From Rhodospirillaceae bacterium (GTDB taxonomy: Bacteria; Pseudomonadota; Alphaproteobacteria; CACIAM-22H2), in the NCBI GenBank assembly GCA_022843945.1, contig JALHMR010000005.1, positions 62,001 through 126,000 of the forward strand: a DNA stretch of 64,000 nt. Direction: 5' to 3'. The translations under genes and the position numbers were made by a program. The notes under the pieces are model-generated. The model made no database searches. It worked only from the letters and a program-made list of their open reading frames with translations, and was not told the origin of the DNA. Below, in pieces: positions 1 to 64,000 of this stretch. Numbering within the stretch: the stretch's first letter is position 1; every line of letters begins with the position of its first letter.

Positions 1-1142
1 CCCGGCACGGCATCCGCAACGCGCTGCTGACCTCGATCGCGCCGACCGGCACGATCTCGCTGCTCGCCGACAACGTCTCCTCGGGCCTCGAGCCAGTGTT
101 CAGCTTCGCCTATACCCGCAACATCCTGATGCCCGACGGCACGCGCCGCACCGAAGAGGTCAGCGACTACGCCTACCGCACCTTCCGCCGGATGTTCGGC
201 GACCAGGCGGAGATACCCGACTACTTCGTCGACGCCCAGCGCCTGTCGCCCGGCGACCACGTGGTCATGCAGGCCGCCTGCCAGAAATACGTCGACGCCT
301 CTATTTCCAAGACCATCAATTGCCCCGAGGACATCTCCTTCGAGGCCTTCAAGGACGTCTACCTGCAGGCCTACGAGCTGGGCTGCAAGGGCTGCACGAC
401 GTATCGCCCCAACGACATCACCGGCTCGGTGCTGGCGGTCAAGGAAGAGGCCAAGCGCGCCGCCAAGCCGGTGCAGACCGCCCTGCCCTTCAACAAGCCG
501 GCGGTGCGGCCGGCAGACCCGTTCGAGGCGGGGGGCGTGGTCTACATGACCCAGCCGCTCGACCGGCCCGAAGCGCTCCCGGGGCGCACCTACAAGGTGA
601 AATGGCCGGACAGCGAGCACGCCATCTACATCACGCTCAACGACGTGATCATGGACGGGCGGCGCCGGCCCTTCGAGGTCTTCATCAACTCCAAGAACAT
701 GGAGCACTACGCCTGGACCGTGGCGCTGACGCGCATGATCTCGGCCGTGTTCCGGCGCGGCGGCGACGTATCGTTCGTGGTCGACGAGCTCAAGGCCGTG
801 TTCGATCCGCGCGGCGGCCAGTGGATGGGCGGGCGCTACGTGCCCTCCCTCCTTGCCGCCATCGGCGAGGTGATCGAGCGCCACATGATCGATATCGGCT
901 TCCTCACCGCCCCCGGGCGGCCGCATGCCGACCCTTACGCCGCCGGGCCGCTGGTGGCGGTGGCCGGCGGCACGGACGAGCCGCGGCCGGATATCCAGGC
1001 GATGCCCTCTTCCGGCGGCAGCACGACCGGCGGCCGGGTCTCGGCCTTCATGCGCCAGTGCCCGAAATGCGGCAGCGCCTCGCTGATCCGCCAGGAAGGC
1101 TGCGACAACTGCACGAGCTGCGATTACAGCAAGTGCGCGTGA
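1..1142 (+). CDS. nrdJ: Vitamin B12-dependent ribonucleotide reductase (class II), C-terminal part
   Basis: Partial gene: the reading frame is already open at the left edge (first full codon at base 3) and ends at a TGA, leaving about 379 residues. It reduces ribonucleotides to deoxyribonucleotides using adenosylcobalamin. The fragment opens with RNALLTSIAPTGTISLLA, the conserved class II stretch near the end of the catalytic barrel. It ends with a cysteine-rich tail (CPKC, then CDNC, CTSC and SKCA) typical of the redox and zinc-binding C-terminus of alphaproteobacterial NrdJ. An ATG/GTG-initiated reading beginning at base 96 would be an artefact of truncation. Confidence 0.95.
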   Translation, partial: RHGIRNALLTSIAPTGTISLLADNVSSGLEPVFSFAYTRNILMPDGTRRTEEVSDYAYRTFRRMFGDQAEIPDYFVDAQRLSPGDHVVMQAACQKYVDASISKTINCPEDISFEAFKDVYLQAYELGCKGCTTYRPNDITGSVLAVKEEAKRAAKPVQTALPFNKPAVRPADPFEAGGVVYMTQPLDRPEALPGRTYKVKWPDSEHAIYITLNDVIMDGRRRPFEVFINSKNMEHYAWTVALTRMISAVFRRGGDVSFVVDELKAVFDPRGGQWMGGRYVPSLLAAIGEVIERHMIDIGFLTAPGRPHADPYAAGPLVAVAGGTDEPRPDIQAMPSSGGSTTGGRVSAFMRQCPKCGSASLIRQEGCDNCTSCDYSKCA

Positions 1143-1230
1143 GACGGCCTTAAGGCCCTTCGCTCGCCGCCCCTTGGTCACCGGCCCTTAACCCGGCATG
1201 ATCGACGGCCGAGCTGACAGGAGCCTCGCC

Positions 1231-2133
1231 ATGAGACGAGCACTACTCGCGGGTCTGGTGTTCTTCGGCGCCGTGAGCGCGGCGGCCGCGCAGGAGCCGT
1301 CGCTCGCGCAAGCCGAGATACGCCTCGCCGCCATCAACGCGCTGGCCCGCGCCCACTACGCCAAGGCCCGCGACGCGGCCCTGGCCGATGCGCCGGTGAT
1401 CGTGGTGGCGCCCGAGAGCGTGACGCTGGTCCACAAGGGCACCAGCGAAAGCCCGGCCTATCTGCCGGCGCGCTATCACCACATGAAGGCCCTGGGCCAT
1501 GTGGCTTTAGGCCTCTGGGCGCTGCTGGAGCCGAATCTCGGCCGGCCGGTCGATGCCGGGCTGGGCGCGGCGCTGGCGACCTACCGGCGGGAGCTCGACG
1601 GGCTGCTGCCGCATGTCGGAGCGCTGGGCCTGCGCTGGGACGACGCCAAGCGCCAGCGCGAGATCCTGACCACCACCATCGAGTTCATCGAGGCCGTGGC
1701 CAAAGCCGGCCGCGTCGGGGCGGAGGAGCGCGCCGCCTGGGCCGACGCCATCGGTCCGGCCCTGCTGGGCAATGCCTACGACGCCGCCGAGGCGCAGCTC
1801 GTCGCCCTGCACGCGCTGATCGAGCGCTGGCGCGCCGCCCTGCCGGAAGAGGACTGGGCGCGGCTGCGAGTCGTGGTGCTGGGCCCGAATCGACCGCGCG
1901 AGGCGCATCCGCCGCTGGCCTATTTCCAGCGCCGGCTGGGCGAAGCCGCAATCGGGGCGCGCCTCATCACCGCCGACAACGTGACCACGCCCGAAGGCGG
2001 GCTCGAGGTGCTGGCCGCCGCCGTCAACGACCGGCGCCTGGCCCATGATTTCTTCAGGGATTCCGAGCGCCTGCGCCGCGGCCTGCTGAGCGACGCGACG
2101 GCCCGCCATCTCGATCGCCTGCTGGGACCGTGA
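1231..2133 (+). CDS. Secreted protein of unknown function, 300 aa
   Basis: I do not recognise the family. The start at 1231 is preferred over an in-frame ATG at 1198 because an ACAGGAG Shine-Dalgarno sequence lies about 8 bases ahead. From there the protein begins with a clear signal peptide: two Arg, a hydrophobic run, then an alanine-rich AAAAQ cleavage region around residues 20-24. The mature part is alpha-helical in composition, with a HYAKARDAALADAPVIVV stretch and many Arg/Ala, and has no cysteine cluster or enzymatic motif I can name. It lies alone between nrdJ and a histidine kinase, in the same direction as both. A periplasmic location is inferred from the signal peptide. Confidence 0.75.
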   Translation: MRRALLAGLVFFGAVSAAAAQEPSLAQAEIRLAAINALARAHYAKARDAALADAPVIVVAPESVTLVHKGTSESPAYLPARYHHMKALGHVALGLWALLEPNLGRPVDAGLGAALATYRRELDGLLPHVGALGLRWDDAKRQREILTTTIEFIEAVAKAGRVGAEERAAWADAIGPALLGNAYDAAEAQLVALHALIERWRAALPEEDWARLRVVVLGPNRPREAHPPLAYFQRRLGEAAIGARLITADNVTTPEGGLEVLAAAVNDRRLAHDFFRDSERLRRGLLSDATARHLDRLLGP

Positions 2134-2263
2134 AAGCCCTGTTAACCCTGATTTTTTCGATGTTTTCCTGCCTACCAGCTTAGGCGATTTTTAACCGCGA
2201 GCGACCACACTCCGGCCATGACCGCGGGTTTCCCGGGGTCTCTGCCCGGAACCCGCCCGCACC

Positions 2264-3691
2264 ATGCACCGCTTCATCCGTACCTTCGCGCTCGTCGGCG
2301 GCATTTTGATGCTGGCGGCGGCGGTGCCGCTCAGCCTGTACCTGCATCGCTCGGCGACGGAGTCGGCGATCGGCCTGGCCGAGGCCCACAACGTCGCCCT
2401 GGCACGCTCACTCGGCAACGCCATGCACCAGCGCGTCACCGACCTGATGAGCGATCCGGACCGGCGCCCGGGCTATCAGCCGCCCATCTCGGAATTTCAC
2501 AAGGACGTGGTCGAACAGCTGCGCGGGCTCGACATCGCCAAGGTCAAGATCTACGACCTGCGCGGCCGCACCGCCTTCTCGACCGAGGCCAGGCAGATCG
2601 GCGAGGACAAGCACAACAACCTCGGCTTCCAGCTGGCGCGGGCCGGCGAGATCGCCAGCGAGCTCACTTTCCGCAACAAGTTCAGCGCCTTCGAGGGCGT
2701 GATCGAGGACCGCAACGTGCTGTCGAGCTACATTCCGTTGCGCGGCAGCGACGGCGCCATCGAAAGCGTCTTCGAGATCTATCAGGACGTGACCGTGATG
2801 CTGCACGCGCTCGCCGTGCGGCAATGGACGCAGACCGTCGCCATCATCGGCGCCTTCGGCTTCGTCTACGTGCTGTTGCTGCTGATGATCCGGCGCGCGG
2901 AGATCGTGGCCCGCCAGAACCACGAGGAGGCGGTGAGCATGGCCGCCGACGCCGCCCGCGCCGAAGCGGCCAACCAAACCAAGACCGAGTTCCTGGCGAC
3001 CATGAGCCACGAGTTGCGCACGCCGCTCAACGCCATCCTCGGCTTCTCCGACATGATCCACGGCGAGGTTCTCGGCCCCACCGGCAATCCGCGCTACCGC
3101 GAATACGCGGGCGATATCCACACCTCCGCCAACCACCTCCTCGACATCATCAACGACATCCTCGACCTGGCACGCATCGAGGCCGGCAAGATCGAGGTCC
3201 ACCTCGCGCCGACGACCCTGAGCCATCTGGCCGACTGGGCTTCCAGGATGGTACGCCCGCAGGCCGAGGCGGGCCGCGTGACCCTGAACTGCGTGGTCGA
3301 CCCGGGGGTCTCGCTGCTCACCACGGACGAGCGCATCCTGCGCCAGATCGTGCTCAACCTGCTGACCAACGCGGTCAAGTTCACCCCGACCGGCGGCATG
3401 GTGACGCTCAGCATCCGCCCCGCCCCGGCCGGTCACGTCGCTGTCGTCGTCGAGGACACGGGCGTCGGCATGCGCGCCGAGGACATTCCCCGCGCCCTGG
3501 CGCCCTTCAGCCAGCTCGACAACAGCCTGTCGCGCAAGCACCGCGGCACCGGTCTCGGCCTGTCGCTGGCCAACCGCTTCGTCGGCGTGCTGGGCGGCGA
3601 GCTGGACATCCGCAGCGCGCCCGGACGCGGCACCACCGTCACCGTCACCCTGCCGACGGGTGTCGTTCCGTCGCTATCCGCTGCGGCTTAG
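2264..3691 (+). CDS. Membrane sensor histidine kinase, 475 aa
   Basis: Two membrane segments (about residues 9-28 and 190-210) bracket a periplasmic sensing region of about 160 residues with no recognised domain. The cytoplasmic part has the dimerisation/phosphoacceptor box [15 protein letters not shown] (phospho-His in SHE) and then an HATPase domain with an N-box ([10 protein letters not shown]), DTGVGM and GTGLGLSL. It should autophosphorylate and pass phosphate to a separate response regulator, since no receiver domain is attached and none is encoded beside it. Its 3' end overlaps the convergent ChaC-like gene by 18 bp. The input signal and partner cannot be told from the sequence. Confidence 0.9.
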
Positions 3692-4288
3692 ATCGGTTTC
3701 GGCCGGCGGCGCGGCGATTCGCTTCTTCTTGACCGCCGTCAGCAGCGCGTGCAGCTGGCGGTCGGGAATGCCCAGCCGGTCGAGATGCTCGACCGTGTTC
3801 TCGAGATAGGAATAGCAGGCGCCGCGCTGCCCCTCGCCCTGGCAGATGAGCTGCACCGCGCGCTCGAGCGGCAGCTTGCCGGCATACTGCTGATGGTCGC
3901 GGCGCACCACGAAGGCGCGGGCCGTCTCGGGCCGGCCGGCGAGCTGCACCGTGAGATCCTTGCACTCGTAGGCGCGGTTCAGCATCTCGCGGTCCCACAG
4001 ATAGGCCATCACCTTGTCCGCGTCGCGGGCATGGACACGGTAAGCGATGCCGCGGCAGGCGCCGCCGGCATCGAGACCCAGCACCAGGCCCGGCTTCTCC
4101 GGCGTACCGCGATAGCGGTGCGAGTAGAGGCAGAAGGCGCGGTGATAGCCCCGCAGCAGGGCGGGCCTCGCCTCCTCGAAGCGGAAGCCCGGATCCCACA
4201 TCAGCGAGCCATAGGCGAAAATCCAGACGTCGCGGCCGTCTGCCTTCGGCGGCGCATCGACGTGACCGGGCTTGCGTTTGCGCGGCAT
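3674..4288 (-). CDS. Gamma-glutamylcyclotransferase, ChaC family
   Basis: A 204-residue protein with the ChaC signature WIFAYGSLMWDPGF near residue 25 (the YGSL loop binds the gamma-glutamyl group). The later LRGYHRAFCLYS and AYRV stretches are also family-like. Members cleave glutathione to 5-oxoproline and Cys-Gly in the cytoplasm. An Arg/Lys-rich start (MPRKRKPGH) precedes the domain. The gene follows the EamA exporter on the same strand with a gap of only 6 bases, so the two are probably co-transcribed. Its end overlaps the convergent kinase gene. Confidence 0.88.
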   Translation of the reverse strand: MPRKRKPGHVDAPPKADGRDVWIFAYGSLMWDPGFRFEEARPALLRGYHRAFCLYSHRYRGTPEKPGLVLGLDAGGACRGIAYRVHARDADKVMAYLWDREMLNRAYECKDLTVQLAGRPETARAFVVRRDHQQYAGKLPLERAVQLICQGEGQRGACYSYLENTVEHLDRLGIPDRQLHALLTAVKKKRIAAPPAETDLSRSG

Positions 4289-4294
4289 GCTGCC

Positions 4295-5203
4295 TCAGCC
4301 CTTCTGTACCAGCCAGACGCCGACCGCGGTCAGCGCGATCCCACCCAGCGCCAGCAGGCCCAGCTGTTCGTCGAACATCAGCCAGGCGATGAGCGCCGTC
4401 GAGGGCGGCACGAGGAAGAACAGGCTGGCGATCTTCGACACGGCACCTCGGCGGATCAGCAGGTAGAGCAGGCTGACCGTACCGACGGAGAGCACGAGGG
4501 TCAGCCAGGCCATGGCGCCAATCAGCGGCGGCGCCCAGGTGACCTCCATGGTCTCGAGCGCCAGAGCCAGGCCCAGCATCGGCACGAAGGCGGCCACGTA
4601 TTGAATGACGGCGCCGGTGTAGAGATTGGCCTGGGCGCAGTAGCGCTTCTGATAGAGCGTGCCGGCGCTGATGCCGACCAGGGCGAGCACCGAGAGCAGC
4701 ACGGCTCCGGCGCCGAACCCGCCGCTGCCGAAGCCGTAGCGCTCGAACAGGACGACGGCGACGCCGCCGAAGCCGACGACCAGGCCGAGCCACTGGCGCG
4801 CCGAGACACGCTCGCCGAGCAGCGGACCGACCACCGTGGCGGTCAGCACCGGTTGCAGGCCGACGATCAATGCCGAGAGCCCGGCCGGCAGGCCGTGATG
4901 GATCGAGGAGAAGACCCCGCCGAGATAGGCGCCATGCATCAGCAGGCCGACCACGACGATATGGCCCGCCAGGGCGGCGTTGGGCCAGGCGGCCCGGACC
5001 AGCAGGGCCACCGGCAGCATCAGGGCAACGACCAGGGCGAAGCGGATCGCCAGAAAGGTCATCGGCTCGACGAAGGGCAGGCCCGCCTTGGCCGCGACGA
5101 AGCCGGTCGACCAGAGAAGCACGAACAAGGCAGGGGCAGCCGCCGTCCAGGCGAAGGACGCAGGAGTGACCGAGGCTGGCAAGGCGGACCCGTCGCGCGG
5201 CAT
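4295..5203 (-). CDS. EamA/DMT-superfamily transporter, about 302 aa
   Basis: Ten hydrophobic segments arranged as two EamA repeats, with typical glycine-rich loops (GLPFVEPMTFLAIRFALV in the first half, AGTLYQKRYCA near the midpoint). Such proteins export small metabolites or amino acids across the inner membrane; the substrate is unknown. The ATG at 5203 is taken as the start, although an in-frame TTG two codons upstream (5209) cannot be excluded. The start codon overlaps a 13-bp perfect palindrome (TAACCAATGGTTA, 5203-5215), a possible regulatory site. Probably one operon with the downstream ChaC-like gene. Confidence 0.85.
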   Translation of the reverse strand: MPRDGSALPASVTPASFAWTAAAPALFVLLWSTGFVAAKAGLPFVEPMTFLAIRFALVVALMLPVALLVRAAWPNAALAGHIVVVGLLMHGAYLGGVFSSIHHGLPAGLSALIVGLQPVLTATVVGPLLGERVSARQWLGLVVGFGGVAVVLFERYGFGSGGFGAGAVLLSVLALVGISAGTLYQKRYCAQANLYTGAVIQYVAAFVPMLGLALALETMEVTWAPPLIGAMAWLTLVLSVGTVSLLYLLIRRGAVSKIASLFFLVPPSTALIAWLMFDEQLGLLALGGIALTAVGVWLVQKG

Positions 5204-5333
5204 AACCAATGGTTAAAGATAGCGGTGGAGCCCGCCGGGCGATAGGCCGCAGCGACATAGCGGCCATTCCCGACCCGCAGCCTCGACCTTCCGCCATCTC
5301 GACCGATCGCGCGGCGACGGCCTATAAACACTC

Positions 5334-6368
5334 ATGCGACGTCGTTTATCTCTGCTGGCCGCCTTCGCCCTCCTGACGGCGACGGCGGTCTGGACCCTGG
5401 CCTGGTTCATCATGGCCGACCGGCTGATCTTCCGCGTCGAGGCCTGGATCGAGGCCCGCCGGGCCGAGGGGTTGAAGGCCGAGCACAGCGGTATCGATGT
5501 CGGGGGCTTTCCCTTCCGCTGGGTGGTTACGGTGGCGCGGCCGACCATGGCCGGCGCCGGCTCGGCCGGCTGGATCTGGCATGGCGATGCGGTGGAAGCG
5601 GCCCTGCTGCCATTCGCCAGGGGCGATGTGGCCGTTCGCTTCCCCGGCGAGCACATCTTCTCCGCGGGCGAGGGATCGCTCAGCGGCGCCTGGCGGATGC
5701 GGGCCGACCGGCCGGACGGGCGCGTGCTCCTGCGGCCCGACGGCCGCCTCGATCGGATGGAACTCAATTTCGCGGGCGTGGCGCTCGCCCGGCTGCCGGA
5801 CGCGGCTCCGGTTCACGTCGACCGCCTCACGGCCATCGCTTCGGTGCCCCCGGCGGGTGGCGGCGATCACCGGACGGAGACCTTCGCGCTCACCCTCAAT
5901 CTCGACAGCGTATCGCGGCTGCAGCCGCCGATCCCGGCGCTCGGCACGACGGCGGAAGCCGTGCGACTCGATCTTGTCGTCAAGGGCCGGCTGCCGCCGG
6001 GCCGGCCGGCGGCGGCCCTGGCGGCCTGGCGCGACGATGGCGGCACGGTGGAGATCAATCGCCTGGCCCTGCGCTGGGGCCCGATCGACGCGGACGGCAA
6101 CGGCACCATGGCGCTCGATGAGCAGAACCGGCCGCTGGGCGCCTTCACCGCCCGCTGGCGCGGCTACAACGAAACCATCGATGCGCTGCAGGCCACGGGA
6201 CAGATCCCGCCCTGGCCGGCCGCCGGCGCGAAGATGGCGCTCAATGCGCTGGCCCGCCAGCAGCCCGACGGCACGCGCCAGGTGGAGATCCCGCTGAGTG
6301 CCCAGAACGGGCGGCTGTTCGTCGCCGGCTTTCCGCTGATGCGCCTGGCGCCGGTGAAGCTCGATTGA
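5334..6368 (+). CDS. DUF2125 family protein, 344 aa
   Basis: Begins with a hydrophobic N-terminal anchor or signal (residues 5-24). This is followed by the family-typical region around GFPFRW, in which a membrane-anchored beta-rich domain faces the periplasm. Length and composition fit DUF2125, an alphaproteobacterial family of unknown role. Divergent from the EamA gene with a gap of about 130 bp. Followed by a palindromic intergenic repeat and then the convergent tyrC. Confidence 0.8.
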   Translation: MRRRLSLLAAFALLTATAVWTLAWFIMADRLIFRVEAWIEARRAEGLKAEHSGIDVGGFPFRWVVTVARPTMAGAGSAGWIWHGDAVEAALLPFARGDVAVRFPGEHIFSAGEGSLSGAWRMRADRPDGRVLLRPDGRLDRMELNFAGVALARLPDAAPVHVDRLTAIASVPPAGGGDHRTETFALTLNLDSVSRLQPPIPALGTTAEAVRLDLVVKGRLPPGRPAAALAAWRDDGGTVEINRLALRWGPIDADGNGTMALDEQNRPLGAFTARWRGYNETIDALQATGQIPPWPAAGAKMALNALARQQPDGTRQVEIPLSAQNGRLFVAGFPLMRLAPVKLD

Positions 6369-6374
6369 TACCCG

Positions 6375-6478
6375 TCATGGCCGGGCTTGACCCGGCCATC
6401 CACGTGGCTCGCCAAGTCCACAGCCAACTGAGCGGGCGCTGTGGCCTGACGTGGATGGCCGCAACAAGTGCGGCCATG
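6375..6478. repeat. Long palindromic intergenic repeat
   Basis: Outer arms CATGGCCGGGC...CCATCCACGT and ACGTGGATGGCC...CGGCCATG are mutually inverted over about 30 bp, with an inner CCACAGC/GCTGTGG hairpin. It sits between two convergent genes and could fold into one long hairpin in either transcript. The motif is of a kind common in alphaproteobacterial intergenic spaces. It may also act as a bidirectional terminator, though there is no T run. Confidence 0.7.
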
Positions 6479-6500
6479 AGGACGGAGAGAGCCTGAAGGC

Positions 6501-7409
6501 TCAGTCCTGCTTGGCCTGGACGATCGAGCGGCGGATGCGCCGCGAGCGGGTGAAGACGCGGTGCAGCGTCTTGCCGTCGTCGTTGCGGATCGCCTTCTGC
6601 AGCAGGGCGATGTCCTCGTAGAGCCGGCCCATCATCTCCAGCACCGCCTCGCGGTTGTTGAGGAAGATGTCGCGCCACATCACCGGGTCGGAGGCGGCGA
6701 CGCGGGTGAAATCGCGGAAGCCGCTGGCGGCGAACTTGATGACCTCAAACCGCATGTGAGCTTCGAGGTCGCTCACCGTGTTGACGATGGTGTAGGCGAT
6801 CAGGTGCGGCACATGGCTGGTGATCGCCAGCACGCGGTCGTGATGCGCGGCATCCATCACCTCGACGTGCATGCCGCAGCGCCGCCACATCTCGCGCACC
6901 TTGGACACCGCCTGCTTCTTAGCGCCCTTGGGTGGCGTGATGATGCACCAGCGGCCGAGGAAGAGATCGGCGAAGCCTGCCGCCGGGCCTGAATTCTCCG
7001 TGCCCGCCACCGGATGGCCGGGAATCAGGTGGACGTCGCCCTTGAGATGCGCGCCCAGCACGCGCTGGGCCGCTTCCTTCACCGAGCCGACATCGGTGAC
7101 GATGGCGCCGGGCTTGAGCTTGCCGCCGATCGCCTTGCCCACCGCCGCATAGGCCGATTGCGGCGTGGCCACGATGACCAGGTCGGCCCCGGCCACCGCC
7201 GTGGCGGCGTCGCCGACGATCCGGTCGGCCAGCTTCAGCTTGGTCGCCACGCGGCGCGAGGCGGCATTGACCTCGCAGCCGATGAGCTGTTTGGCCAGCT
7301 TCGTGCGCTTGATGGCGCGGGCCAGCGACGAGCCGATAAGGCCGAGGCCGATGATCGCCACCCGGTCGAAGAGCGGGGCGTCATTTCGGCTTATCGAGGG
7401 GCGGCTCAT
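6501..7409 (-). CDS. tyrC: Prephenate/arogenate (cyclohexadienyl) dehydrogenase
   Basis: About 302 residues. The N-terminal Rossmann fold carries VAIIGLGLIGSSLARA (NAD(P) binding). Later family features are DVGSVK, HPVAGTENSGP and an all-helical C-terminal dimerisation domain. It converts prephenate or arogenate to the tyrosine precursor. The start is the ATG at 7409, which overlaps the hisC stop as ATGA. A longer in-frame extension upstream is shadow coding inside hisC. It is the third gene of a chorismate mutase-hisC-tyrC operon, an arrangement common in alphaproteobacteria. Confidence 0.92.
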   Translation of the reverse strand: MSRPSISRNDAPLFDRVAIIGLGLIGSSLARAIKRTKLAKQLIGCEVNAASRRVATKLKLADRIVGDAATAVAGADLVIVATPQSAYAAVGKAIGGKLKPGAIVTDVGSVKEAAQRVLGAHLKGDVHLIPGHPVAGTENSGPAAGFADLFLGRWCIITPPKGAKKQAVSKVREMWRRCGMHVEVMDAAHHDRVLAITSHVPHLIAYTIVNTVSDLEAHMRFEVIKFAASGFRDFTRVAASDPVMWRDIFLNNREAVLEMMGRLYEDIALLQKAIRNDDGKTLHRVFTRSRRIRRSIVQAKQD

Positions 7410-8494
7410 CGCAGGAAATCCGTGAGCGCCGCGATCACCGCGCGCAGCTCCGCCTCGGTGCCGATGGTGATGCGCAGATGGTTGGGCAGGCCGTAATTGG
7501 CCAGCGCGCGCGGGATGATGGCCCGGCCGTTGAGGAAGGCATTGGCCGCCGACGCGGTCTTCGGCCCGGCGGCCGGAAAGCCGACCATCACGAAATTCCC
7601 CACGCTCGCCGTGACCTCGAGGCCGAGCTTCTTGAGCTCCTCGCTGAACCACGGCAGCCACATGTCGTTGTGGGCGCGGCTCTGATCGGCGAAGGCCAGA
7701 TCCTCGAGCGCCGCGATACCGGCGGCCTGTGTCGCGGCGGCGACGTTAAAAGGACCGCGCAGGCGATTGAGCACGTCGGCCACCGGCGCGGACGAGTAGG
7801 ACCAGCCGAGACGCATGCCGCCCATGGCGAAGATCTTCGAGAAGGTGCGCAGCATCACCACGTCGTCGCGCGCCTCCACCAGGTCGGCGCCGTTCGAATA
7901 GTCGTTGCGCGACACGTATTCCGAATAGGCCGCGTCGACCACGAGCAGCGTATGCGCCGGCAGGCCGTCGCGCAGGCGCTTGAGCTCGCCGGCCGTGATG
8001 TAGGTGCCGGTCGGATTGTTCGGGTTGGCGACGAAGCAGATCTTCGTGCGCTCGCTGGCCTTGGCCAGCAGCGCATCGACCTCCGTGCGGTAGTCCGTCT
8101 CCGGCGCCGCAACCGGTGTCGCCCCGACGCCGTGGGTGGCGATCGGGTACATGACGAAGCCGTACTGGCTGTAGAGGACCTCGTCGCCCGGCCCGGCGTA
8201 GGCGCGGCAGAGCAGCGCGATCAGCTCATCCGAGCCGGCGCCGCAGACGATGCGCTCGGCGTTCAGCCCGAAGCGCTTGGCGATGGCCGCCCGCAGGTCG
8301 GTCGAGCCGCCTTCGGGGTAGCGCTGCATGGTCTCGGCCGCCTTGCGCACCGCTTCCACGGCGCGCGGGCTGGGCCCCAGCGCGCCCTCGTTGGACGACA
8401 GCTTGATCGGCTTCGCCTGGCCGGGCAGCGCCGACTTGCCGCCGACATAGGGCTCGATCGACAGGATGCCGGGACGTGGTGTGGGGGACGCCAT
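7406..8494 (-). CDS. hisC: Histidinol-phosphate/aromatic aminotransferase
   Basis: A 362-residue fold-type I PLP aminotransferase. Visible features are KLSSNEGALGPSP (N-terminal substrate loop), NPNNPTGTY, DAAYSEY and the Schiff-base lysine region RTFSKIFAMGGMRLGW. It makes histidinol phosphate and, by its placement between chorismate mutase and tyrC, probably also transaminates phenylpyruvate, hydroxyphenylpyruvate or prephenate. The ATG at 8494 is chosen because the sequence then begins MASPTPRP and continues directly into the conserved GILSIEPY. The gap from the preceding stop is only 7 bases, and its own stop overlaps tyrC. Confidence 0.93.
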   Translation of the reverse strand: MASPTPRPGILSIEPYVGGKSALPGQAKPIKLSSNEGALGPSPRAVEAVRKAAETMQRYPEGGSTDLRAAIAKRFGLNAERIVCGAGSDELIALLCRAYAGPGDEVLYSQYGFVMYPIATHGVGATPVAAPETDYRTEVDALLAKASERTKICFVANPNNPTGTYITAGELKRLRDGLPAHTLLVVDAAYSEYVSRNDYSNGADLVEARDDVVMLRTFSKIFAMGGMRLGWSYSSAPVADVLNRLRGPFNVAAATQAAGIAALEDLAFADQSRAHNDMWLPWFSEELKKLGLEVTASVGNFVMVGFPAAGPKTASAANAFLNGRAIIPRALANYGLPNHLRITIGTEAELRAVIAALTDFLR

Positions 8495-8501
8495 GGTCGC
8501 T

Positions 8502-9413
8502 CTACTTCCGTTTCGCGGTCGAGGGCGCGAGGGACTGGGCATAGCCGCCCAGCGACCGCACCGCCGCTCCGGCGCCCAGAGTCGCCGCCAGACGGCGCAG
8601 CCGCGCATCGTCGCCCGGCACCCATTCGGCCGTTTCGACAAGCTGATATTGCACGGCACGACCGCGCGCCACCTTTTCCTCGGCCGAGGCGGGAAATCCC
8701 GTCGCCTCCAGCCTGGCCGCCTCGAGGGCGGCCCGCAGCCGGGCCCGGCTCACCGTGTGCTCGGTCTCCACCACCAGATAGCCGCGATCGTCTTCGGAAG
8801 CGTCGAACGCCTGGCGGCCGACGATCGCCGCCTCGCCGTCAGCGGCCGCGCCCTCCAGAACCGGAAGCCGGGCGAGAACCTGGAGGTCGCCCCCGGGCCG
8901 CCGGCTCCCCAGGCTCCGCCACCAGCCGTTATCGGCGACCGAACCGTCGCCCGGCGACGGCAGGACCGCCACCTGCGCCCGCCCCTTTTCCAGCGCCGTC
9001 AGGGCCGAGGCGGTGGTCAGGGCCCGCTGGACCGTGGCGCGGAAGCCGAAATGCTCGCGCGCCAGGTCGATATAGCGGGACTCGTCGTCCGGCGCGTAAG
9101 CCACCACGGCGAAAGGGCCCTGCAGCCGCGCCGAGGACGAGATGATCTGGCGCCACACGGCGACGACGGTCTCGACCGGCAGCGGCGAGCGCACGCGCTC
9201 GGCCAGCCGGCGCAGGATCGAGGCCTCGCGTCCCGGACGGAAGACCGCCCCGCTGGCGCGCTGGCCGGCGCGGCCCTTGGCGCTGGCGACTCGATCGCTG
9301 AGCATGGCGCGCTTCACCAGGAGGTCGAGAATCGACGCATCAAGCCCGTCGATCTCGCGGCGCAAAGCCGCCAGCGTCCGGTCGGTGGCTATTTCAGAAT
9401 CGTCGGCAGCCAT
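8502..9413 (-). CDS. Chorismate mutase (AroQ type) fused to a degenerate prephenate-dehydratase/ACT-like region
   Basis: 303 residues. Positions about 14-100 form an AroQ chorismate mutase: LRREIDGLDASILDLLVKR, then an RPGREASILRRL helix and VWRQIISSS. The remaining ~190 residues resemble the two lobes of prephenate dehydratase (YIDLAREHFGF, ALEKGRAQVAVLP) and end like an ACT domain (SLGGYAQSL resembles the usual LGSYP ending). The dehydratase Thr-Arg-Phe catalytic motif is not visible at the expected place, so the second half is probably regulatory or inactive. First gene of the hisC-tyrC operon, divergent from metX. Confidence 0.82.
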   Translation of the reverse strand: MAADDSEIATDRTLAALRREIDGLDASILDLLVKRAMLSDRVASAKGRAGQRASGAVFRPGREASILRRLAERVRSPLPVETVVAVWRQIISSSARLQGPFAVVAYAPDDESRYIDLAREHFGFRATVQRALTTASALTALEKGRAQVAVLPSPGDGSVADNGWWRSLGSRRPGGDLQVLARLPVLEGAAADGEAAIVGRQAFDASEDDRGYLVVETEHTVSRARLRAALEAARLEATGFPASAEEKVARGRAVQYQLVETAEWVPGDDARLRRLAATLGAGAAVRSLGGYAQSLAPSTAKRK

Positions 9414-9520
9414 GAGCGTGCAGCAGTGGATTCAGCGGTAAAAAGGGATGGTATGGATACCGGGGACCGATCCCAAAAGCAAAGCCCGCGCCGGCGAATA
9501 GACCGTGGGCGCCTTAACTG

Positions 9521-9550
9521 TTGACAGGGCGACCCGCTGTCGTCTCTATT
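9521..9550 (+). promoter_or_regulatory. Sigma-70-type promoter of the metX leader
   Basis: TTGACA (9521-9526) matches the -35 consensus perfectly. An 18-base spacer separates it from TCTATT (9545-9550), a 4/6 match to the -10 box. The expected transcription start near 9557 coincides with the 5' end of the SAM-II aptamer, which strengthens the call. Confidence 0.7.
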
Positions 9551-9556
9551 CGCTCC

Positions 9557-9613
9557 ATCGTGGCGATTTGAGCCGACTGGCTTGCGGACCACGTTAAAAA
9601 ATCCGCTAAAAGG
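9557..9613 (+). ncRNA. SAM-II riboswitch
   Basis: Matches the SAM-II pseudoknot aptamer. P1 is CGTGG (9559-9563) pairing with CCACG (9589-9593). The conserved loop starts GATTTGAGCC, with GGCTTGC before the closing P1 strand. The 3' segment GTTAAAAAATCCGCTAAAAGG matches the conserved A-rich strand. SAM-II aptamers control methionine/SAM genes in alphaproteobacteria, and this one lies directly ahead of metX-metW, a textbook target. SAM binding should lower expression. Confidence 0.93.
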
Positions 9614-9623
9614 TCGGAGGCCC

Positions 9624-9660
9624 ACGCCCTGACCTGACCGGTCGGGGCGTTGTTGTTTTG
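9624..9660 (+). terminator. Intrinsic terminator in the metX leader
   Basis: An 11-bp stem (9624-9634 with 9640-9650, one T-G wobble) closes a five-base loop and is followed by TGTTGTTTTG. It lies 10 bases after the SAM-II aptamer and about 27 bases before the metX start. It is therefore a likely expression platform for transcriptional control. Confidence 0.8.
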
Positions 9661-9686
9661 GGCCGCAGGGATCGAGTGCCACGGCG

Positions 9687-10895
9687 ATGACCAGTTTTCA
9701 TCTTCCTGCGACGACGCCCGCCGCCGAGGCTCTTCCGGCGGTCGCCCCCGTGGCGCCGGGCATCGTCCTGCCGGGCAAGCGTCTCGATTTTCCGGCCCGC
9801 GAGCCGCTGCCCCTCGACTGCGGCGTGTCGCTGGCGCCCTTCACCGTGGCCTACCAGACCTACGGCACGCTCAACGCCGCCAAGTCGAACGCCATCCTCG
9901 TCTGCCACGCCCTGACCGGCGACCAGTTCGTCGCCGAGACCCATCCGATCACCGGCAAGCCCGGCTGGTGGGAGACCATGGTCGGGCCGGGCCTGACCTT
10001 CGACACCGACCGCTATTTCGTCATCTGCACGAACGTGCTCGGCGGCTGCATGGGCTCGACCGGGCCGGCGACCATCAATCCCGCGACCGGCCAGCCCTGG
10101 GGCCTGTCCTTTCCGGTGATCACCATCCGCGACATGGTGCGTGCCCAGCTGCGGCTCGTCGACTATTTCGGCATCGACAGCCTGTTCTGCGTGGCCGGCG
10201 GCTCGATGGGCGGCATGCAGGTTCTGGAGTGGGCGGCCACCTACCCCGAGCGCTGTTTCAGCGCCCTGCCAATCGCCACCGCGGCGCGCCATTCGGCGCA
10301 GAACATCGCCTTCCACGAGGTCGGCCGCCAGGCGATCATGGCCGATCCGGAGTGGTGCAACGGCGAGTACCAGCGCCAGGGCAAGCGGCCCGAGCGCGGG
10401 CTGGCGGTGGCGCGCATGGCTGCCCACATCACCTACCTCTCCGAGGCGGCGCTGCACCGCAAGTTCGGCCGCTCGCTGCAGGACCGCGAGCGCGTGTCGT
10501 TCGGCTTCGACGCCGATTTCCAGGTGGAGAGCTACCTGCGCCACCAGGGCTCGACCTTCGTCGACCGCTTCGACGCCAACGCCTATCTCTACATCACCCG
10601 CGCCTGCGACTATTTCGACCTGGCGGCCGAGCACGGCGACGCCCTGGTCAACGCCTTCCGCGGCACCAGGACGCGCTTCTGCCTGGTCTCCTTCACCAGC
10701 GACTGGCTCTACCCGACCTCGGAGAACCGCGCCGTGGTCCACGCGCTCAACGCCGCGGCGGCCAATGTCAGCTTCGTCGAGATCGCCACCGACAAGGGCC
10801 ACGACGCCTTCCTGCTGGAGGAGCCCGAATTCTTCGCCACCGTGGAAGGCTTCCTCAACGGCTGCGCCGAGCACCGGGGCCTCTCGAAACCATGA
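9687..10895 (+). CDS. metX: Homoserine O-acetyltransferase (or O-succinyltransferase)
   Basis: 402 residues of the alpha/beta-hydrolase MetX family, which activates homoserine with an acyl-CoA for methionine synthesis. Visible are the VCHALTG strand, [10 protein letters not shown], the nucleophile elbow GGSMGGMQ (catalytic Ser), an Asp in FTSDWLYPT and the His in DKGHDAFLL. The acyl donor cannot be told from sequence. The leader carries a promoter, SAM-II riboswitch and terminator. The stop overlaps the metW start (ATGA), so the two are translationally coupled. Confidence 0.95.
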
Positions 10896-11527
10896 TTGCT
10901 TTAGCGGCGTCGCGGCCACGTTCCAACATCCGTGTCGACCTTCAGCTCATCGCCGAAATGGTGACGCCCGGCAGCCGCGTGCTCGATGTCGGCTGCGGCG
11001 ACGGCGCCCTGCTCGACTGGCTGCAGCACAACAAGCAGGTCGACGGCCGCGGCATCGAATGGAGCCAGGCCGGCGTCAACAACTGCGTGCGCCAGGGCCT
11101 GTCGGTCATCCAGGGCGATGCCGAGACCGACCTGCGGGACTACCCCTCCGAGGCCTTCGACTACGTCATCCTCTCGCAGACGCTCCAGGCGACCTTCGAT
11201 CCCAAGGTGGTGCTCGGCGAGGTGGTGCGCATCGGGCGGCGGGCCATCGTCTCCTTCCCCAATTTCGGGGTCTGGCATGTCCGGCTGGCGCTGCTGCTGA
11301 CCGGCAAGATGCCGGTCACCGACTCGCTCGACAGCGCCTGGTACGAGACGCCCAATATCCATCTCTGCACGATCACGGATTTCGTCGAGCTCTGCGACGA
11401 TCTCGGCATTGTCATCGAGCAGGCGATGGTGCTCGACCGCAAGGGCCGGCCGCGCCACCTGCGCGCGCCCGGCTTCATGAGCAACCTGCTCGGCGAACAG
11501 GGCCTCTTCGTCCTCAGCCGCCGCTGA
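10892..11527 (+). CDS. metW: Methionine biosynthesis protein MetW
   Basis: 211 residues. Methyltransferase-like fold with [16 protein letters not shown] (motif I), [13 protein letters not shown] and the MetW-typical [11 protein letters not shown] and [12 protein letters not shown]. MetW works with MetX in methionine synthesis, probably as a partner protein of the acyltransferase. The start ATG overlaps the metX stop, so it shares the riboswitch-controlled transcript. Confidence 0.94.
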
Positions 11528-12035
11528 TTGCGGCAATCGGGGCGGCGGGCTGCTCCGGCGGCCGGCCTCTTGGTACACATTCGATACAATTGGGATAGGT
11601 CGAGACCGCGTGTATCGAAAATCGCCGTTTCGACTCAGCGGCCTGCAAACCCGCGTCCAGACCGCCCCATTAAAAACATAACGCCACGGTCCCGCCGCAA
11701 TACCGCGAAAACCCTGGCTAAGTGACGGCCGACCGGCCGATCCGGGCGGCCGGTGGGCGCCCCGGGAGGCGCGCAGAATCCGCCCGGGACGGTGAGCAAG
11801 GCTTCACCATGTCAAAGAACCAAATTCGGATATGGAAGACAATTTGGATTGTTCAAGGACCCGGGACGCCAAAAATCCTCGATGTCACCCCGGATAAGTG
11901 ACGCGTCAGCGTCGCGCGATCCATCGTACCGCATGCACATGGACCCCGGCTTGCGCCGGGGTGACACCGTTCCTCTGGATAAAGCAGCGCGATGCTTGCG
12001 CCGCCGGACAGGGGGAGTTCGGACGTTGCTCGCCC
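11528..12035. other. Gene-free stretch between metW and a convergent methyltransferase
   Basis: About 508 bp with no convincing gene; the short open frames here have no start signal and unnatural composition. It contains GC-rich inverted segments after metW (around 11540-11560 and 11725-11790), which could end its transcript. An AT-richer patch lies near 11808-11850, and a REP-like palindromic element sits at 11883-11966. Confidence 0.6.
11883..11966. repeat. REP-like palindromic repeat
   Basis: Outer inverted arms TGTCACCCCGG (11883-11893) and CCGGGGTGACA (11956-11966). The right end, from 11941, is a 26-bp hairpin unit that matches another in this window (16758-16783) at about 22 positions. 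Dispersed copies between genes suggest a genome-wide repeat family. Confidence 0.7.
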
Positions 12036-12776
12036 CTACCGCGACATCCCGGCCGGCTGGCCCAGGGCCGGCTGGGGCCGCAGGCGCTTGGCGCGCAGCG
12101 GGGTCGCCCGCACGGGGGTCGGGGCGTAGATCTGCTTGCCGGCCTCGATCAGCACCACGCCCGAGAAGCGCGTGAACCAGCGCTCACCCGCCTGTTCCCA
12201 GGCCCCGGCCGAGGTCAGCCAGAGGCGCCAGGCGAAGGGCGGGATGAAGAGCGCCGTGCGTGTCTGGATCGGGGTGAAGAGGTTGTCCCGCAGCAGGCGG
12301 GAGATCTGCCCCCCGGTATAGGGGTGGCCGTGGCCGAAGGGTGTGGAATCGAAGCGCGCCCACAGGCCCCGGCGATTGGGCACCACGACGATCAGCCGGC
12401 CGCTGGGCGCCATGACCCGCCAGACCTCGCGCAGAAAAGGGCGCAAGGCCTCGGCGTGCTCCAGCGCATGGACCAGCAGGATGCGGTCGATCGACAGGTC
12501 CGGGATGGGCAGGTCGACCTCGTCGCACAGGCTGGTGGCGTTGGGGCCCTCGGGCGGCCAGGGCAACACCCCCTGGGCGGCCGGCATCATGGCCAGGACC
12601 CGCTCGGCCTTGCCCAGGAACGAGCCGAGAAACGGCGTGGCATAGCCCAGGCCGAGCAGCCGCTGGCCGGCGACGTCGGGCCACATGTCGCGCAGGCGGC
12701 GGCCGATCGCCCGTCGGGCGACATAGCCCAGCGAGCTCGTATAAAAATCCCGCAGATCGACGACGTCGGACCACAT
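12036..12776 (-). CDS. SAM-dependent methyltransferase (Methyltransf_11-like), 246 aa
   Basis: Class I methyltransferase-like fold: a weak motif I region around LLGLGYATPF, DRILLVHALEHAE and VWRVMAPSGRLIVVVPN (post-II and motif III type). Then a long helical C-terminal region. The substrate is unknown. It diverges from the K+/H+ antiporter gene with a gap of 100 bp. The motif I glycine signature is imperfect, so activity is likely but not proven. Confidence 0.75.
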   Translation of the reverse strand: MWSDVVDLRDFYTSSLGYVARRAIGRRLRDMWPDVAGQRLLGLGYATPFLGSFLGKAERVLAMMPAAQGVLPWPPEGPNATSLCDEVDLPIPDLSIDRILLVHALEHAEALRPFLREVWRVMAPSGRLIVVVPNRRGLWARFDSTPFGHGHPYTGGQISRLLRDNLFTPIQTRTALFIPPFAWRLWLTSAGAWEQAGERWFTRFSGVVLIEAGKQIYAPTPVRATPLRAKRLRPQPALGQPAGMSR

Positions 12777-12876
12777 CGAAAAAAACCCAGAATTCCGATC
12801 AATTTAGCACAAGCAGCGGCTTTCACGGCCGGGCAATACCGGGCTATGGTGAGAGCCTAACGGAGAAACACTACTC

Positions 12877-14664
<1,788 letters not shown>

Positions 14665-14670
14665 AAAAGA

Positions 14671-14819
14671 CCTCATCCTGAGGAGCCCCGCGCCACCGTC
14701 CCACCCTTCGAGGCTCGCCCCGTCTTTCTTCGCGCCCGTCGCGGGCCCTGAAGGCCCGCAACGCAGCGCAAGGCTCGCACCTCAGGGTGAGGCATCGCGG
14801 GGCGTCTCGAAGGATGAGG
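14671..14819. repeat. Palindromic intergenic repeat with CCTCATCCT/AGGATGAGG ends
   Basis: The arms CCTCATCCTGAGGAGCCCCGCG (from 14671) and CGCGGGGCGTCTCGAAGGATGAGG (to 14819) form an imperfect inverted pair. A second inner set lies around GCGGGCCCTGAAGGCCCGC. Elements with these ends are common between genes in alphaproteobacteria such as Bradyrhizobium and relatives. No coding content. Confidence 0.75.
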
Positions 14820-14856
14820 CCTTTTCCATCCCGTGCGGTTGGTCTAAATCATTCCC

Positions 14857-15624
14857 ATGACCCTCGAAATCGATCATCTCATCTGCCTGCGCGACAATTT
14901 CGTCTGGCTGCTGCGCGAGCCCCGATCGGGCGCCGTCGCTGCCGTCGACCCGTCAGAAGCCCTGCCGGTCAAGGCGAAGCTCGATCAGCTTGGCTGGAAG
15001 CTCACCCATATCCTGAACACGCATCACCACAACGACCACACCGGCGGCAACCTGGAGCTCAAGAAGCTGACCGGCGCCACCATCGTCGGCCCCAAGGCCG
15101 ACCAGGAGCGCATCCCCGGCATCGACGTCGCCCTGGCCGACAACGAGACTTACAAATTCGGCGAGGAAACCGCGCGGGTCTACGACATCCCCGGACATAC
15201 CAAGGGCCACATCGCCTTCTGGTTCGAGCAGGCCAAGGCGGTGTTCGCCGGCGATACGCTGTTCTCGCTGGGCTGCGGACGCATGTTCGAAGGCACGGCG
15301 CCGATGATGTGGGCAAGCTTGAGCAAGCTGCACCGCCTGCCCGGCGACACGCGCCTCTACTGCGGCCACGAATACACGCAAGCCAACGCCAAGTTCGCGC
15401 TGACCGTCGATCCCGACAACGCGGCGCTGAAGAAGCGCGCCGCCGAGGTCGACGCCCTGCGCGCGGCGGGCAAGCCGACGCTGCCCTCGACCATGGCGGT
15501 CGAGTACGCCACCAACCCGTTCCTGCGCGCCGCCGATCCGGGGCTGGCGCGCCAGGTCGGCCTGCCGGGCGCCGATCCGGTCGCCGTGTTCGCCGAAGTC
15601 CGCGGTCGCAAGGACCGCTTCTGA
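14857..15624 (+). CDS. gloB: Hydroxyacylglutathione hydrolase (glyoxalase II)
   Basis: 255 residues of the metallo-beta-lactamase fold. The binuclear metal site shows as THHHNDHTGGN (HxHxDH), with later ligands in PGHTKGH, AGDTLFSLGCGRMFEG and the family-specific YCGHEYT. It hydrolyses S-lactoylglutathione to lactate and glutathione in methylglyoxal detoxification. A glutathione S-transferase gene follows 16 bases later, so a small glutathione-linked operon is likely. Confidence 0.95.
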   Translation: MTLEIDHLICLRDNFVWLLREPRSGAVAAVDPSEALPVKAKLDQLGWKLTHILNTHHHNDHTGGNLELKKLTGATIVGPKADQERIPGIDVALADNETYKFGEETARVYDIPGHTKGHIAFWFEQAKAVFAGDTLFSLGCGRMFEGTAPMMWASLSKLHRLPGDTRLYCGHEYTQANAKFALTVDPDNAALKKRAAEVDALRAAGKPTLPSTMAVEYATNPFLRAADPGLARQVGLPGADPVAVFAEVRGRKDRF

Positions 15625-15640
15625 GTCAAAGGGGAAACGA

Positions 15641-16252
15641 ATGAAGCTCTACTGGTCCAGCGCCTCTCCATACGCGCGCAAGGTCGTCATCACCGCCATC
15701 GAGACGGGTCTCGACAAGAAGCTTCAGACCGTTCCGACCGCCGTGGCGCCGAACAAGCCGAACGCCGAGCTGGCGCCGCAGAACCCCCTGATGAAAGTGC
15801 CGACCCTGGTCACCGACGGCGGCGAGATCCTGTTCGACTCGCGGGTGATCTGCGAGTACCTCGACACGCTGCACGACGGCCGCAAGCTGTTCCCGGCGGC
15901 GGGCGGCGAGCGCTGGCGGGCGCTACGCCTGCAGTCGCTGGCCGACGGCATCACCGACGCCGGCATTCTCTGCCGCTACGAGATTGGCATCCGCCCGGCG
16001 GAGAAGCAGTGGGACGGCTGGATCGAGGGCCAGCGCCTCAAGGCGATCCAGGGCCTCGACGCCATCGAGAACGACGGCGAGCTGCTCAGCGGCGCGGTCA
16101 ATATCGGCCATATCGCGCTCGCCTGCAGCATCGGCTGGATGGAGTTCCGCAATACCCACGGCGACATCCGCAAGGGCCGGCCGAAGCTCTTCCGCTGGTA
16201 CGACGAGTTCCTCAAGCGCCCGTCGATGCAGGCAACGCTGCCCAAGGCCTAG
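15641..16252 (+). CDS. Glutathione S-transferase family protein, 203 aa
   Basis: An N-terminal thioredoxin-like domain starts MKLYWSSASPYARKV (Ser in the position that activates glutathione) and includes the cis-proline KVPTLV and FDSRVICEYLD. An all-helical C-terminal domain follows from about residue 85. The ribosome site AAAGGGGAAACG lies just ahead of the start. Its adjacency to gloB supports a role in glutathione conjugation or electrophile stress; the substrate is unknown. Confidence 0.9.
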   Translation: MKLYWSSASPYARKVVITAIETGLDKKLQTVPTAVAPNKPNAELAPQNPLMKVPTLVTDGGEILFDSRVICEYLDTLHDGRKLFPAAGGERWRALRLQSLADGITDAGILCRYEIGIRPAEKQWDGWIEGQRLKAIQGLDAIENDGELLSGAVNIGHIALACSIGWMEFRNTHGDIRKGRPKLFRWYDEFLKRPSMQATLPKA

Positions 16253-16269
16253 CCCGCCCGGCAGGGTCC

Positions 16270-16659
16270 GTGGTCTTCGACACCAGGCGGGCCGCCGCGG
16301 CGCCCGACGTGATGGCGCCGGACGGCTCCGAAGTCCGCATCCTCTGCGGCCTGAGCCGCGGCAGCATGGCGCAGTTTTCGCTCCCGGCCGGGGCGGTCTC
16401 GAAGGCGGTGGCGCATCGGACGGTCGAGGAGGTCTGGTGCTTCATCGCCGGCCGTGGCCGCCTGTGGCGCCGGCTCGACGGAAAAGAGGAGATCGTCGAG
16501 GTCGGAGCCGGGGTCTCGATCAGCATTCCGGTCGGCACGCAGTTCCAGTTCCGCTGCGACGGCGCGGAACCCCTGGTCGCGGTCGGCACGACCATGCCGC
16601 CCTGGCCGGGAGGCGACGAGGCCACCGTCGTCGAAGGGCCGTGGAAGCCGACGGTGTAA
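16270..16659 (+). CDS. Cupin-domain protein, about 129 aa
   Basis: A single small beta-barrel: SLPAGAVSKAVAHRTVEEVWCFIAG matches cupin motif 1 (His, then Glu), and ISIPVGTQFQFR matches motif 2. A GTG start at 16270 follows a GGCAGGG ribosome-site candidate. An ATG within the domain would truncate it. It follows the GST by 17 bases and may belong to that operon. Function is otherwise unknown; many such proteins bind metal and act as isomerases or dioxygenases. Confidence 0.75.
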   Translation: MVFDTRRAAAAPDVMAPDGSEVRILCGLSRGSMAQFSLPAGAVSKAVAHRTVEEVWCFIAGRGRLWRRLDGKEEIVEVGAGVSISIPVGTQFQFRCDGAEPLVAVGTTMPPWPGGDEATVVEGPWKPTV

Positions 16660-16661
16660 TC

Positions 16662-16783
16662 GTCATCCCGGACCAGCGAGCCCTTCAAGGGCGAGCGCCG
16701 ATCCGGGATCCAGCACGAAGGAGCGACCGCAGGCCGCGCATTATTCTACGGAAGACGGACCCCCGCTTTCGCGGGGGTGACGA
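16662..16783. repeat. Composite palindromic intergenic repeat
   Basis: The left part has inverted TCATCCCGGA and TCCGGGATCC arms around a CCCTTCAAGGG centre. The right part (16758-16783) is a hairpin unit GGACCCCCGCTTTCGCGGGG followed by TGACG, nearly the same as the unit at 11941-11966. It lies between the convergent cupin and EamA genes. Confidence 0.7.
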
Positions 16784-16785
16784 TC

Positions 16786-17670
16786 TCACACTTTCTTCTT
16801 CCACAAATCCCGCGAGGCCAGCGCGGCCCCGCCGACGATCAGCACGCAGGCCGCGGCCAGGCGAAAACTCGGCGCGGCGCGGCCGAAGATCACCAGCAGC
16901 ACGGTCGAGAGCAGCGGCGTCGCGTAGGACAGCGCGCCGAGCGCCTTGATGTCGCCCTTCTTCATGCCGACATCCCAGAGGAAGAACGCCGCCCCCACCG
17001 GCCCCAGGCCCAGCGCCAGCACCGCCAGCCATTCGCCGCCCTGCGGCACGTAGGTGGTTTCGAAGAGCAGATGCGCGATCAGGGCAAGCAGCGCCGTGGC
17101 GCCGCAGAAGGCGCCCACCGCATCGGTCGGCACCGCGCCGAAGCGCCGCGAGAGGACCGAATAGGTCGCCCAGATCACGGCCGCCGCCGCGGCACAGGCG
17201 TAGCCGGCGGCGAACTCGGCGCGGAATCCGTCCAGACCACCACCGATCAGCACCACGCAGCCGACCAGCCCGGCGAGCGCGCCGCCCACATGCCAGGCCG
17301 TCAGCCGCTCGCCCGGCAGCAACCCGGCAAAGACCACGATGAGCAGCGGCCAGAGATAGTTGAGCAGGTTGGCTTCGACCGGCGGCGCCAGGGCCAGGGC
17401 GGCAAAATAGCAGACGTGGTAGCCGAACAGCCCGCCGATGCCGAGCAGCCAGACGACGGGGGCCAGGCGCAGATGGGCCAGCACATTGTCGCCGCGGGCC
17501 AGCCAGACGCTGAGCGCCAGCGCGAAGGCCAGGCCGAAGGCCATGGCCGTCATCTGGAAGGGCGGCACGGGGCCGGCCGCGGTGGTGATCACGGCCAGGG
17601 AGGCCCAGAGGGCTACGGCGCCGGCGCCCACGGCCGTGGCGCGCCGCATTCGGGCAGTCGATTCAGTCAT
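16786..17670 (-). CDS. EamA/DMT transporter, YddG-like, about 294 aa
   Basis: Ten hydrophobic segments in two EamA repeats. LALAPPVEANLLNYLWPLL and GVLPGER-type loops resemble YddG-like aromatic amino acid/paraquat exporters. The ATG at 17670 (MTESTARM) is preferred; the longer frame adds a non-conserved lead. Divergent from the haem-type kinase gene with 89 bp between starts. Substrate unproven. Confidence 0.82.
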   Translation of the reverse strand: MTESTARMRRATAVGAGAVALWASLAVITTAAGPVPPFQMTAMAFGLAFALALSVWLARGDNVLAHLRLAPVVWLLGIGGLFGYHVCYFAALALAPPVEANLLNYLWPLLIVVFAGLLPGERLTAWHVGGALAGLVGCVVLIGGGLDGFRAEFAAGYACAAAAAVIWATYSVLSRRFGAVPTDAVGAFCGATALLALIAHLLFETTYVPQGGEWLAVLALGLGPVGAAFFLWDVGMKKGDIKALGALSYATPLLSTVLLVIFGRAAPSFRLAAACVLIVGGAALASRDLWKKKV

Positions 17671-17759
17671 TTCGGGCCTTGTTAACGGCAATTTCACCGA
17701 AAAGCGACATCTTGGGCAGAAGGATACCGAGGTAAGCACAGGGCCCGGGAGAGATCGAG

Positions 17760-19502
17760 TTGCTCACTGGCAGCCATCGTGGCTTTTTCCGCTCGCGCGC
17801 CGGGCGCGGATTTCTCGTCTTCGTGTTGTTCTGCGCGGGCCTGTCGGCGGCCATCGGCTACGGCGTCTACCAGTCCAACCTCCGCTGGTTCGTGGCCAGC
17901 AAGACAGAAGAGAAGCTGACCGCGCTCGAGCTCGCCGATTCGTTCTTCTCGACCTTCTCGGAGCTGCGCGGCCGTTTCCCCAGCGACGAGGTTCCCGTCC
18001 CCGCCACCTTCCGCGCCCACGCGATCGAACGCTTCAACCGCGCGCGCGATCCCAACCAGACCATGCGCCTGGCGCTGGTCGGCGTGCCCGGACGCGAGAT
18101 CCGCATCGCGCCGACCGATCCCGACATGGCCGAGGCGGTCCAGGCGATAGCCGGAATCTTCGACCCCAAGCCGCTCACCCGGCGGGTGATGATCGGCGAC
18201 CAGCCCTTCCTGCGCACTCTCCATCCGTCGATCGCCAACCAGCCAAGCTGCGTCGAGTGTCACAATGCCATCCAATCCGGCCCGAACTGGAAGCTGAACG
18301 ACCTGATGGGCGCTTTTGCGCTCGATGCGCCGCTGGGGCCATTCCTGCGGCAGACGCAGCGCGAGGCCGCGCTGATCGCCGCCGGAATCTTCGTGCTCGG
18401 CTGCGCGCTGGGCCTCTACATCTTCATGCTCCAGTTCCGCGCCTTCGCCTCGGACATCTACAAGCGCCTGAGCGATGCCGTGGAGAACCTGACCGATGGC
18501 TTCGCGATCTACGATGCCCAGGGGCACCTGGTCCTCAGCAATCCCGCGCATTCGCGCTACGCCGCCGTCAACGAAGCCTTCCCCCTTCGCGCCTCGTCTG
18601 ACGTCTCGCGCAGCTCTCCAGCGGCGATCAGCCGCGAGGTCGCCCTGCCCGAGGACACCTGGATCCAGGTGAGCGAGATCCGCACACGATCGGGAGATAT
18701 CGTCCGTATCGAGAGCGACATCTCGGCCCTCAAGCAGCGCGAGATCGAACTGCGCACGGCCAAGACCCAGGCCGACCGGGCAAACCAGGCGAAGTCCAAT
18801 TTTCTGGCGCTGATGAGCCATGAGCTGCGCACGCCGCTCAACGCCATCATCGGCTTCTCCGAGATGATTCGCGGCGAGATGTTCGGCGCCACCCATCCGC
18901 GCTACCGCGGCTATGCCGGCGACATCAACCAGGCCGGCCACTACCTGCTCAGCGTGATCAACGACATCCTCGACATGGCGAAGGTGGAGGCAGGCAAGAT
19001 CGACCTCACCGAGGACACGGTCAGCGTGGCGGAAGTGGTCGACAGCTGCTTCCGCTTGCTCGACGAACGTGCGGCCGCGGGCGGCGTCGCGCTCCAGGCC
19101 TCCGTGCCGCCCGCGCTTTTCCTAGTCGCCGATGAGCTACGCCTGAAGCAGGTCATCCTCAACCTCGTGACCAACGGCGTCAAATTCACGCCGTCCGGCG
19201 GATCGGTCACGGTCGCCGCGAAGATCGCATCCGACGGTTCCGCCTTGATCACCGTCACCGATACCGGCATCGGTATGACGCCGGAGGATATTCCAAAAGC
19301 CCTGGCCGCGTTTCAGCAGGTCGACAGCCGACTCAGCCGCAAATACGGCGGCACGGGGCTCGGCCTGCCGCTGTCCAAGGTGCTGGTCGAGCTGCACGGA
19401 GGATCGCTGACCCTCGCCAGCGAGCCTGGCAGAGGAACGGTCGTCGCCATCGCCCTTCCGGCCAGCCGCGTGCTGCGTAAGAGCGGCGCGCTGGCCTCCT
19501 GA
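17760..19502 (+). CDS. Sensor histidine kinase with a periplasmic c-type haem motif, 580 aa
   Basis: Starts at a TTG (no usable ATG/GTG in frame) after a GGGAGAG site. Order: membrane segment (about residues 18-38), a periplasmic region of about 155 residues, a second membrane segment (about 203-225), a PAS-like region, then a kinase core with [30 protein letters not shown] and GTGLGLPL. The periplasmic region ends with CVECH (Cys164, Cys167, His168), a CxxCH site for covalent haem, in the style of DUF3365/Tll0287-like sensors. It probably senses redox state, O2 or NO. No response regulator is adjacent. Confidence 0.88.
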   Translation: MLTGSHRGFFRSRAGRGFLVFVLFCAGLSAAIGYGVYQSNLRWFVASKTEEKLTALELADSFFSTFSELRGRFPSDEVPVPATFRAHAIERFNRARDPNQTMRLALVGVPGREIRIAPTDPDMAEAVQAIAGIFDPKPLTRRVMIGDQPFLRTLHPSIANQPSCVECHNAIQSGPNWKLNDLMGAFALDAPLGPFLRQTQREAALIAAGIFVLGCALGLYIFMLQFRAFASDIYKRLSDAVENLTDGFAIYDAQGHLVLSNPAHSRYAAVNEAFPLRASSDVSRSSPAAISREVALPEDTWIQVSEIRTRSGDIVRIESDISALKQREIELRTAKTQADRANQAKSNFLALMSHELRTPLNAIIGFSEMIRGEMFGATHPRYRGYAGDINQAGHYLLSVINDILDMAKVEAGKIDLTEDTVSVAEVVDSCFRLLDERAAAGGVALQASVPPALFLVADELRLKQVILNLVTNGVKFTPSGGSVTVAAKIASDGSALITVTDTGIGMTPEDIPKALAAFQQVDSRLSRKYGGTGLGLPLSKVLVELHGGSLTLASEPGRGTVVAIALPASRVLRKSGALAS

Positions 19503-19505
19503 CGA

Positions 19506-19901
19506 CTACTTGAACCGCTCGTCGACCTCGATGCGATAGCCGTCGGAGAAGCGGTTGGTCTCGTTGGCCATGCCGACCACGGCCAGCAGCTCGCCGAGCA
19601 TGGCATCGGTCATGCCGGCCTTGCGCGCCCCGGCGGTGTGCGAGGCGATGCAGTATTCGCAGCCGTTGGAGATGCTGACCGCGAGATAGATCATCTCCTT
19701 GGTGCGCATGTCGAGCGCGCCCGGCGCCATGATCTGCTTGATGCTCTCCCAGGTGCGCCTCAGGTTGTCCGGATGGTTGGCCAGCGCCTTCCAGAAATTG
19801 TTGATCCAGTCGACCTTGCGGGTCGCCATGATATCGTCATAGACCGCGCGCACCTCCGGCGAGGCGTCGGCGTATTCGATCAGCTTCAGTGTCGTGGACA
19901 T
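19506..19901 (-). CDS. Carboxymuconolactone decarboxylase/AhpD-like protein, 131 aa
   Basis: All-helical protein with the CMD signature EMIYLAVSISNGCEYCIASH, whose CxxC plus His is the AhpD-type redox site. Such proteins act as alkylhydroperoxidase-like or peroxidase-related enzymes. The ATG at 19901 is chosen because the conserved region follows shortly; a longer frame extends into the next gene without support. It ends 3 bases from the convergent kinase stop and lies 7 bases after the methyltransferase gene, so it is probably co-transcribed with it. Confidence 0.85.
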   Translation of the reverse strand: MSTTLKLIEYADASPEVRAVYDDIMATRKVDWINNFWKALANHPDNLRRTWESIKQIMAPGALDMRTKEMIYLAVSISNGCEYCIASHTAGARKAGMTDAMLGELLAVVGMANETNRFSDGYRIEVDERFK

Positions 19902-19908
19902 GGGTCGC

Positions 19909-20697
19909 CTATTTGGGCTGCAGGATGTGCGCGTCGATGCGGTGGCGGATGGTGAAGGACGGCCCAGCGATCTCCTGGAGCAGGGCCGCATGCGCCGCGT
20001 CGAAGCGCCGGACTTCGCCGTCGCTCAGGGTCGCGCCGATGCCGCGGCAGGCGCGGATGCGCCCGCGCCAGGCCTCGGCGGTGAAAGGAATGTCCTCGTC
20101 GTACCAGAACATGGCCGTCAGGTTGAAATCGGCCTCGGCCCATTTGGGCATCGGCGGGATCACCCCCGCCCAATCCGCGCCGCCCCAGTCGGGATTGAAG
20201 GACAGGACCAGCTCTTCCGAGCGCCGGGCGAGAGGATCGAGCCGCGGCAGCCAGCTGAAATGCGCGGTCACCAGCACGCCGCCCGGCGCCAGCAGGCGCC
20301 GGACCTCGGCGATGGCCCGCGGCGCATCGAAATAGAGCCAGCACTGGCTGGCGGTCACCGCCTCGAAAGCGCCGGCCGGCTGCCTTGTGTCCTCGGCCGG
20401 AGCGACAGCGAAAACCGCGTCGAGCTTCTCCTCGGCGGCCAGCCGCCGAGCCGCCTCGACCTGGCCTTCGGCTATGTCGACGCCGACCACGCGCGCCCCC
20501 TGACGGGAGAACTGCCGCGCCAGCAGGCCGGTGCCGGTGCCGAGATCGAGGATACGCTGGCCGCGCAGGCCGATGCCCAGCGCGCTCAGCCGGTCGAAGA
20601 AGCTGGCCGGCGGGCCCGGACGATGCGTCGCATAGTCCGACGAGGTCCGGCTCCAGTCGGCGGGGCGGCCGCGATCGAGTGGGTTGATGCCATGCAT
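19909..20697 (-). CDS. SAM-dependent methyltransferase (UbiE/COQ5-like), 262 aa
   Basis: Class I methyltransferase with ILDLGTGTGLLARQ (motif I), VVGVDIAEGQVEAARR and EVRRLLAPGGVLVTAHF (motif III region). Substrate unknown. The start at 20697 gives MHGINPLDRG; the next gene upstream (phaB) ends at 20720. Tight spacing to phaB and to the AhpD-like gene suggests read-through from the PHA genes. Confidence 0.85.
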   Translation of the reverse strand: MHGINPLDRGRPADWSRTSSDYATHRPGPPASFFDRLSALGIGLRGQRILDLGTGTGLLARQFSRQGARVVGVDIAEGQVEAARRLAAEEKLDAVFAVAPAEDTRQPAGAFEAVTASQCWLYFDAPRAIAEVRRLLAPGGVLVTAHFSWLPRLDPLARRSEELVLSFNPDWGGADWAGVIPPMPKWAEADFNLTAMFWYDEDIPFTAEAWRGRIRACRGIGATLSDGEVRRFDAAHAALLQEIAGPSFTIRHRIDAHILQPK

Positions 20698-20719
20698 CGC
20701 GTCGATCGCGGCCCCACTG

Positions 20720-21448
20720 TCAGTACATGTGCTGGCCGCCGTTGATCGACAGCGTCGAGCCGGTGATGAAGCCGGCGTCGTCGGCCACCAGGAAGAGCAC
20801 GCCGCGCGCGATGTCGTCGGCCCGGCCGAGGCGGCCGACCGGGATGCGGGCGATGATCTTCTTGAGCACGTCCTCCGGCACGGCGCGCACCATTTCGGTG
20901 TCGACGTAGCCCGGCGCGATGGCATTGACCGTGATGTTCTTGGAGGCCCCTTCCTGCGCCAGGGCCTTGGTGAAACCGTGGATGCCCGACTTGGCGGCGG
21001 CGTAGTTGACCTGGCCGTACTGGCCGGCCTGGCCGTTGATCGAGCCTATGTTGACGATGCGGCCGAAGCTGCGCTCGCGCATGCCGTCGATCACGCAACG
21101 GCTCATGTTGAAGCACGAGGAGAGGTTGGTCTGGATGACCGCATTCCACTGCTCGAAGCTCATCTTGTGCATCGTGCCGTCGCGGGTGATGCCGGCATTG
21201 TTGACCAGGATCTCGATCGGCCCGCCCAGCGCCTGGGTGACGCGGCGCACGCCGTCCTCGCAGGCCTTGAAATCGCCGACGTCCCATTTGAAGGCCGGGA
21301 TCATCGTCTCCATGGTGAACTTCTTCGCCGCCTCCTCGTTGCCGCCGTAGTTGGCGGCGACCTTGTAGCCGGCCTTGTTGAGCGCGCTTGAAATCGTCGC
21401 GCCGATGCCGCGGGTCCCCCCGGTCACGAGCGCCACACGTTCTGCCAT
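20720..21448 (-). CDS. phaB: Acetoacetyl-CoA reductase
   Basis: A 242-residue short-chain dehydrogenase. It shows the NADPH-binding TGGTRGIG, NNAGITRDGTMHKM (close to known PhaB), the catalytic Ser of NIGSINGQ, and the YxxxK of VNYAAAKSG. It ends with the family-typical INGGQHMY. It reduces acetoacetyl-CoA to (R)-3-hydroxybutyryl-CoA, the PHB monomer. Lies 75 bp after phaA on the same strand. Confidence 0.96.
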   Translation of the reverse strand: MAERVALVTGGTRGIGATISSALNKAGYKVAANYGGNEEAAKKFTMETMIPAFKWDVGDFKACEDGVRRVTQALGGPIEILVNNAGITRDGTMHKMSFEQWNAVIQTNLSSCFNMSRCVIDGMRERSFGRIVNIGSINGQAGQYGQVNYAAAKSGIHGFTKALAQEGASKNITVNAIAPGYVDTEMVRAVPEDVLKKIIARIPVGRLGRADDIARGVLFLVADDAGFITGSTLSINGGQHMY

Positions 21449-21523
21449 TACTGCCTCCCTGGGATTTCTTTTTATCGACCGGCGGGGTGCCGTTCAGCGC
21501 CCCGCTGCTTCACGAAGTCTCGC

Positions 21524-22696
21524 TCAGCGCTCGACGCACATGGCGATGCCCATCCCGCCGCCGATGCACAGCGTGGCGAGGCCCTTCTTCGAGCCGCGGC
21601 GCTGCATCTCGTAGAGCAATGTCGTCAGCACGCGCGCCCCCGAAGCACCGACCGGATGGCCGATGGCGATGGCGCCACCGTTGACGTTCACCTTGGACGT
21701 ATCCCAGGCGAGGTCCTTGTTGACCGCGCAGGCCTGGGCGGCGAAAGCCTCGTTCGCCTCGATCAGGTCGAGGTCCTTGGCCGTCCAGCCGGCCTTCTTC
21801 AGGGCCTCGCGCGAGGCCGGGATGGGACCCGAGCCCATCACCGCCGGATCGACGCCGGACGTCGCCCACGAGACGATGCGGGCGAGCGGCGTGATGCCGT
21901 GCCTAGCCGCTTCCTTGCTGCTCATGAGAACCAGGGCCGCGGCGCCGTCGTTGATGCCGGAGGCGTTGCCCGCGGTGACCGTGCCGTTCTTGTCGAAGGC
22001 CGGGCGCAGCTTCTTGAGCGTGTCGAGGGTCGTGCCGTGCTTGGGATACTCGTCGTCGGCGACCACGACGTCGCCCTTGCGGGTCTTGACCGTCACCGGG
22101 ACGATCTCGTCCTTGAACTTGCCGGCCTTCATCGCCGCCTCGGCCTTGTTCTGCGAGGCGAGCGCGAAATCGTCCTGCTGCTCGCGGGTGATCTGCCATT
22201 TCTGGGCGACGTTCTCGGCCGTGTTGCCCATGTGGTAGCCGTTGAAGGCATCCCAGAGGCCGTCCTTGATCATGGTGTCGATCATCTCGGAATTGCCCAT
22301 GCGCACGCCCGAGCGCAGATACATGGCATGCGGCGCCTGGGTCATGCTCTCCTGGCCGCCGGCCACCACGATCTCGCTGTCGCCGGTCTTGATCGCCTGG
22401 AAGCCCAGCGCCACGGCGCGCAGGCCGGAACCGCAAAGCTGATTGATGCCGTAGGCGGTCTTCTCGACCGGGATGCCGGCGAGGATCGCCGCCTGGCGCG
22501 CCGGGTTCTGGCCGGCGGCGGCGGTCAGGATCTGTCCCATGATAACCTCGGAGACTTCTCCCGGCGCCACCTTGGCGCGCTTCAGGACCTCGGTGATCGC
22601 GATCGCACCCAGCGCATGCGCAGGCAGTGTCGCGAAGGCGCCGTTGAAGGCGCCGACCGGGGTCCGGGCGGCTGCGGCGATGACGATGTCGGTCAT
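21524..22696 (-). CDS. phaA: Acetyl-CoA acetyltransferase (beta-ketothiolase)
   Basis: A 390-residue thiolase: acyl-accepting cysteine in [20 protein letters not shown], the histidine in [11 protein letters not shown] and the second cysteine in [10 protein letters not shown]. It condenses two acetyl-CoA to acetoacetyl-CoA for PHB synthesis. It lies between phaC (48 bp upstream in transcription order) and phaB, giving the order phaE-like, phaC, phaA, phaB. Confidence 0.96.
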
Positions 22697-22744
22697 TGGG
22701 TACTCCTTGGCGAGGTGATTAACGCAATCCGGGCCCCCGTCCGG

Positions 22745-24049
22745 TTATAGACTTGGGGAGGAAGGCAAGTCCAGCCAACGGGCCAGCGGCTCCCAGACCG
22801 CGTCGCGCGCCTGGCTGCCGACGACCATGCCGATATGGCCGAGCGGCGGCTTCATCACGGTCGCCGCCGGCATGGCCGCCGCCAGCGCCAGGGCCGAAGC
22901 CGGCGGCACGATCCGGTCCTGCTCGGGGATCACCAGCAGCGTGGGCAGGCGCAAGGTCTGCGGCTCCACCGCCGTGCCGCGCAGCCGCCACTCGCCCCGG
23001 GCCGTCGTGTTGGCGCCGTACCAGCCGAGGATGCAGTCGCGGGCCACCTTGGCCACCAGCGGCACGCCGTCGTTGAGCCAGTCCTCCAGCGCCACGAACT
23101 CGCGCGCCTTGGCCGTGTCGGCATCGACCTTGGCGAAGGCGCGGAATTTCCGCGCCACCAGGAACGGGTCGAGCGCGAAGAACAGCGACTGCAGCATGTC
23201 GACGGGCAGCTCGCCCAGGCTGTCGATCAGCGGCAGCCACGGCGTCATGGCGTGGGCGCTGGCCCGCGCCAGATCGCCGCGTTCGGCATGGAAATCCCAG
23301 GGTGTGGCCAGCAGGGCCAGCGAGGCGATATCGGACGAGCGCGCCTGCGCCAGGCCGAGCGCCAGGTTGCCGCCCATGCAATAGCCGAGGACCGCCGGCT
23401 TGCGCTCGGTGCGCTCGATCACCTTGTCGAGCGCCGGGCCGAGCCGGTCGAGGATGTAGTCGGCGAGATCGAAGCGCCGCTCGCGCGGGCCCGGACGGTC
23501 CCAGTCGACCAGGAACGGCCGGAAGCCGCGCCGCGCCAGGAAGCGCAGGAGGCTGCGCTCGCTCGACAGGTCGAGGACGTAGGAGCGGTTGACCAGCGAG
23601 GGGATGACCAGGATGGGCTGGTTCTCCATCGAGCTCCCGTTGATGGTGCCGTAATCGCGCAGCTGCGTCGTGCCGTCGCGCCAGGTGGCGCGCGGCAGGC
23701 TCAGGTCGCGTTCGTACGGGTGATGACGGTAGCGCCGCAGCCCGGTCTCGAACTCGTCCAGCCGGCGGCGAACTTCGCGGCTGACCGCCGCCGCCAGCCT
23801 ATCGGGGTCGGCGGCCGCGAGAAGCGGGACGAGCGCGTTTAGGTGCTCCCGGACCGACGGATGCCACGGCAGCCGGGCGAGGGTCGCTGCGGCTGCCGCC
23901 TCGGTCGCCTCGGCCGACCCGTTCCTCAAGAACGGCAAGGCGGCGGCGGAGCTCAGCCAGGTCATGGCTGCCGTCGCCAGGTGCAGGGGAAGCGGCCTGG
24001 GGCCGGCTCTGAGGCGGCGTTTCGGGGCGTTGGGGGGCGGCACGGTCAT
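22745..24049 (-). CDS. phaC: Poly(3-hydroxyalkanoate) synthase, class III-like
   Basis: 434 residues in the longest ATG form. An alpha/beta-hydrolase with the PHA-synthase lipase-like box GYCMGGN (catalytic Cys), LVIPEQDRIVPP (catalytic Asp) and LGHIGMV (catalytic His). The N-terminal ~90 residues are Ala/Arg-rich and variable; RRYRHHPYERDL marks where the conserved part begins. The ATG at 24049 has no clear ribosome site and overlaps the upstream PhaE-like frame by about 250 bases. A later ATG at 23965 is an alternative start. It polymerises hydroxyacyl-CoA into PHA granules. Confidence 0.9.
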   Translation of the reverse strand: MTVPPPNAPKRRLRAGPRPLPLHLATAAMTWLSSAAALPFLRNGSAEATEAAAAATLARLPWHPSVREHLNALVPLLAAADPDRLAAAVSREVRRRLDEFETGLRRYRHHPYERDLSLPRATWRDGTTQLRDYGTINGSSMENQPILVIPSLVNRSYVLDLSSERSLLRFLARRGFRPFLVDWDRPGPRERRFDLADYILDRLGPALDKVIERTERKPAVLGYCMGGNLALGLAQARSSDIASLALLATPWDFHAERGDLARASAHAMTPWLPLIDSLGELPVDMLQSLFFALDPFLVARKFRAFAKVDADTAKAREFVALEDWLNDGVPLVAKVARDCILGWYGANTTARGEWRLRGTAVEPQTLRLPTLLVIPEQDRIVPPASALALAAAMPAATVMKPPLGHIGMVVGSQARDAVWEPLARWLDLPSSPSL

Positions 24050-24248
24050 GGGGTTGTTGGGTCTTCAGGCCGGTCGCCGCCGCGGTCCACAGCGACAGCC
24101 AGCCGGCGGGGCCCAGGCTGGCCGAAAGCTGCAGCATCCGGCCCATGGTCTCGGTGAAATCAGCATCGCCCGCCAGCGCCGTGATCTGCTCCTGCCAGAG
24201 ATCGACATAGCGCCGGGCGAGGGTATCAAGATCAGGCGGCTCCGACAT
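23799..24248 (-). CDS. PhaE-like small protein overlapping phaC
   Basis: 149 residues beginning MSEPPDLDTLARRYVDLWQ. The N-terminal helical region (LWQEQITALAGD, MGRMLQLSA) resembles PhaE or phasin-type PHA synthase partners. A Pro/Gln linker and a coiled-coil segment (DLAELRRRLAVLEERV) follow. The last ~45 residues are Arg/Gly/Pro-rich and probably unconstrained, because they are read out of frame inside phaC. Position directly ahead of phaC fits a class III synthase subunit, but the protein is much shorter than typical PhaE. Called from similarity of pattern and context only. Confidence 0.6.
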   Translation of the reverse strand: MSEPPDLDTLARRYVDLWQEQITALAGDADFTETMGRMLQLSASLGPAGWLSLWTAAATGLKTQQPHDRAAPQRPETPPQSRPQAASPAPGDGSHDLAELRRRLAVLEERVGRGDRGGSRSDPRPAAVASVGPGAPKRARPASRGRRPR

Positions 24249-24387
24249 TATTCGCTGATTATACCGGGGCCCGGCCGGGCTTGCCAGCCGGGCTGTTCGC
24301 GGTGCAACATGCAATGAATTTAGCAGCTTGGCCGCGCCATGATCGCCCAACTTGGGCCGCCTGGCTTGGCGATGGGAGCGCCCCCTC

Positions 24388-24996
24388 ATGAACGACACCG
24401 CCGCCGAAGAACGTCCGCCCCCGGTTAAAATCAAGAAATACGCCAACCGCCGGCTCTACAACACGGGCACCAGCAGCTACGTCACCCTCGACCATCTCTG
24501 CCAGATGGTGAAGGAAGGCATCGATTTTATCGTTCACGACGCCAAGACCGGCGAAGACATCACCCGCTCCGTTCTCACCCAGATCATCGTCGAGGAAGAG
24601 GGCAAGGGACAGAACATGCTCCCGGTCAGCTTCCTGCGGCAGCTGATCTCGTTCTACGGCAACAATCTCCAGTCCCTGGTCCCGCGCTACCTGGACCACG
24701 CCATGCAGTCCTTCGCCCACAACCAGGAGCAGATCCAGCAGTACATGACCTCGCTGGGCGGCCTGTTCCCCTTCGGCCCGCAGCTGGAGGAGATGGGCAA
24801 GCAGAACATGGCGCTGTTCCAGAACGCGATGAAGATGTTCGCGCCCTTCCCGCTCAACAAGGACGGCACCCCGGGGGTCGGGCCCGCCACGCCCGCGACG
24901 CCGGCGGACGAGGAAGCCGAGCTCCTGCGTCTGCGTCAGGAGCTCGAGGAGATGCAGCGCCGGCTCGGCGAGCTCTCGCGCAAGAAAACCGATTGA
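24388..24996 (+). CDS. phaR: PHA synthesis regulator PhaR
   Basis: About 202 residues. The N-terminal DNA-binding domain is highly recognisable (KIKKYANRRLYNTGTSSYV, then YVTLDHL). The PHB-accumulation regulatory domain follows, with LPVSFLRQLISFYG and repeats of Gln/Met-rich helices, and an acidic coiled-coil tail. PhaR binds PHA granules and DNA and represses phasin and PHA genes. Divergent from the phaE-phaC operon; the 140 bp between them probably holds its operators. The ATG at 24388 has GGGAG 10 bases ahead and is preferred over an upstream in-frame ATG at 24352. Confidence 0.95.
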   Translation: MNDTAAEERPPPVKIKKYANRRLYNTGTSSYVTLDHLCQMVKEGIDFIVHDAKTGEDITRSVLTQIIVEEEGKGQNMLPVSFLRQLISFYGNNLQSLVPRYLDHAMQSFAHNQEQIQQYMTSLGGLFPFGPQLEEMGKQNMALFQNAMKMFAPFPLNKDGTPGVGPATPATPADEEAELLRLRQELEEMQRRLGELSRKKTD

Positions 24997-25004
24997 AGTT
25001 GATG

Positions 25005-25028
25005 AAGGGGCGGCATGCCGCCCCTTTT
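25005..25028 (+). terminator. Intrinsic terminator after phaR
   Basis: A perfect self-complementary GC-rich hairpin (AAGGGGCGGC / GCCGCCCCTT) followed by TTTT, eight bases after the phaR stop. The symmetry lets it also work on the opposite strand for the convergent EAL gene. Confidence 0.9.
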
Positions 25029-25041
25029 AGTCACCGGACGG

Positions 25042-25091
25042 CTTAGTCGCCCGCCAGTCTTAGTCGCCCGCCAGTCTTAGTCGCCGGACTG
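25042..25091. repeat. 17-bp direct repeats around the EAL-gene stop codon
   Basis: Two exact tandem copies of CTTAGTCGCCCGCCAGT (25042-25058 and 25059-25075), a third diverged copy (25076-25091), and a more degenerate trace ahead of them near 25026. Each copy contains TTA, a TAA stop on the minus strand. Because the unit is 17 bp, the three stops fall in three different frames. Confidence 0.85.
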
Positions 25092-26795
25092 GGCGGCGCG
25101 CGGCTCGGGCGTTGTTTCGGCGGCCAGCCAGGGCCGCTCGATGGTCGGCCTGCCGAAGAAATAACCCTGCAGCAGGCTGACGCCGCGCTCGACGAGATGG
25201 GCGGCATCGGCGGCCGTCTCGACGCATTCGGCGACGGTCGACAGGCCGAAGCTTTCCGCCAGGCCCATCAGGGTGCGCACGAAGACCTGATTATCGACGT
25301 TGTCGGCGAGGTTCTTGACGAACGAGCCGTCGATTTTCACCGTATCGACGGCCAGCGCCCGCAGGTTGCGGAACGAGGTGAAGCCGGCGCCGAAATCGTC
25401 GAGCGCCACGCGCACGCCGAGATCGCGCAGCGACGAGACGAAGCGCGCGGTCTCCTCGATGTTCTCGAGGGCGATGGTCTCGGTGATCTCGACCAGCAGG
25501 CGCGGCGCGATGCTGGGGTGGTTCTTCACGCTCGAGCTGACCTGGCGCAGCCACGAGGAATCGGACGCCGTGACGGCGGAAATGTTGATGGCCAGCGAGA
25601 TCTGCGGATAGCGGATCAGCTCGGCCAAAGCGAGATCGAGCGCACGGCGGTCGATCAGGCGCATCAGGCCCGAACGCTCGACCACCGGGATGAAGGCGCC
25701 GGCGGCCACGATGGTCCCGGTCTCCAGGCGCAGGCGCAGCAGGCATTCGTAGTGATCGACCTCGTGCGTGCGCGCATCGACCACCGGCTGGTAGGCCAGG
25801 ATCAGCCGGCCCGTCTTGAGCGCCGACTGCACCTCTTCCGACAGGATGGCGGCGCGGCGGCGCTGCTCGCGCTGCTCCTCCGATTCAACGAAGCGCACGA
25901 AGCAGTTGCGGCCCGAGCGCTTGGCGTCCTGCAGGGCCACGTCGGCGCGGCCCATCATCTCGGCGGCCGTGCCGCCATGCTCGCCGAACGGCACGCCGCC
26001 GATGGAGACGGTGGCGTGCACTGGACCACCAGGAGTCACAATGGGGGTCTGGCGGACCGCCTGCAGGATCTTGCCGGCGGCGATGCCGATCGAGCCTTCG
26101 GGGCAGCCGCTGAGCACGATGCCGAAACGGTCGCCGCCGATGCGGCCGATGATGTCCGAGGCGCGCAGGCAGGCCTCGATGCGCTGGCCGACGCCGACGA
26201 TCACGGCATCCGCCGCGGCCGGGCCGAAGGCCTGCTCGATGCTGGTCAGCTTGTCGATGCCGACGACCAGGTAAGCGCCGGGAATCCGGTAGCGCGAGGC
26301 GAGCGCCAGGCCGTGCTGCAGGGCCTCCTTGAGGCGACCCTTGTTGTAGTGGCCGGTCAGGTCGTCGAAGCTCGCCAGATATTCGAGCCGGGCTTCGCGT
26401 TCCTTGCGGGCGGTGATGACGCGCAAGGTGCCGAGGACGCGCATCGCGCGCCCCTCCTGGAACTGTGCCGTGCCGCGATCGCTGAGCCAAACGATCTGGC
26501 CCTCATTGGAGCGCAGGCGATATTCGCAGTCGAATTCCTGATCGTCGCCCGCGTCGAAATGGGCCTGCAGCTCCTTCGAGCGCTGGGCCTGGTCGTCGGG
26601 GACGATGCGGGCGCGGAACTCGGCGCCGGTGGCCGGTGGCTCGCTGCCGCGGAACAGGGCGGTGATCCGCCCGGACCAAGTGATCTTGTCGGAACGCAGG
26701 TCCCAGTCGTAGGCCGTGTCGCCGGCGGCGGCGATGGCCTGGGCCGCGGCGACGGCTGTCCGTAGGCGGGCGTGATCGGATTGCTGATCGTCCAT
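25077..26795 (-). CDS. PAS-GGDEF-EAL protein, probable c-di-GMP phosphodiesterase, 572 aa
   Basis: Order: a PAS/PAC-type region (residues about 20-130), a GGDEF domain (about 140-290), then an EAL domain (about 315-555). The cyclase signature reads GGDRF instead of GGDEF, so synthesis is probably lost and the domain may be regulatory. The EAL motif reads ECL, but the key residues are present: NIS, VEITET, LDDFGAG, VKIDG, VAECVET and QGYFFGRP. Hydrolysis of c-di-GMP is therefore likely. It lies convergent to phaR. Confidence 0.9.
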   Translation of the reverse strand: MDDQQSDHARLRTAVAAAQAIAAAGDTAYDWDLRSDKITWSGRITALFRGSEPPATGAEFRARIVPDDQAQRSKELQAHFDAGDDQEFDCEYRLRSNEGQIVWLSDRGTAQFQEGRAMRVLGTLRVITARKEREARLEYLASFDDLTGHYNKGRLKEALQHGLALASRYRIPGAYLVVGIDKLTSIEQAFGPAAADAVIVGVGQRIEACLRASDIIGRIGGDRFGIVLSGCPEGSIGIAAGKILQAVRQTPIVTPGGPVHATVSIGGVPFGEHGGTAAEMMGRADVALQDAKRSGRNCFVRFVESEEQREQRRRAAILSEEVQSALKTGRLILAYQPVVDARTHEVDHYECLLRLRLETGTIVAAGAFIPVVERSGLMRLIDRRALDLALAELIRYPQISLAINISAVTASDSSWLRQVSSSVKNHPSIAPRLLVEITETIALENIEETARFVSSLRDLGVRVALDDFGAGFTSFRNLRALAVDTVKIDGSFVKNLADNVDNQVFVRTLMGLAESFGLSTVAECVETAADAAHLVERGVSLLQGYFFGRPTIERPWLAAETTPEPRAAQSGD

Positions 26796-26928
26796 ATTGC
26801 CCGGGCCGTGTGCCTTTCGGTGCTCAATCCACCGCAGATCGCCCTGCTTCTAGGGCTGCGGGCAACAAACTGAGTGGGATCAAACCCTAGCGAAACTAGC
26901 TTAACAAAATCTAAACCAAGGGTAGCCG

Positions 26929-28263
<1,335 letters not shown>

Positions 28264-28406
28264 GGGCGTGTTCCTGAGCAAACCGGCGGCGTTAAGGACG
28301 CCCCGACCCTAGCATGCCGGCAGGCCGGCGTGATCTCCGCGCTACCGCAGGGCTGCGGTATGGTTAAAATTTAAAATAAATCAGTTTCGCTCCAAACGGT
28401 TGCACC

Positions 28407-28419
28407 AAACCAATGGTTT
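28407..28419. promoter_or_regulatory. 13-bp perfect palindrome in an AT-rich promoter region
   Basis: AAACCAATGGTTT lies in the AT-rich stretch (about 28360-28470) between the divergent aminotransferase and small-protein genes. The same core (AACCAATGGTT) occurs at 5203-5215 at another gene start. A binding site for a dimeric regulator is plausible but unproven. Confidence 0.35.
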
Positions 28420-28510
28420 AAATAGGGAATTTACCAATCTGGGCCCTAGATAATATTTTCTTAAAAGTTTACATGTATTGTGCAGGTCAGTACTAGAGGG
28501 CGAATGCCTC

Positions 28511-28978
28511 ATGGCCAACCCGGTGGCCGTCTACGCAATGACGATCGACCCGCCCAGCCGCCGGCTGGGCGCGGTCGATCCCGATTCCGCCCGCGCGGCA
28601 GGCCGCGCCCAGTCTTCGCGTGCCTTGGGCGCGGCCTATCCGCGCCTCGTCTATGACGCGCGCCACGATCCCCATCTCGAGCGGCTACGCCACGCCGACG
28701 CCCTGCGCGAGATCCGCCAACGGGCGCGCGGCGCCGATCCGGTGCGCGACGACGACCGTTTCCTGGCGGCCCGGGACGATGGCGATTTCCTGCACGAGAC
28801 CGGCCGGCGCAAGGCCTCTTCGGCGCTCTCGTTCCTGGCCCAGCAGATCGCCCAGGAGCAGCTGTCGCCGGGCGCTCATTTCGAGGAATACAAGCCGGTC
28901 ACCGCCGCTTACGACCGTGCGGCACGCCATAGTGAACCCGCATCCGCCCCGGGCTCCACGCTGCACATGCTCGTCTAG
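28511..28978 (+). CDS. Small protein of unknown function, 155 aa (paralogue of the one at 33208)
   Basis: No family recognised. The sequence is hydrophilic and rich in Arg, Ala and Asp, without signal peptide or membrane segment. Near the C-terminus it reads SFLAQQIAQEQLSPG, later AAYDRAARHSEP, then GSTLHML. The protein at 33208 has SFTAQQIGQ, YTTAARHGDP and GQTLDV in the same order, so the two are paralogues sharing the C-terminal third. The ATG at 28511 is preceded by AGAGGG. It precedes the phn transporter by about 110 bp and has its own AT-rich upstream region. Confidence 0.7.
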   Translation: MANPVAVYAMTIDPPSRRLGAVDPDSARAAGRAQSSRALGAAYPRLVYDARHDPHLERLRHADALREIRQRARGADPVRDDDRFLAARDDGDFLHETGRRKASSALSFLAQQIAQEQLSPGAHFEEYKPVTAAYDRAARHSEPASAPGSTLHMLV

Positions 28979-29088
28979 ACGCCTCGTGCGTCGTTGACGG
29001 TCCGAAGCGACGGGCCGTAATCTGCTCCCTCAAAGACGACAAAAGCGGCGCGATGCGTGCCCGCGTCTTGTTTGCTGGGAGAAACATA

Positions 29089-30135
29089 ATGTTCAGATTG
29101 AGTGCCGCTGCCCTGGCGTTCACAGCACTTGGTGCCGCGTTCCTCGTCGAGGCCCCGCCGGCTTCCGCTCAGGCCTGCTCGAACCGCGGCCAGCTCGACG
29201 ACCTGTACTGCGACGAGAACAAGGATCTGGTCGCCGACCTGCCGGCCGATCAGCGCCGGTGGCGCAACCCCAGTGTCCTGGTCTTCGCCTACACGCCGGT
29301 CGAAGACCCGGCGGTGTACGAGAACATCTTCAAGCCGTTCACCGACTATCTCGGCAAGTGCACCGCCAAGCGCGTGGTCTATTACCCGGTGCAGTCGAAC
29401 TCGGCCGAAATCGAGGCGATGCGCTCGGGCCGCCTGCATGTCGCCGGCTTCTCGACCGGCCCGACCGGCTTCGCGGTGAACATGGCCGGCGCCATCCCCT
29501 TCGCCGCCAAAGGCACGGCCGAGCAGGTGCGCGGCTATCACCTCGCCTTCGTGGTCAAGGCCGACAGCCCATACCAGAAGATCAGCGATCTCAAAGGCAA
29601 GAAGGTCGCGCACACGGCGCCGTCGTCAAACTCCGGCAACCTCGCGCCACGCGTGCTCTTCCCGGAACAGGGGCTGGTCCCGGATCAGGACTACAAGCCG
29701 TTGATGTCGGGCGGCCACGACAAGACGGTGCTCGGCGTAATCGCCGGCGACTATGACGGCGGCCCGGTGGCCTCGGACGTGCTCGAGCGTATGATCGTGC
29801 GCGGCACGATCAAGCAAGAGCAGATTCGGGTGATCTACAAGAGCCAGACCTTCCCGACCTCGTCGTTTGCTTATGCCCACGACCTGCACCCGGATCTCGC
29901 CAAGAAGCTGACCCAGTGCTTCTACGACTTCCGCTTCACGCCGGAGATGACCAAGGAGTTCAACGGCGACGACCGCTTCTTCCCCATCACCTACCAGAAG
30001 GATTGGGCGGCGGTGCGCAAGGTGGCCGAGGAGACCGGCACGCCGTTCAACAAGGCGGCTTACGAACGCGAAGCGGCGCGCGAGGCCGAGGTGGCGCGCA
30101 AGAAGGCGGAAGACGCCGCCAAGCCGAAGCAGTGA
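29089..30135 (+). CDS. phnD: Phosphonate-type ABC transporter substrate-binding protein (PhnD family)
   Basis: 348 residues. A signal peptide (about 26 residues, ending PASAQA) is followed by a PhnD/periplasmic binding fold: [19 protein letters not shown], the phosphonate-pocket loop GFSTGPTGF, and [17 protein letters not shown] near residue 180. It captures an oxyanion such as a phosphonate in the periplasm. The C-terminus ends in a charged Ala/Glu/Lys tail. Start at 29089 with GGGAG 8 bases ahead. The stop overlaps a possible GTG start of phnC, giving a tight operon. Confidence 0.88.
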
Positions 30136-30149
30136 CCGCGATCGGCGCC

Positions 30150-30953
30150 ATGACCGGCGCCGCGGCGAACGGGAGCGGGCAGGCCGGCATGACCGGCACC
30201 CGCTCCCTTTCCATTCGCGGCCTGACCAAGGAGTACGTGCGCGGCAAGCCGGTGCTGCGCGGCATCTCGCTCGACATCGCCGGCCAGGGCATCACGGCGA
30301 TCATCGGCCCGTCCGGAACCGGCAAGAGCACGCTGATCCGCTGCATCAACCGGCTGGTCGAGCCCACCGCGGGCGAGATCTGGTTCCAAGGCATGGACCT
30401 GGCCAGGTTGCGCGGCAGGTCCTTGCGCGAGGCGCGGCGGCGCATCGGCATGGTGTTCCAGGAATACAACCTGGTCGAGCGCCTGTCGGTGATGGAGAAC
30501 CTGCTCTGCGGCCGGCTCGGCTACATCTCGCCCGTCCGCGCCTGGCTGCGACGCTTCGACCCGGCGGATATCGAGCGTGCCTTCGAACTGCTCGACATCG
30601 TCGGCCTCGGCGCCTTCGCCACCCAGCGCGCCGACGCGCTGTCCGGCGGCCAGCGCCAGCGGGTAGGTATCGCCCGCGCCGTCATGCAGCGCCCCGACCT
30701 GCTGCTGGCCGACGAGCCGACCTCCTCGCTCGACCCCAAGACCTCGGTCGAGATAATGGAGCTGATGGCCGGCCTGACCGCACAGCACGACATCCCGGTT
30801 ATCCTCAACATCCATAACGTCGAGCTGGCCAAGCGCTTCGCCGCCCGCATCGTCGGCATGGCCGGCGGCCACGTGGTGTTCGACGGCCTGCCCGCCGACC
30901 TGCGCGACGATCACCTGAAGCAGATCTACGGCGGCGAGGGCTGGCTCGAGTGA
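30150..30953 (+). CDS. phnC: Phosphonate-type ABC transporter ATP-binding protein
   Basis: About 267 residues. Walker [11 protein letters not shown]-loop [12 protein letters not shown] (PhnC-typical), signature [14 protein letters not shown] and Walker [14 protein letters not shown]. It powers uptake with the two permeases downstream. Start uncertain: GTG at 30132 (overlapping the phnD stop), ATG at 30150 and ATG at 30189 are all in frame, and the conserved region begins after the last one. The stop overlaps the next start as GTGA. Confidence 0.9.
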
Positions 30954-31750
30954 GCATCGTCCCCGCAGCCCCTGCGGCGGGCCGCCCCAACCCCTTCCCG
31001 GTCTCGTGGACGACCCGGGCGGCGTGGCTCGGCCTCGCCATCTATTCCGTCTACGCCGCCTCGCTGCTCGACGTCACCTGGGAGCGCTTCGTCTTCGGCC
31101 TGGGCAACGGCGCGCGCTTCATCGGCCGCATGCTGCCGCCCGCCTTCACCCATATGGACCTGCTGTGGAAGGGCCTGGCCGAAAGCCTGGAGATCGCGAT
31201 CATCGCCACGGTCTTCGGCATCGTTCTGTCGCTGCCGGTGGGGCTCGCCGCGTCGCGCAACCTGATGCCGATCTGGGTGAGCTGGCCGGCGCGCGCCTTC
31301 ATCGCGCTCTGCCGCTCCTTCCACCCGGTGATCGTCGCCATCCTGTTCGTCAAGGCGGTTGGCTTCGGCGCCATCGCCGGCATCCTCGCCCTGATCGTGG
31401 CTTCGGTCGGCTTCATCGCCAAGCTGTTCGCCGAGGCGATCGAGGAGATCTCGCTCAAGCAGGTCGAGGCGGTGCGCGCCACCGGCGCCTCGTTCATGAA
31501 CGTCATCTTCATGGCCGTCGTGCCCCAGGTCCTGGCGCGCTTCACCGGCTTTGCCACCTACCAGCTCGATTCCAACCTGCGCAACTCGACCATGGTCGGC
31601 ATCGTCGGCGGCGGCGGTATCGGCAGCACGCTGTTCACCGCCTTCCAGAAATTCGACTACGATTTCGTGCTCACCATCCTGCTGGCCATCATCGCCATCA
31701 TCTTCGTCGGCGAGATCCTGGCCGGCTGGGTGCGCAAGACCTTCCAGTGA
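30950..31750 (+). CDS. phnE: Phosphonate-type ABC transporter permease 1
   Basis: 266 residues with about six membrane segments and the PhnE coupling loop [20 protein letters not shown] (EAA motif). Other family features are [17 protein letters not shown] and [14 protein letters not shown] start overlapping the phnC stop. It pairs with the next permease as a heterodimer, a common variant of phosphonate transporters. Confidence 0.88.
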
Positions 31751-31763
31751 GCCGCCCCCCGCG

Positions 31764-32561
31764 ATGATCGCCGACCAACGCCGCTGGGAACGCTTCACGC
31801 CGCGCGAGCGACTGCTGCGTTTTACCTTCTATCTGGTGGCGGTCGCCGCCTTCGTGGTCTCGGTGCAGACGGTCGAGGTCATTCCCGAATTCCTCTACGA
31901 CGCGCCCGAGCAGGTCGTCGATCTGTTTGCCCGCATGTGGCCGATGGACCTCAAGTACTACCCCAAGGCGGTGCATGCGGCGCTGATCGAGACCCTGCAT
32001 ATCGCCACCCTCGGCACCATCCTGTCGCTCGGCCTGGCACTGCCGGTCGGCATCCTCGCCGCCCGCAACGTCGTGCCCGTGACGGCCATCAACCAGTTTG
32101 CCAAGCTGGTCCTGGTGTCCTCGCGCTCGGTCAACTCCCTCGTCTGGGCCCTGCTCTTCGTCGCCGTCTTCGGACCGGGGGCGCTGGCCGGCACGCTGGC
32201 CATTGCCTTCCGCTCGATCGGCTTCGTCGGCAAGCTGTTTGGCGAGGCGCTGGAGGAGGCCAATCGCGGGCCGGTCGAGGCCCTGACCGCGGCCGGGGCG
32301 CCGTGGCCGAGCGTCTTCCTCAAGGCCTACTGGCCGCAGGTGCAGCCGGCCTTCTGGTCGATCGCGCTCTTCCGCTGGGACATCAACATCCGGGAATCGG
32401 CGGTGCTCGGCCTGGTGGGCGCCGGTGGCATCGGCGTCGCCCTCGATACGGCGCTGACCCTGCTCTACTGGGACCAGGTCGCGGTCGTGCTGGCGACCAT
32501 CTTCGCCGTGGTCATCCTCGCCGAGATCATCGTCACCACCATCCGCAGCCGCATCATTTAG
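31764..32561 (+). CDS. phnE: Phosphonate-type ABC transporter permease 2
   Basis: 265 residues with about six membrane segments. [19 protein letters not shown] and the EAA loop [19 protein letters not shown] identify a second PhnE-type permease, with [10 protein letters not shown] near the end. It follows permease 1 by 13 bp. Its last 8 bases overlap the convergent pyrophosphatase gene. No C-P lyase or phosphonatase gene accompanies the transporter in this window. Confidence 0.88.
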
Positions 32562-33084
32562 CCTTCGCGCGGGCCATGCCGGCGATGATCAGTTCGCCGG
32601 CCTCCGCCGGATCAACCCAGCGCACGATCTTCACCCACTTGCCCTTCTCCAGGTCCTTGTAGTGCTGGAAGAAGTGGGCGATCTGCTCGGTCAGGATCGG
32701 CGGCAGGTCCTTGTAGGACGTCACCCCGCTGTAGAACGGATGCAGCTTGTCGACCGGCACGGCGACGATCTTCTCGTCGGAGCCGGCTTCATCCTCCATC
32801 AGCAGCGCGCCGATCGGCCGGCAGCGGATCACCGCGCCCGGCACCACCGGCACCTGGCCGACCACCAGCACGTCGCAGGGGTCGCCGTCCGCTGACAGGG
32901 TCTGCGGGATGAAGCCGTAATTGCCGGGATAGAACATCGCCGTGTGCAGGAAGCGGTCGACGAACATCGCACCCGATGCCTTGTCGAGCTCGTATTTCAC
33001 CGGCTCCCCGCCCTGGGGAATCTCGATGATCACGTTGATGTCGGTCGGCGGGTTCTTGCCCGCGGGAATCTTGGTGAGGTCCAT
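32554..33084 (-). CDS. ppa: Inorganic pyrophosphatase (family I)
   Basis: 176 residues. Family I pattern: [31 protein letters not shown] and the metal-binding signature [10 protein letters not shown]. It splits pyrophosphate to orthophosphate in the cytoplasm, pulling biosynthetic reactions forward. Convergent to phnE with an 8-bp overlap. Confidence 0.96.
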
Positions 33085-33207
33085 GCCGGGTTCCTGGGGT
33101 CAGGGACGCATCTTGGCCGCCCTGTCACCGGCAGCCAAGTAACCTTTCCTTAACCGTGACAGGGGAAGCTCAAGCCGAGGGTCGGGCGTAGCGTTCACGG
33201 AGGGGCC

Positions 33208-33576
33208 ATGCCTCAGGCACTGACCCGCCTGCCAGAGTTCCTGCCGGTCCTCTACAACCGGGCAGAGACGCTCGCGCCCAACGACCGGCTGGCTGCGGCA
33301 CGCCAGCAACCGGCTCTCGAACAGCGCGCCGAAGAATTTCACGCCGAGCCTCCGCGCTCCGAACTCCGTTTCAAAAAGGGCGGCGGCGGAGGGCAAGGCC
33401 CGGTCGACAACCAGGCATCGTTCACGGCCCAGCAGATCGGGCAGAACCCGCCGACCGCCGGCCTGCTGGCGGGTCGCCGGCCGCCGTTGTCCGGTTACGC
33501 CGCCTATACGACCGCAGCACGGCATGGCGATCCCAGCCAGCCGCGCAACGGACAAACGCTCGATGTCTCTATTTAG
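33208..33576 (+). CDS. Small protein of unknown function, 122 aa (paralogue of the one at 28511)
   Basis: No family recognised. Starts at an ATG with a strong GGAGGGGCC ribosome site. Charged and Gln/Pro/Gly-rich, with a Gly run (KKGGGGGQG) in the middle. The C-terminal part (SFTAQQIGQ ... AAYTTAARHGDP ... GQTLDVSI) matches the small protein at 28511 in order and spacing. It ends 6 bases before the convergent formate dehydrogenase stop. No signal peptide or membrane segment is seen. Confidence 0.65.
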   Translation: MPQALTRLPEFLPVLYNRAETLAPNDRLAAARQQPALEQRAEEFHAEPPRSELRFKKGGGGGQGPVDNQASFTAQQIGQNPPTAGLLAGRRPPLSGYAAYTTAARHGDPSQPRNGQTLDVSI

Positions 33577-33582
33577 GCGGCG

Positions 33583-36354
33583 CTACTCGGCCGCGACGGC
33601 CTGCGGCAGCTTCTCGACCTTGGCGGCGCAGTACTTGAACTCGGGGATCTTGCCGAACGGATCGAGCTGCGGGCTGGTCAGGATGTTGGCCGCGGCCTCG
33701 GCGTAGCAGAACGGGATGAAGACCATACCGCTCGGCACCGCCTCGTCGATGCGTACCGCCAGCTCGATGGCGCCGCGCCGGGTCGAGACGCGGATCGTGT
33801 CGCCGCCGCGCACGTCGAACCGGCGCATGTCCTTGGGCGACAGGCAGGCGATGGCCGACGGCTCGATCGCATCCAGCACGGTGGCACGGCGCGTCATGGC
33901 GCCGGTGTGCCAGTGCTCGAGCTGCCGCCCGGTGGTCAGGACCATCGGGTACTCGGCGTCGACCGGCTCGCCCGGCGCGGTGTACTCCGCCGGCACCAGC
34001 TTGGCGCGCTTGGTCGGCGTCGGGAACTGGCCGTCGCCGAAGACGATGTCCTCGCCGGGCTTGTCGGGCGCCGGGCAGGGATAGGTGACGACGCTTTCGC
34101 GCTCGAGCCGCTCCCAGGTGATGTTGGCGAGCGACGGCATCGCCTGCACCATTTCGGCGAAGATGTCGCGCGGATGCTTGTAGTTCCACTTGAGGCCGAG
34201 GCCATGCGCCAGATGCTGGATCAGCTCCCAGTCCTGCCGGGCCTCACCCGGCAGCGGAAGCGCGATGCGGCCGAGCTGGACCTGGCGGTTGGTATTGGTG
34301 ACCGTGCCGGTCTTCTCCGGCCAGCCCGAGGCCGGCAAGACGACATCGGCATAGTAGGCCGTCTCGGTCAGGAAGATATCCTGGACCACGAGATGCTCTA
34401 ATTTAGCCAGCGCCTCGCGGGCGTGGTGCGCGTCGGGGTCCGACATGGCCGGGTTCTCGCCCATCACGTACATGCCGCGGATCTGGCCGGCGATCGTGGC
34501 ATTGACGATCTCGACCACCGTGAGGCCGCGCTTGGGCTGGATCGGTGCGCCCCAGAGCTTCTCGTAACGGGCGCGAATCTCGTCGTTCTCCACCGACTGG
34601 TAGTCGGGCAGGAACATCGGGATGAGGCCGGCGTCCGATGCACCCTGAACATTGTTCTGGCCGCGCAGCGGATGCAGGCCTGTTCCAGGCCGCCCGACCT
34701 GACCGGTGGTCAGGGCAAGCGCAATCAGGCAGCGCGCGTTATTGGTGCCGTGGACGCTCTGCGAGATGCCCATGCCCCAGAAGATGATCGAGGCTTCGGA
34801 ACGGGCGTAGAGCCGGGCGACCTCGCGGATCACCTCGGCCTTGATGCCGCATTCCGGCTCCATCTTCTCCGGCGGATAGTCGACGATATGCGCCTTGAGC
34901 TTCTCGAAATCGTTGGTGTGCGCCTGGACATATTGCTTGTCGTACAGGTTCTCGGTCACGATGACGTTGAGCATCGCGTTGAGCAGCGCCACGTCCTTGT
35001 TGGGCTTGAACTGCAGCATGTGCGTGGCATGCCGCTTGAGCGCGTGGCCGCGCGGATCCATGACGATCAGCTTGGCACCGCGCTTGGCCGCCTGCTTGAA
35101 GAAAGTCGCGGCGACCGGATGGTTCTCGGTCGGATTGGCGCCGATGACGATGATCACCTCGGCGTCCTTGGCCGCGGTGAAGGGGGCCGTCACCGCCGCC
35201 GTGCCGATACCCTCGAACAGCGCCGATACGGATGAGGCGTGGCAGAGGCGCGTGCAGTGGTCGACGTTGTTGGTGGTGAAGCCGGTGCGCACCAGCTTCT
35301 GGAAGAGATAGGCCTCCTCGTTCGAGCCCTTGGCCGAGCCGAAGCCGGCGAGCGCGTTGCCGCCGTGCTGGTCGCGGATGCGCTTGAGGCCGGAGACGGC
35401 GCGCTCCAGCGCCTCTTCCCAGGTCGCCTTGCGGAAGTGGGTCCACGGATTGGCCGGGTCGACGACGTCGTCCGCATGCTTGGGCACGCCGTCCTTGCGG
35501 ATCAGCGGCACGGTCAGGCGCTCGGCGTTGTGGACATAGTCGAAGCCGAACCGGCCTTTGACGCACAGGCGGTTCTCGTTGGCCGGGCCGTCACGGCCTT
35601 CAACGGATAGCAGCTTGTCGTCCCGGATGTTGTAGGTGAGCTGGCAGCCCACCCCGCAATACGGGCAGACGCTGTCCACCTTGCGGTCCGGCTCCGCGGT
35701 CTTCACGCCGCGCGCGTCGAGTTCCGTCGCCGGCATCAGCGCGCCGGTCGGGCAGGCCTGGACGCATTCGCCGCAGGCGACACAGGTGCTGCCGCCCATC
35801 GGGTCGTCAAAGTCGAAGACGATCTTCTCATGATGGCCGCGGCCGGCCATGCCGATGACATCGTTGACCTGGACCTCGCGGCAGGCGCGCACACAGAGAT
35901 TGCAGTGGATGCAGGCGTCGAGATTGACGCGCATGGCCACGTGGCTGGGATCGGGCGCCGGCGCGGCGCGCTGCTCGAACCGGCTGTCGTCGACACCGAC
36001 ATCGTCGGCCCAGTTCCAGAAGCGCGAATCCGGATCGTGCGCCACTTCGCGCTCCGGCTGGTCGGCCATCAGCAGCTCGAAGACCATCTTGCGCGAGGCC
36101 TTGGCGCGCTCGCTGGCGGTCTTGACCTTCATGCCGGGTGCGGGCTTGCGGATGCAGCTCGCGGCCAGGACGCGCTCGCCCTCGACCTCGACCATGCAGG
36201 CGCGGCAGTTGCCGTCCGGCCGGTAGCCCGGCTTGGGCGTGTAGCAGAGATGCGGGATTTCGGTGCCGCGGCGGTTGGCGACCTGCCAGATCGTCTCATC
36301 CGGGCGGGCTTCGACTTCAACCCCGTCGAGCAGGAACTTGATCGGGTCGCTCAT
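33583..36354 (-). CDS. NAD-dependent formate dehydrogenase, alpha (catalytic Mo/W) subunit, FDH1 type
   Basis: 923 residues. An N-terminal [2Fe-2S] domain (CYTPKPGYRPDGNCRACMVE) is followed by a two-[4Fe-4S] ferredoxin region (CIHCNLCVRAC, CVACGECVQACPTG). Then comes the molybdopterin oxidoreductase part with its own cluster (CPYCGVGC) and the active site LCHASSV, where Cys replaces selenocysteine and is followed by His. It oxidises formate to CO2. The length and fused beta partner match Methylobacterium-type FDH1, a tungsten enzyme; the metal here is not known. Start ATG overlaps the beta-subunit stop (ATGA). Confidence 0.93.
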   Translation of the reverse strand: MSDPIKFLLDGVEVEARPDETIWQVANRRGTEIPHLCYTPKPGYRPDGNCRACMVEVEGERVLAASCIRKPAPGMKVKTASERAKASRKMVFELLMADQPEREVAHDPDSRFWNWADDVGVDDSRFEQRAAPAPDPSHVAMRVNLDACIHCNLCVRACREVQVNDVIGMAGRGHHEKIVFDFDDPMGGSTCVACGECVQACPTGALMPATELDARGVKTAEPDRKVDSVCPYCGVGCQLTYNIRDDKLLSVEGRDGPANENRLCVKGRFGFDYVHNAERLTVPLIRKDGVPKHADDVVDPANPWTHFRKATWEEALERAVSGLKRIRDQHGGNALAGFGSAKGSNEEAYLFQKLVRTGFTTNNVDHCTRLCHASSVSALFEGIGTAAVTAPFTAAKDAEVIIVIGANPTENHPVAATFFKQAAKRGAKLIVMDPRGHALKRHATHMLQFKPNKDVALLNAMLNVIVTENLYDKQYVQAHTNDFEKLKAHIVDYPPEKMEPECGIKAEVIREVARLYARSEASIIFWGMGISQSVHGTNNARCLIALALTTGQVGRPGTGLHPLRGQNNVQGASDAGLIPMFLPDYQSVENDEIRARYEKLWGAPIQPKRGLTVVEIVNATIAGQIRGMYVMGENPAMSDPDAHHAREALAKLEHLVVQDIFLTETAYYADVVLPASGWPEKTGTVTNTNRQVQLGRIALPLPGEARQDWELIQHLAHGLGLKWNYKHPRDIFAEMVQAMPSLANITWERLERESVVTYPCPAPDKPGEDIVFGDGQFPTPTKRAKLVPAEYTAPGEPVDAEYPMVLTTGRQLEHWHTGAMTRRATVLDAIEPSAIACLSPKDMRRFDVRGGDTIRVSTRRGAIELAVRIDEAVPSGMVFIPFCYAEAAANILTSPQLDPFGKIPEFKYCAAKVEKLPQAVAAE

Positions 36355-38051
36355 AGGACGTCCCCGCGGAAATGCTTGAGCACGGATTTTACCGGGTTCG
36401 ATGCCGCCTGGCCTAGGCCGCAGATCGAGGCGTCGGCCATCGCCTGGGACAGCTCGGCAATGAGGGGCTCGTCCCACTTCGGCCGAGCCATCAGTTTGAC
36501 CGCCTTCTCGGTGCCGACCCGGCACGGCGTGCATTGGCCGCAGCTCTCATCCTCGAAGAAGCGCATGAGGTTGAGCGCCACGTCCTTCATGTTGTCCTTG
36601 TCGGACAGCACGACGACCGCGTGCGAGCCAACGAAGCAGCCGTGCGCCTCGAGCATGCCGAAATCGAGCGGCAGGTTGGCCATCGTGGCCGGCAGGATGC
36701 CGCCGGAGGCGCCGCCGGGCAGGTAGCCCTTGAAGCTGTGCCCGTCGGCCATGCCGCCGCAGAACTCGTCGATCAGCTCCTGCATGGTGATGCCGGCCGG
36801 CGCCAGCTTGACGCCCGGCTTCTTCACCCGGCCCGAGACCGAGAAGGAGCGCAGGCCCTTGCGGCCGTTGCGGCCGTGGCCGGTGAACCAGGCAGCGCCC
36901 TTCTCCACCAGGTCGCGGATCCAGAACAGGGTCTCGACATTCTGCACGAGGGTGGGACGGCCAAAGAGGCCGACCTGGGCGACGTAAGGCGGGCGATGGC
37001 GCGGCAGGCCGCGCTTACCTTCGATGCTTTCGATCATTGCTGACTCTTCGCCGCAGATATAGGCGCCCGCGCCCCGCCGCAGGTGGATGCGCGTGGCCTG
37101 CGACAGGCCCGCCGCCTCGAGCTTGGCGATCTCGGCCAGCAGCATCTCGCGGATCTGCGGATACTCGTCGCGCAGGTAGATGTAGACGTCCGGCGCCTCG
37201 ACGACCCAGGCCGCGATCAGCATGCCTTCGAGGAAGCGATGCGGGTCGATCTCAAGATAGTGCCGGTCCTTGAAGGTGCCGGGCTCGCCCTCGTCGCCGT
37301 TGACGCACATCAGGCGCGGGCCGGGCTCCTTGCGCACGAGCTGCCACTTGCGGCCCGTGGGGAAGCCGGCGCCACCCATGCCACGCAGGCCGGAATCGTC
37401 GACCGCCTTGATGATGTCGTCGCGCGTCTTGCGGCCCTCGAGGCCGGCGCGCAGCAGCGCATAACCGCCATCGGCGACGTAGGCGGTGAAATCCTTGCCC
37501 GGCTTGGCCGGATGATGCGCGTGGCTGGCCAGGGCCGCATCGACCTTGGCCGGGCTCGCCTGGAACACCTGGTCGTGGCCCACGGCGCAGACCGGGGCGC
37601 GGTCGCAAGCACCCATGCAGGGGGCGCGCAGGATGCGGATCTTGTCGCCTTTGCCGTGCTTGGCCGTGAGCTCCGTCAGGAGCTTCTGGCCGCCGAACAT
37701 CTCGCAGGACAGGCTGTCGCAGACCCGCACCGTAACCGGCGGCGGCGCCTTTTCCCCTTCGCGGACGACGTCGAAATGGGCGTAGAAGGTGGCGACCTCG
37801 TAGACCTCGGCCTGGGCCAGCTTCATCTCGTACGCCAGCGCCGCCAGATGGGCCGCCGAAAGATGCCCGTAGCGGTCCTGGATCAGATGCAGGTGCTCGA
37901 TCAGCAGATCGCGCTGGCGTGAGCGCGTGCCGAGCAGGGCCTGCACGTCATCCAGCGCCTGGGGGTCGATCTGCCGGCCCTTGGGGGTCGGCCGTGCGGC
38001 CCGGCCCTTACCGCCCTGGCTATGCTTACGGATGTCCGTGGACGAACTCAT
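36351..38051 (-). CDS. NAD-dependent formate dehydrogenase, beta subunit (NuoE-NuoF fusion)
   Basis: 566 residues. The first ~165 are NuoE-like, binding [2Fe-2S] through CDSLSC and CMGAC. The rest is NuoF-like: the FMN/NADH-binding GMGGAGFPTGRKW, NGDEGEPGTFKDR, GAGAYICGEESA and the [4Fe-4S] motif CGQCTPCRVG. It passes electrons from the alpha subunit to NAD+. In many bacteria these are two genes (fdsG, fdsB); here they are one, as in Methylobacterium FDH1. A basic Lys/Arg-rich N-terminal lead of about 27 residues precedes the NuoE part. A GntR-type operator candidate lies upstream. Confidence 0.93.
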   Translation of the reverse strand: MSSSTDIRKHSQGGKGRAARPTPKGRQIDPQALDDVQALLGTRSRQRDLLIEHLHLIQDRYGHLSAAHLAALAYEMKLAQAEVYEVATFYAHFDVVREGEKAPPPVTVRVCDSLSCEMFGGQKLLTELTAKHGKGDKIRILRAPCMGACDRAPVCAVGHDQVFQASPAKVDAALASHAHHPAKPGKDFTAYVADGGYALLRAGLEGRKTRDDIIKAVDDSGLRGMGGAGFPTGRKWQLVRKEPGPRLMCVNGDEGEPGTFKDRHYLEIDPHRFLEGMLIAAWVVEAPDVYIYLRDEYPQIREMLLAEIAKLEAAGLSQATRIHLRRGAGAYICGEESAMIESIEGKRGLPRHRPPYVAQVGLFGRPTLVQNVETLFWIRDLVEKGAAWFTGHGRNGRKGLRSFSVSGRVKKPGVKLAPAGITMQELIDEFCGGMADGHSFKGYLPGGASGGILPATMANLPLDFGMLEAHGCFVGSHAVVVLSDKDNMKDVALNLMRFFEDESCGQCTPCRVGTEKAVKLMARPKWDEPLIAELSQAMADASICGLGQAASNPVKSVLKHFRGDVL

Positions 38052-38105
38052 TTAAGGACCAAAACAGGAGGCAGGCCAGGCCCGGACGCCGGCGCAGCGG
38101 ATAAG

Positions 38106-38125
38106 GTATTTTGTATACCAGACAT
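38106..38125. promoter_or_regulatory. Candidate GntR operator upstream of the formate dehydrogenase genes
   Basis: GTATTTTGTATACCAGACAT lies 55 bases ahead of the formate dehydrogenase start. It agrees at 16 of 20 positions with the reverse complement of the near-palindrome at 41437-41456 and contains a GntR-like TNGTNNACNA core. The only regulator gene nearby is the GntR/FCD gene at 41571. Confidence 0.6.
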
Positions 38126-38158
38126 GGCCGGCAGCAAAGCGACCAAAACCGCGCGGTG

Positions 38159-38665
38159 TCAGAAGCCGAAGAAGTCTTCGATCGGGCCCTTGGGCAGCGG
38201 CACCAGGAACCAGATCTCGAACATGGCAAAGAGGACGGCCGAGACGGCGATGCCAATCGCCGCGCCTTTGAGCAGCGGATAACGGCCGAAATACCACATG
38301 AACAGGGCGATATAGATCGCCGACGCCACGTAGATGCCGATCCAGCCGACGACGAGAACGTAGAAGCAGAGCGGGATCAGGACCGCCAGCACCTGGCGGA
38401 AGGCCTGCTTGGTCACGAAAGTCTTGTTGCGCTCGCCGCTGCGGATGGCGCGGACGAGATTGACGACGCTGGAAATCGCGATCATCAGGCCGATGTAGAA
38501 GGGGAAATAGCCCGAGGCCGGGCCTTCGATTTCCCGCCAACGAAAGCCCAGACGCGTGCTGTCGGTGATGACGATGGCGCTCACCACAAGAAGGAGCAAC
38601 GCCACCACGATATCCATGGTGCGCGTCGAAACCAGGCTTGGGCCGCCGTCTTCTTTATCGTGCAT
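38159..38665 (-). CDS. tctB: Tripartite tricarboxylate transporter, small membrane subunit (TctB)
   Basis: 168 residues with about four hydrophobic segments. The GPASGYFPFYIGLMI segment after the first membrane helix is the TctB hallmark. It forms the membrane complex with TctA and works with the periplasmic TctC. Gene order in transcription is tctA, tctC, tctB. The formate dehydrogenase operon starts 107 bp further on, in the same direction. Confidence 0.88.
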   Translation of the reverse strand: MHDKEDGGPSLVSTRTMDIVVALLLLVVSAIVITDSTRLGFRWREIEGPASGYFPFYIGLMIAISSVVNLVRAIRSGERNKTFVTKQAFRQVLAVLIPLCFYVLVVGWIGIYVASAIYIALFMWYFGRYPLLKGAAIGIAVSAVLFAMFEIWFLVPLPKGPIEDFFGF

Positions 38666-38736
38666 CGCCGTCTTTTCCCCCTAGAGCCGGCGTCGCCGGG
38701 CCCACGCTGGGCCCGGCGCGCCATCCGTTGCTTCGC

Positions 38737-39762
38737 TCAGTTCGTGGCGAGGAAGCCCGCTTCCTTCATCAGGTCGCGATGCAGCGTCTCGTTGGCCGCA
38801 ACCCAATTCTTGTACTGATCGCCGGTCATGAAGGTCTGGTTGAAGGCGCCTTTCTCCATGAAGTCCTTCCAGTCGGGCGTCGCCATGACCTTCTTGAACA
38901 GCTCGACGTAGTAGTTGACCTGCGCCGGGGTCACGCCCTGCGTGGTGAATACGCCGCGCAGCATCTGGTAGTCGGTGTTGACACCCGATTCCTTGCAGGT
39001 CGGGATGTCGGACCACGCCATGTCGGTGGTCACCTTGTCCTTGTAGGTGCTGCGCTGGGTGTCGAAGATGCACAGCGGACGCAGCGCGCCGGCGCGCCAC
39101 TGGGCCACCGCCTCGAGCGGATTGTTGACCGTCGAGTCGACGTGCTTGCCGACCAGCTGCACCGCCACGGCACCGCCGCCCGCGAACGGCACGTAAGTGA
39201 ACTTCTTGCCGCCCGTCAGCCGCTCAAGGGCCGCCGTGATGATCTGGTCTTCCTGCTTGGAGCCCGTGCCGCCCATCTTGAACTGGCGGTCGTTACCGGC
39301 CTTGACCGCGTTGATGTACTCGGCCGCCGTCTTGTAGGGCGCTTCGGCATTCACCCAGAGGACGAACTGGTCGAGCGCCAGCATGGCGACAGGAGTCAGG
39401 TCCTTCCAGTTGAACGGCGAGCCGGTGGCCAGCGGCGTGGTGAACAGATTCGACAGCGTGATGATGATCTTGTGCGGATCGCGCGGGCTGGCCTTCATGT
39501 CGAGGAAGCCTTCGGCGCCCGCACCGCCGGCCTTGTTGATGACGACCATCGGCTGGTTCATCAGGTTGTGCTTGGTCACAACACCCTGAACGAAGCGCGC
39601 CATCTGGTCGGCACCGCCGCCGGTCCCGGCGGGAATGACGAAGGTCACTGCCTTGGTCGGCTGCCAGGCCTGTGCCATGGCCGGCGTCGCCAGCAGGGCT
39701 CCCGCGAGAACGCCAGCGGCGAAGCCAACGACTTTCAGGGATTTCGAAGCATGTCCGATCAT
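38737..39762 (-). CDS. tctC: Tripartite tricarboxylate transporter, periplasmic binding protein (TctC/Bug family)
   Basis: 341 residues. A signal peptide (ending TPAMAQA) leads a Bug-type fold: FVIPAGTGGGADQMARF, VVINKAGGAGAEGF and FAGGGAVAVQLVGKHVD near residue 195, the usual ligand-binding loops. Bug proteins bind small carboxylates in the periplasm. Placement beside oxalate and formate genes makes oxalate or a related acid a plausible ligand, but nothing in the sequence proves it. A strong GGAGGAGGAAAC ribosome site precedes the ATG. Confidence 0.88.
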   Translation of the reverse strand: MIGHASKSLKVVGFAAGVLAGALLATPAMAQAWQPTKAVTFVIPAGTGGGADQMARFVQGVVTKHNLMNQPMVVINKAGGAGAEGFLDMKASPRDPHKIIITLSNLFTTPLATGSPFNWKDLTPVAMLALDQFVLWVNAEAPYKTAAEYINAVKAGNDRQFKMGGTGSKQEDQIITAALERLTGGKKFTYVPFAGGGAVAVQLVGKHVDSTVNNPLEAVAQWRAGALRPLCIFDTQRSTYKDKVTTDMAWSDIPTCKESGVNTDYQMLRGVFTTQGVTPAQVNYYVELFKKVMATPDWKDFMEKGAFNQTFMTGDQYKNWVAANETLHRDLMKEAGFLATN

Positions 39763-39860
39763 GTTTCCTCCTCCTCAGTGCCTTAGGGTCTATTTATCTT
39801 TTTTCTCGTTATTCCTTGGGAGCCTAACCGTGCCGAAACGGCCCGTCGACCCCTTATTGC

Positions 39861-41363
39861 TCAAGCAGGCTTGGGTGCGCGGACTTTGTCCAGCACCCAG
39901 CTGATCATCGGCCAGAGAAGCAGCACCAGGCCCAGGGTCATGATGAAGCCGACCAGGCCGTTCGACCAGAAGATGGTCACGCTGCCCTGCGACAGCAGCA
40001 TCGCCTGGCGGAACGAGCTTTCGGCCATATCGCCCAGCACCAGCGCCAGGACGAAGGGCGGCAGCGGATAGGACAGCTTGTTGAAGGCATAGGCGATGAC
40101 GCCGAAGCCGACCATCATCCAGACATCGAACATCGCGTTGTTGATGGTGTAGGCGCCCACGGCGCAGATCACCATGATGATCGGCGCAATGATGCTGAAC
40201 GGGACGCGCAGGATCGCGGCGAACAGCGGCACGCAGGTCAGCACGATCACCAGGCCGACCAGGTTGCCGAGATACATGCTGGCGATCAGGCCCCAGACGA
40301 AGTCCGGCTGCTCGATGAACAGCAGGGGGCCCGGTTGCAGGCCCCAGATCAATAGACCACCGAGCAGCACGGCGGCCGTCGGCGAGCCCGGGATACCCAG
40401 GGTCAGCATCGGCAGCAACGCGCTGGTACCCGCGGCATGGGCGGCCGTCTCGGGGGCGATCACGCCCTCGAGTTCGCCCTTGCCGAAGCGGTCGCCGTTC
40501 TTGGAGAAACGCTTGGCCAGGCCGTAGCTCATGAACGAGGCCGGCGTGGCGCCGCCGGGGGTGACCCCCATCCAGCAGCCGACGATGCAGCTGCGGATGA
40601 AGGTCACGTAATACGCCGGCATCTTCTTCCACGTCTCCAGCACCGCGTTGAGGCGGAGCTTGGCATGCGCGCCCGAGAAGGCGAGGCCGCTTTCCATCGA
40701 GGCCAGGATCTCGCCGATGCCGAACAGACCGATGACGGCGGTCAGGAACTTGAAGCCGGTCAGGAGCTCGGTGATGCCGAAGGTCATGCGCAGCTGGCCG
40801 GTGACCGTATCCAGGCCGACCGAGGCCAGGGCGAAGCCCAGGGACATCGAGGCCAAGGTCTTGAAAGCCGATCCCTTGCCCATGCCGATGAAGCTGGCGA
40901 AGGTCAGGAACTGCACCGCGAAGAACTCGGCGGGGCCGAATTTCAGCGCGAACTTGGCGACCAGCGGCGCCAGGAAGGTGATCATGATGACGGCGACGAT
41001 CGCGCCGACGAACGACGAGGTGAACGCGCCGGTCAGCGCCTCGTCCGCCTTGCCCTTCTGGGCCATCGGATGGCCGTCGAAGGTCGTGGCCACCGACCAC
41101 GGCTCGCCGGGGATATTGAACAGGATCGAGGTGATCGCGCCGCCGAACAGCGCGCCCCAGTAGATGCAGCTCAGCATGATGATCGCGGAGGTCGGCGACA
41201 TCGAGAAGGTCAATGGCAGCAGGATCGCGACGCCGTTGGCACCGCCGAGTCCCGGCAAGACGCCGATGATCACCCCAAGCAGGATACCCACGACCATCAG
41301 CATGAAATTGAACGGGCTGAAGACGACGTAAAAGCCGTTCATCAGCGAAGCAAGTTCTTCCAA
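39861..41363 (-). CDS. tctA: Tripartite tricarboxylate transporter, large membrane subunit (TctA)
   Basis: About 500 residues and 11-12 membrane segments. TctA signatures: GVIIGVLPGLGGANGVAILLPLT near residue 35 and the mirrored GVTPGGATPASF in the second half, plus KRFSKNGDRFGKGELEGVIAPE between them. It is the secondary carrier of the TTT system. The TTG at 41363 is chosen because it gives the usual family N-terminus, although its purine-rich site is close. A longer ATG frame to 41492 would cross the operator region. ATG 41342 is the alternative. Confidence 0.88.
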   Translation of the reverse strand: MEELASLMNGFYVVFSPFNFMLMVVGILLGVIIGVLPGLGGANGVAILLPLTFSMSPTSAIIMLSCIYWGALFGGAITSILFNIPGEPWSVATTFDGHPMAQKGKADEALTGAFTSSFVGAIVAVIMITFLAPLVAKFALKFGPAEFFAVQFLTFASFIGMGKGSAFKTLASMSLGFALASVGLDTVTGQLRMTFGITELLTGFKFLTAVIGLFGIGEILASMESGLAFSGAHAKLRLNAVLETWKKMPAYYVTFIRSCIVGCWMGVTPGGATPASFMSYGLAKRFSKNGDRFGKGELEGVIAPETAAHAAGTSALLPMLTLGIPGSPTAAVLLGGLLIWGLQPGPLLFIEQPDFVWGLIASMYLGNLVGLVIVLTCVPLFAAILRVPFSIIAPIIMVICAVGAYTINNAMFDVWMMVGFGVIAYAFNKLSYPLPPFVLALVLGDMAESSFRQAMLLSQGSVTIFWSNGLVGFIMTLGLVLLLWPMISWVLDKVRAPKPA

Positions 41364-41436
41364 CGCTCCCCCCACTTTTCGGTTTCGGCGCCGCGCGCGA
41401 CGCCGATTTCCCCCGGTGGTCCTTGCAAGGCCACCC

Positions 41437-41456
41437 GTATTTGGTATACAGAATAC
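41437..41456. promoter_or_regulatory. Candidate GntR operator in the tctA-gntR divergent promoter region
   Basis: GTATTTGGTATACAGAATAC is a near-perfect 20-bp palindrome centred on GGTATACA, between the divergent tctA and gntR starts. A related 20-mer precedes the formate dehydrogenase genes. The TNGT..AC core fits GntR/FCD-family operators. Confidence 0.65.
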
Positions 41457-41570
41457 TCGACTTGCCGAGCGCGGTAAAGTCAAACTGAACATCAGGCAAC
41501 GCGATCACGGGCCGCAAGTTCAGGAAATCGTGCGCAAACGGCGCATCCTAGGGGGAATGGATTTTACGCG

Positions 41571-42266
41571 ATGACGGCGTTGAAACTGGCGGTGCAACCC
41601 ATCGAGGCCGAGCCGAGTTTCCGCGATCGCGCCTACGCCGCGCTCAAGCGCGCCGTCACGACCATGGACATCTACGCCACGCCGAACCCGATCCGGCTGG
41701 AGGAGCGGCAGCTTTCCCAGGACCTGGGCATCAGCCGCACGCCGATCCGCGAAGCGCTAAACCGGCTCGAGCAGGAAGGCTTCATCCGCTCGGTGCCGCG
41801 CAAGGGCATGTTCATCGTCCGCAAGACCAAGAAAGAGATCATCGAGATGATCGCGGTCTGGGCGGCGCTGGAGAGCATGGCGGCGCGGCTGATCACCCAG
41901 AACGCCACGGATCGGGAAATCGCCAGCCTGCGCCGGCTGTTCGTCGAGTTCCAGGGCCCGGGCCACGCCCCGCACCTGCATATCGACGAGTATTCCGAAG
42001 CCAATATCCGCTTCCATCAGGCGATCGTCAGCCTGGCCAAGAACAAGCTGCTGACCGACACGATGGAGAACCTGTTCATCCACATGCGCTCGATCCGGCG
42101 CAAGACGATCGTCGAGAACGACCGCGCCGAGCGTTCGATCATCGACCATCTGAACATCATCGAGGCGCTGGAGAAGCGCCAGACCGAGCGCGCCGAGCAG
42201 CTGGTGCGCCAGCACAGCCTCGACCTGGCCACGCACGTCGAAAAGCACGTCGACTACCTGGATTGA
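41571..42266 (+). CDS. GntR-family transcriptional regulator with FCD ligand domain, 231 aa
   Basis: A winged-helix N-terminal domain (residues about 15-85) holds the recognition region LSQDLGISRTPIREALNRLEQEGFI. A helical FCD domain follows with metal/ligand-binding residues, for example the His in NIRFHQAIV and the D/H in IIDHLNII. FCD regulators sense small carboxylates. The gene sits at the junction of the divergent tct and oxc operons, with a palindromic operator candidate 115 bp upstream. It is probably the switch for the oxalate/formate genes and for itself. Confidence 0.92.
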   Translation: MTALKLAVQPIEAEPSFRDRAYAALKRAVTTMDIYATPNPIRLEERQLSQDLGISRTPIREALNRLEQEGFIRSVPRKGMFIVRKTKKEIIEMIAVWAALESMAARLITQNATDREIASLRRLFVEFQGPGHAPHLHIDEYSEANIRFHQAIVSLAKNKLLTDTMENLFIHMRSIRRKTIVENDRAERSIIDHLNIIEALEKRQTERAEQLVRQHSLDLATHVEKHVDYLD

Positions 42267-42316
42267 AGGCGGCGCCCGCAGATTGACGCGGGCATCGTTT
42301 GCAATCCCACGAACCC

Positions 42317-42335
42317 CGGCGGCGTCAAGCCGCCG
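42317..42335 (+). other. GC hairpin between gntR and oxc
   Basis: A 7-bp stem (CGGCGGC with GCCGCCG) around the loop GTCAA, with no T run after it. It may reduce read-through or protect the oxc transcript; a complete terminator is unlikely. Confidence 0.5.
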
Positions 42336-42361
42336 ATCGAGAGCTTTAGGAGGAGACAGCA

Positions 42362-44095
42362 ATGGCCGAAGGAACGGCAAAGAACCAGAACACCGGGGCG
42401 GACACGCAGGAGCTGACGGATGGCTTCCATCTGATCATCGACGCCCTCAAGCTCAACGACGTAAAGACGATCTACGCGGTGCCCGGGATTCCGATCACGG
42501 ACTTCCTGCGCATGTCGCAGGCCGAAGGCATTCGTGTTCTTTCCTTCCGCCACGAGCAGAACGCCGGCTACGCCGCGGCGATTGCGGGCTTTCTCACCAA
42601 GAAGCCCGGTATCTGCCTCACCGTTTCGGCGCCGGGCTTCCTCAACGGCCTCACCGCCCTCGCCCACGCCACGACCAATTGCTATCCGATGATCCTCATT
42701 TCCGGCTCGTCCGAGCGCGAGGTCGTCGATCTGCAGCAGGGCGACTACGAGGAGATGGACCAGCTGGCCGTCGCCAAGACCATGTGCAAGGCCGCGTATC
42801 GCGTGCTGCATGCGGCCGATATCGGCATCGGCATCGCCCGCGCTATCCGCTCCGCCGTCTCGGGCCGCCCGGGCGGCGTCTATCTCGACCTGCCGGCCAA
42901 GCTGTTCGGCCAGGTGATGAACGCCGAAGCCGGCAAGAAATCGCTGGTCAAGGTGATCGACGCGGCACCGGCGCAGATTCCCGCCCCCGACGCGATCAAG
43001 CGCGCGCTCGACGTGCTCAAGGGCGCCAAGCGCCCGCTGATCATCCTGGGCAAGGGCGCGGCCTACGCGCAGGCCGATGACGCGATCCGCAATTTCGTCG
43101 AGAAGAGCGGCATTCCCTTCCTGCCGATGAGCATGGCCAAGGGCCTGCTGCCTGACACGCATCCGCAATGTGCCGGTGCGGCTCGCTCGACGGTCCTCAA
43201 GGATTCCGACGTCGTCATGATGATCGGTGCGCGCCTCAACTGGCTGCTCTCGCACGGCAAGGGCAAGACCTGGGGCGAGACACCCAAGAAGTTCATCCAG
43301 ATCGACATCGAACCCAAGGAAATGGACAGCAACGTCGAGATCGTCGCGCCGGTCGTGGGCGATATCGGCTCGTGCATCGACGCCTTCCTCGGCGCGATGG
43401 GCAGCAAGTGGGACGCGCCGCCGGCCGAATGGACGAACGCCGTCAAGGCGAAGCGCGAAGAGAACGTCGCCAAGATGGCGCCGCGCCTGATGAACAACAA
43501 CGTGCCGATGGATTATCACGGCGCGCTGGGCGTTCTGCGCACCATCATCAAGGAGCGTCCGGACGCTATCCTGGTCAACGAAGGCGCCAACACGCTCGAC
43601 CTCGCCCGCGGCATCATCGACATCTACAAGCCGCGCAAGCGTCTGGATGTCGGCACCTGGGGCATCATGGGCATCGGCATGGGCCAGGCGATTGCCGCCG
43701 CCGTCGAGACCGGCAAGCCGGTCCTCGCGGTCGAGGGCGACAGCGCCTTCGGCTTCAGCGGCATGGAGGTCGAGACGATCTGCCGCTACAACCTCCCGAT
43801 CTGCATCGTCATCTTCAACAATGACGGCATCTACCGCGGCACCGACGTCAACAAGGCGAGCGCCGACCCGGCAACCACCGTGTTCGTCAAGGGTGCGCGC
43901 TACGACAAGATGATGGAAGCCTTCGGCGGCGTCGGCGTCAACGCCACTTCGCCCGACGACCTGAAGCGCGCCGTCAACGCGGCGATGGACTCGGGCAAGC
44001 CGACGCTGATCAACGCGGTGCTCGATCCGGCCGCCGGCAGCGAGAGCGGCCGCATCGGCAACCTCAACCCGCAGAGCGCGTTGAAGAAGAAATAA
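42362..44095 (+). CDS. oxc: Oxalyl-CoA decarboxylase
   Basis: 577 residues, a ThDP enzyme in three domains. [11 protein letters not shown] carries the catalytic Glu for the cofactor. [11 protein letters not shown] with NNDGIYRG is the ThDP/Mg2+ motif. The NDGIYRG form and YEEMDQL region are specific to Oxc rather than to acetolactate synthase. It converts oxalyl-CoA to formyl-CoA and CO2. A perfect AGGAGGAGA ribosome site lies 7 bases ahead. First enzyme gene of the oxc-frc-formyltransferase-fhs operon. Confidence 0.96.
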
Positions 44096-44137
44096 CCACG
44101 ATTCCCGATTGACTGAGTTGGAGGGGGAAACCTGACA

Positions 44138-45550
44138 ATGGCCGCAAAGAAGAAAGCTCCGAAGAAAAGCCCGAAGAAGGCGCCGAAGAAATCCGCGAAG
44201 AAGCCGGCGAAGAGCGCCGCGAAGAAATCCGCAGCGAGCAAGCCGGCGAGCACCCCGAAGCCTTCCACGAAGGCCTGGGGCAAGGCCGGCAAGGCGCTCG
44301 ACGGCATCCGGGTGCTCGACATGAGCCACGTCCAGGCCGGCCCCTCGGCCACCCAGATCCTGGGCTGGCTGGGCGCCGACGTGATCAAGGTCGAGCCTCC
44401 CGGCCGCGGCGACATCACGCGCGGCCAGCTGCGCGACATGCCCGACGTCGACTCGCTCTACTTCACGATGCTGAACTGCAACAAGCGCGGCATCACCATC
44501 AACATGAAGTCGGAGAACGGCAAGAAGGTCTTCACCGACCTGCTCAAGTCCTCCGACCTGCTGATCGAGAATTTCGGCCCCGGCGTGCTCGACCGCATGG
44601 GCTTCACCTGGGAGGTGATCCACAAGATCAATCCGCGGGTGATCTACGCCTCGATCAAGGGCTTCGGCCCGGGCCCCTACTACGACTGCAAGGCCTACGA
44701 GAACGTCGCCCAGTGCATGGGCGGCAATTCGAGCACCACGGGCTGGGAGGACGGCCCGCCGACGGTGGCCGGCGCCCAGATCGGTGACTCAGGCACCGGC
44801 ATCCACTGCGTCGCGGCGATGCTCGCGGCCCTCATCCAGCGCCAGCGCACCGGCCGCGGCCAGCGCGTCGAGCTCTTCATGCAGGACTCGGTGCTCAACC
44901 TCTGCCGGGTCAAGATGCGCGACCAGCAGCGCGTCGAATGGGCGCTCAAGAACGGCAATCCCAAGTGGGGCAGCAAGGCCCTGCCGGAATTCCCCAACGA
45001 GAAGTTCGAGGACTTCACGCCGCGCGCCGGCAACGCCTCGGGCGGCGGCCAGCCCGGCAACGCCCTCAAGTGCAAGGGCGGCGGGGCCAACGACTACTGC
45101 TACGTCATCATCCAGCCGCATGTCTGGGAGCCGCTGATGAAGCTCATCGGCCGGCCGGAGCTGATCGCCGATCCGGGCTTCGCCACGCCGCAGCTCCGCC
45201 TGCCCCGCCTCAACGAGGTCTGGGCGATCATCGAGACCTGGACGCAGCAGCACGACAAGTTTGAGGTCATGACCAAGCTCAACGACATCGACGTGCCCTG
45301 CGGCCCGATCATGTCGATGAAGGACCTGATCGACGACCCCAGTCTGCGCAAGCGCGGCATGATCGTCGAGGTGCCGCACGCCCAGCGCGGCTCCTTCATG
45401 ACGGTGGGCTGCCCGCTCAACCTCTCGGACTCGCCTGTCGAGGTCACGTCCTCGCCGCTGCTCGGCGAGCACACCGAGCAGGTCCTGGCCAAGGAGCTCG
45501 GCTACTCGAAGGCCGCGATCGAAGCGCTGAAGAAAGAAGGCGCGGTTTAA
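44138..45550 (+). CDS. frc: Formyl-CoA:oxalate CoA-transferase with an N-terminal Lys/Ala/Pro tail
   Basis: 470 residues. Class III CoA-transferase: [48 protein letters not shown] and the catalytic Asp in [10 protein letters not shown]. It exchanges CoA between formyl-CoA and oxalate, keeping the cycle with Oxc running. Ahead of the catalytic domain is a ~52-residue tail of repeated KKAPKK/KKSAKK units like eukaryotic H1 or bacterial PhaF/HctB tails, absent from typical Frc (about 425 aa). The tail is not removable by another start: there is no ATG/GTG/TTG between it and the domain, and GGAGGGGGAAACC sits before the ATG at 44138. Confidence 0.95.
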
Positions 45551-45562
45551 TTCCGTTTGCGA

Positions 45563-45590
45563 CACGCCGGCGGCCGCACCCGCCGGCGTG
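45563..45590 (+). other. Strong GC hairpin between frc and the formyltransferase gene
   Basis: A perfect 11-bp inverted repeat (CACGCCGGCGG with CCGCCGGCGTG) around a 6-base loop, without a following T run. It probably affects mRNA stability within the operon, setting the frc-to-downstream ratio. Confidence 0.6.
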
Positions 45591-45621
45591 ACGCGTCCGC
45601 GATAACTCCCCGGGAGGAGAC

Positions 45622-46554
45622 ATGCGTATCGTCGTTCATGGCCAGCAGGCCTTCGGCAAGGCCGTCCTCGAGGCGCTGCTCAAGCGCGGGGACAACGTCG
45701 TCGCCGTCTACGTGGCGCCCGACAAGGAAGGCCAGAAGCCCGACCCGCTCAAGGAAGCTGCCATCGCCGCCAAGCTGCCGGTCTACCAGCCCAAGTCCTA
45801 CCGCAAGCCGGGCGAGGTCTACGACCAGTTCCGGGCGCTCAAGCCCGACCTGCAGGTCATGGCCTATGTCACGCTGTTCGTGCCGTCGGAGTTCCTCCAC
45901 ATCCCGACCCACGGCTCGATCCAGTACCACCCGTCCCTGCTGCCCCTGCATCGCGGGCCCTCCTCGATCAACTGGCCGATCATCCAGGGCCGCAGCGAGA
46001 CCGGCCTGTCGATCTTCTGGCCGGATGACGGGCTCGATACCGGTCCGATCCTGATCCAGAAGAAGACGCCGATCTCCGACGATGATTCTCTGGGTTCCGT
46101 GTACTTCGACCGCCTGTTCCCGCAGGGCGTCGCGGCGATGCTCGAGGGCGTGGACCTGGTCAAGGCCGGCAAGGCGCCGCGCGTCGACCAGGACCATTCG
46201 AAGGCCACCTACGAAGGCTGGTGCACGCCCGAAAGCGGCCATATCGACTGGGCGCGCCAGGGCTACCACATCCACAACCTGGTCCGCGGTTGCAACCCGG
46301 CACCGGGCGCCTGGACGACGAATGGCGGCAAGAAGATCCAGATCTTCGAGACCAAGAAGCTCCCGGCCGTCGACCCCAAGGGCATCGGCGGCGCCATGGG
46401 TCAGGTCATGGAGATCGATGCCCAGGGCTTCACCGTCGCCTGCGCCGACGGGCGCATCCGCGTCCTGCGCTGCCGCGGCGAGGCCGCCAAGATGACGGGC
46501 GCCGAGTTCGCCGCCGCCGGCGGTGTCAAGGTCGGCGACAAGCTCGGAAGCTGA
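45622..46554 (+). CDS. Formyltransferase resembling the N-terminal hydrolase domain of 10-formyl-THF dehydrogenase
   Basis: 310 residues. GART/Fmt fold with catalytic residues in HPSLLPLHRGPSSINW (His) and DDGLDTGPIL (Asp), then a C-terminal Fmt-type domain (ATYEGWCTPESGHIDW, NLVRGCNPAPGAW). The wording of these blocks is much closer to the folate-hydrolase domain of ALDH1L1 than to methionyl-tRNA formyltransferase. The aldehyde dehydrogenase part and carrier domain of ALDH1L1 are absent. It uses or makes a formyl group on THF; between frc and fhs, a role in moving formyl between CoA, THF and formate is inferred. A GGAGGAGA site precedes the ATG. Confidence 0.85.
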   Translation: MRIVVHGQQAFGKAVLEALLKRGDNVVAVYVAPDKEGQKPDPLKEAAIAAKLPVYQPKSYRKPGEVYDQFRALKPDLQVMAYVTLFVPSEFLHIPTHGSIQYHPSLLPLHRGPSSINWPIIQGRSETGLSIFWPDDGLDTGPILIQKKTPISDDDSLGSVYFDRLFPQGVAAMLEGVDLVKAGKAPRVDQDHSKATYEGWCTPESGHIDWARQGYHIHNLVRGCNPAPGAWTTNGGKKIQIFETKKLPAVDPKGIGGAMGQVMEIDAQGFTVACADGRIRVLRCRGEAAKMTGAEFAAAGGVKVGDKLGS

Positions 46555-46602
46555 ATTCAGAGAAATCCCGCCGACTTAAAGAATCCCCAGGGGAAGAAAT
46601 CC

Positions 46603-48306
46603 ATGCGCAATCCCGCCGAACAGCACGCCAAGCCCAAATCCGATATCGAGATCTCCCAGGCCGCCACCATGCGGCCGGTCTCCGAGGTGGCGAAGGAGAA
46701 GCTCGGCATCGACATCAAGAATCTCGAGCCTTACGGCCACTACAAGGCGAAGGTCTCGCTCGATTACGTCAAGACGCTGAAGGACAAGAAGAACGGCAAG
46801 CTCATCCTGGTCAGCGCCATCACGCCGACACCCGCCGGCGAAGGCAAGACGACGACGACCGTCGGCCTCGGCGACGCGCTCAACCATATCGGCAAGAAGG
46901 CGATCATCTGCCTGCGTGAGCCGAGCCTCGGCCCCTGCTTCGGCGTCAAGGGTGGCGCGGCCGGCGGCGGTTACGCCCAGGTCGTGCCGATGGAGGACAT
47001 CAACCTCCACTTCACCGGCGACTTCCACGCCATCGGCGCCGCCAACAACCTGCTCGCCGCCCTCGTCGACAACCACATCTACTGGGGCAACGAGCTGGGC
47101 TTCGATTCGCGCCGCGTCTCCTGGCGGCGCGTGCTCGACATGAACGACCGCGCGCTGCGCGAGATCACCTCGTCGCTCGGCGGCGTGGCCAACGGCTTCC
47201 CGCGCCAGGACGGTTTCGACATCGTCGTCGCCTCCGAGGTCATGGCGATCTTCTGCCTGGCCACCTCGCTGGAGGACCTGCAGAAGCGCCTGGGCAACAT
47301 CATCGTCGGCTATACCCGCGAGCGCAAAGCCATCCGCGCCCACCAGCTCAAGGCGGCCGGGCCGATGACCGCCCTGCTCAAGGACGCGCTGGCCCCCAAC
47401 CTGGTGCAGACGCTGGAGAACAACCCGGCCTTCATCCATGGCGGCCCGTTCGCCAACATCGCCCATGGCTGCAACACCGTGCTGGCCACCACCACGGCCC
47501 TCAAGCTTGGCGACTACGTGGTCACCGAGGCTGGCTTCGGCGCCGACCTGGGCGCCGAGAAGTTCTTCGACATCAAGTGCCGCAAGGCGGGCCTCAAGCC
47601 CGACTGCGCGGTGCTGGTCGCCACCATCCGCGCCCTCAAGATGCATGGTGGTGTCGCCAAGGAAGACCTCAAGAAGGAGAACCTGGAGGCGCTGAAGAAG
47701 GGCCTGTCCAACCTCCAGCGCCACGTCGCCAACGTGCAGAAGTTCGGCGTGCCGGTGATCGTCTCGATCAACCGCTTCAGCGCCGACACCCCGGCCGAGA
47801 TCGACCTGGTGAAGAAGGCCTGCGCCGAGCTCGGTGTCGAAGCCTTCATGGCCGACCATTGGGCGGCCGGCGGTGCCGGTGCCGCCGACGTCGCCAAGGC
47901 CGTGGTCAAGATCTGTGAGGGCGGCAAGGCGGCGTTCAAACCGCTCTACCCGGACGACATGCCGCTGTGGGACAAGATGAAGACCATCGCCCAGCAGATC
48001 TACGGCGCCACCGACATCACCGCCGAGAAGAGCGTACGGGACCAGATCGCCGGCCTGCAGAAGGACGGCATGGGCAACTTCCCGATCTGCGTCGCCAAGA
48101 CCCAGTACAGCTTCTCGACGGATCCCAACGCCAAGGGCGCTCCCTCGGGCCATACCATCCCGATCCGCGAAGTTCGTGTTTCCGCCGGCGCGGAATTTCT
48201 GGTATTCATCTGCGGAGAAATCATGACCATGCCCGGCCTGCCGAAAGTCCCGGCGGCCAACAGCATCGAGGTCAACGCTGAAGGCAAGATCGTCGGCCTG
48301 TTCTAA
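46603..48306 (+). CDS. fhs: Formate-tetrahydrofolate ligase
   Basis: 567 residues. N-terminal P-loop region [47 protein letters not shown] and the long conserved C-terminal half ending [21 protein letters not shown]. It joins formate to THF at the cost of ATP, or runs backwards to make ATP. Last gene of the oxc operon, 48 bp after the formyltransferase, and followed by a terminator. It links oxalate-derived formate to folate C1 metabolism. Confidence 0.96.
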
Positions 48307-48333
48307 GCCGACCACCTCCCTCAGGAGAGAGAA

Positions 48334-48380
48334 GGCCGCCCCACCCTGCCTTTAAAAAGCAGAGGGGCGGTCTTTTTATT
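48334..48380 (+). terminator. Intrinsic terminator after fhs
   Basis: Left arm GCCGCCCC...CTGC and right arm GCAGAGGGGCGG pair across a short bulge around an A/T loop. The T-rich run TCTTTTTATT follows. It ends the oxc-frc-formyltransferase-fhs transcript 30 bases after the stop. Confidence 0.82.
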
Positions 48381-48401
48381 TGGCGAAGGTGCCGCCCTCG
48401 A

Positions 48402-49322
48402 TCAGACGAGTCGCGCGGCAACCTGCATGCCGCCGACGACCCAGCCGATGAACTCATAGCGTCGGCCGCGGCGCGCGATGAATTCCTCGAAGGCGCGATA
48501 TTCGTGCTCCCGCCACGTGGGGTAGTTCAGGAATTCATCGAAGACGATGACGCTGCCCGGGACGAGGCGGCTGTCGAGCGCCTCGAACACCGTCCGGGTC
48601 GAGGTGTACAAGTCGCAGTCGACATGCAGGACGCGGACCGGTCCGGGATGCGCGGCGACAAACGGCGGCAAGGTGTCCTCGAAGCGGCCGACGACCAGAT
48701 GGGCGTTCGCTGGCAAGTCGGCCGGCAAGGCCGCTTGCTCGAACCGTCCGGCGGCGAAACCCGGCTGCCAGTCCTCCGGCAGCCCTTTGAAGCTGTCGAA
48801 ACCGAATATGGGCTGACCGGCAAGGGACGCGAGATGGCGGAGAGACAGGCCGTCGGCGACACCGAATTCGAGCACCAGGCCGGTCGCCGGCGCCTGGGCA
48901 AAGGCGTGCTGCCAGAGATCGGCGCGGAATCCGAAATGGGGCACCGCTGACAGGTGCTGCCGCGCGAAGGCGATGGAATCGAGCTTCGCTGCGAGCTTCC
49001 CCGCATCCCCGCCGGCGGCACGGCAGCGCTGGTAGGCAGCCTCGGCGCCGGCGCTGTCGGCACGCCGCTGAAGAGCGTCGCCCAGCGCCTCGAGGTTTAC
49101 CGCGTTATGCGGCTGCAGGACGGCGACCCGCTCGAAGCAGGCGACGGCCCCCGACACATCCCGGCGCCGAAGATAGGCGGTGCCCAGCAGATGCAGCGTC
49201 ACGGCGTTGTCCGGGGCCGCCGCCAGGACATCGCTATAGAGGGAGATTGCCGCGTCGAGCTCACCACGCCGGTGATGAGCGACAGCCGTGTCCAGTACGT
49301 CTTGCATCGATTTTTGCGCCAT
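48402..49322 (-). CDS. TPR protein with C-terminal TylF-like O-methyltransferase domain, about 306 aa
   Basis: N-terminal tetratricopeptide repeats (about residues 5-110; LGTAYLRRRDVSGAVACFE, LGDALQRRADSAGAEAAY) precede a class I methyltransferase. Its motifs are LVLEFGVADGLSLRHLA (motif I), IFGFDSFKGLPEDW, VDCDLYTSTRTV and VIVFDEFLNYPTW. The Asp-rich C-terminal motifs resemble metal-dependent TylF/MycF sugar O-methyltransferases. Several in-frame starts exist (49370, 49352, 49322); the one at 49322 begins the first repeat helix. Divergent from the TPR-dioxygenase gene with under 60 bp between starts. Confidence 0.78.
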   Translation of the reverse strand: MAQKSMQDVLDTAVAHHRRGELDAAISLYSDVLAAAPDNAVTLHLLGTAYLRRRDVSGAVACFERVAVLQPHNAVNLEALGDALQRRADSAGAEAAYQRCRAAGGDAGKLAAKLDSIAFARQHLSAVPHFGFRADLWQHAFAQAPATGLVLEFGVADGLSLRHLASLAGQPIFGFDSFKGLPEDWQPGFAAGRFEQAALPADLPANAHLVVGRFEDTLPPFVAAHPGPVRVLHVDCDLYTSTRTVFEALDSRLVPGSVIVFDEFLNYPTWREHEYRAFEEFIARRGRRYEFIGWVVGGMQVAARLV

Positions 49323-49379
49323 CGGGGCCAACTCTATATCATCCGGCCCCATTGTCTCGAAAGGCAGCAAGCAGCAGCG

Positions 49380-50813
49380 ATGTCAGCGGCGGACGTTCAG
49401 CGACTTTTGACGGAAGCGGCCGACGCCGTCCGTACCGGCGATCTCCACGCCGCCGCCCGCCTCACCGAGCAAGCCCTGGCCCTCGATCCGTCGAATGCCG
49501 ATAGCAGCATGGAGCTCGGTCGGCTGCTGCTCGCGCTCCGCCGGCCGGAAGACGCGGAAGCCGCCATGCGGCGCGGCCTCGCGGCGGCGCCCGGGCATTT
49601 CGGCCTGCTCGCCAATCTGGGCATTCACCTGTGCCAAACCGGGCGGCCCGAGGAGGGCATCGGGTGGCTGCGCCGGGCGACGGCCGTCGATCCCCGTTCG
49701 CCAGCGGCGCAGTACAACCTGGCGAACGCCCTGAAGTCGATCGGAGCCATCGATGAGTGTATCGATCGGTACCGCACGGTCCTGACCCTCGATGAGAGCT
49801 TCGCCCCCGCTTACCGCAACCTGGGAAACGCTCTTGTCTCGCGGGGCGACGTCGACGAAGCGGCGGCCGCCTATGCCAGGGCGACCGAGCTGCGGCATGG
49901 GCCCGCCGCCATTCGCCACCCTCGCGACCGGCAGTTCACGCACACCAGCGCCACCAAGCTGCGACACGACATCGAGCAGATCGCGCATCTCGCGTCGCGG
50001 CTCGGGCCCCGCGAGACGGTGGACGCCGGCCCCTACGAAGCCGCCCTGAAGGCGCTTCCCGCTGGCGCGCCCACGCATGCCGTTCCATTGCCGGAAACCG
50101 CGCGCGGCGCCCTCGCTCCCAGCTACAACCGGCTGTGGCATGTCTACGACGCGCCCGCCCGCGCCGGGGGCGCCGTGAGCCCGGGGATCGACCGCGCCGC
50201 CGTCGAGGCCGACTATGCGCTGAACCAGCCCGGCATCACCCACGTCGACGATTTTCTGCGGCCGGAAGCCCTCGCCGAGCTTCGCCGCTTCTGTCTCGAA
50301 TCGACCGTCTGGTTCAATTTCCAGTACGCCAATGGCTATCTCGGGGCGTTCTGGGAAGACGGCTTCTGGTGCCCGCTGCTGGCCCAGATCGCCGAGGAGT
50401 TGCGCCACGCTCTGCCGGGTATTTTCAAGCAGCACACGCTGCGCAAAGCCTGGGCGTTCAAGTACGACAGCCGCCTCTCCGGCATCCCCATGCACGCCGA
50501 TTTCGCGGCGGTGAACGTCAATTTCTGGATCACGCCGGACTCGGCCAATCTCGATCCGGCGCATGGCGGACTTGTCGTCTGGGACAAGGAGGCGCCGGCT
50601 GACTGGGATTTTGCGACCTACAACAAGGACGAGGCGGCGATGCGCGCGTTCCTGGCGCGCAGCGGTGCCCGCAGCGTGACCGTGCCGCATCGTCAGAACC
50701 GCGTCGTGATCTTCAACTCGGACCTCATTCACGCCACGGACCGTATCGCTTTCGCGGAAGGCTACGAGAACCGCCGGATCAACATCACGCTGCTTTACGG
50801 CGTGCGCGGTTAA
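49380..50813 (+). CDS. TPR protein with C-terminal 2-oxoglutarate/Fe(II) dioxygenase-like domain, 477 aa
   Basis: Four to five TPR units (about residues 5-165), a linker, then a domain whose iron site is visible as HAD in PMHADFAAVNVNFW and a distal His in NSDLIHATD, with RRINITLLYG after it. This fits a 2OG-Fe(II) hydroxylase (HxD...H) of the kind that hydroxylates proteins, peptides or amino acids. Start ATG 49380 (MSAADVQRLL). Divergent from the TPR-methyltransferase, so the two probably act on one pathway. Substrate unknown. Confidence 0.78.
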   Translation: MSAADVQRLLTEAADAVRTGDLHAAARLTEQALALDPSNADSSMELGRLLLALRRPEDAEAAMRRGLAAAPGHFGLLANLGIHLCQTGRPEEGIGWLRRATAVDPRSPAAQYNLANALKSIGAIDECIDRYRTVLTLDESFAPAYRNLGNALVSRGDVDEAAAAYARATELRHGPAAIRHPRDRQFTHTSATKLRHDIEQIAHLASRLGPRETVDAGPYEAALKALPAGAPTHAVPLPETARGALAPSYNRLWHVYDAPARAGGAVSPGIDRAAVEADYALNQPGITHVDDFLRPEALAELRRFCLESTVWFNFQYANGYLGAFWEDGFWCPLLAQIAEELRHALPGIFKQHTLRKAWAFKYDSRLSGIPMHADFAAVNVNFWITPDSANLDPAHGGLVVWDKEAPADWDFATYNKDEAAMRAFLARSGARSVTVPHRQNRVVIFNSDLIHATDRIAFAEGYENRRINITLLYGVRG

Positions 50814-51038
50814 GCAGCTGCACTGCGGTATCGTGCAGCAAGCCTGACACTTTCTTTCCAGCGCATTCGTCTTGACTCCGATCGCTTGCGGCGCGAGGCT
50901 TAAGGCGTTCACGGATGCTTTTCGTGACAGGCGAACGCTCCCGCTTCGCGGGATGAAGCGCCGCGCGGAGGTTCGTGGGCGACTGGTTCACTCAGCGAGG
51001 AGGCCATGCGCATGGAAACTCCACCGGGTCAACGATGC
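50814..51038. other. Gene-free stretch before a hairpin-rich region
   Basis: No convincing gene. It has a small CCCGC-TTC-GCGGG hairpin near 50938-50950 and a purine-rich run GCGAGGAGGCC around 50995. Together with the next segment it makes a gap of about 480 bp between the dioxygenase and DUF2076 genes. Confidence 0.5.
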
Positions 51039-51264
51039 GGCTCCGCCACGCTGCGGAGCCACAGTCCGGATTAGCGATCGCTATCCTGGCCGGGATAAAC
51101 CGGGCTGCCGAATAAAGCTTCTGTCGATAACGAAGCGATGACCCTGGTCGAGGCCAGACCACGGCTCAATCCTTCGTCCCAAGAACCGCTCTTGGAGCGG
51201 AAAACGGCTATCAGCCGATAGAGAGCCCCGCCTCCCTTGAATGGGACGGGGCTCTCGCGGTTTT
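51039..51264 (+). ncRNA. Candidate structured RNA region
   Basis: Several successive hairpins: GGCTCCGC/GCGGAGCC (51039-51060), CCGCT/AGCGG (around 51186-51200), CGGCT/AGCCG (around 51205-51217), then a long stem ending in TTTT (51221-51264). No open frame, and dissimilar to the rRNA, tRNA, tmRNA, RNase P or SRP patterns I know. An independent small RNA on this strand is possible; an untranslated end of the neighbouring gene is the alternative. Confidence 0.35.
51221..51264. terminator. Strong terminator hairpin upstream of the DUF2076 stop
   Basis: GAGAGCCCCG (51221-51230) pairs with CGGGGCTCTC (51247-51256), with an inner TCCC/GGGA helix and the loop TTGAAT, followed by GCGGTTTT. It ends transcription on the plus strand and could serve the minus-strand DUF2076 gene too. 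Confidence 0.8.
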
Positions 51265-51300
51265 AGCGGACGCGGTTTTAGCGGTGGCGGTTTTACTCCA
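51256..51300. repeat. 15-bp tandem repeats carrying in-frame stop codons of the DUF2076 gene
   Basis: Near-identical copies of CGCGGTTTTAGCGG(A/T) at 51256-51270 and 51271-51285, and a diverged third copy (GGCGGTTTTACTCCA) at 51286-51300. Each carries TTA, a TAA stop on the minus strand; the unit length keeps them in the same frame. The third copy holds the real stop of the gene. Confidence 0.8.
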
Positions 51301-51829
51301 TGCCGCCGCCGTCACCCCCGCCAGCATCCCAGCCGGACGGCTCCTCGCGCCCCATCTCTTGTGCCGGCATTTCGGCCGCGGCCGCTTCGTTGCTGCCCAG
51401 CATCTGGCCGATGAGGTTGCCGAGCAGCATGCCGCCGGCGACACCCATCATCATCTGCATGGCGCCCACCATGAAGCTCGGCCGACTCTGGCCGCCCCAC
51501 GGGCCACGCTGGTTCTCAAACATGCCAGGCCGGTAGCCCGGCGCATGCACCGGCTGCGGCGGCCGGCTGGAACCGCCGCCGAACAGCGAGCCCAGCATGC
51601 CGCCCTGCCTGCGCTGCGCTTCCCATTCGAGATGCTGGATGCGGTTCTGCGCCTCGGCCATCGCATGCTCCGAGGCGATGGCGGCCTGGGCCAGATAATA
51701 GGCGGCACCCGGGACGGCCGCGACCTTCTCGGCGATCAGCTTCTCTGCCTCGGGGTCGCGGGCCGGTTTGTCCGCTTCGGCCATGCGCTTGAAATAGCCT
51801 TCGATGATCTCGCGATCGCCTGTTTCCAT
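51293..51829 (-). CDS. DUF2076 family protein, 178 aa
   Basis: The start METGDREIIEGYFKRM at 51829 has GGGAGAT ahead; upstream in-frame starts add an unlikely lead. The N-terminal helical part (DPEAEKLIAEKV, AYYLAQAAIASEHAMAEA) is the DUF2076 core. A Gly/Pro/Arg-rich linker, a hydrophobic glycine-rich segment (about residues 120-150, VGAMQMMMGVAGGMLLGNLIG) and an acidic Gly-rich tail follow. Function unknown. Stop within tandem repeats. Confidence 0.8.
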   Translation of the reverse strand: METGDREIIEGYFKRMAEADKPARDPEAEKLIAEKVAAVPGAAYYLAQAAIASEHAMAEAQNRIQHLEWEAQRRQGGMLGSLFGGGSSRPPQPVHAPGYRPGMFENQRGPWGGQSRPSFMVGAMQMMMGVAGGMLLGNLIGQMLGSNEAAAAEMPAQEMGREEPSGWDAGGGDGGGME

Positions 51830-51967
51830 GACGGCATCTCCCTGCATTGAACGGCCGTTCGCGGCCATCGGTCTTATGTGGTGACCCGATACAGGGTTTG
51901 CCAAACCGCCGCAACGCGTCGGGTGCCAGGTGGACGAAATTTAATGCGGCGGCAACATTGCCGGCCG

Positions 51968-52699
51968 TCAGGCCCGGCTGTGCAGGTGCCGGTCGAGGGA
52001 CAGAAGAGCCGCGTTGACCACCGCGGCAAAAACGACCAGCAGCAGGGTGAGCGCCATGATCGCGTCCATGTTATGCCGGGTCATGGCCTGCAGCAGCATG
52101 TGGCCGAGGCCGCGCTGCGCCCCGAACATCTCACCCAGCAGCGTGCCGATCAGGGTCAGTGAGAAGCCGACCCGGATGCCGGTGACGATCTCCGGCAGGG
52201 CGGCGGGGATCAGGATCTTGCGCGTCGCCGAGAGCGGCGACATCCGCAGCACCTGGCCGGTGCGCAGGTAGACCGGGTTGATGTTGCGGATAGCGTTCAG
52301 GGCGAAGATCGAGATCGGCACGATGCCATGGATGGCGCCGAAGGCCACCTTGGCCGGCATGCCGATGCCGAAGATCAGCAGGATCACCGGATAGAGCGTC
52401 ACCTTGGGGATGGAATAGAGCGCCACCAGGATGGGTTCTGCCACGTCGCCGGCGAGGCGGCTGGCGCCCAGCGTCAGGCCGATGAACAGGCCGATCCCCA
52501 TGGCGATGGCGAAGGCCTCGGCGAAAGCCAGCAGGGTCTCGCGCAAATGCGGCCAGAAGCCCGGATCGGCGAGCAGCGCCAGGGCATGGCGCGCGGTGAC
52601 CAGGGGCGAGCGCAGCGCGATGTCGCCGACGATCCAGTGGAAGACCTGCCACGCCGCTACCACGATCAGGATCAGCAGCAGGGAGTCGCGCGCCTTCAT
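51968..52699 (-). CDS. ABC transporter permease (SsuC/TauC type), 243 aa
   Basis: About six hydrophobic segments. ALYSIPKVTLYPVILLIFGIGMPAK and the coupling loop region MSPLSATRKILIPAALPEIVTGIR (EAA-type) identify a BPD permease of nitrate/sulfonate/taurine-type importers. Start ATG 52699 overlaps the preceding permease stop (ATGA). Second of two permeases in this operon. Confidence 0.9.
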   Translation of the reverse strand: MKARDSLLLILIVVAAWQVFHWIVGDIALRSPLVTARHALALLADPGFWPHLRETLLAFAEAFAIAMGIGLFIGLTLGASRLAGDVAEPILVALYSIPKVTLYPVILLIFGIGMPAKVAFGAIHGIVPISIFALNAIRNINPVYLRTGQVLRMSPLSATRKILIPAALPEIVTGIRVGFSLTLIGTLLGEMFGAQRGLGHMLLQAMTRHNMDAIMALTLLLVVFAAVVNAALLSLDRHLHSRA

Positions 52700-53445
52700 C
52701 GCCGCCGCCGCGCCATCAGGCGCTTCTCCCAGGTATGGAGCGACATGTTGACGCTGATCACGATCACCAGGATGAACAGGATCAGAGAGTACATCAGCGG
52801 GTTGTCGAAGTTGTTGTAGGCGTAGGCGATCTCGTAGCCGATGCCGCGGCTCGAGGTGATGAACTCGGCGCCGATCACGCCGATGAAGGAATAGGCCACG
52901 GCCAGCTTGAAGCCGGTGAAGATGTAGGGCGTGGCATAAGGCAGCCGGATGCGCCGCGCCGTGCGCCAGACGCTCATCCGGTGGACCTGCGCCGCCTTGA
53001 GCAGCACGCGCGGCACGCGGTCGAGGCCGTTGATGGTGTTGATGATCACCGCCATCACCGCCAGCAGGAAGCCGATGCAGATCTGCGGCATGTCGCCCAG
53101 CCCGAAGATCACGATGAGCAGCGGGTAGAAGGCGTACATCGGGATGGCGTAGTAGGTCGCGAACAGCGGATCGAAGATGCGGCGCACCGCCGGCGCGCCC
53201 TGCAGCAGCGTGCCGGCGGCGACACCGACGATCATCGACGAGGCAATGGCCATGGCGACGTTGCTCAGGGTCACCGTGATGTCGATCTTGAACTTGCCCG
53301 AGGCGAGGACGCCGACCAGCGCCGTGGCCATCTCCGAGGGCGGGATGATGGTGAAGCGCGGCACGATGCCGGTGCGGATCAGCAGTTCCAGCGCCACGAC
53401 CGCGCCGACGATCACCGCCAGGCGGAGCAGGCCGACGCGGGTCAC
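52696..53445 (-). CDS. ABC transporter permease (SsuC/TauC type), 249 aa
   Basis: Six hydrophobic segments; YYAIPMYAFYPLLIVIFGLGDMP and the EAA-type loop MSVWRTARRIRLPYATPYIF. GTG start at 53445 overlaps the ATPase gene stop (GTGA). Pairs with the following permease as a heterodimeric channel. Confidence 0.9.
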   Translation of the reverse strand: MTRVGLLRLAVIVGAVVALELLIRTGIVPRFTIIPPSEMATALVGVLASGKFKIDITVTLSNVAMAIASSMIVGVAAGTLLQGAPAVRRIFDPLFATYYAIPMYAFYPLLIVIFGLGDMPQICIGFLLAVMAVIINTINGLDRVPRVLLKAAQVHRMSVWRTARRIRLPYATPYIFTGFKLAVAYSFIGVIGAEFITSSRGIGYEIAYAYNNFDNPLMYSLILFILVIVISVNMSLHTWEKRLMARRRR

Positions 53446-54281
53446 CGGGCGATCCGGCTATGGCCCATCGCGCGCAGGGATTCGGCGCGCAGCAGGGTCC
53501 AGATGCGGCTGGTGAGCTGGCCAAAGCGGCTATCGGCGACGATCGTGCTGTCGCGCTCGCGCGGCCAGCCGGTCTTCACCAGTTCCAGGAAACGGCCAGG
53601 CCGGGCCGACATCACGCCGACCCGGTCGGCGAGCATAGTCGCCTCGTCGAGCGCGTGGGTGATGAGCAGGACCGTGGCGCCCGTCTCGCGCCACAGGCGC
53701 AGAAGCTCGTCGCCCATCAGCAGGCGCGTCTGCTGGTCCAGCGCCCCGAACGGCTCGTCGAGCAGGATCAGGCGCGGCTCCAGCACCAGGGTGCGTGCGA
53801 TGCACACGCGCTGGCGCATGCCGCCCGAGAGCTGCGCCGGATAGGCCTGGGTGAAATCGCCCAGCCCCATGAAGTTCAGCGCGTAGCTGACCTTCTCCTT
53901 GACCGTCGCCTCGGGCGTGCCGATCTCGCGCAGGCCGAAGGCCACGTTGTCGGTGACGGTCAGCCAGGGAAAGCTGGCATCCTCCTGGAAGACGACCCCG
54001 ACACCGTCGGGCACGGCGCCGTTCACCGACCGGCCTTCGAAGGTGATGCTGCCGGCTGAGACCGTCGCCAGGCCGGCCATGACGTCGAGCAGGGTCGACT
54101 TGCCGCAGCCCGAGGGGCCGACCACCGCGAAGAACTCGCCCGGGGCCAGGTCGAGATCGATCGGCCCGAGGGCGTGCAGGGCCGGCTGCGCGGCGCGGCC
54201 GGGATAGATCCGGCTCACGCCGCGCAGCGAGACATGGACGGCCCCGGATGCGGGAGCCGGCGAAGCCCCCGCCAGGCTCAC
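53442..54281 (-). CDS. ABC transporter ATP-binding protein (SsuB/TauB type), 279 aa
   Basis: Walker A GPSGCGKST, Q-loop FQEDASFPWLTV, signature LSGGMRQRVCIARTL and Walker B LILLDEPFGALDQ, with THALDEA after it. Typical of nitrate/sulfonate/taurine/thiamine-precursor importers. The GTG at 54281 overlaps the binding-protein stop and is preferred over an ATG at 54422 that lies inside that gene. Confidence 0.92.
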   Translation of the reverse strand: MSLAGASPAPASGAVHVSLRGVSRIYPGRAAQPALHALGPIDLDLAPGEFFAVVGPSGCGKSTLLDVMAGLATVSAGSITFEGRSVNGAVPDGVGVVFQEDASFPWLTVTDNVAFGLREIGTPEATVKEKVSYALNFMGLGDFTQAYPAQLSGGMRQRVCIARTLVLEPRLILLDEPFGALDQQTRLLMGDELLRLWRETGATVLLITHALDEATMLADRVGVMSARPGRFLELVKTGWPRERDSTIVADSRFGQLTSRIWTLLRAESLRAMGHSRIAR

Positions 54282-55291
54282 TTCTTGGACTTGAGGTCGT
54301 TGGGCAGGAACGACTCGTCGACCAGCTTCGACCAGTCGGCCTCGCCCTGCAGGGCGCCGACCAGCTTTTGGGCACGGATCATGTTGTCCATGGTCTCGAG
54401 GCGCAGATCGCCCGGCCCCCAATACGGGATGCCGCCCTTCTTTTCCGAGGCGATCAGGTTGTTCACCACCTTCTCGGTCACGGCCGCGTCGAGATTGTAG
54501 GCCTTGGCGATGATGCGCGAGGATTCAGGGACGTTGGCGATCATGTACTCGACCCCCTTGCGCCGCGCCTGGATCACGCCGCGGATGAAGTCGCCCTTGG
54601 TCCGCGCCGCCTCGCCCGTCGTGACGCCGACGACGTTGCTCAGCGGCGGCAGCACGTCGGTCGCCTCGGCGATGATACGGAACTTGCCGGGGTTGAGCGT
54701 CCACAGCGGATCGGCCACGACCATGACGTCGATGCCGCCCAGCTCGAGCGCCGTCAGGCCGGCGCCGAAGCCGCCGGTGCGGATGAGCTCGACGTCGGCG
54801 GTCTGGAACTTCTCACGCTCGAGCATCAGGACCTGCAGGGCCTGGCTGGTGGAGCGCGGGTTGGTGTAGCCGAGCTTCTTGCCCTTGATGTCCTTGAGCG
54901 ACTTCACCGGCGAGTTGGGCATCACCAGCCAGGCGAACTCCGCCACCGTGTGCACGTTGCCGCTGATGATCCTGAGATCGGCCCCGCCCTGCACCGCCGA
55001 GACCACGGCGCCCACCGCGGCCTCGCCGTAGGCTAACTTGCCGCCGAGCAGGTTGCGGATGGTGGTGCCGCCGCCGTCCGAGCTCAAGATGCCGGTGACA
55101 TCGATCTTGAACTCCTTGAAGAAGCCCTTCTCCATGGCCACTGCGAACGGCATGCCGTTGGTGGTCTGGGCGTAGTTGGAAACGACGATCTCCTCGGCCA
55201 GCGCCGGCGCGAGCGACAGGACGCCGAGGATCGCGGCGGCAGCCAGGGCGCGGATCGGACGCGGGACTGGAACGGGCCTCAAGGCGGGCAT
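54278..55291 (-). CDS. ABC transporter substrate-binding protein (SsuA/NMT1-like), 337 aa
   Basis: A signal peptide with a Pro/Arg-rich start precedes a periplasmic fold: VSNYAQTTNGMPFAVAMEKGFF, ILSSDGGGTTIRNLLGG, AVQGGADLRIISGNVH and GFGAGLTALELGGIDVMV. These are the ligand-loop positions of the NMT1/SsuA group, which bind sulfonates, pyrimidines or aromatic acids. First gene of a four-gene operon with three stop-start overlaps. An RraA-like aldolase gene diverges from it. Confidence 0.88.
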   Translation of the reverse strand: MPALRPVPVPRPIRALAAAAILGVLSLAPALAEEIVVSNYAQTTNGMPFAVAMEKGFFKEFKIDVTGILSSDGGGTTIRNLLGGKLAYGEAAVGAVVSAVQGGADLRIISGNVHTVAEFAWLVMPNSPVKSLKDIKGKKLGYTNPRSTSQALQVLMLEREKFQTADVELIRTGGFGAGLTALELGGIDVMVVADPLWTLNPGKFRIIAEATDVLPPLSNVVGVTTGEAARTKGDFIRGVIQARRKGVEYMIANVPESSRIIAKAYNLDAAVTEKVVNNLIASEKKGGIPYWGPGDLRLETMDNMIRAQKLVGALQGEADWSKLVDESFLPNDLKSKK

Positions 55292-55483
55292 GGGCGATCT
55301 CCCTTTGCGTTATGTCGATCCGGTCGGATGCCGGCTCGCTTGCGACAGAGACTAGCGAACCCGGCCGGCCGCCGACAGTACCGATGTATTGCCGCTCGCC
55401 GGACAAGCCCCTACCTTTGCGGCGCTTCGAGATTCCTCCATTTGCGGCAGTGGGATGACTCCCACGGCGGAACAGGGTCGGTC

Positions 55484-56176
55484 ATGGACGGCGAGACGGC
55501 GGCGCTAACGGCACGGCTGAAAAAACTGGGCACCACGGTGATCAGCGACGTGCTCGACAATTGCGGCTATCCCGAGCAGTCGCTGGCCAGCGCCATCAAG
55601 CCGCTCGATCGCGGCATGCGGCTCGCCGGACCGGCGGTGTGTTTCTCGGGCATGGCGATCGCCGAAGCCCGCGGCGCAGCCCTCTCCACCTACGAGATGG
55701 ACAGGCACGTGACACCGGGCTCGGTCATCGTCATCGCCACCAACGGCCACGCGACCAGCGCCATCGTCGGCGGGCTGATGGCGCTGGGCTTCGCCCGGCA
55801 GGGCTGCGGCGGCATCGTCTGCGACGGCGGCGTGCGCGACGTGCAGGAGATCCTCGACATCCCGCTGCCAACCTTCAGCAGCCACGTGACGCCGCTCAAC
55901 TCCAATCGCTGGTGGCAGCTCACCGGCGCCAACGTCACCGTCACCCTGCCCGGCCAGGCCTCGGCCACGGTCACCGTCTCGGCCGGGGACTATGTCGTCG
56001 GCGATGCCGACGGCGTGCTGGTGGTGCCGCAGGCCATCGCCGCCGCGGTAACGGCCTGGGCGGAGAAGCTGGCCGCCATCGAGGAGACGATCGTGCGCCA
56101 GCTCACGGCCGGAGAGCCACGGTCGACGGTCTTCCAGGCCAACCCGCGCTTCGCCCATATCGAGAAGCTGCGCTAG
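55484..56176 (+). CDS. RraA-family aldolase-like protein, 230 aa
   Basis: RraA/4-hydroxy-4-methyl-2-oxoglutarate aldolase fold: ISDVLDNCGYP near residue 20, RLAGPAVCFSG, ATNGHATSAIVGGLMA and the metal/phosphate motif CDGGVRDVQEI. Members either cleave hydroxy-oxo acids (with Mg2+) or regulate RNase E. The GGVRD and GxxA loops favour an aldolase. Divergent from the SsuA-type transporter with 190 bp between, which suggests a shared catabolic substrate. Confidence 0.82.
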   Translation: MDGETAALTARLKKLGTTVISDVLDNCGYPEQSLASAIKPLDRGMRLAGPAVCFSGMAIAEARGAALSTYEMDRHVTPGSVIVIATNGHATSAIVGGLMALGFARQGCGGIVCDGGVRDVQEILDIPLPTFSSHVTPLNSNRWWQLTGANVTVTLPGQASATVTVSAGDYVVGDADGVLVVPQAIAAAVTAWAEKLAAIEETIVRQLTAGEPRSTVFQANPRFAHIEKLR

Positions 56177-56194
56177 TTCTGTAGAGTACCGGCC

Positions 56195-56346
56195 ATGGCT
56201 CCCGAGTCGCCGCCGACCGTCTGCCCCTGGTGCCAGCGCCCTACCCGCCCCGTCTGGGTGCACGGCCACGGCCAGTGCGAGCACTGCCGGATCAATATCG
56301 AGCCCTGCTGCTCGGGCGATGCAGCCTGTCCAACGGCCGGACCGGC

Positions 56347-56365
<19 letters not shown>
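56195..56365 (+). CDS. Zinc-ribbon protein of 56 residues
   Basis: A small gene 18 bp after the aldolase. It begins MAPESPPTVCPWCQRPTRP and has two CxxC knuckles (CPWC at 10-13, CEHC at 28-31), then a CC pair and a Cys-rich end. Its last 19 bases overlap the end of the convergent hybrid kinase. Metal binding is likely; a role in DNA, RNA or protein binding is not clear. Confidence 0.7.
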
Positions 56366-58791
<2,426 letters not shown>

Positions 58792-59055
58792 GACGGCGAG
58801 CGCCGCCAGCGCGACGCCCGACGGCGTGATGCCCGCCGCGGCGTAACGGCCGTTCCAGGATGCAAGAAGACGTGTCGTATCGTCGCGCAGCCCGACCCCC
58901 CCAACAGCGCAAAGGCGCTGGAGGCGAGTAGGGTATTCGCCTATGGTTAGGGCCTCGTTAAAAATGCCTCCAATTGCAACGAGTTCGGCCTTCAGCTGCC
59001 CGATGCCCTACGGTCGTAACGCGCGGACATCGCCTGGTGCGTTTCTGCCGATCCA

Positions 59056-59244
59056 ATGGGCAGCCCTGTGACCACCAGCCCCTGCATCGGCGTCTGCCGA
59101 CTCGACCCGGTCACCCAGGTCTGCGCCGGCTGCTTTCGCACCATCGGCGAAATCGTCGCCTGGCCCGACCTGCCAGAGGACGAGCGCCGAGCCATCGTGA
59201 CGCGGCTCAAGGCCTCGCAACTTCCCAAGCCGACTGACCCGTGA
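59056..59244 (+). CDS. DUF1289 protein, 62 aa
   Basis: Starts at an ATG and has the DUF1289 signature SPCIGVCRLDPVTQVCAGCFR, whose four cysteines probably hold an Fe-S cluster or zinc. Followed by GEIVAWPDL. Role unknown. The stop overlaps the GTG start of the TSUP gene, so the two are coupled. Confidence 0.85.
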   Translation: MGSPVTTSPCIGVCRLDPVTQVCAGCFRTIGEIVAWPDLPEDERRAIVTRLKASQLPKPTDP

Positions 59245-59978
59245 TCCCGCCCGACCTGTTTACGACCGAGCTGCTGATCGCCTTCGTTCTTGCCTTCGCC
59301 GGCGGAACGATCCGTGGCTACACCGGCTTCGGCACGCCGCTGTTCCTGGCGCCGATCTACGCCGTGCTGTTCGGCCCGCAGGCGACCGTGCCGCTGATGA
59401 TCCTGATAGAAGTCGGCATCGTGGTGCAGATGGTACCCAGCGCCCTCAAGCGCACCGACTGGCCGGAAATGCGTGGCTTGCTGCTCGGTTGTCTGCCGAT
59501 GCTGCCTGTGGGCGGCCTGATGCTGGGCGTCATCGATCCCGAACTGGGCAAGAAGATCATCGGTTTCGTGACCGGCGCGTTCGTCGCGGCGCTGTGGTGG
59601 GGCTGGCGCTATCGCGGCCCGCGCACGCTGCCGGTGCGCATCGCCGTCGGCGCGGTCAGCGGCTTCTCCAACGGCCTCACCGGCATCGGCGGCCCGCCGG
59701 TGATCCTCTACTACCTGTCCGGTGGCAAGGACATCGCCGCCATCCGGGCCAACCTGGTGATCTATTTTGCCTTCATCACGCTGGTCGCCGTGCCGTTCTT
59801 CGTCTATGCGGACCTGGTGACCGTCGAGACGCTGTGGCGCTGGCTGATCCTGACCCCGCCGCTGCTCATCGGTGTCGCTGCCGGCTCGCGCCTGTTCCAG
59901 CGCACGACCGAGCGTAGCTTCATCCGCGCAGCCCTGCTCACGCTGCTCGCTGCAGCTCTCGTCGGGATTTTCGGCTAG
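59241..59978 (+). CDS. TSUP/TauE-SafE family membrane exporter, 245 aa
   Basis: About 7-8 hydrophobic segments in two related halves. The conserved boxes are AGGTIRGYTGFGTPLF at the start and SGFSNGLTGIGGPPVILYYL in the second half, typical of TSUP anion permeases for sulfite, sulfoacetate or other organosulfonates. GTG start overlapping the DUF1289 stop. Its end overlaps the convergent PAS_5-like gene by 4 bp. Confidence 0.88.
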   Translation: MIPPDLFTTELLIAFVLAFAGGTIRGYTGFGTPLFLAPIYAVLFGPQATVPLMILIEVGIVVQMVPSALKRTDWPEMRGLLLGCLPMLPVGGLMLGVIDPELGKKIIGFVTGAFVAALWWGWRYRGPRTLPVRIAVGAVSGFSNGLTGIGGPPVILYYLSGGKDIAAIRANLVIYFAFITLVAVPFFVYADLVTVETLWRWLILTPPLLIGVAAGSRLFQRTTERSFIRAALLTLLAAALVGIFG

Positions 59979-60391
59979 CGCTGAGCGGCGTTGTCGTAGA
60001 GGGCCACCAGCAGCAGGCTGACCCCGCGCTGATCCCCGGCGAACGGCAGGACCAGGCCTTCCACGCCCAGGGCGGGCAGCGCACGTGCAGGAGTGGCCCC
60101 GAAGGCGGCCTGCCGGTAGGCAACCGAGAGGCCCTCCGAGGGCACCTCGATCCGGGCATTGGGACAGGGCACGAGCTCGAAAGCCCGGCCGCCGCCGACC
60201 ACCGCGACGCGCCGCACGCGGCCGAGCCACGGCTTGAGATTGAAGAACAGCAGATCGGCCTCGCTCGGCAGGGCACGCTGCCCGCGATGGGCCCGCCACC
60301 GGCCGAGAAGCGCACGCAACGCCGGATGCTCCAGCGCGAGGACCGGCTCGCAATCGAGGTCGACGGTGCGGGAAGCCGGCACGGCGATCAT
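59975..60391 (-). CDS. PAS_5-like protein, 138 aa
   Basis: Resembles the alphaproteobacterial PAS_5 family: an N-terminal ALRALLGRWRAHRGQ helix, LPSEADLLFFNLKPWLGRV and a beta-rich remainder. Role unknown, probably sensory. It is the last gene of a three-gene operon with 2-bp spacing and stop-start coupling. Confidence 0.6.
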   Translation of the reverse strand: MIAVPASRTVDLDCEPVLALEHPALRALLGRWRAHRGQRALPSEADLLFFNLKPWLGRVRRVAVVGGGRAFELVPCPNARIEVPSEGLSVAYRQAAFGATPARALPALGVEGLVLPFAGDQRGVSLLLVALYDNAAQR

Positions 60392-60393
60392 GG

Positions 60394-61188
60394 CTACTCG
60401 GCCGCTCCACCCAGGCGGAAGATCGGCGATCGTGCCCCGGCGGCCCGGATCGCCGCATCAGTCGGCAGGCAGAGCGGCTGGCTCATATCCGCGTAAGACC
60501 GATCGACAATCACGCCGCGATAGAAGGAGCGCGGCGCCAGGAGCAGCCAGTACCAGCGGCCAAAGCGGGCGATGCCCGTCTCGGCCATGGGAAAACCGTA
60601 GACGTCGTTGGCATAGGCCCGGACCTGAGCCTTCTCCGCCAGACCGACGATCCAGCTCCAGCGCCAGTGCACGGCGACCCAGAGATGGAGTAGCCGCATC
60701 ATGGCGCGCACCACGTCGGACGATTCGCCTTGCTGCACGAAGGCGGCACCGGTCAGCGCCACGGAGCAGTCTGCGATCGACCAGGCACTGGGCGCCGTGC
60801 AGACGACCGTCTCGTCCGGCGAGGCCATCGTCGGAACGTCGCGATAGAAGAAGCGCAAGGACTGGAACGCCTCGCCCAGAGTGTCCTCGATCCAGAACAG
60901 GCGGGTGCCGGCACAAGCGACGGGCTCCCCGTCCCGTTCCATGGTGATCACCACGGCATTGGAGGGATCGTAGTCCTGGTATTCCGGGTTGAACGGCTGG
61001 AACAGCCGCATGCGATTGGCGTTTCGTCGCTGGATATCCGCCACCGTTCGCAGGTCGTGACTGATGCGAGGCGTCAGATTGTGCCGATGGATCGCTTCGA
61101 CCAGCGCCGGCACAGTGACCCCGGCGATCGTCTGCCGGGAGGAAGCCGGCAGCCAGCTCGCATCGAAGTGATCCATGTAATGGGTCAC
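60394..61188 (-). CDS. GNAT-like protein of unknown function, 264 aa
   Basis: No family firmly recognised. A GNAT-type architecture is suggested by the N-terminal RNANRMRLFQPFNPEYQD, a beta-strand pair (NAVVITMERDGEPVACAG) and the late VRAYANDVYGFPM, which looks like the closing segment of acetyltransferases. The GTG start at 61188 overlaps the stop of the HTH gene; an internal ATG at 61176 is the alternative. An acyltransferase role, perhaps making a signal molecule, is conceivable but unproven. Confidence 0.6.
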   Translation of the reverse strand: MTHYMDHFDASWLPASSRQTIAGVTVPALVEAIHRHNLTPRISHDLRTVADIQRRNANRMRLFQPFNPEYQDYDPSNAVVITMERDGEPVACAGTRLFWIEDTLGEAFQSLRFFYRDVPTMASPDETVVCTAPSAWSIADCSVALTGAAFVQQGESSDVVRAMMRLLHLWVAVHWRWSWIVGLAEKAQVRAYANDVYGFPMAETGIARFGRWYWLLLAPRSFYRGVIVDRSYADMSQPLCLPTDAAIRAAGARSPIFRLGGAAE

Positions 61189-62267
61189 GTCGTCCCGGGG
61201 TCAAGGAGCTGGACCGTGGTCATCACCATCTGCCGGTCGCCGGCATTGAACGGCAGTGCCACGCGGCGATAGCGACGTCGACGGCCGGCGATGTCGATCT
61301 CCAGGTGATAGAAGGTCGGCCCCTCCTTCACGCATTCGGTCATGTGCTGATAGACCAGCGCCGCGTAGCGCGGGTCGTCCCGGTCGAGCACGTTGCGGTA
61401 GGCGAAGCGATCGATGGGCAATCCGAGATCGGTGCCGATATAGAGACTGACGACCTCCGCCTCCCCTTTGATCCACAACAGCGACGAGGTGCCCATTCGG
61501 CCCGCGCGCACGCACGCAGCCATGGGATCCTCTGACGGCGCGAGCGTGGTCAGGAAACGTTGGAACTCCGCCTGTCCGTCGCTGTCCGGACGTTCGCGTT
61601 GGACGGTCCAGTTGGCTTCGCCCAGGGTCTGCCGCAAGGTTACCCGCACGGCCCAGCGATCGAGGAACCGCACGGCTTCCGAGACCGAGAAAATCGTGGC
61701 CTCGCCCCAGCCATCCGGCCCGAGAGCCAGGGCCCGAACCTCGGCGATCGCGCGACCATCGGTCAGCAGCCAGTCGCGCAGCCGGCGCGCCGCCTGGGGA
61801 TCCAGGGTCTTGGAGGCGTAGCGGATCTCGAGGCGGCGATCGGCGCGGACGAGGCAGGCGACCCAGCCGAGATTGGCGACGGTGTAACGCACCACATCCT
61901 GCTCGACCCCGGCCGTCAGCCCGAGCGCCGTGCGGGCGAACAGGGCGTGGCCGGCCGGCGCCTGATGCACCGCTCCCTCGGTGATCCACAGGCAGAGGTC
62001 GTCGGTCCGCGGCGTTGGATCGAGCCGCTCGAGATCGAGCACCTCGCGCAGGAAATTGCTGTCTTTGTGATAACGGATGAAGTAGCGGTCCACGTCTTCA
62101 GCGGCCCCGGCATACACCCGATGATCGCCGCGCAGCCAGCGTTGCAGCGTGTCTTCCGAGTATCCGAGCTCGTGGGCCATCTGTTTCACGCGAAGCGCCG
62201 TATGGGGGAATAGCCTGCGGCGAAGTGCCGCAGCGAAGCGCTGTTCGAATGAAACAGACGATGTCAT
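61185..62267 (-). CDS. HTH regulator with a PAS_5-like C-terminus, 360 aa
   Basis: An N-terminal helix-turn-helix (about residues 20-55, LRVKQMAHELGYSEDTLQRWLRG) of XRE-like form, a mixed middle domain and a C-terminal sensor-like part (YHLEIDIAGRRRRYRRVALPF) resembling PAS_5. First gene of the operon, so it may control the other two. The 180 bp upstream contains a TTAACCA/TGGTAAA palindrome. The signal is unknown. Confidence 0.65.
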   Translation of the reverse strand: MTSSVSFEQRFAAALRRRLFPHTALRVKQMAHELGYSEDTLQRWLRGDHRVYAGAAEDVDRYFIRYHKDSNFLREVLDLERLDPTPRTDDLCLWITEGAVHQAPAGHALFARTALGLTAGVEQDVVRYTVANLGWVACLVRADRRLEIRYASKTLDPQAARRLRDWLLTDGRAIAEVRALALGPDGWGEATIFSVSEAVRFLDRWAVRVTLRQTLGEANWTVQRERPDSDGQAEFQRFLTTLAPSEDPMAACVRAGRMGTSSLLWIKGEAEVVSLYIGTDLGLPIDRFAYRNVLDRDDPRYAALVYQHMTECVKEGPTFYHLEIDIAGRRRRYRRVALPFNAGDRQMVMTTVQLLDPGTT

Positions 62268-62446
62268 GACGACCCCCGCACGTCTGCGGTTCCGGCCCGC
62301 ACGTTCGCGGCTTTTCCGCCCGAGCGGGACGGTCCCTGTCCGTTAACGCGGTAACAGCAGAACACGCGGGACAAGCTTCGCACGCGTCCTGCCGGCCGGC
62401 AAACGGCACCCGTCACACCCGATTAACCATTTGGTAAATGGCCGAG

Positions 62447-64000
62447 CTAGCGGCTTTCACGCGGGGTGAAGCTACGCGCCGAAAGGTACTGGTTGGGCCA
62501 GGGCAGATCGTAGCCCTGCTCGTAGGCGGCGTGGCGCGTCCAGTAGGGGTCGAAAAGGTGACCGCGGGCGAGCACGCACAGGTCCGCCCGCCCTGCGGCC
62601 AGGATGGCGTTGACGTCGGCCCAGGAGGAAATATTGCCGACCGTCATGGTCGGCATGTCGGCCTCATTGCGCACGCGATCGGCAAACGGCGTCTGGAACA
62701 GCCGGCCGTACTGTGGCCGGGCGTCGGGCGTGGTCTGGCCCGCGGATACATCGAGGATATCGCAGCCGGCCGCCTTGAACAGGCGGGCGACCACCACCGC
62801 GTCGTCGGGTGTAAAGCCCCCCTCCTGCCAATCGGTCGCCGACAGGCGCACCGACAGGGGCTTGTGCGCCGGCCAGGCGGCGCGCACCGCCAGGAGCACT
62901 TCAAGGGGATACCGTGCCCGGCTCTCCAGCGTCCCGCCGTATTCGTCGCCGCGCCGATTGGTCAGAGGCGAGAGAAACGTGGCCAGCAGGTAGCCATGAG
63001 CGCAGTGCAGTTCGAGAAGATCGAATCCGGCCTCGTCGGCCATCCGGGTCGCACGGACAAAGTCGTCACGCACCCGGTCCATATCCTGGCGGTCCATGGC
63101 CTTGGGCACCTGCGAGTGCGGCAGGTAAGGGATCGCTGAGGCGGCGACAATCGGCCAATTGCCGTCGGGCAGCGGCTCGTCGATCCCTTCCCAGGCAAGC
63201 CGGGTCGATCCCTTGCGCCCGGCATGGGCGAGCTGGATGCCGATCTTGGCCGGGCTGTTGGCGTGCACGAAATCGACCACCCGCTTCCAGGCGCTGACAT
63301 GCTCGGGCTTGTACAGGCCTGTGCAGCCCGGCGTGATGCGTGCCTCGCGGCTGACATCGGTCATCTCGGCAATCACCAGGCCAGCCCCGCCCATCGCCCG
63401 GCTGCCGAGATGGACGAGGTGCCAGTCGTTGGGCATGCCGTCTTCGGCCGAGTACTGGCACATCGGCGAAACCACCACGCGATTGGCCAGCACTAGGTCG
63501 CGCAGCCGGAACGGCGTGAACATCGGCGGCGGGGCCGGCTCGACCGGCACGTTGACTCCAGACTGGTTCGCCGCGTGTCCGGCAAACCAGCGATCCACGC
63601 GCCCGGTAAACGCCGGATCGCGCAGCTTCAAATTGGCATGGTGGATGCGCAGGGACCGGGTCAGCATCGAATAGGCGAACTGCAGCGGCTCCATGCGGCC
63701 GAAGTAGCGCTCGGTCTCCTCGAACCATTGCAGGCTGACCTGGGCCGCGCGCTGGGTCGCCTCCACCACCGGCCGGCGCTCGGCTTCATAGGCATCGAGC
63801 GCTTCTTCCACGCTCTTGTGTTTCTGCAGGGCCAGGGCGAGCGCCGCCGAATCTTCCATGGCGAGCTTGGTGCCGGAGCCGATCGAAAAATGCGCCGTAT
63901 GCACGGCATCGCCCATCAGGACGATGTTCTCGTGATGCCAGTGCCTGTTGCGGATCGTCGGAAAGGTCCGCCACAGCGAGCGGTTCTTGAGCAGGCGATG
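62447..64000 (-). CDS. Bifunctional salicylyl-CoA 5-hydroxylase/oxidoreductase, C-terminal part
   Basis: Partial: the frame is open to the right edge and covers 517 residues. The start of the fragment is the FAD-monooxygenase end ([33 protein letters not shown]). From about residue 158 an Old Yellow Enzyme domain follows ([47 protein letters not shown]). Such fusions hydroxylate salicylyl-CoA on the gentisate route. An ATG-based call at 63916 would cut off sequence that belongs to the protein. Confidence 0.9.

Follow-up and report, generated by a model that had tools for sequence, protein, structure and literature searches.

Conserved pairing of genes for a predicted PAS-fold sensor and a predicted GNAT-fold protein in Alphaproteobacteria

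Many Alphaproteobacteria possess a gene for a sensor-like regulator next to a gene for a protein of predicted GNAT fold, and this pairing is conserved beyond what chance adjacency would give. We describe it from the stretch of 64,000 nt of Rhodospirillaceae DNA that was analysed here (in the following, the window). Tentatively, and at somewhat less than an even chance, we read regulator and GNAT-fold protein as a dedicated enzyme-sensor unit: the ligand of the sensor would be the product or the substrate of the GNAT-fold protein.

Gene layout and predicted folds in the window

The three coupled genes that a first-pass annotation had described are indeed present, all on the minus strand. The regulator gene (62267-61185, 360 aa) shares a stop/start overlap of 4 nt (61185..61188) with the gene of the GNAT-fold protein (61188-60394, 264 aa, GTG start), which is followed after a gap of 2 nt by a small third gene (60391-59975, 138 aa). 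A convergent TauE-type gene (59241-59978) overlaps the end of the third gene by 4 nt. The GC content at codon positions 1/2/3 fits a coding-type composition in the regulator (0.70/0.48/0.80), the GNAT gene (0.65/0.50/0.82) and the third gene (0.81/0.51/0.86).

The middle protein matched no Pfam or NCBIfam model. Structure prediction of its 264 residues, which had been proposed as a check of its GNAT-like nature, yielded a GNAT fold and not another one: the best Foldseek matches of the AlphaFold2 model (six-row alignment; pTM 0.64, mean pLDDT 63) are GNAT enzymes, and most of the structures listed carry titles of GNAT-type acetyltransferases or of complexes containing one (best Z 11.6). By this model the protein has the predicted fold of the GNAT superfamily. 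The top rows are aminoglycoside acetyltransferases; protein N-terminal acetyltransferases and 7byy, titled 'bacterial toxin' (Z 10.8), also occur. Also among the matches are FeeM (2g0b; Z 10.9, rmsd 3.8) and two AHL synthases, LasI and BjaI; they score level with many further GNATs and speak for the fold that the protein would adopt, not for its function. Neither LuxR nor LuxI structures stood out from the remaining matches. At the level of profiles, the alignment of the window's own branch matched that of the wider GNAT family with 99.7% probability, and a profile search of PDB sequences gave one match at chance level. Scans of genomic and viral contigs with the single GNAT protein as query returned zero relatives; similarly, it matched nothing in a plasmid collection, in which a relative used as query did find matches.

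The regulator bears out the earlier description of an N-terminal HTH and a sensor-like end. Its HTH region (62031..62243, minus strand, residues about 9-79) matches HTH_31 below the Pfam cut-off (E 2.4e-4) and the profile of its relatives' HTH region at E 7e-5. The middle domain (61584..61970, minus strand, about residues 100-228, boundaries approximate) falls into no named family; an NLG(W/F/Y)V-like stretch recurs in it. For the C-terminal domain (61209..61529, minus strand, residues 247-353) Pfam gave no PAS match; a PAS profile matches it at E 1e-21, and the AlphaFold2 model of residues 85-360, of modest confidence (pTM 0.43), finds PAS domains as its best Foldseek matches, so that a PAS fold is predicted at this end of the chain. 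Many Alphaproteobacteria carry the same sensor part without an HTH of the window's type, and neither PAS_5 nor any other Pfam model recognized the seven full-length sensor forms that were tested.

Upstream of the regulator lies a tandem 15-bp repeat (8-43 nt from the start), which was reached by 2 of 60 shuffles and which we regard as a weak candidate for an operator. Its first copy (62275..62289, 8 nt upstream) is near palindromic, and the second (62296..62310) follows at a distance of 21 bp. A genome-wide search found fewer such sites (31) than its backward control (40), and therefore no regulon. Direct repeats upstream of 14 other genes of the HTH branch are mostly within shuffle range, their start codons being uncertain; the exceptions are loci L035 (0/60 shuffles) and L031 (5/60).

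The third gene has to be separated from this pair. That its product is PAS_5-like, as had been suggested, stands in so far as its BLAST relatives match PAS and sensor profiles; the protein itself matches none of these at E 1, and its hit to PF07310 is below threshold (E 0.15 over 27 residues; 12.4 bits against a cut-off of 22). The curated PAS_5 cut-off is likewise not passed by the C-terminus of the regulator. A PAS_5 nature of the third protein would thus depend on transitive similarity, and it is the weakest part of the observation. In 26 GNAT loci, tblastn with the third protein gave no match at E 1e-3, and its matches in the search of the window's order included no GNAT locus other than the window's. 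A conserved three-gene unit, as first proposed, was consequently rejected: the synteny extends to regulator and GNAT gene, whereas the third gene is local.

Recurrence of the pair among Alphaproteobacteria

A profile of 25 GNAT relatives found the protein in 43 of the 385 genomes that made up an alphaproteobacterial sample, and a wider profile of the family (A9) in 10 of 299 genomes of a phylum sample, all ten of them Alphaproteobacteria. Linkage was studied in 69 GNAT genes, of which 55 came from the 385-genome search with its 67 rows besides the window's (G301:C92, G117:C1, G307, G215, G398:754364, G277, G149, G117:C5, G392:C27, G350, G057 and G399:923205 are the 12 rows left out) and 14 from the order search. 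A sensor or PAS gene lies within 700 nt of the GNAT gene in 57 of these 69 cases, and none in 12. The sensor carries an HTH and lies upstream on the same strand, as in the window, in 16 of the 57 linked genes; in 36 a sensor lacking the window-type HTH is convergent to the GNAT gene, and four further sensors lie downstream and one upstream without the HTH. Among the convergent pairs the ends of the reading frames overlap in 23 of 36, by 16 to 215 nt.

Such frequencies are to be compared with the background of PAS genes. Elsewhere in the same loci only six PAS-like matches occur in 644 kb, a control density drawn from the very loci that served for the sensor profiles, the latter starting from HTH-branch proteins and being iterated only on the reading frames of the fetched loci. 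PAS_5 genes number 0-44 matches per genome (16 genomes), and our own arithmetic from this frequency gives a chance adjacency of about 1-2%.

Viewed from the sensor, the association is also close. The draw of 385 genomes contains 32 full-length sensors, i.e. those spanning the model from position 22 or before to position 190 or beyond (partial and PAS-only rows being excluded); 22 of them adjoin a GNAT gene, one is a tandem copy situated 1.3 kb away beside a sensor-GNAT pair, and nine are solo. Profile checks of seven solo sensors, reaching out to 1.5 kb or as far as the fetched sequence went, found no GNAT gene nearby (G354:C5 and G294:C69 are the two outside this check). The window's own genome harbours a second, convergent pair (G000:C16, L099), and plasmid-borne pairs occur in Azospirillum and Roseibium. 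Both genes of these plasmid pairs are annotated as hypothetical proteins only. At four of six plasmid GNAT loci examined, all four rhizobial, the sensor is missing. The GNAT relative of pNGR234a adjoins a gene whose product contains an L-amino acid ligase domain and that of a Roseibium plasmid adjoins aminotransferases, neighbours which hint at amino-acid-like chemistry.

Within its order the window's GNAT protein was matched in 12 of 23 genomes, and it is absent from the sole other genome of the window's genus. The HTH branch comprises the window and 16 relatives and is, among the fetched loci, confined to the window's own family. The genes flanking five of its loci vary from locus to locus, so that a shared target is not visible.

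The trees of GNAT proteins and sensors agree (57 pairs including the window, r 0.81, a value reached in 0 of 999 permutations), in a correlation that still includes shared species history. In genomes with more than one locus, a GNAT protein fits its own sensor better than that of the other locus in 16 of 18 comparisons, several with margins near zero and not independent of each other.

Relation to known systems

The likeness to LuxI/LuxR is one of arrangement. Here as there, the gene of a GNAT-fold enzyme adjoins a regulator gene, solo receptors occur, and the convergent overlapping layout resembles that of luxR/luxI. By contrast, the sensor is a PAS protein with or without an N-terminal HTH, the regulator having neither an autoinducer-binding domain nor a C-terminal GerE HTH in Pfam, and the window's genome has no match to PF00765 (LuxI), with which family the GNAT protein shares only a weak profile similarity (probability 11). 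The families do not match LuxI/LuxR, just as the first-pass annotation held, and membership was rejected. FeeM (PF21926) has the GNAT fold and, among the structural matches listed, the longest alignment (159 residues); its model, however, does not match the window protein and finds one of the 25 relatives at E 0.058, the hhalign profile comparison is weak (probability 29), and membership by sequence was rejected too. PADLOC gave just a chance-level match to Cas8c (E 0.065), and a known anti-phage defence gene was dismissed.

Comparable in domain content is VqmA, the PAS-HTH quorum receptor for DPO, which likewise joins PAS and HTH in one chain and whose structures align with the sensor PAS domain (6ugl_A, Z 9.5, rmsd 3.0, 102 aligned; 6ide_B, Z 9.2). 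In VqmA, however, the HTH occupies the opposite end of the chain, the enzyme producing the ligand is unlinked to the receptor gene, and the Z scores are tied with those of many unrelated PAS domains. Four of seven shorter adjacent partners tested pass the PF07310 cut-off as PAS_5 proteins, which relates them to MopJ/PAS_5, and one matches MopJ (NF051868) at 51 bits, below the model cut-off of 200; the full-length sensors differ by their extra middle domain. In the open-licence literature we found no paper joining PAS_5 with GNAT and nothing on the regulator-GNAT pair: passages of the MopJ paper (PMC4432633) mention neither acetyltransferase nor GNAT, and PMC7862692 concerns a LuxI homologue. 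For the R2 topology of luxR/luxI, a published survey (PMC3386692) gives overlaps of 2-79 bp.

The layout of an acyltransferase beside its own regulator had been likened to synthase-receptor systems. This analogy gains from the conserved pairing and from the convergent, luxR/luxI-like topology found elsewhere; the three-gene unit of the proposal did not hold, and a signal made by the GNAT protein is conjectural.

Possible functions of the pair

In the enzyme-sensor unit that we tentatively prefer, the GNAT-fold enzyme would acylate a small amine- or amino-acid-like molecule or, in the HTH branch, perhaps merely bind it, and the dedicated PAS sensor would bind the product or the substrate. Where the sensor bears an HTH, as in the window's branch, ligand binding would alter transcription, probably including that of its own operon. 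The partner present in most other Alphaproteobacteria, encoded on the opposite strand and transcribed towards the GNAT gene, lacks the window-type HTH, and its output must therefore proceed via another protein. The ligand might be either exported, as in quorum sensing, or kept inside as in metabolic feedback; cell-to-cell signalling by the pair is possible. This reading draws on the recurrent linkage seen from both genes, the agreement of the trees, the convergent layout with overlapping ends and the structural matches to FeeM, LasI and BjaI on the GNAT side and to VqmA on the sensor side, tied as these matches are with many other proteins. Several observations point against an enzyme-sensor unit, namely the CoA loop (0/17 in the HTH branch, see below), the GNAT genes without a sensor within 700 nt (12/69), the four of six plasmid loci without one, the genus-mate genome devoid of the GNAT, the weak FeeM (29) and LuxI (11) probabilities and the lack of a wider operator set.

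GNATs are frequently detoxifying enzymes, and the ligand could be of metabolic interest only. The GNAT protein would then modify or detoxify a metabolite whose presence the PAS regulator senses as the enzyme's substrate, controlling nothing beyond its own operon. The small autonomous operon with neighbours varying between loci, the failure to find a wider operator set genome-wide and the aminoglycoside acetyltransferases at the top of the Foldseek rows are in line with such plain feedback, which we consider unlikely, though still a serious contender, as full-length sensors without HTH and solo sensors imply outputs beyond one operon and the wide conservation of the pair speaks for more than a local detoxifier.

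A different question is raised by the CoA-binding loop. The motif (R/Q)xxGx is absent from the window's GNAT protein and from all 16 of its HTH-branch relatives (0/17), whereas 35 of 53 GNATs outside this branch retain it under the strict pattern, in a test that concerns a sequence motif and says nothing on activity. With the motif lost, the window's protein would either use another donor or have turned into a non-catalytic partner, and this loss in the window's branch warns against assuming a signal. The GNAT protein of the HTH branch may accordingly have become a pseudo-enzyme, i.e. a regulatory subunit or anti-regulator binding the HTH-PAS protein directly. Besides the lost motif, the paired trees would suit this reading, as would the 4-nt overlap in the window, which favours co-translation of a complex. 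We nevertheless judge it fairly improbable: residues R96, L104, R165, W175, D195, G198, R208 and R220 are invariant in the HTH branch, as expected for a conserved active or binding site, and GNAT-fold enzymes that use acyl-ACP, such as LuxI, manage without the canonical loop.

Alternatively, the GNAT protein could modify its PAS partner or another protein, with the PAS domain sensing an unrelated cue such as redox state or light. PAS folds frequently bind cofactors, and protein N-terminal acetyltransferases are among the fold matches; the loss of the CoA loop, however, speaks against the use of acetyl-CoA in the HTH branch, and we give this explanation little credence. Least credible, and by a wide measure improbable, is a toxin-antitoxin system, in which the upstream HTH protein would be the antitoxin and the GNAT protein a toxin acetylating aminoacyl-tRNA. 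The overlap of the HTH gene with the downstream GNAT gene, the repeats just upstream and the toxin structure 7byy among the fold matches would suit it. Against it, the HTH gene encodes a PAS sensor of 360 aa, the majority of relatives lie convergent to a sensor gene without the HTH, the CoA-loop motif is lost and PADLOC gave no notable match.

If, in contrast, the enzyme-sensor unit is taken at its widest, the pairs could represent a widespread, undescribed alphaproteobacterial signalling family of GNAT synthase and PAS receptor, which would have originated independently of LuxI/LuxR, arrived at the same layouts, namely convergent pairs with overlapping ends and receptors that stand alone, and, in one lineage, fused the receptor with an HTH into a one-component transcriptional circuit. 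We hold this extended proposal to be rather doubtful. A synthase-receptor system would add a signalling family whose GNAT is present in 43 of the 385 alphaproteobacterial genomes sampled; if the protein is instead a pseudo-enzyme regulator, it would provide a clean example of a GNAT converted to a regulatory subunit. The same sensor with an HTH in the window's branch, and without it in most others, offers a natural comparison of outputs.

GNAT/sensor pairs and PAS_5 numbers

The genome from which the window derives (G000) carries a second pair of genes encoding a GNAT-fold protein and a PAS sensor, which are convergent and located on contig C16 (locus L099, 6448-8392); the sensor is devoid of an HTH, and the GNAT retains the CoA-loop motif. 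PAS_5 (PF07310) is strongly expanded in this genome and in the sampled genome G224, with 28 and 44 matches, respectively.

At loci L120 and L127 GNAT relatives are duplicated in tandem, with no PAS partner nearby, and at L049 (G078:C18) and on contig G149:C359 at least two sensor copies lie close to a single GNAT.

An ORF upstream of the window regulator

The ORF at 62447-64000 (-), which is open at the window edge, contains a full NADH:flavin oxidoreductase domain linked to the end of a FAD_binding_3 domain (Pfam), a fused monooxygenase-oxidoreductase.

Plasmid-borne relatives and their neighbours

On pNGR234a (L136, 4974-7104) the gene for a GNAT relative shares 56 nt with one for an ATP-grasp protein that has an L-amino acid ligase C-terminal domain. 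In a Roseibium aggregatum plasmid (L175, 11971-23647) a GNAT/sensor pair is adjoined by a run of genes, all on one strand, for aminotransferases, kinases, a GMC oxidoreductase and an MFS transporter, which resembles a biosynthetic cluster.
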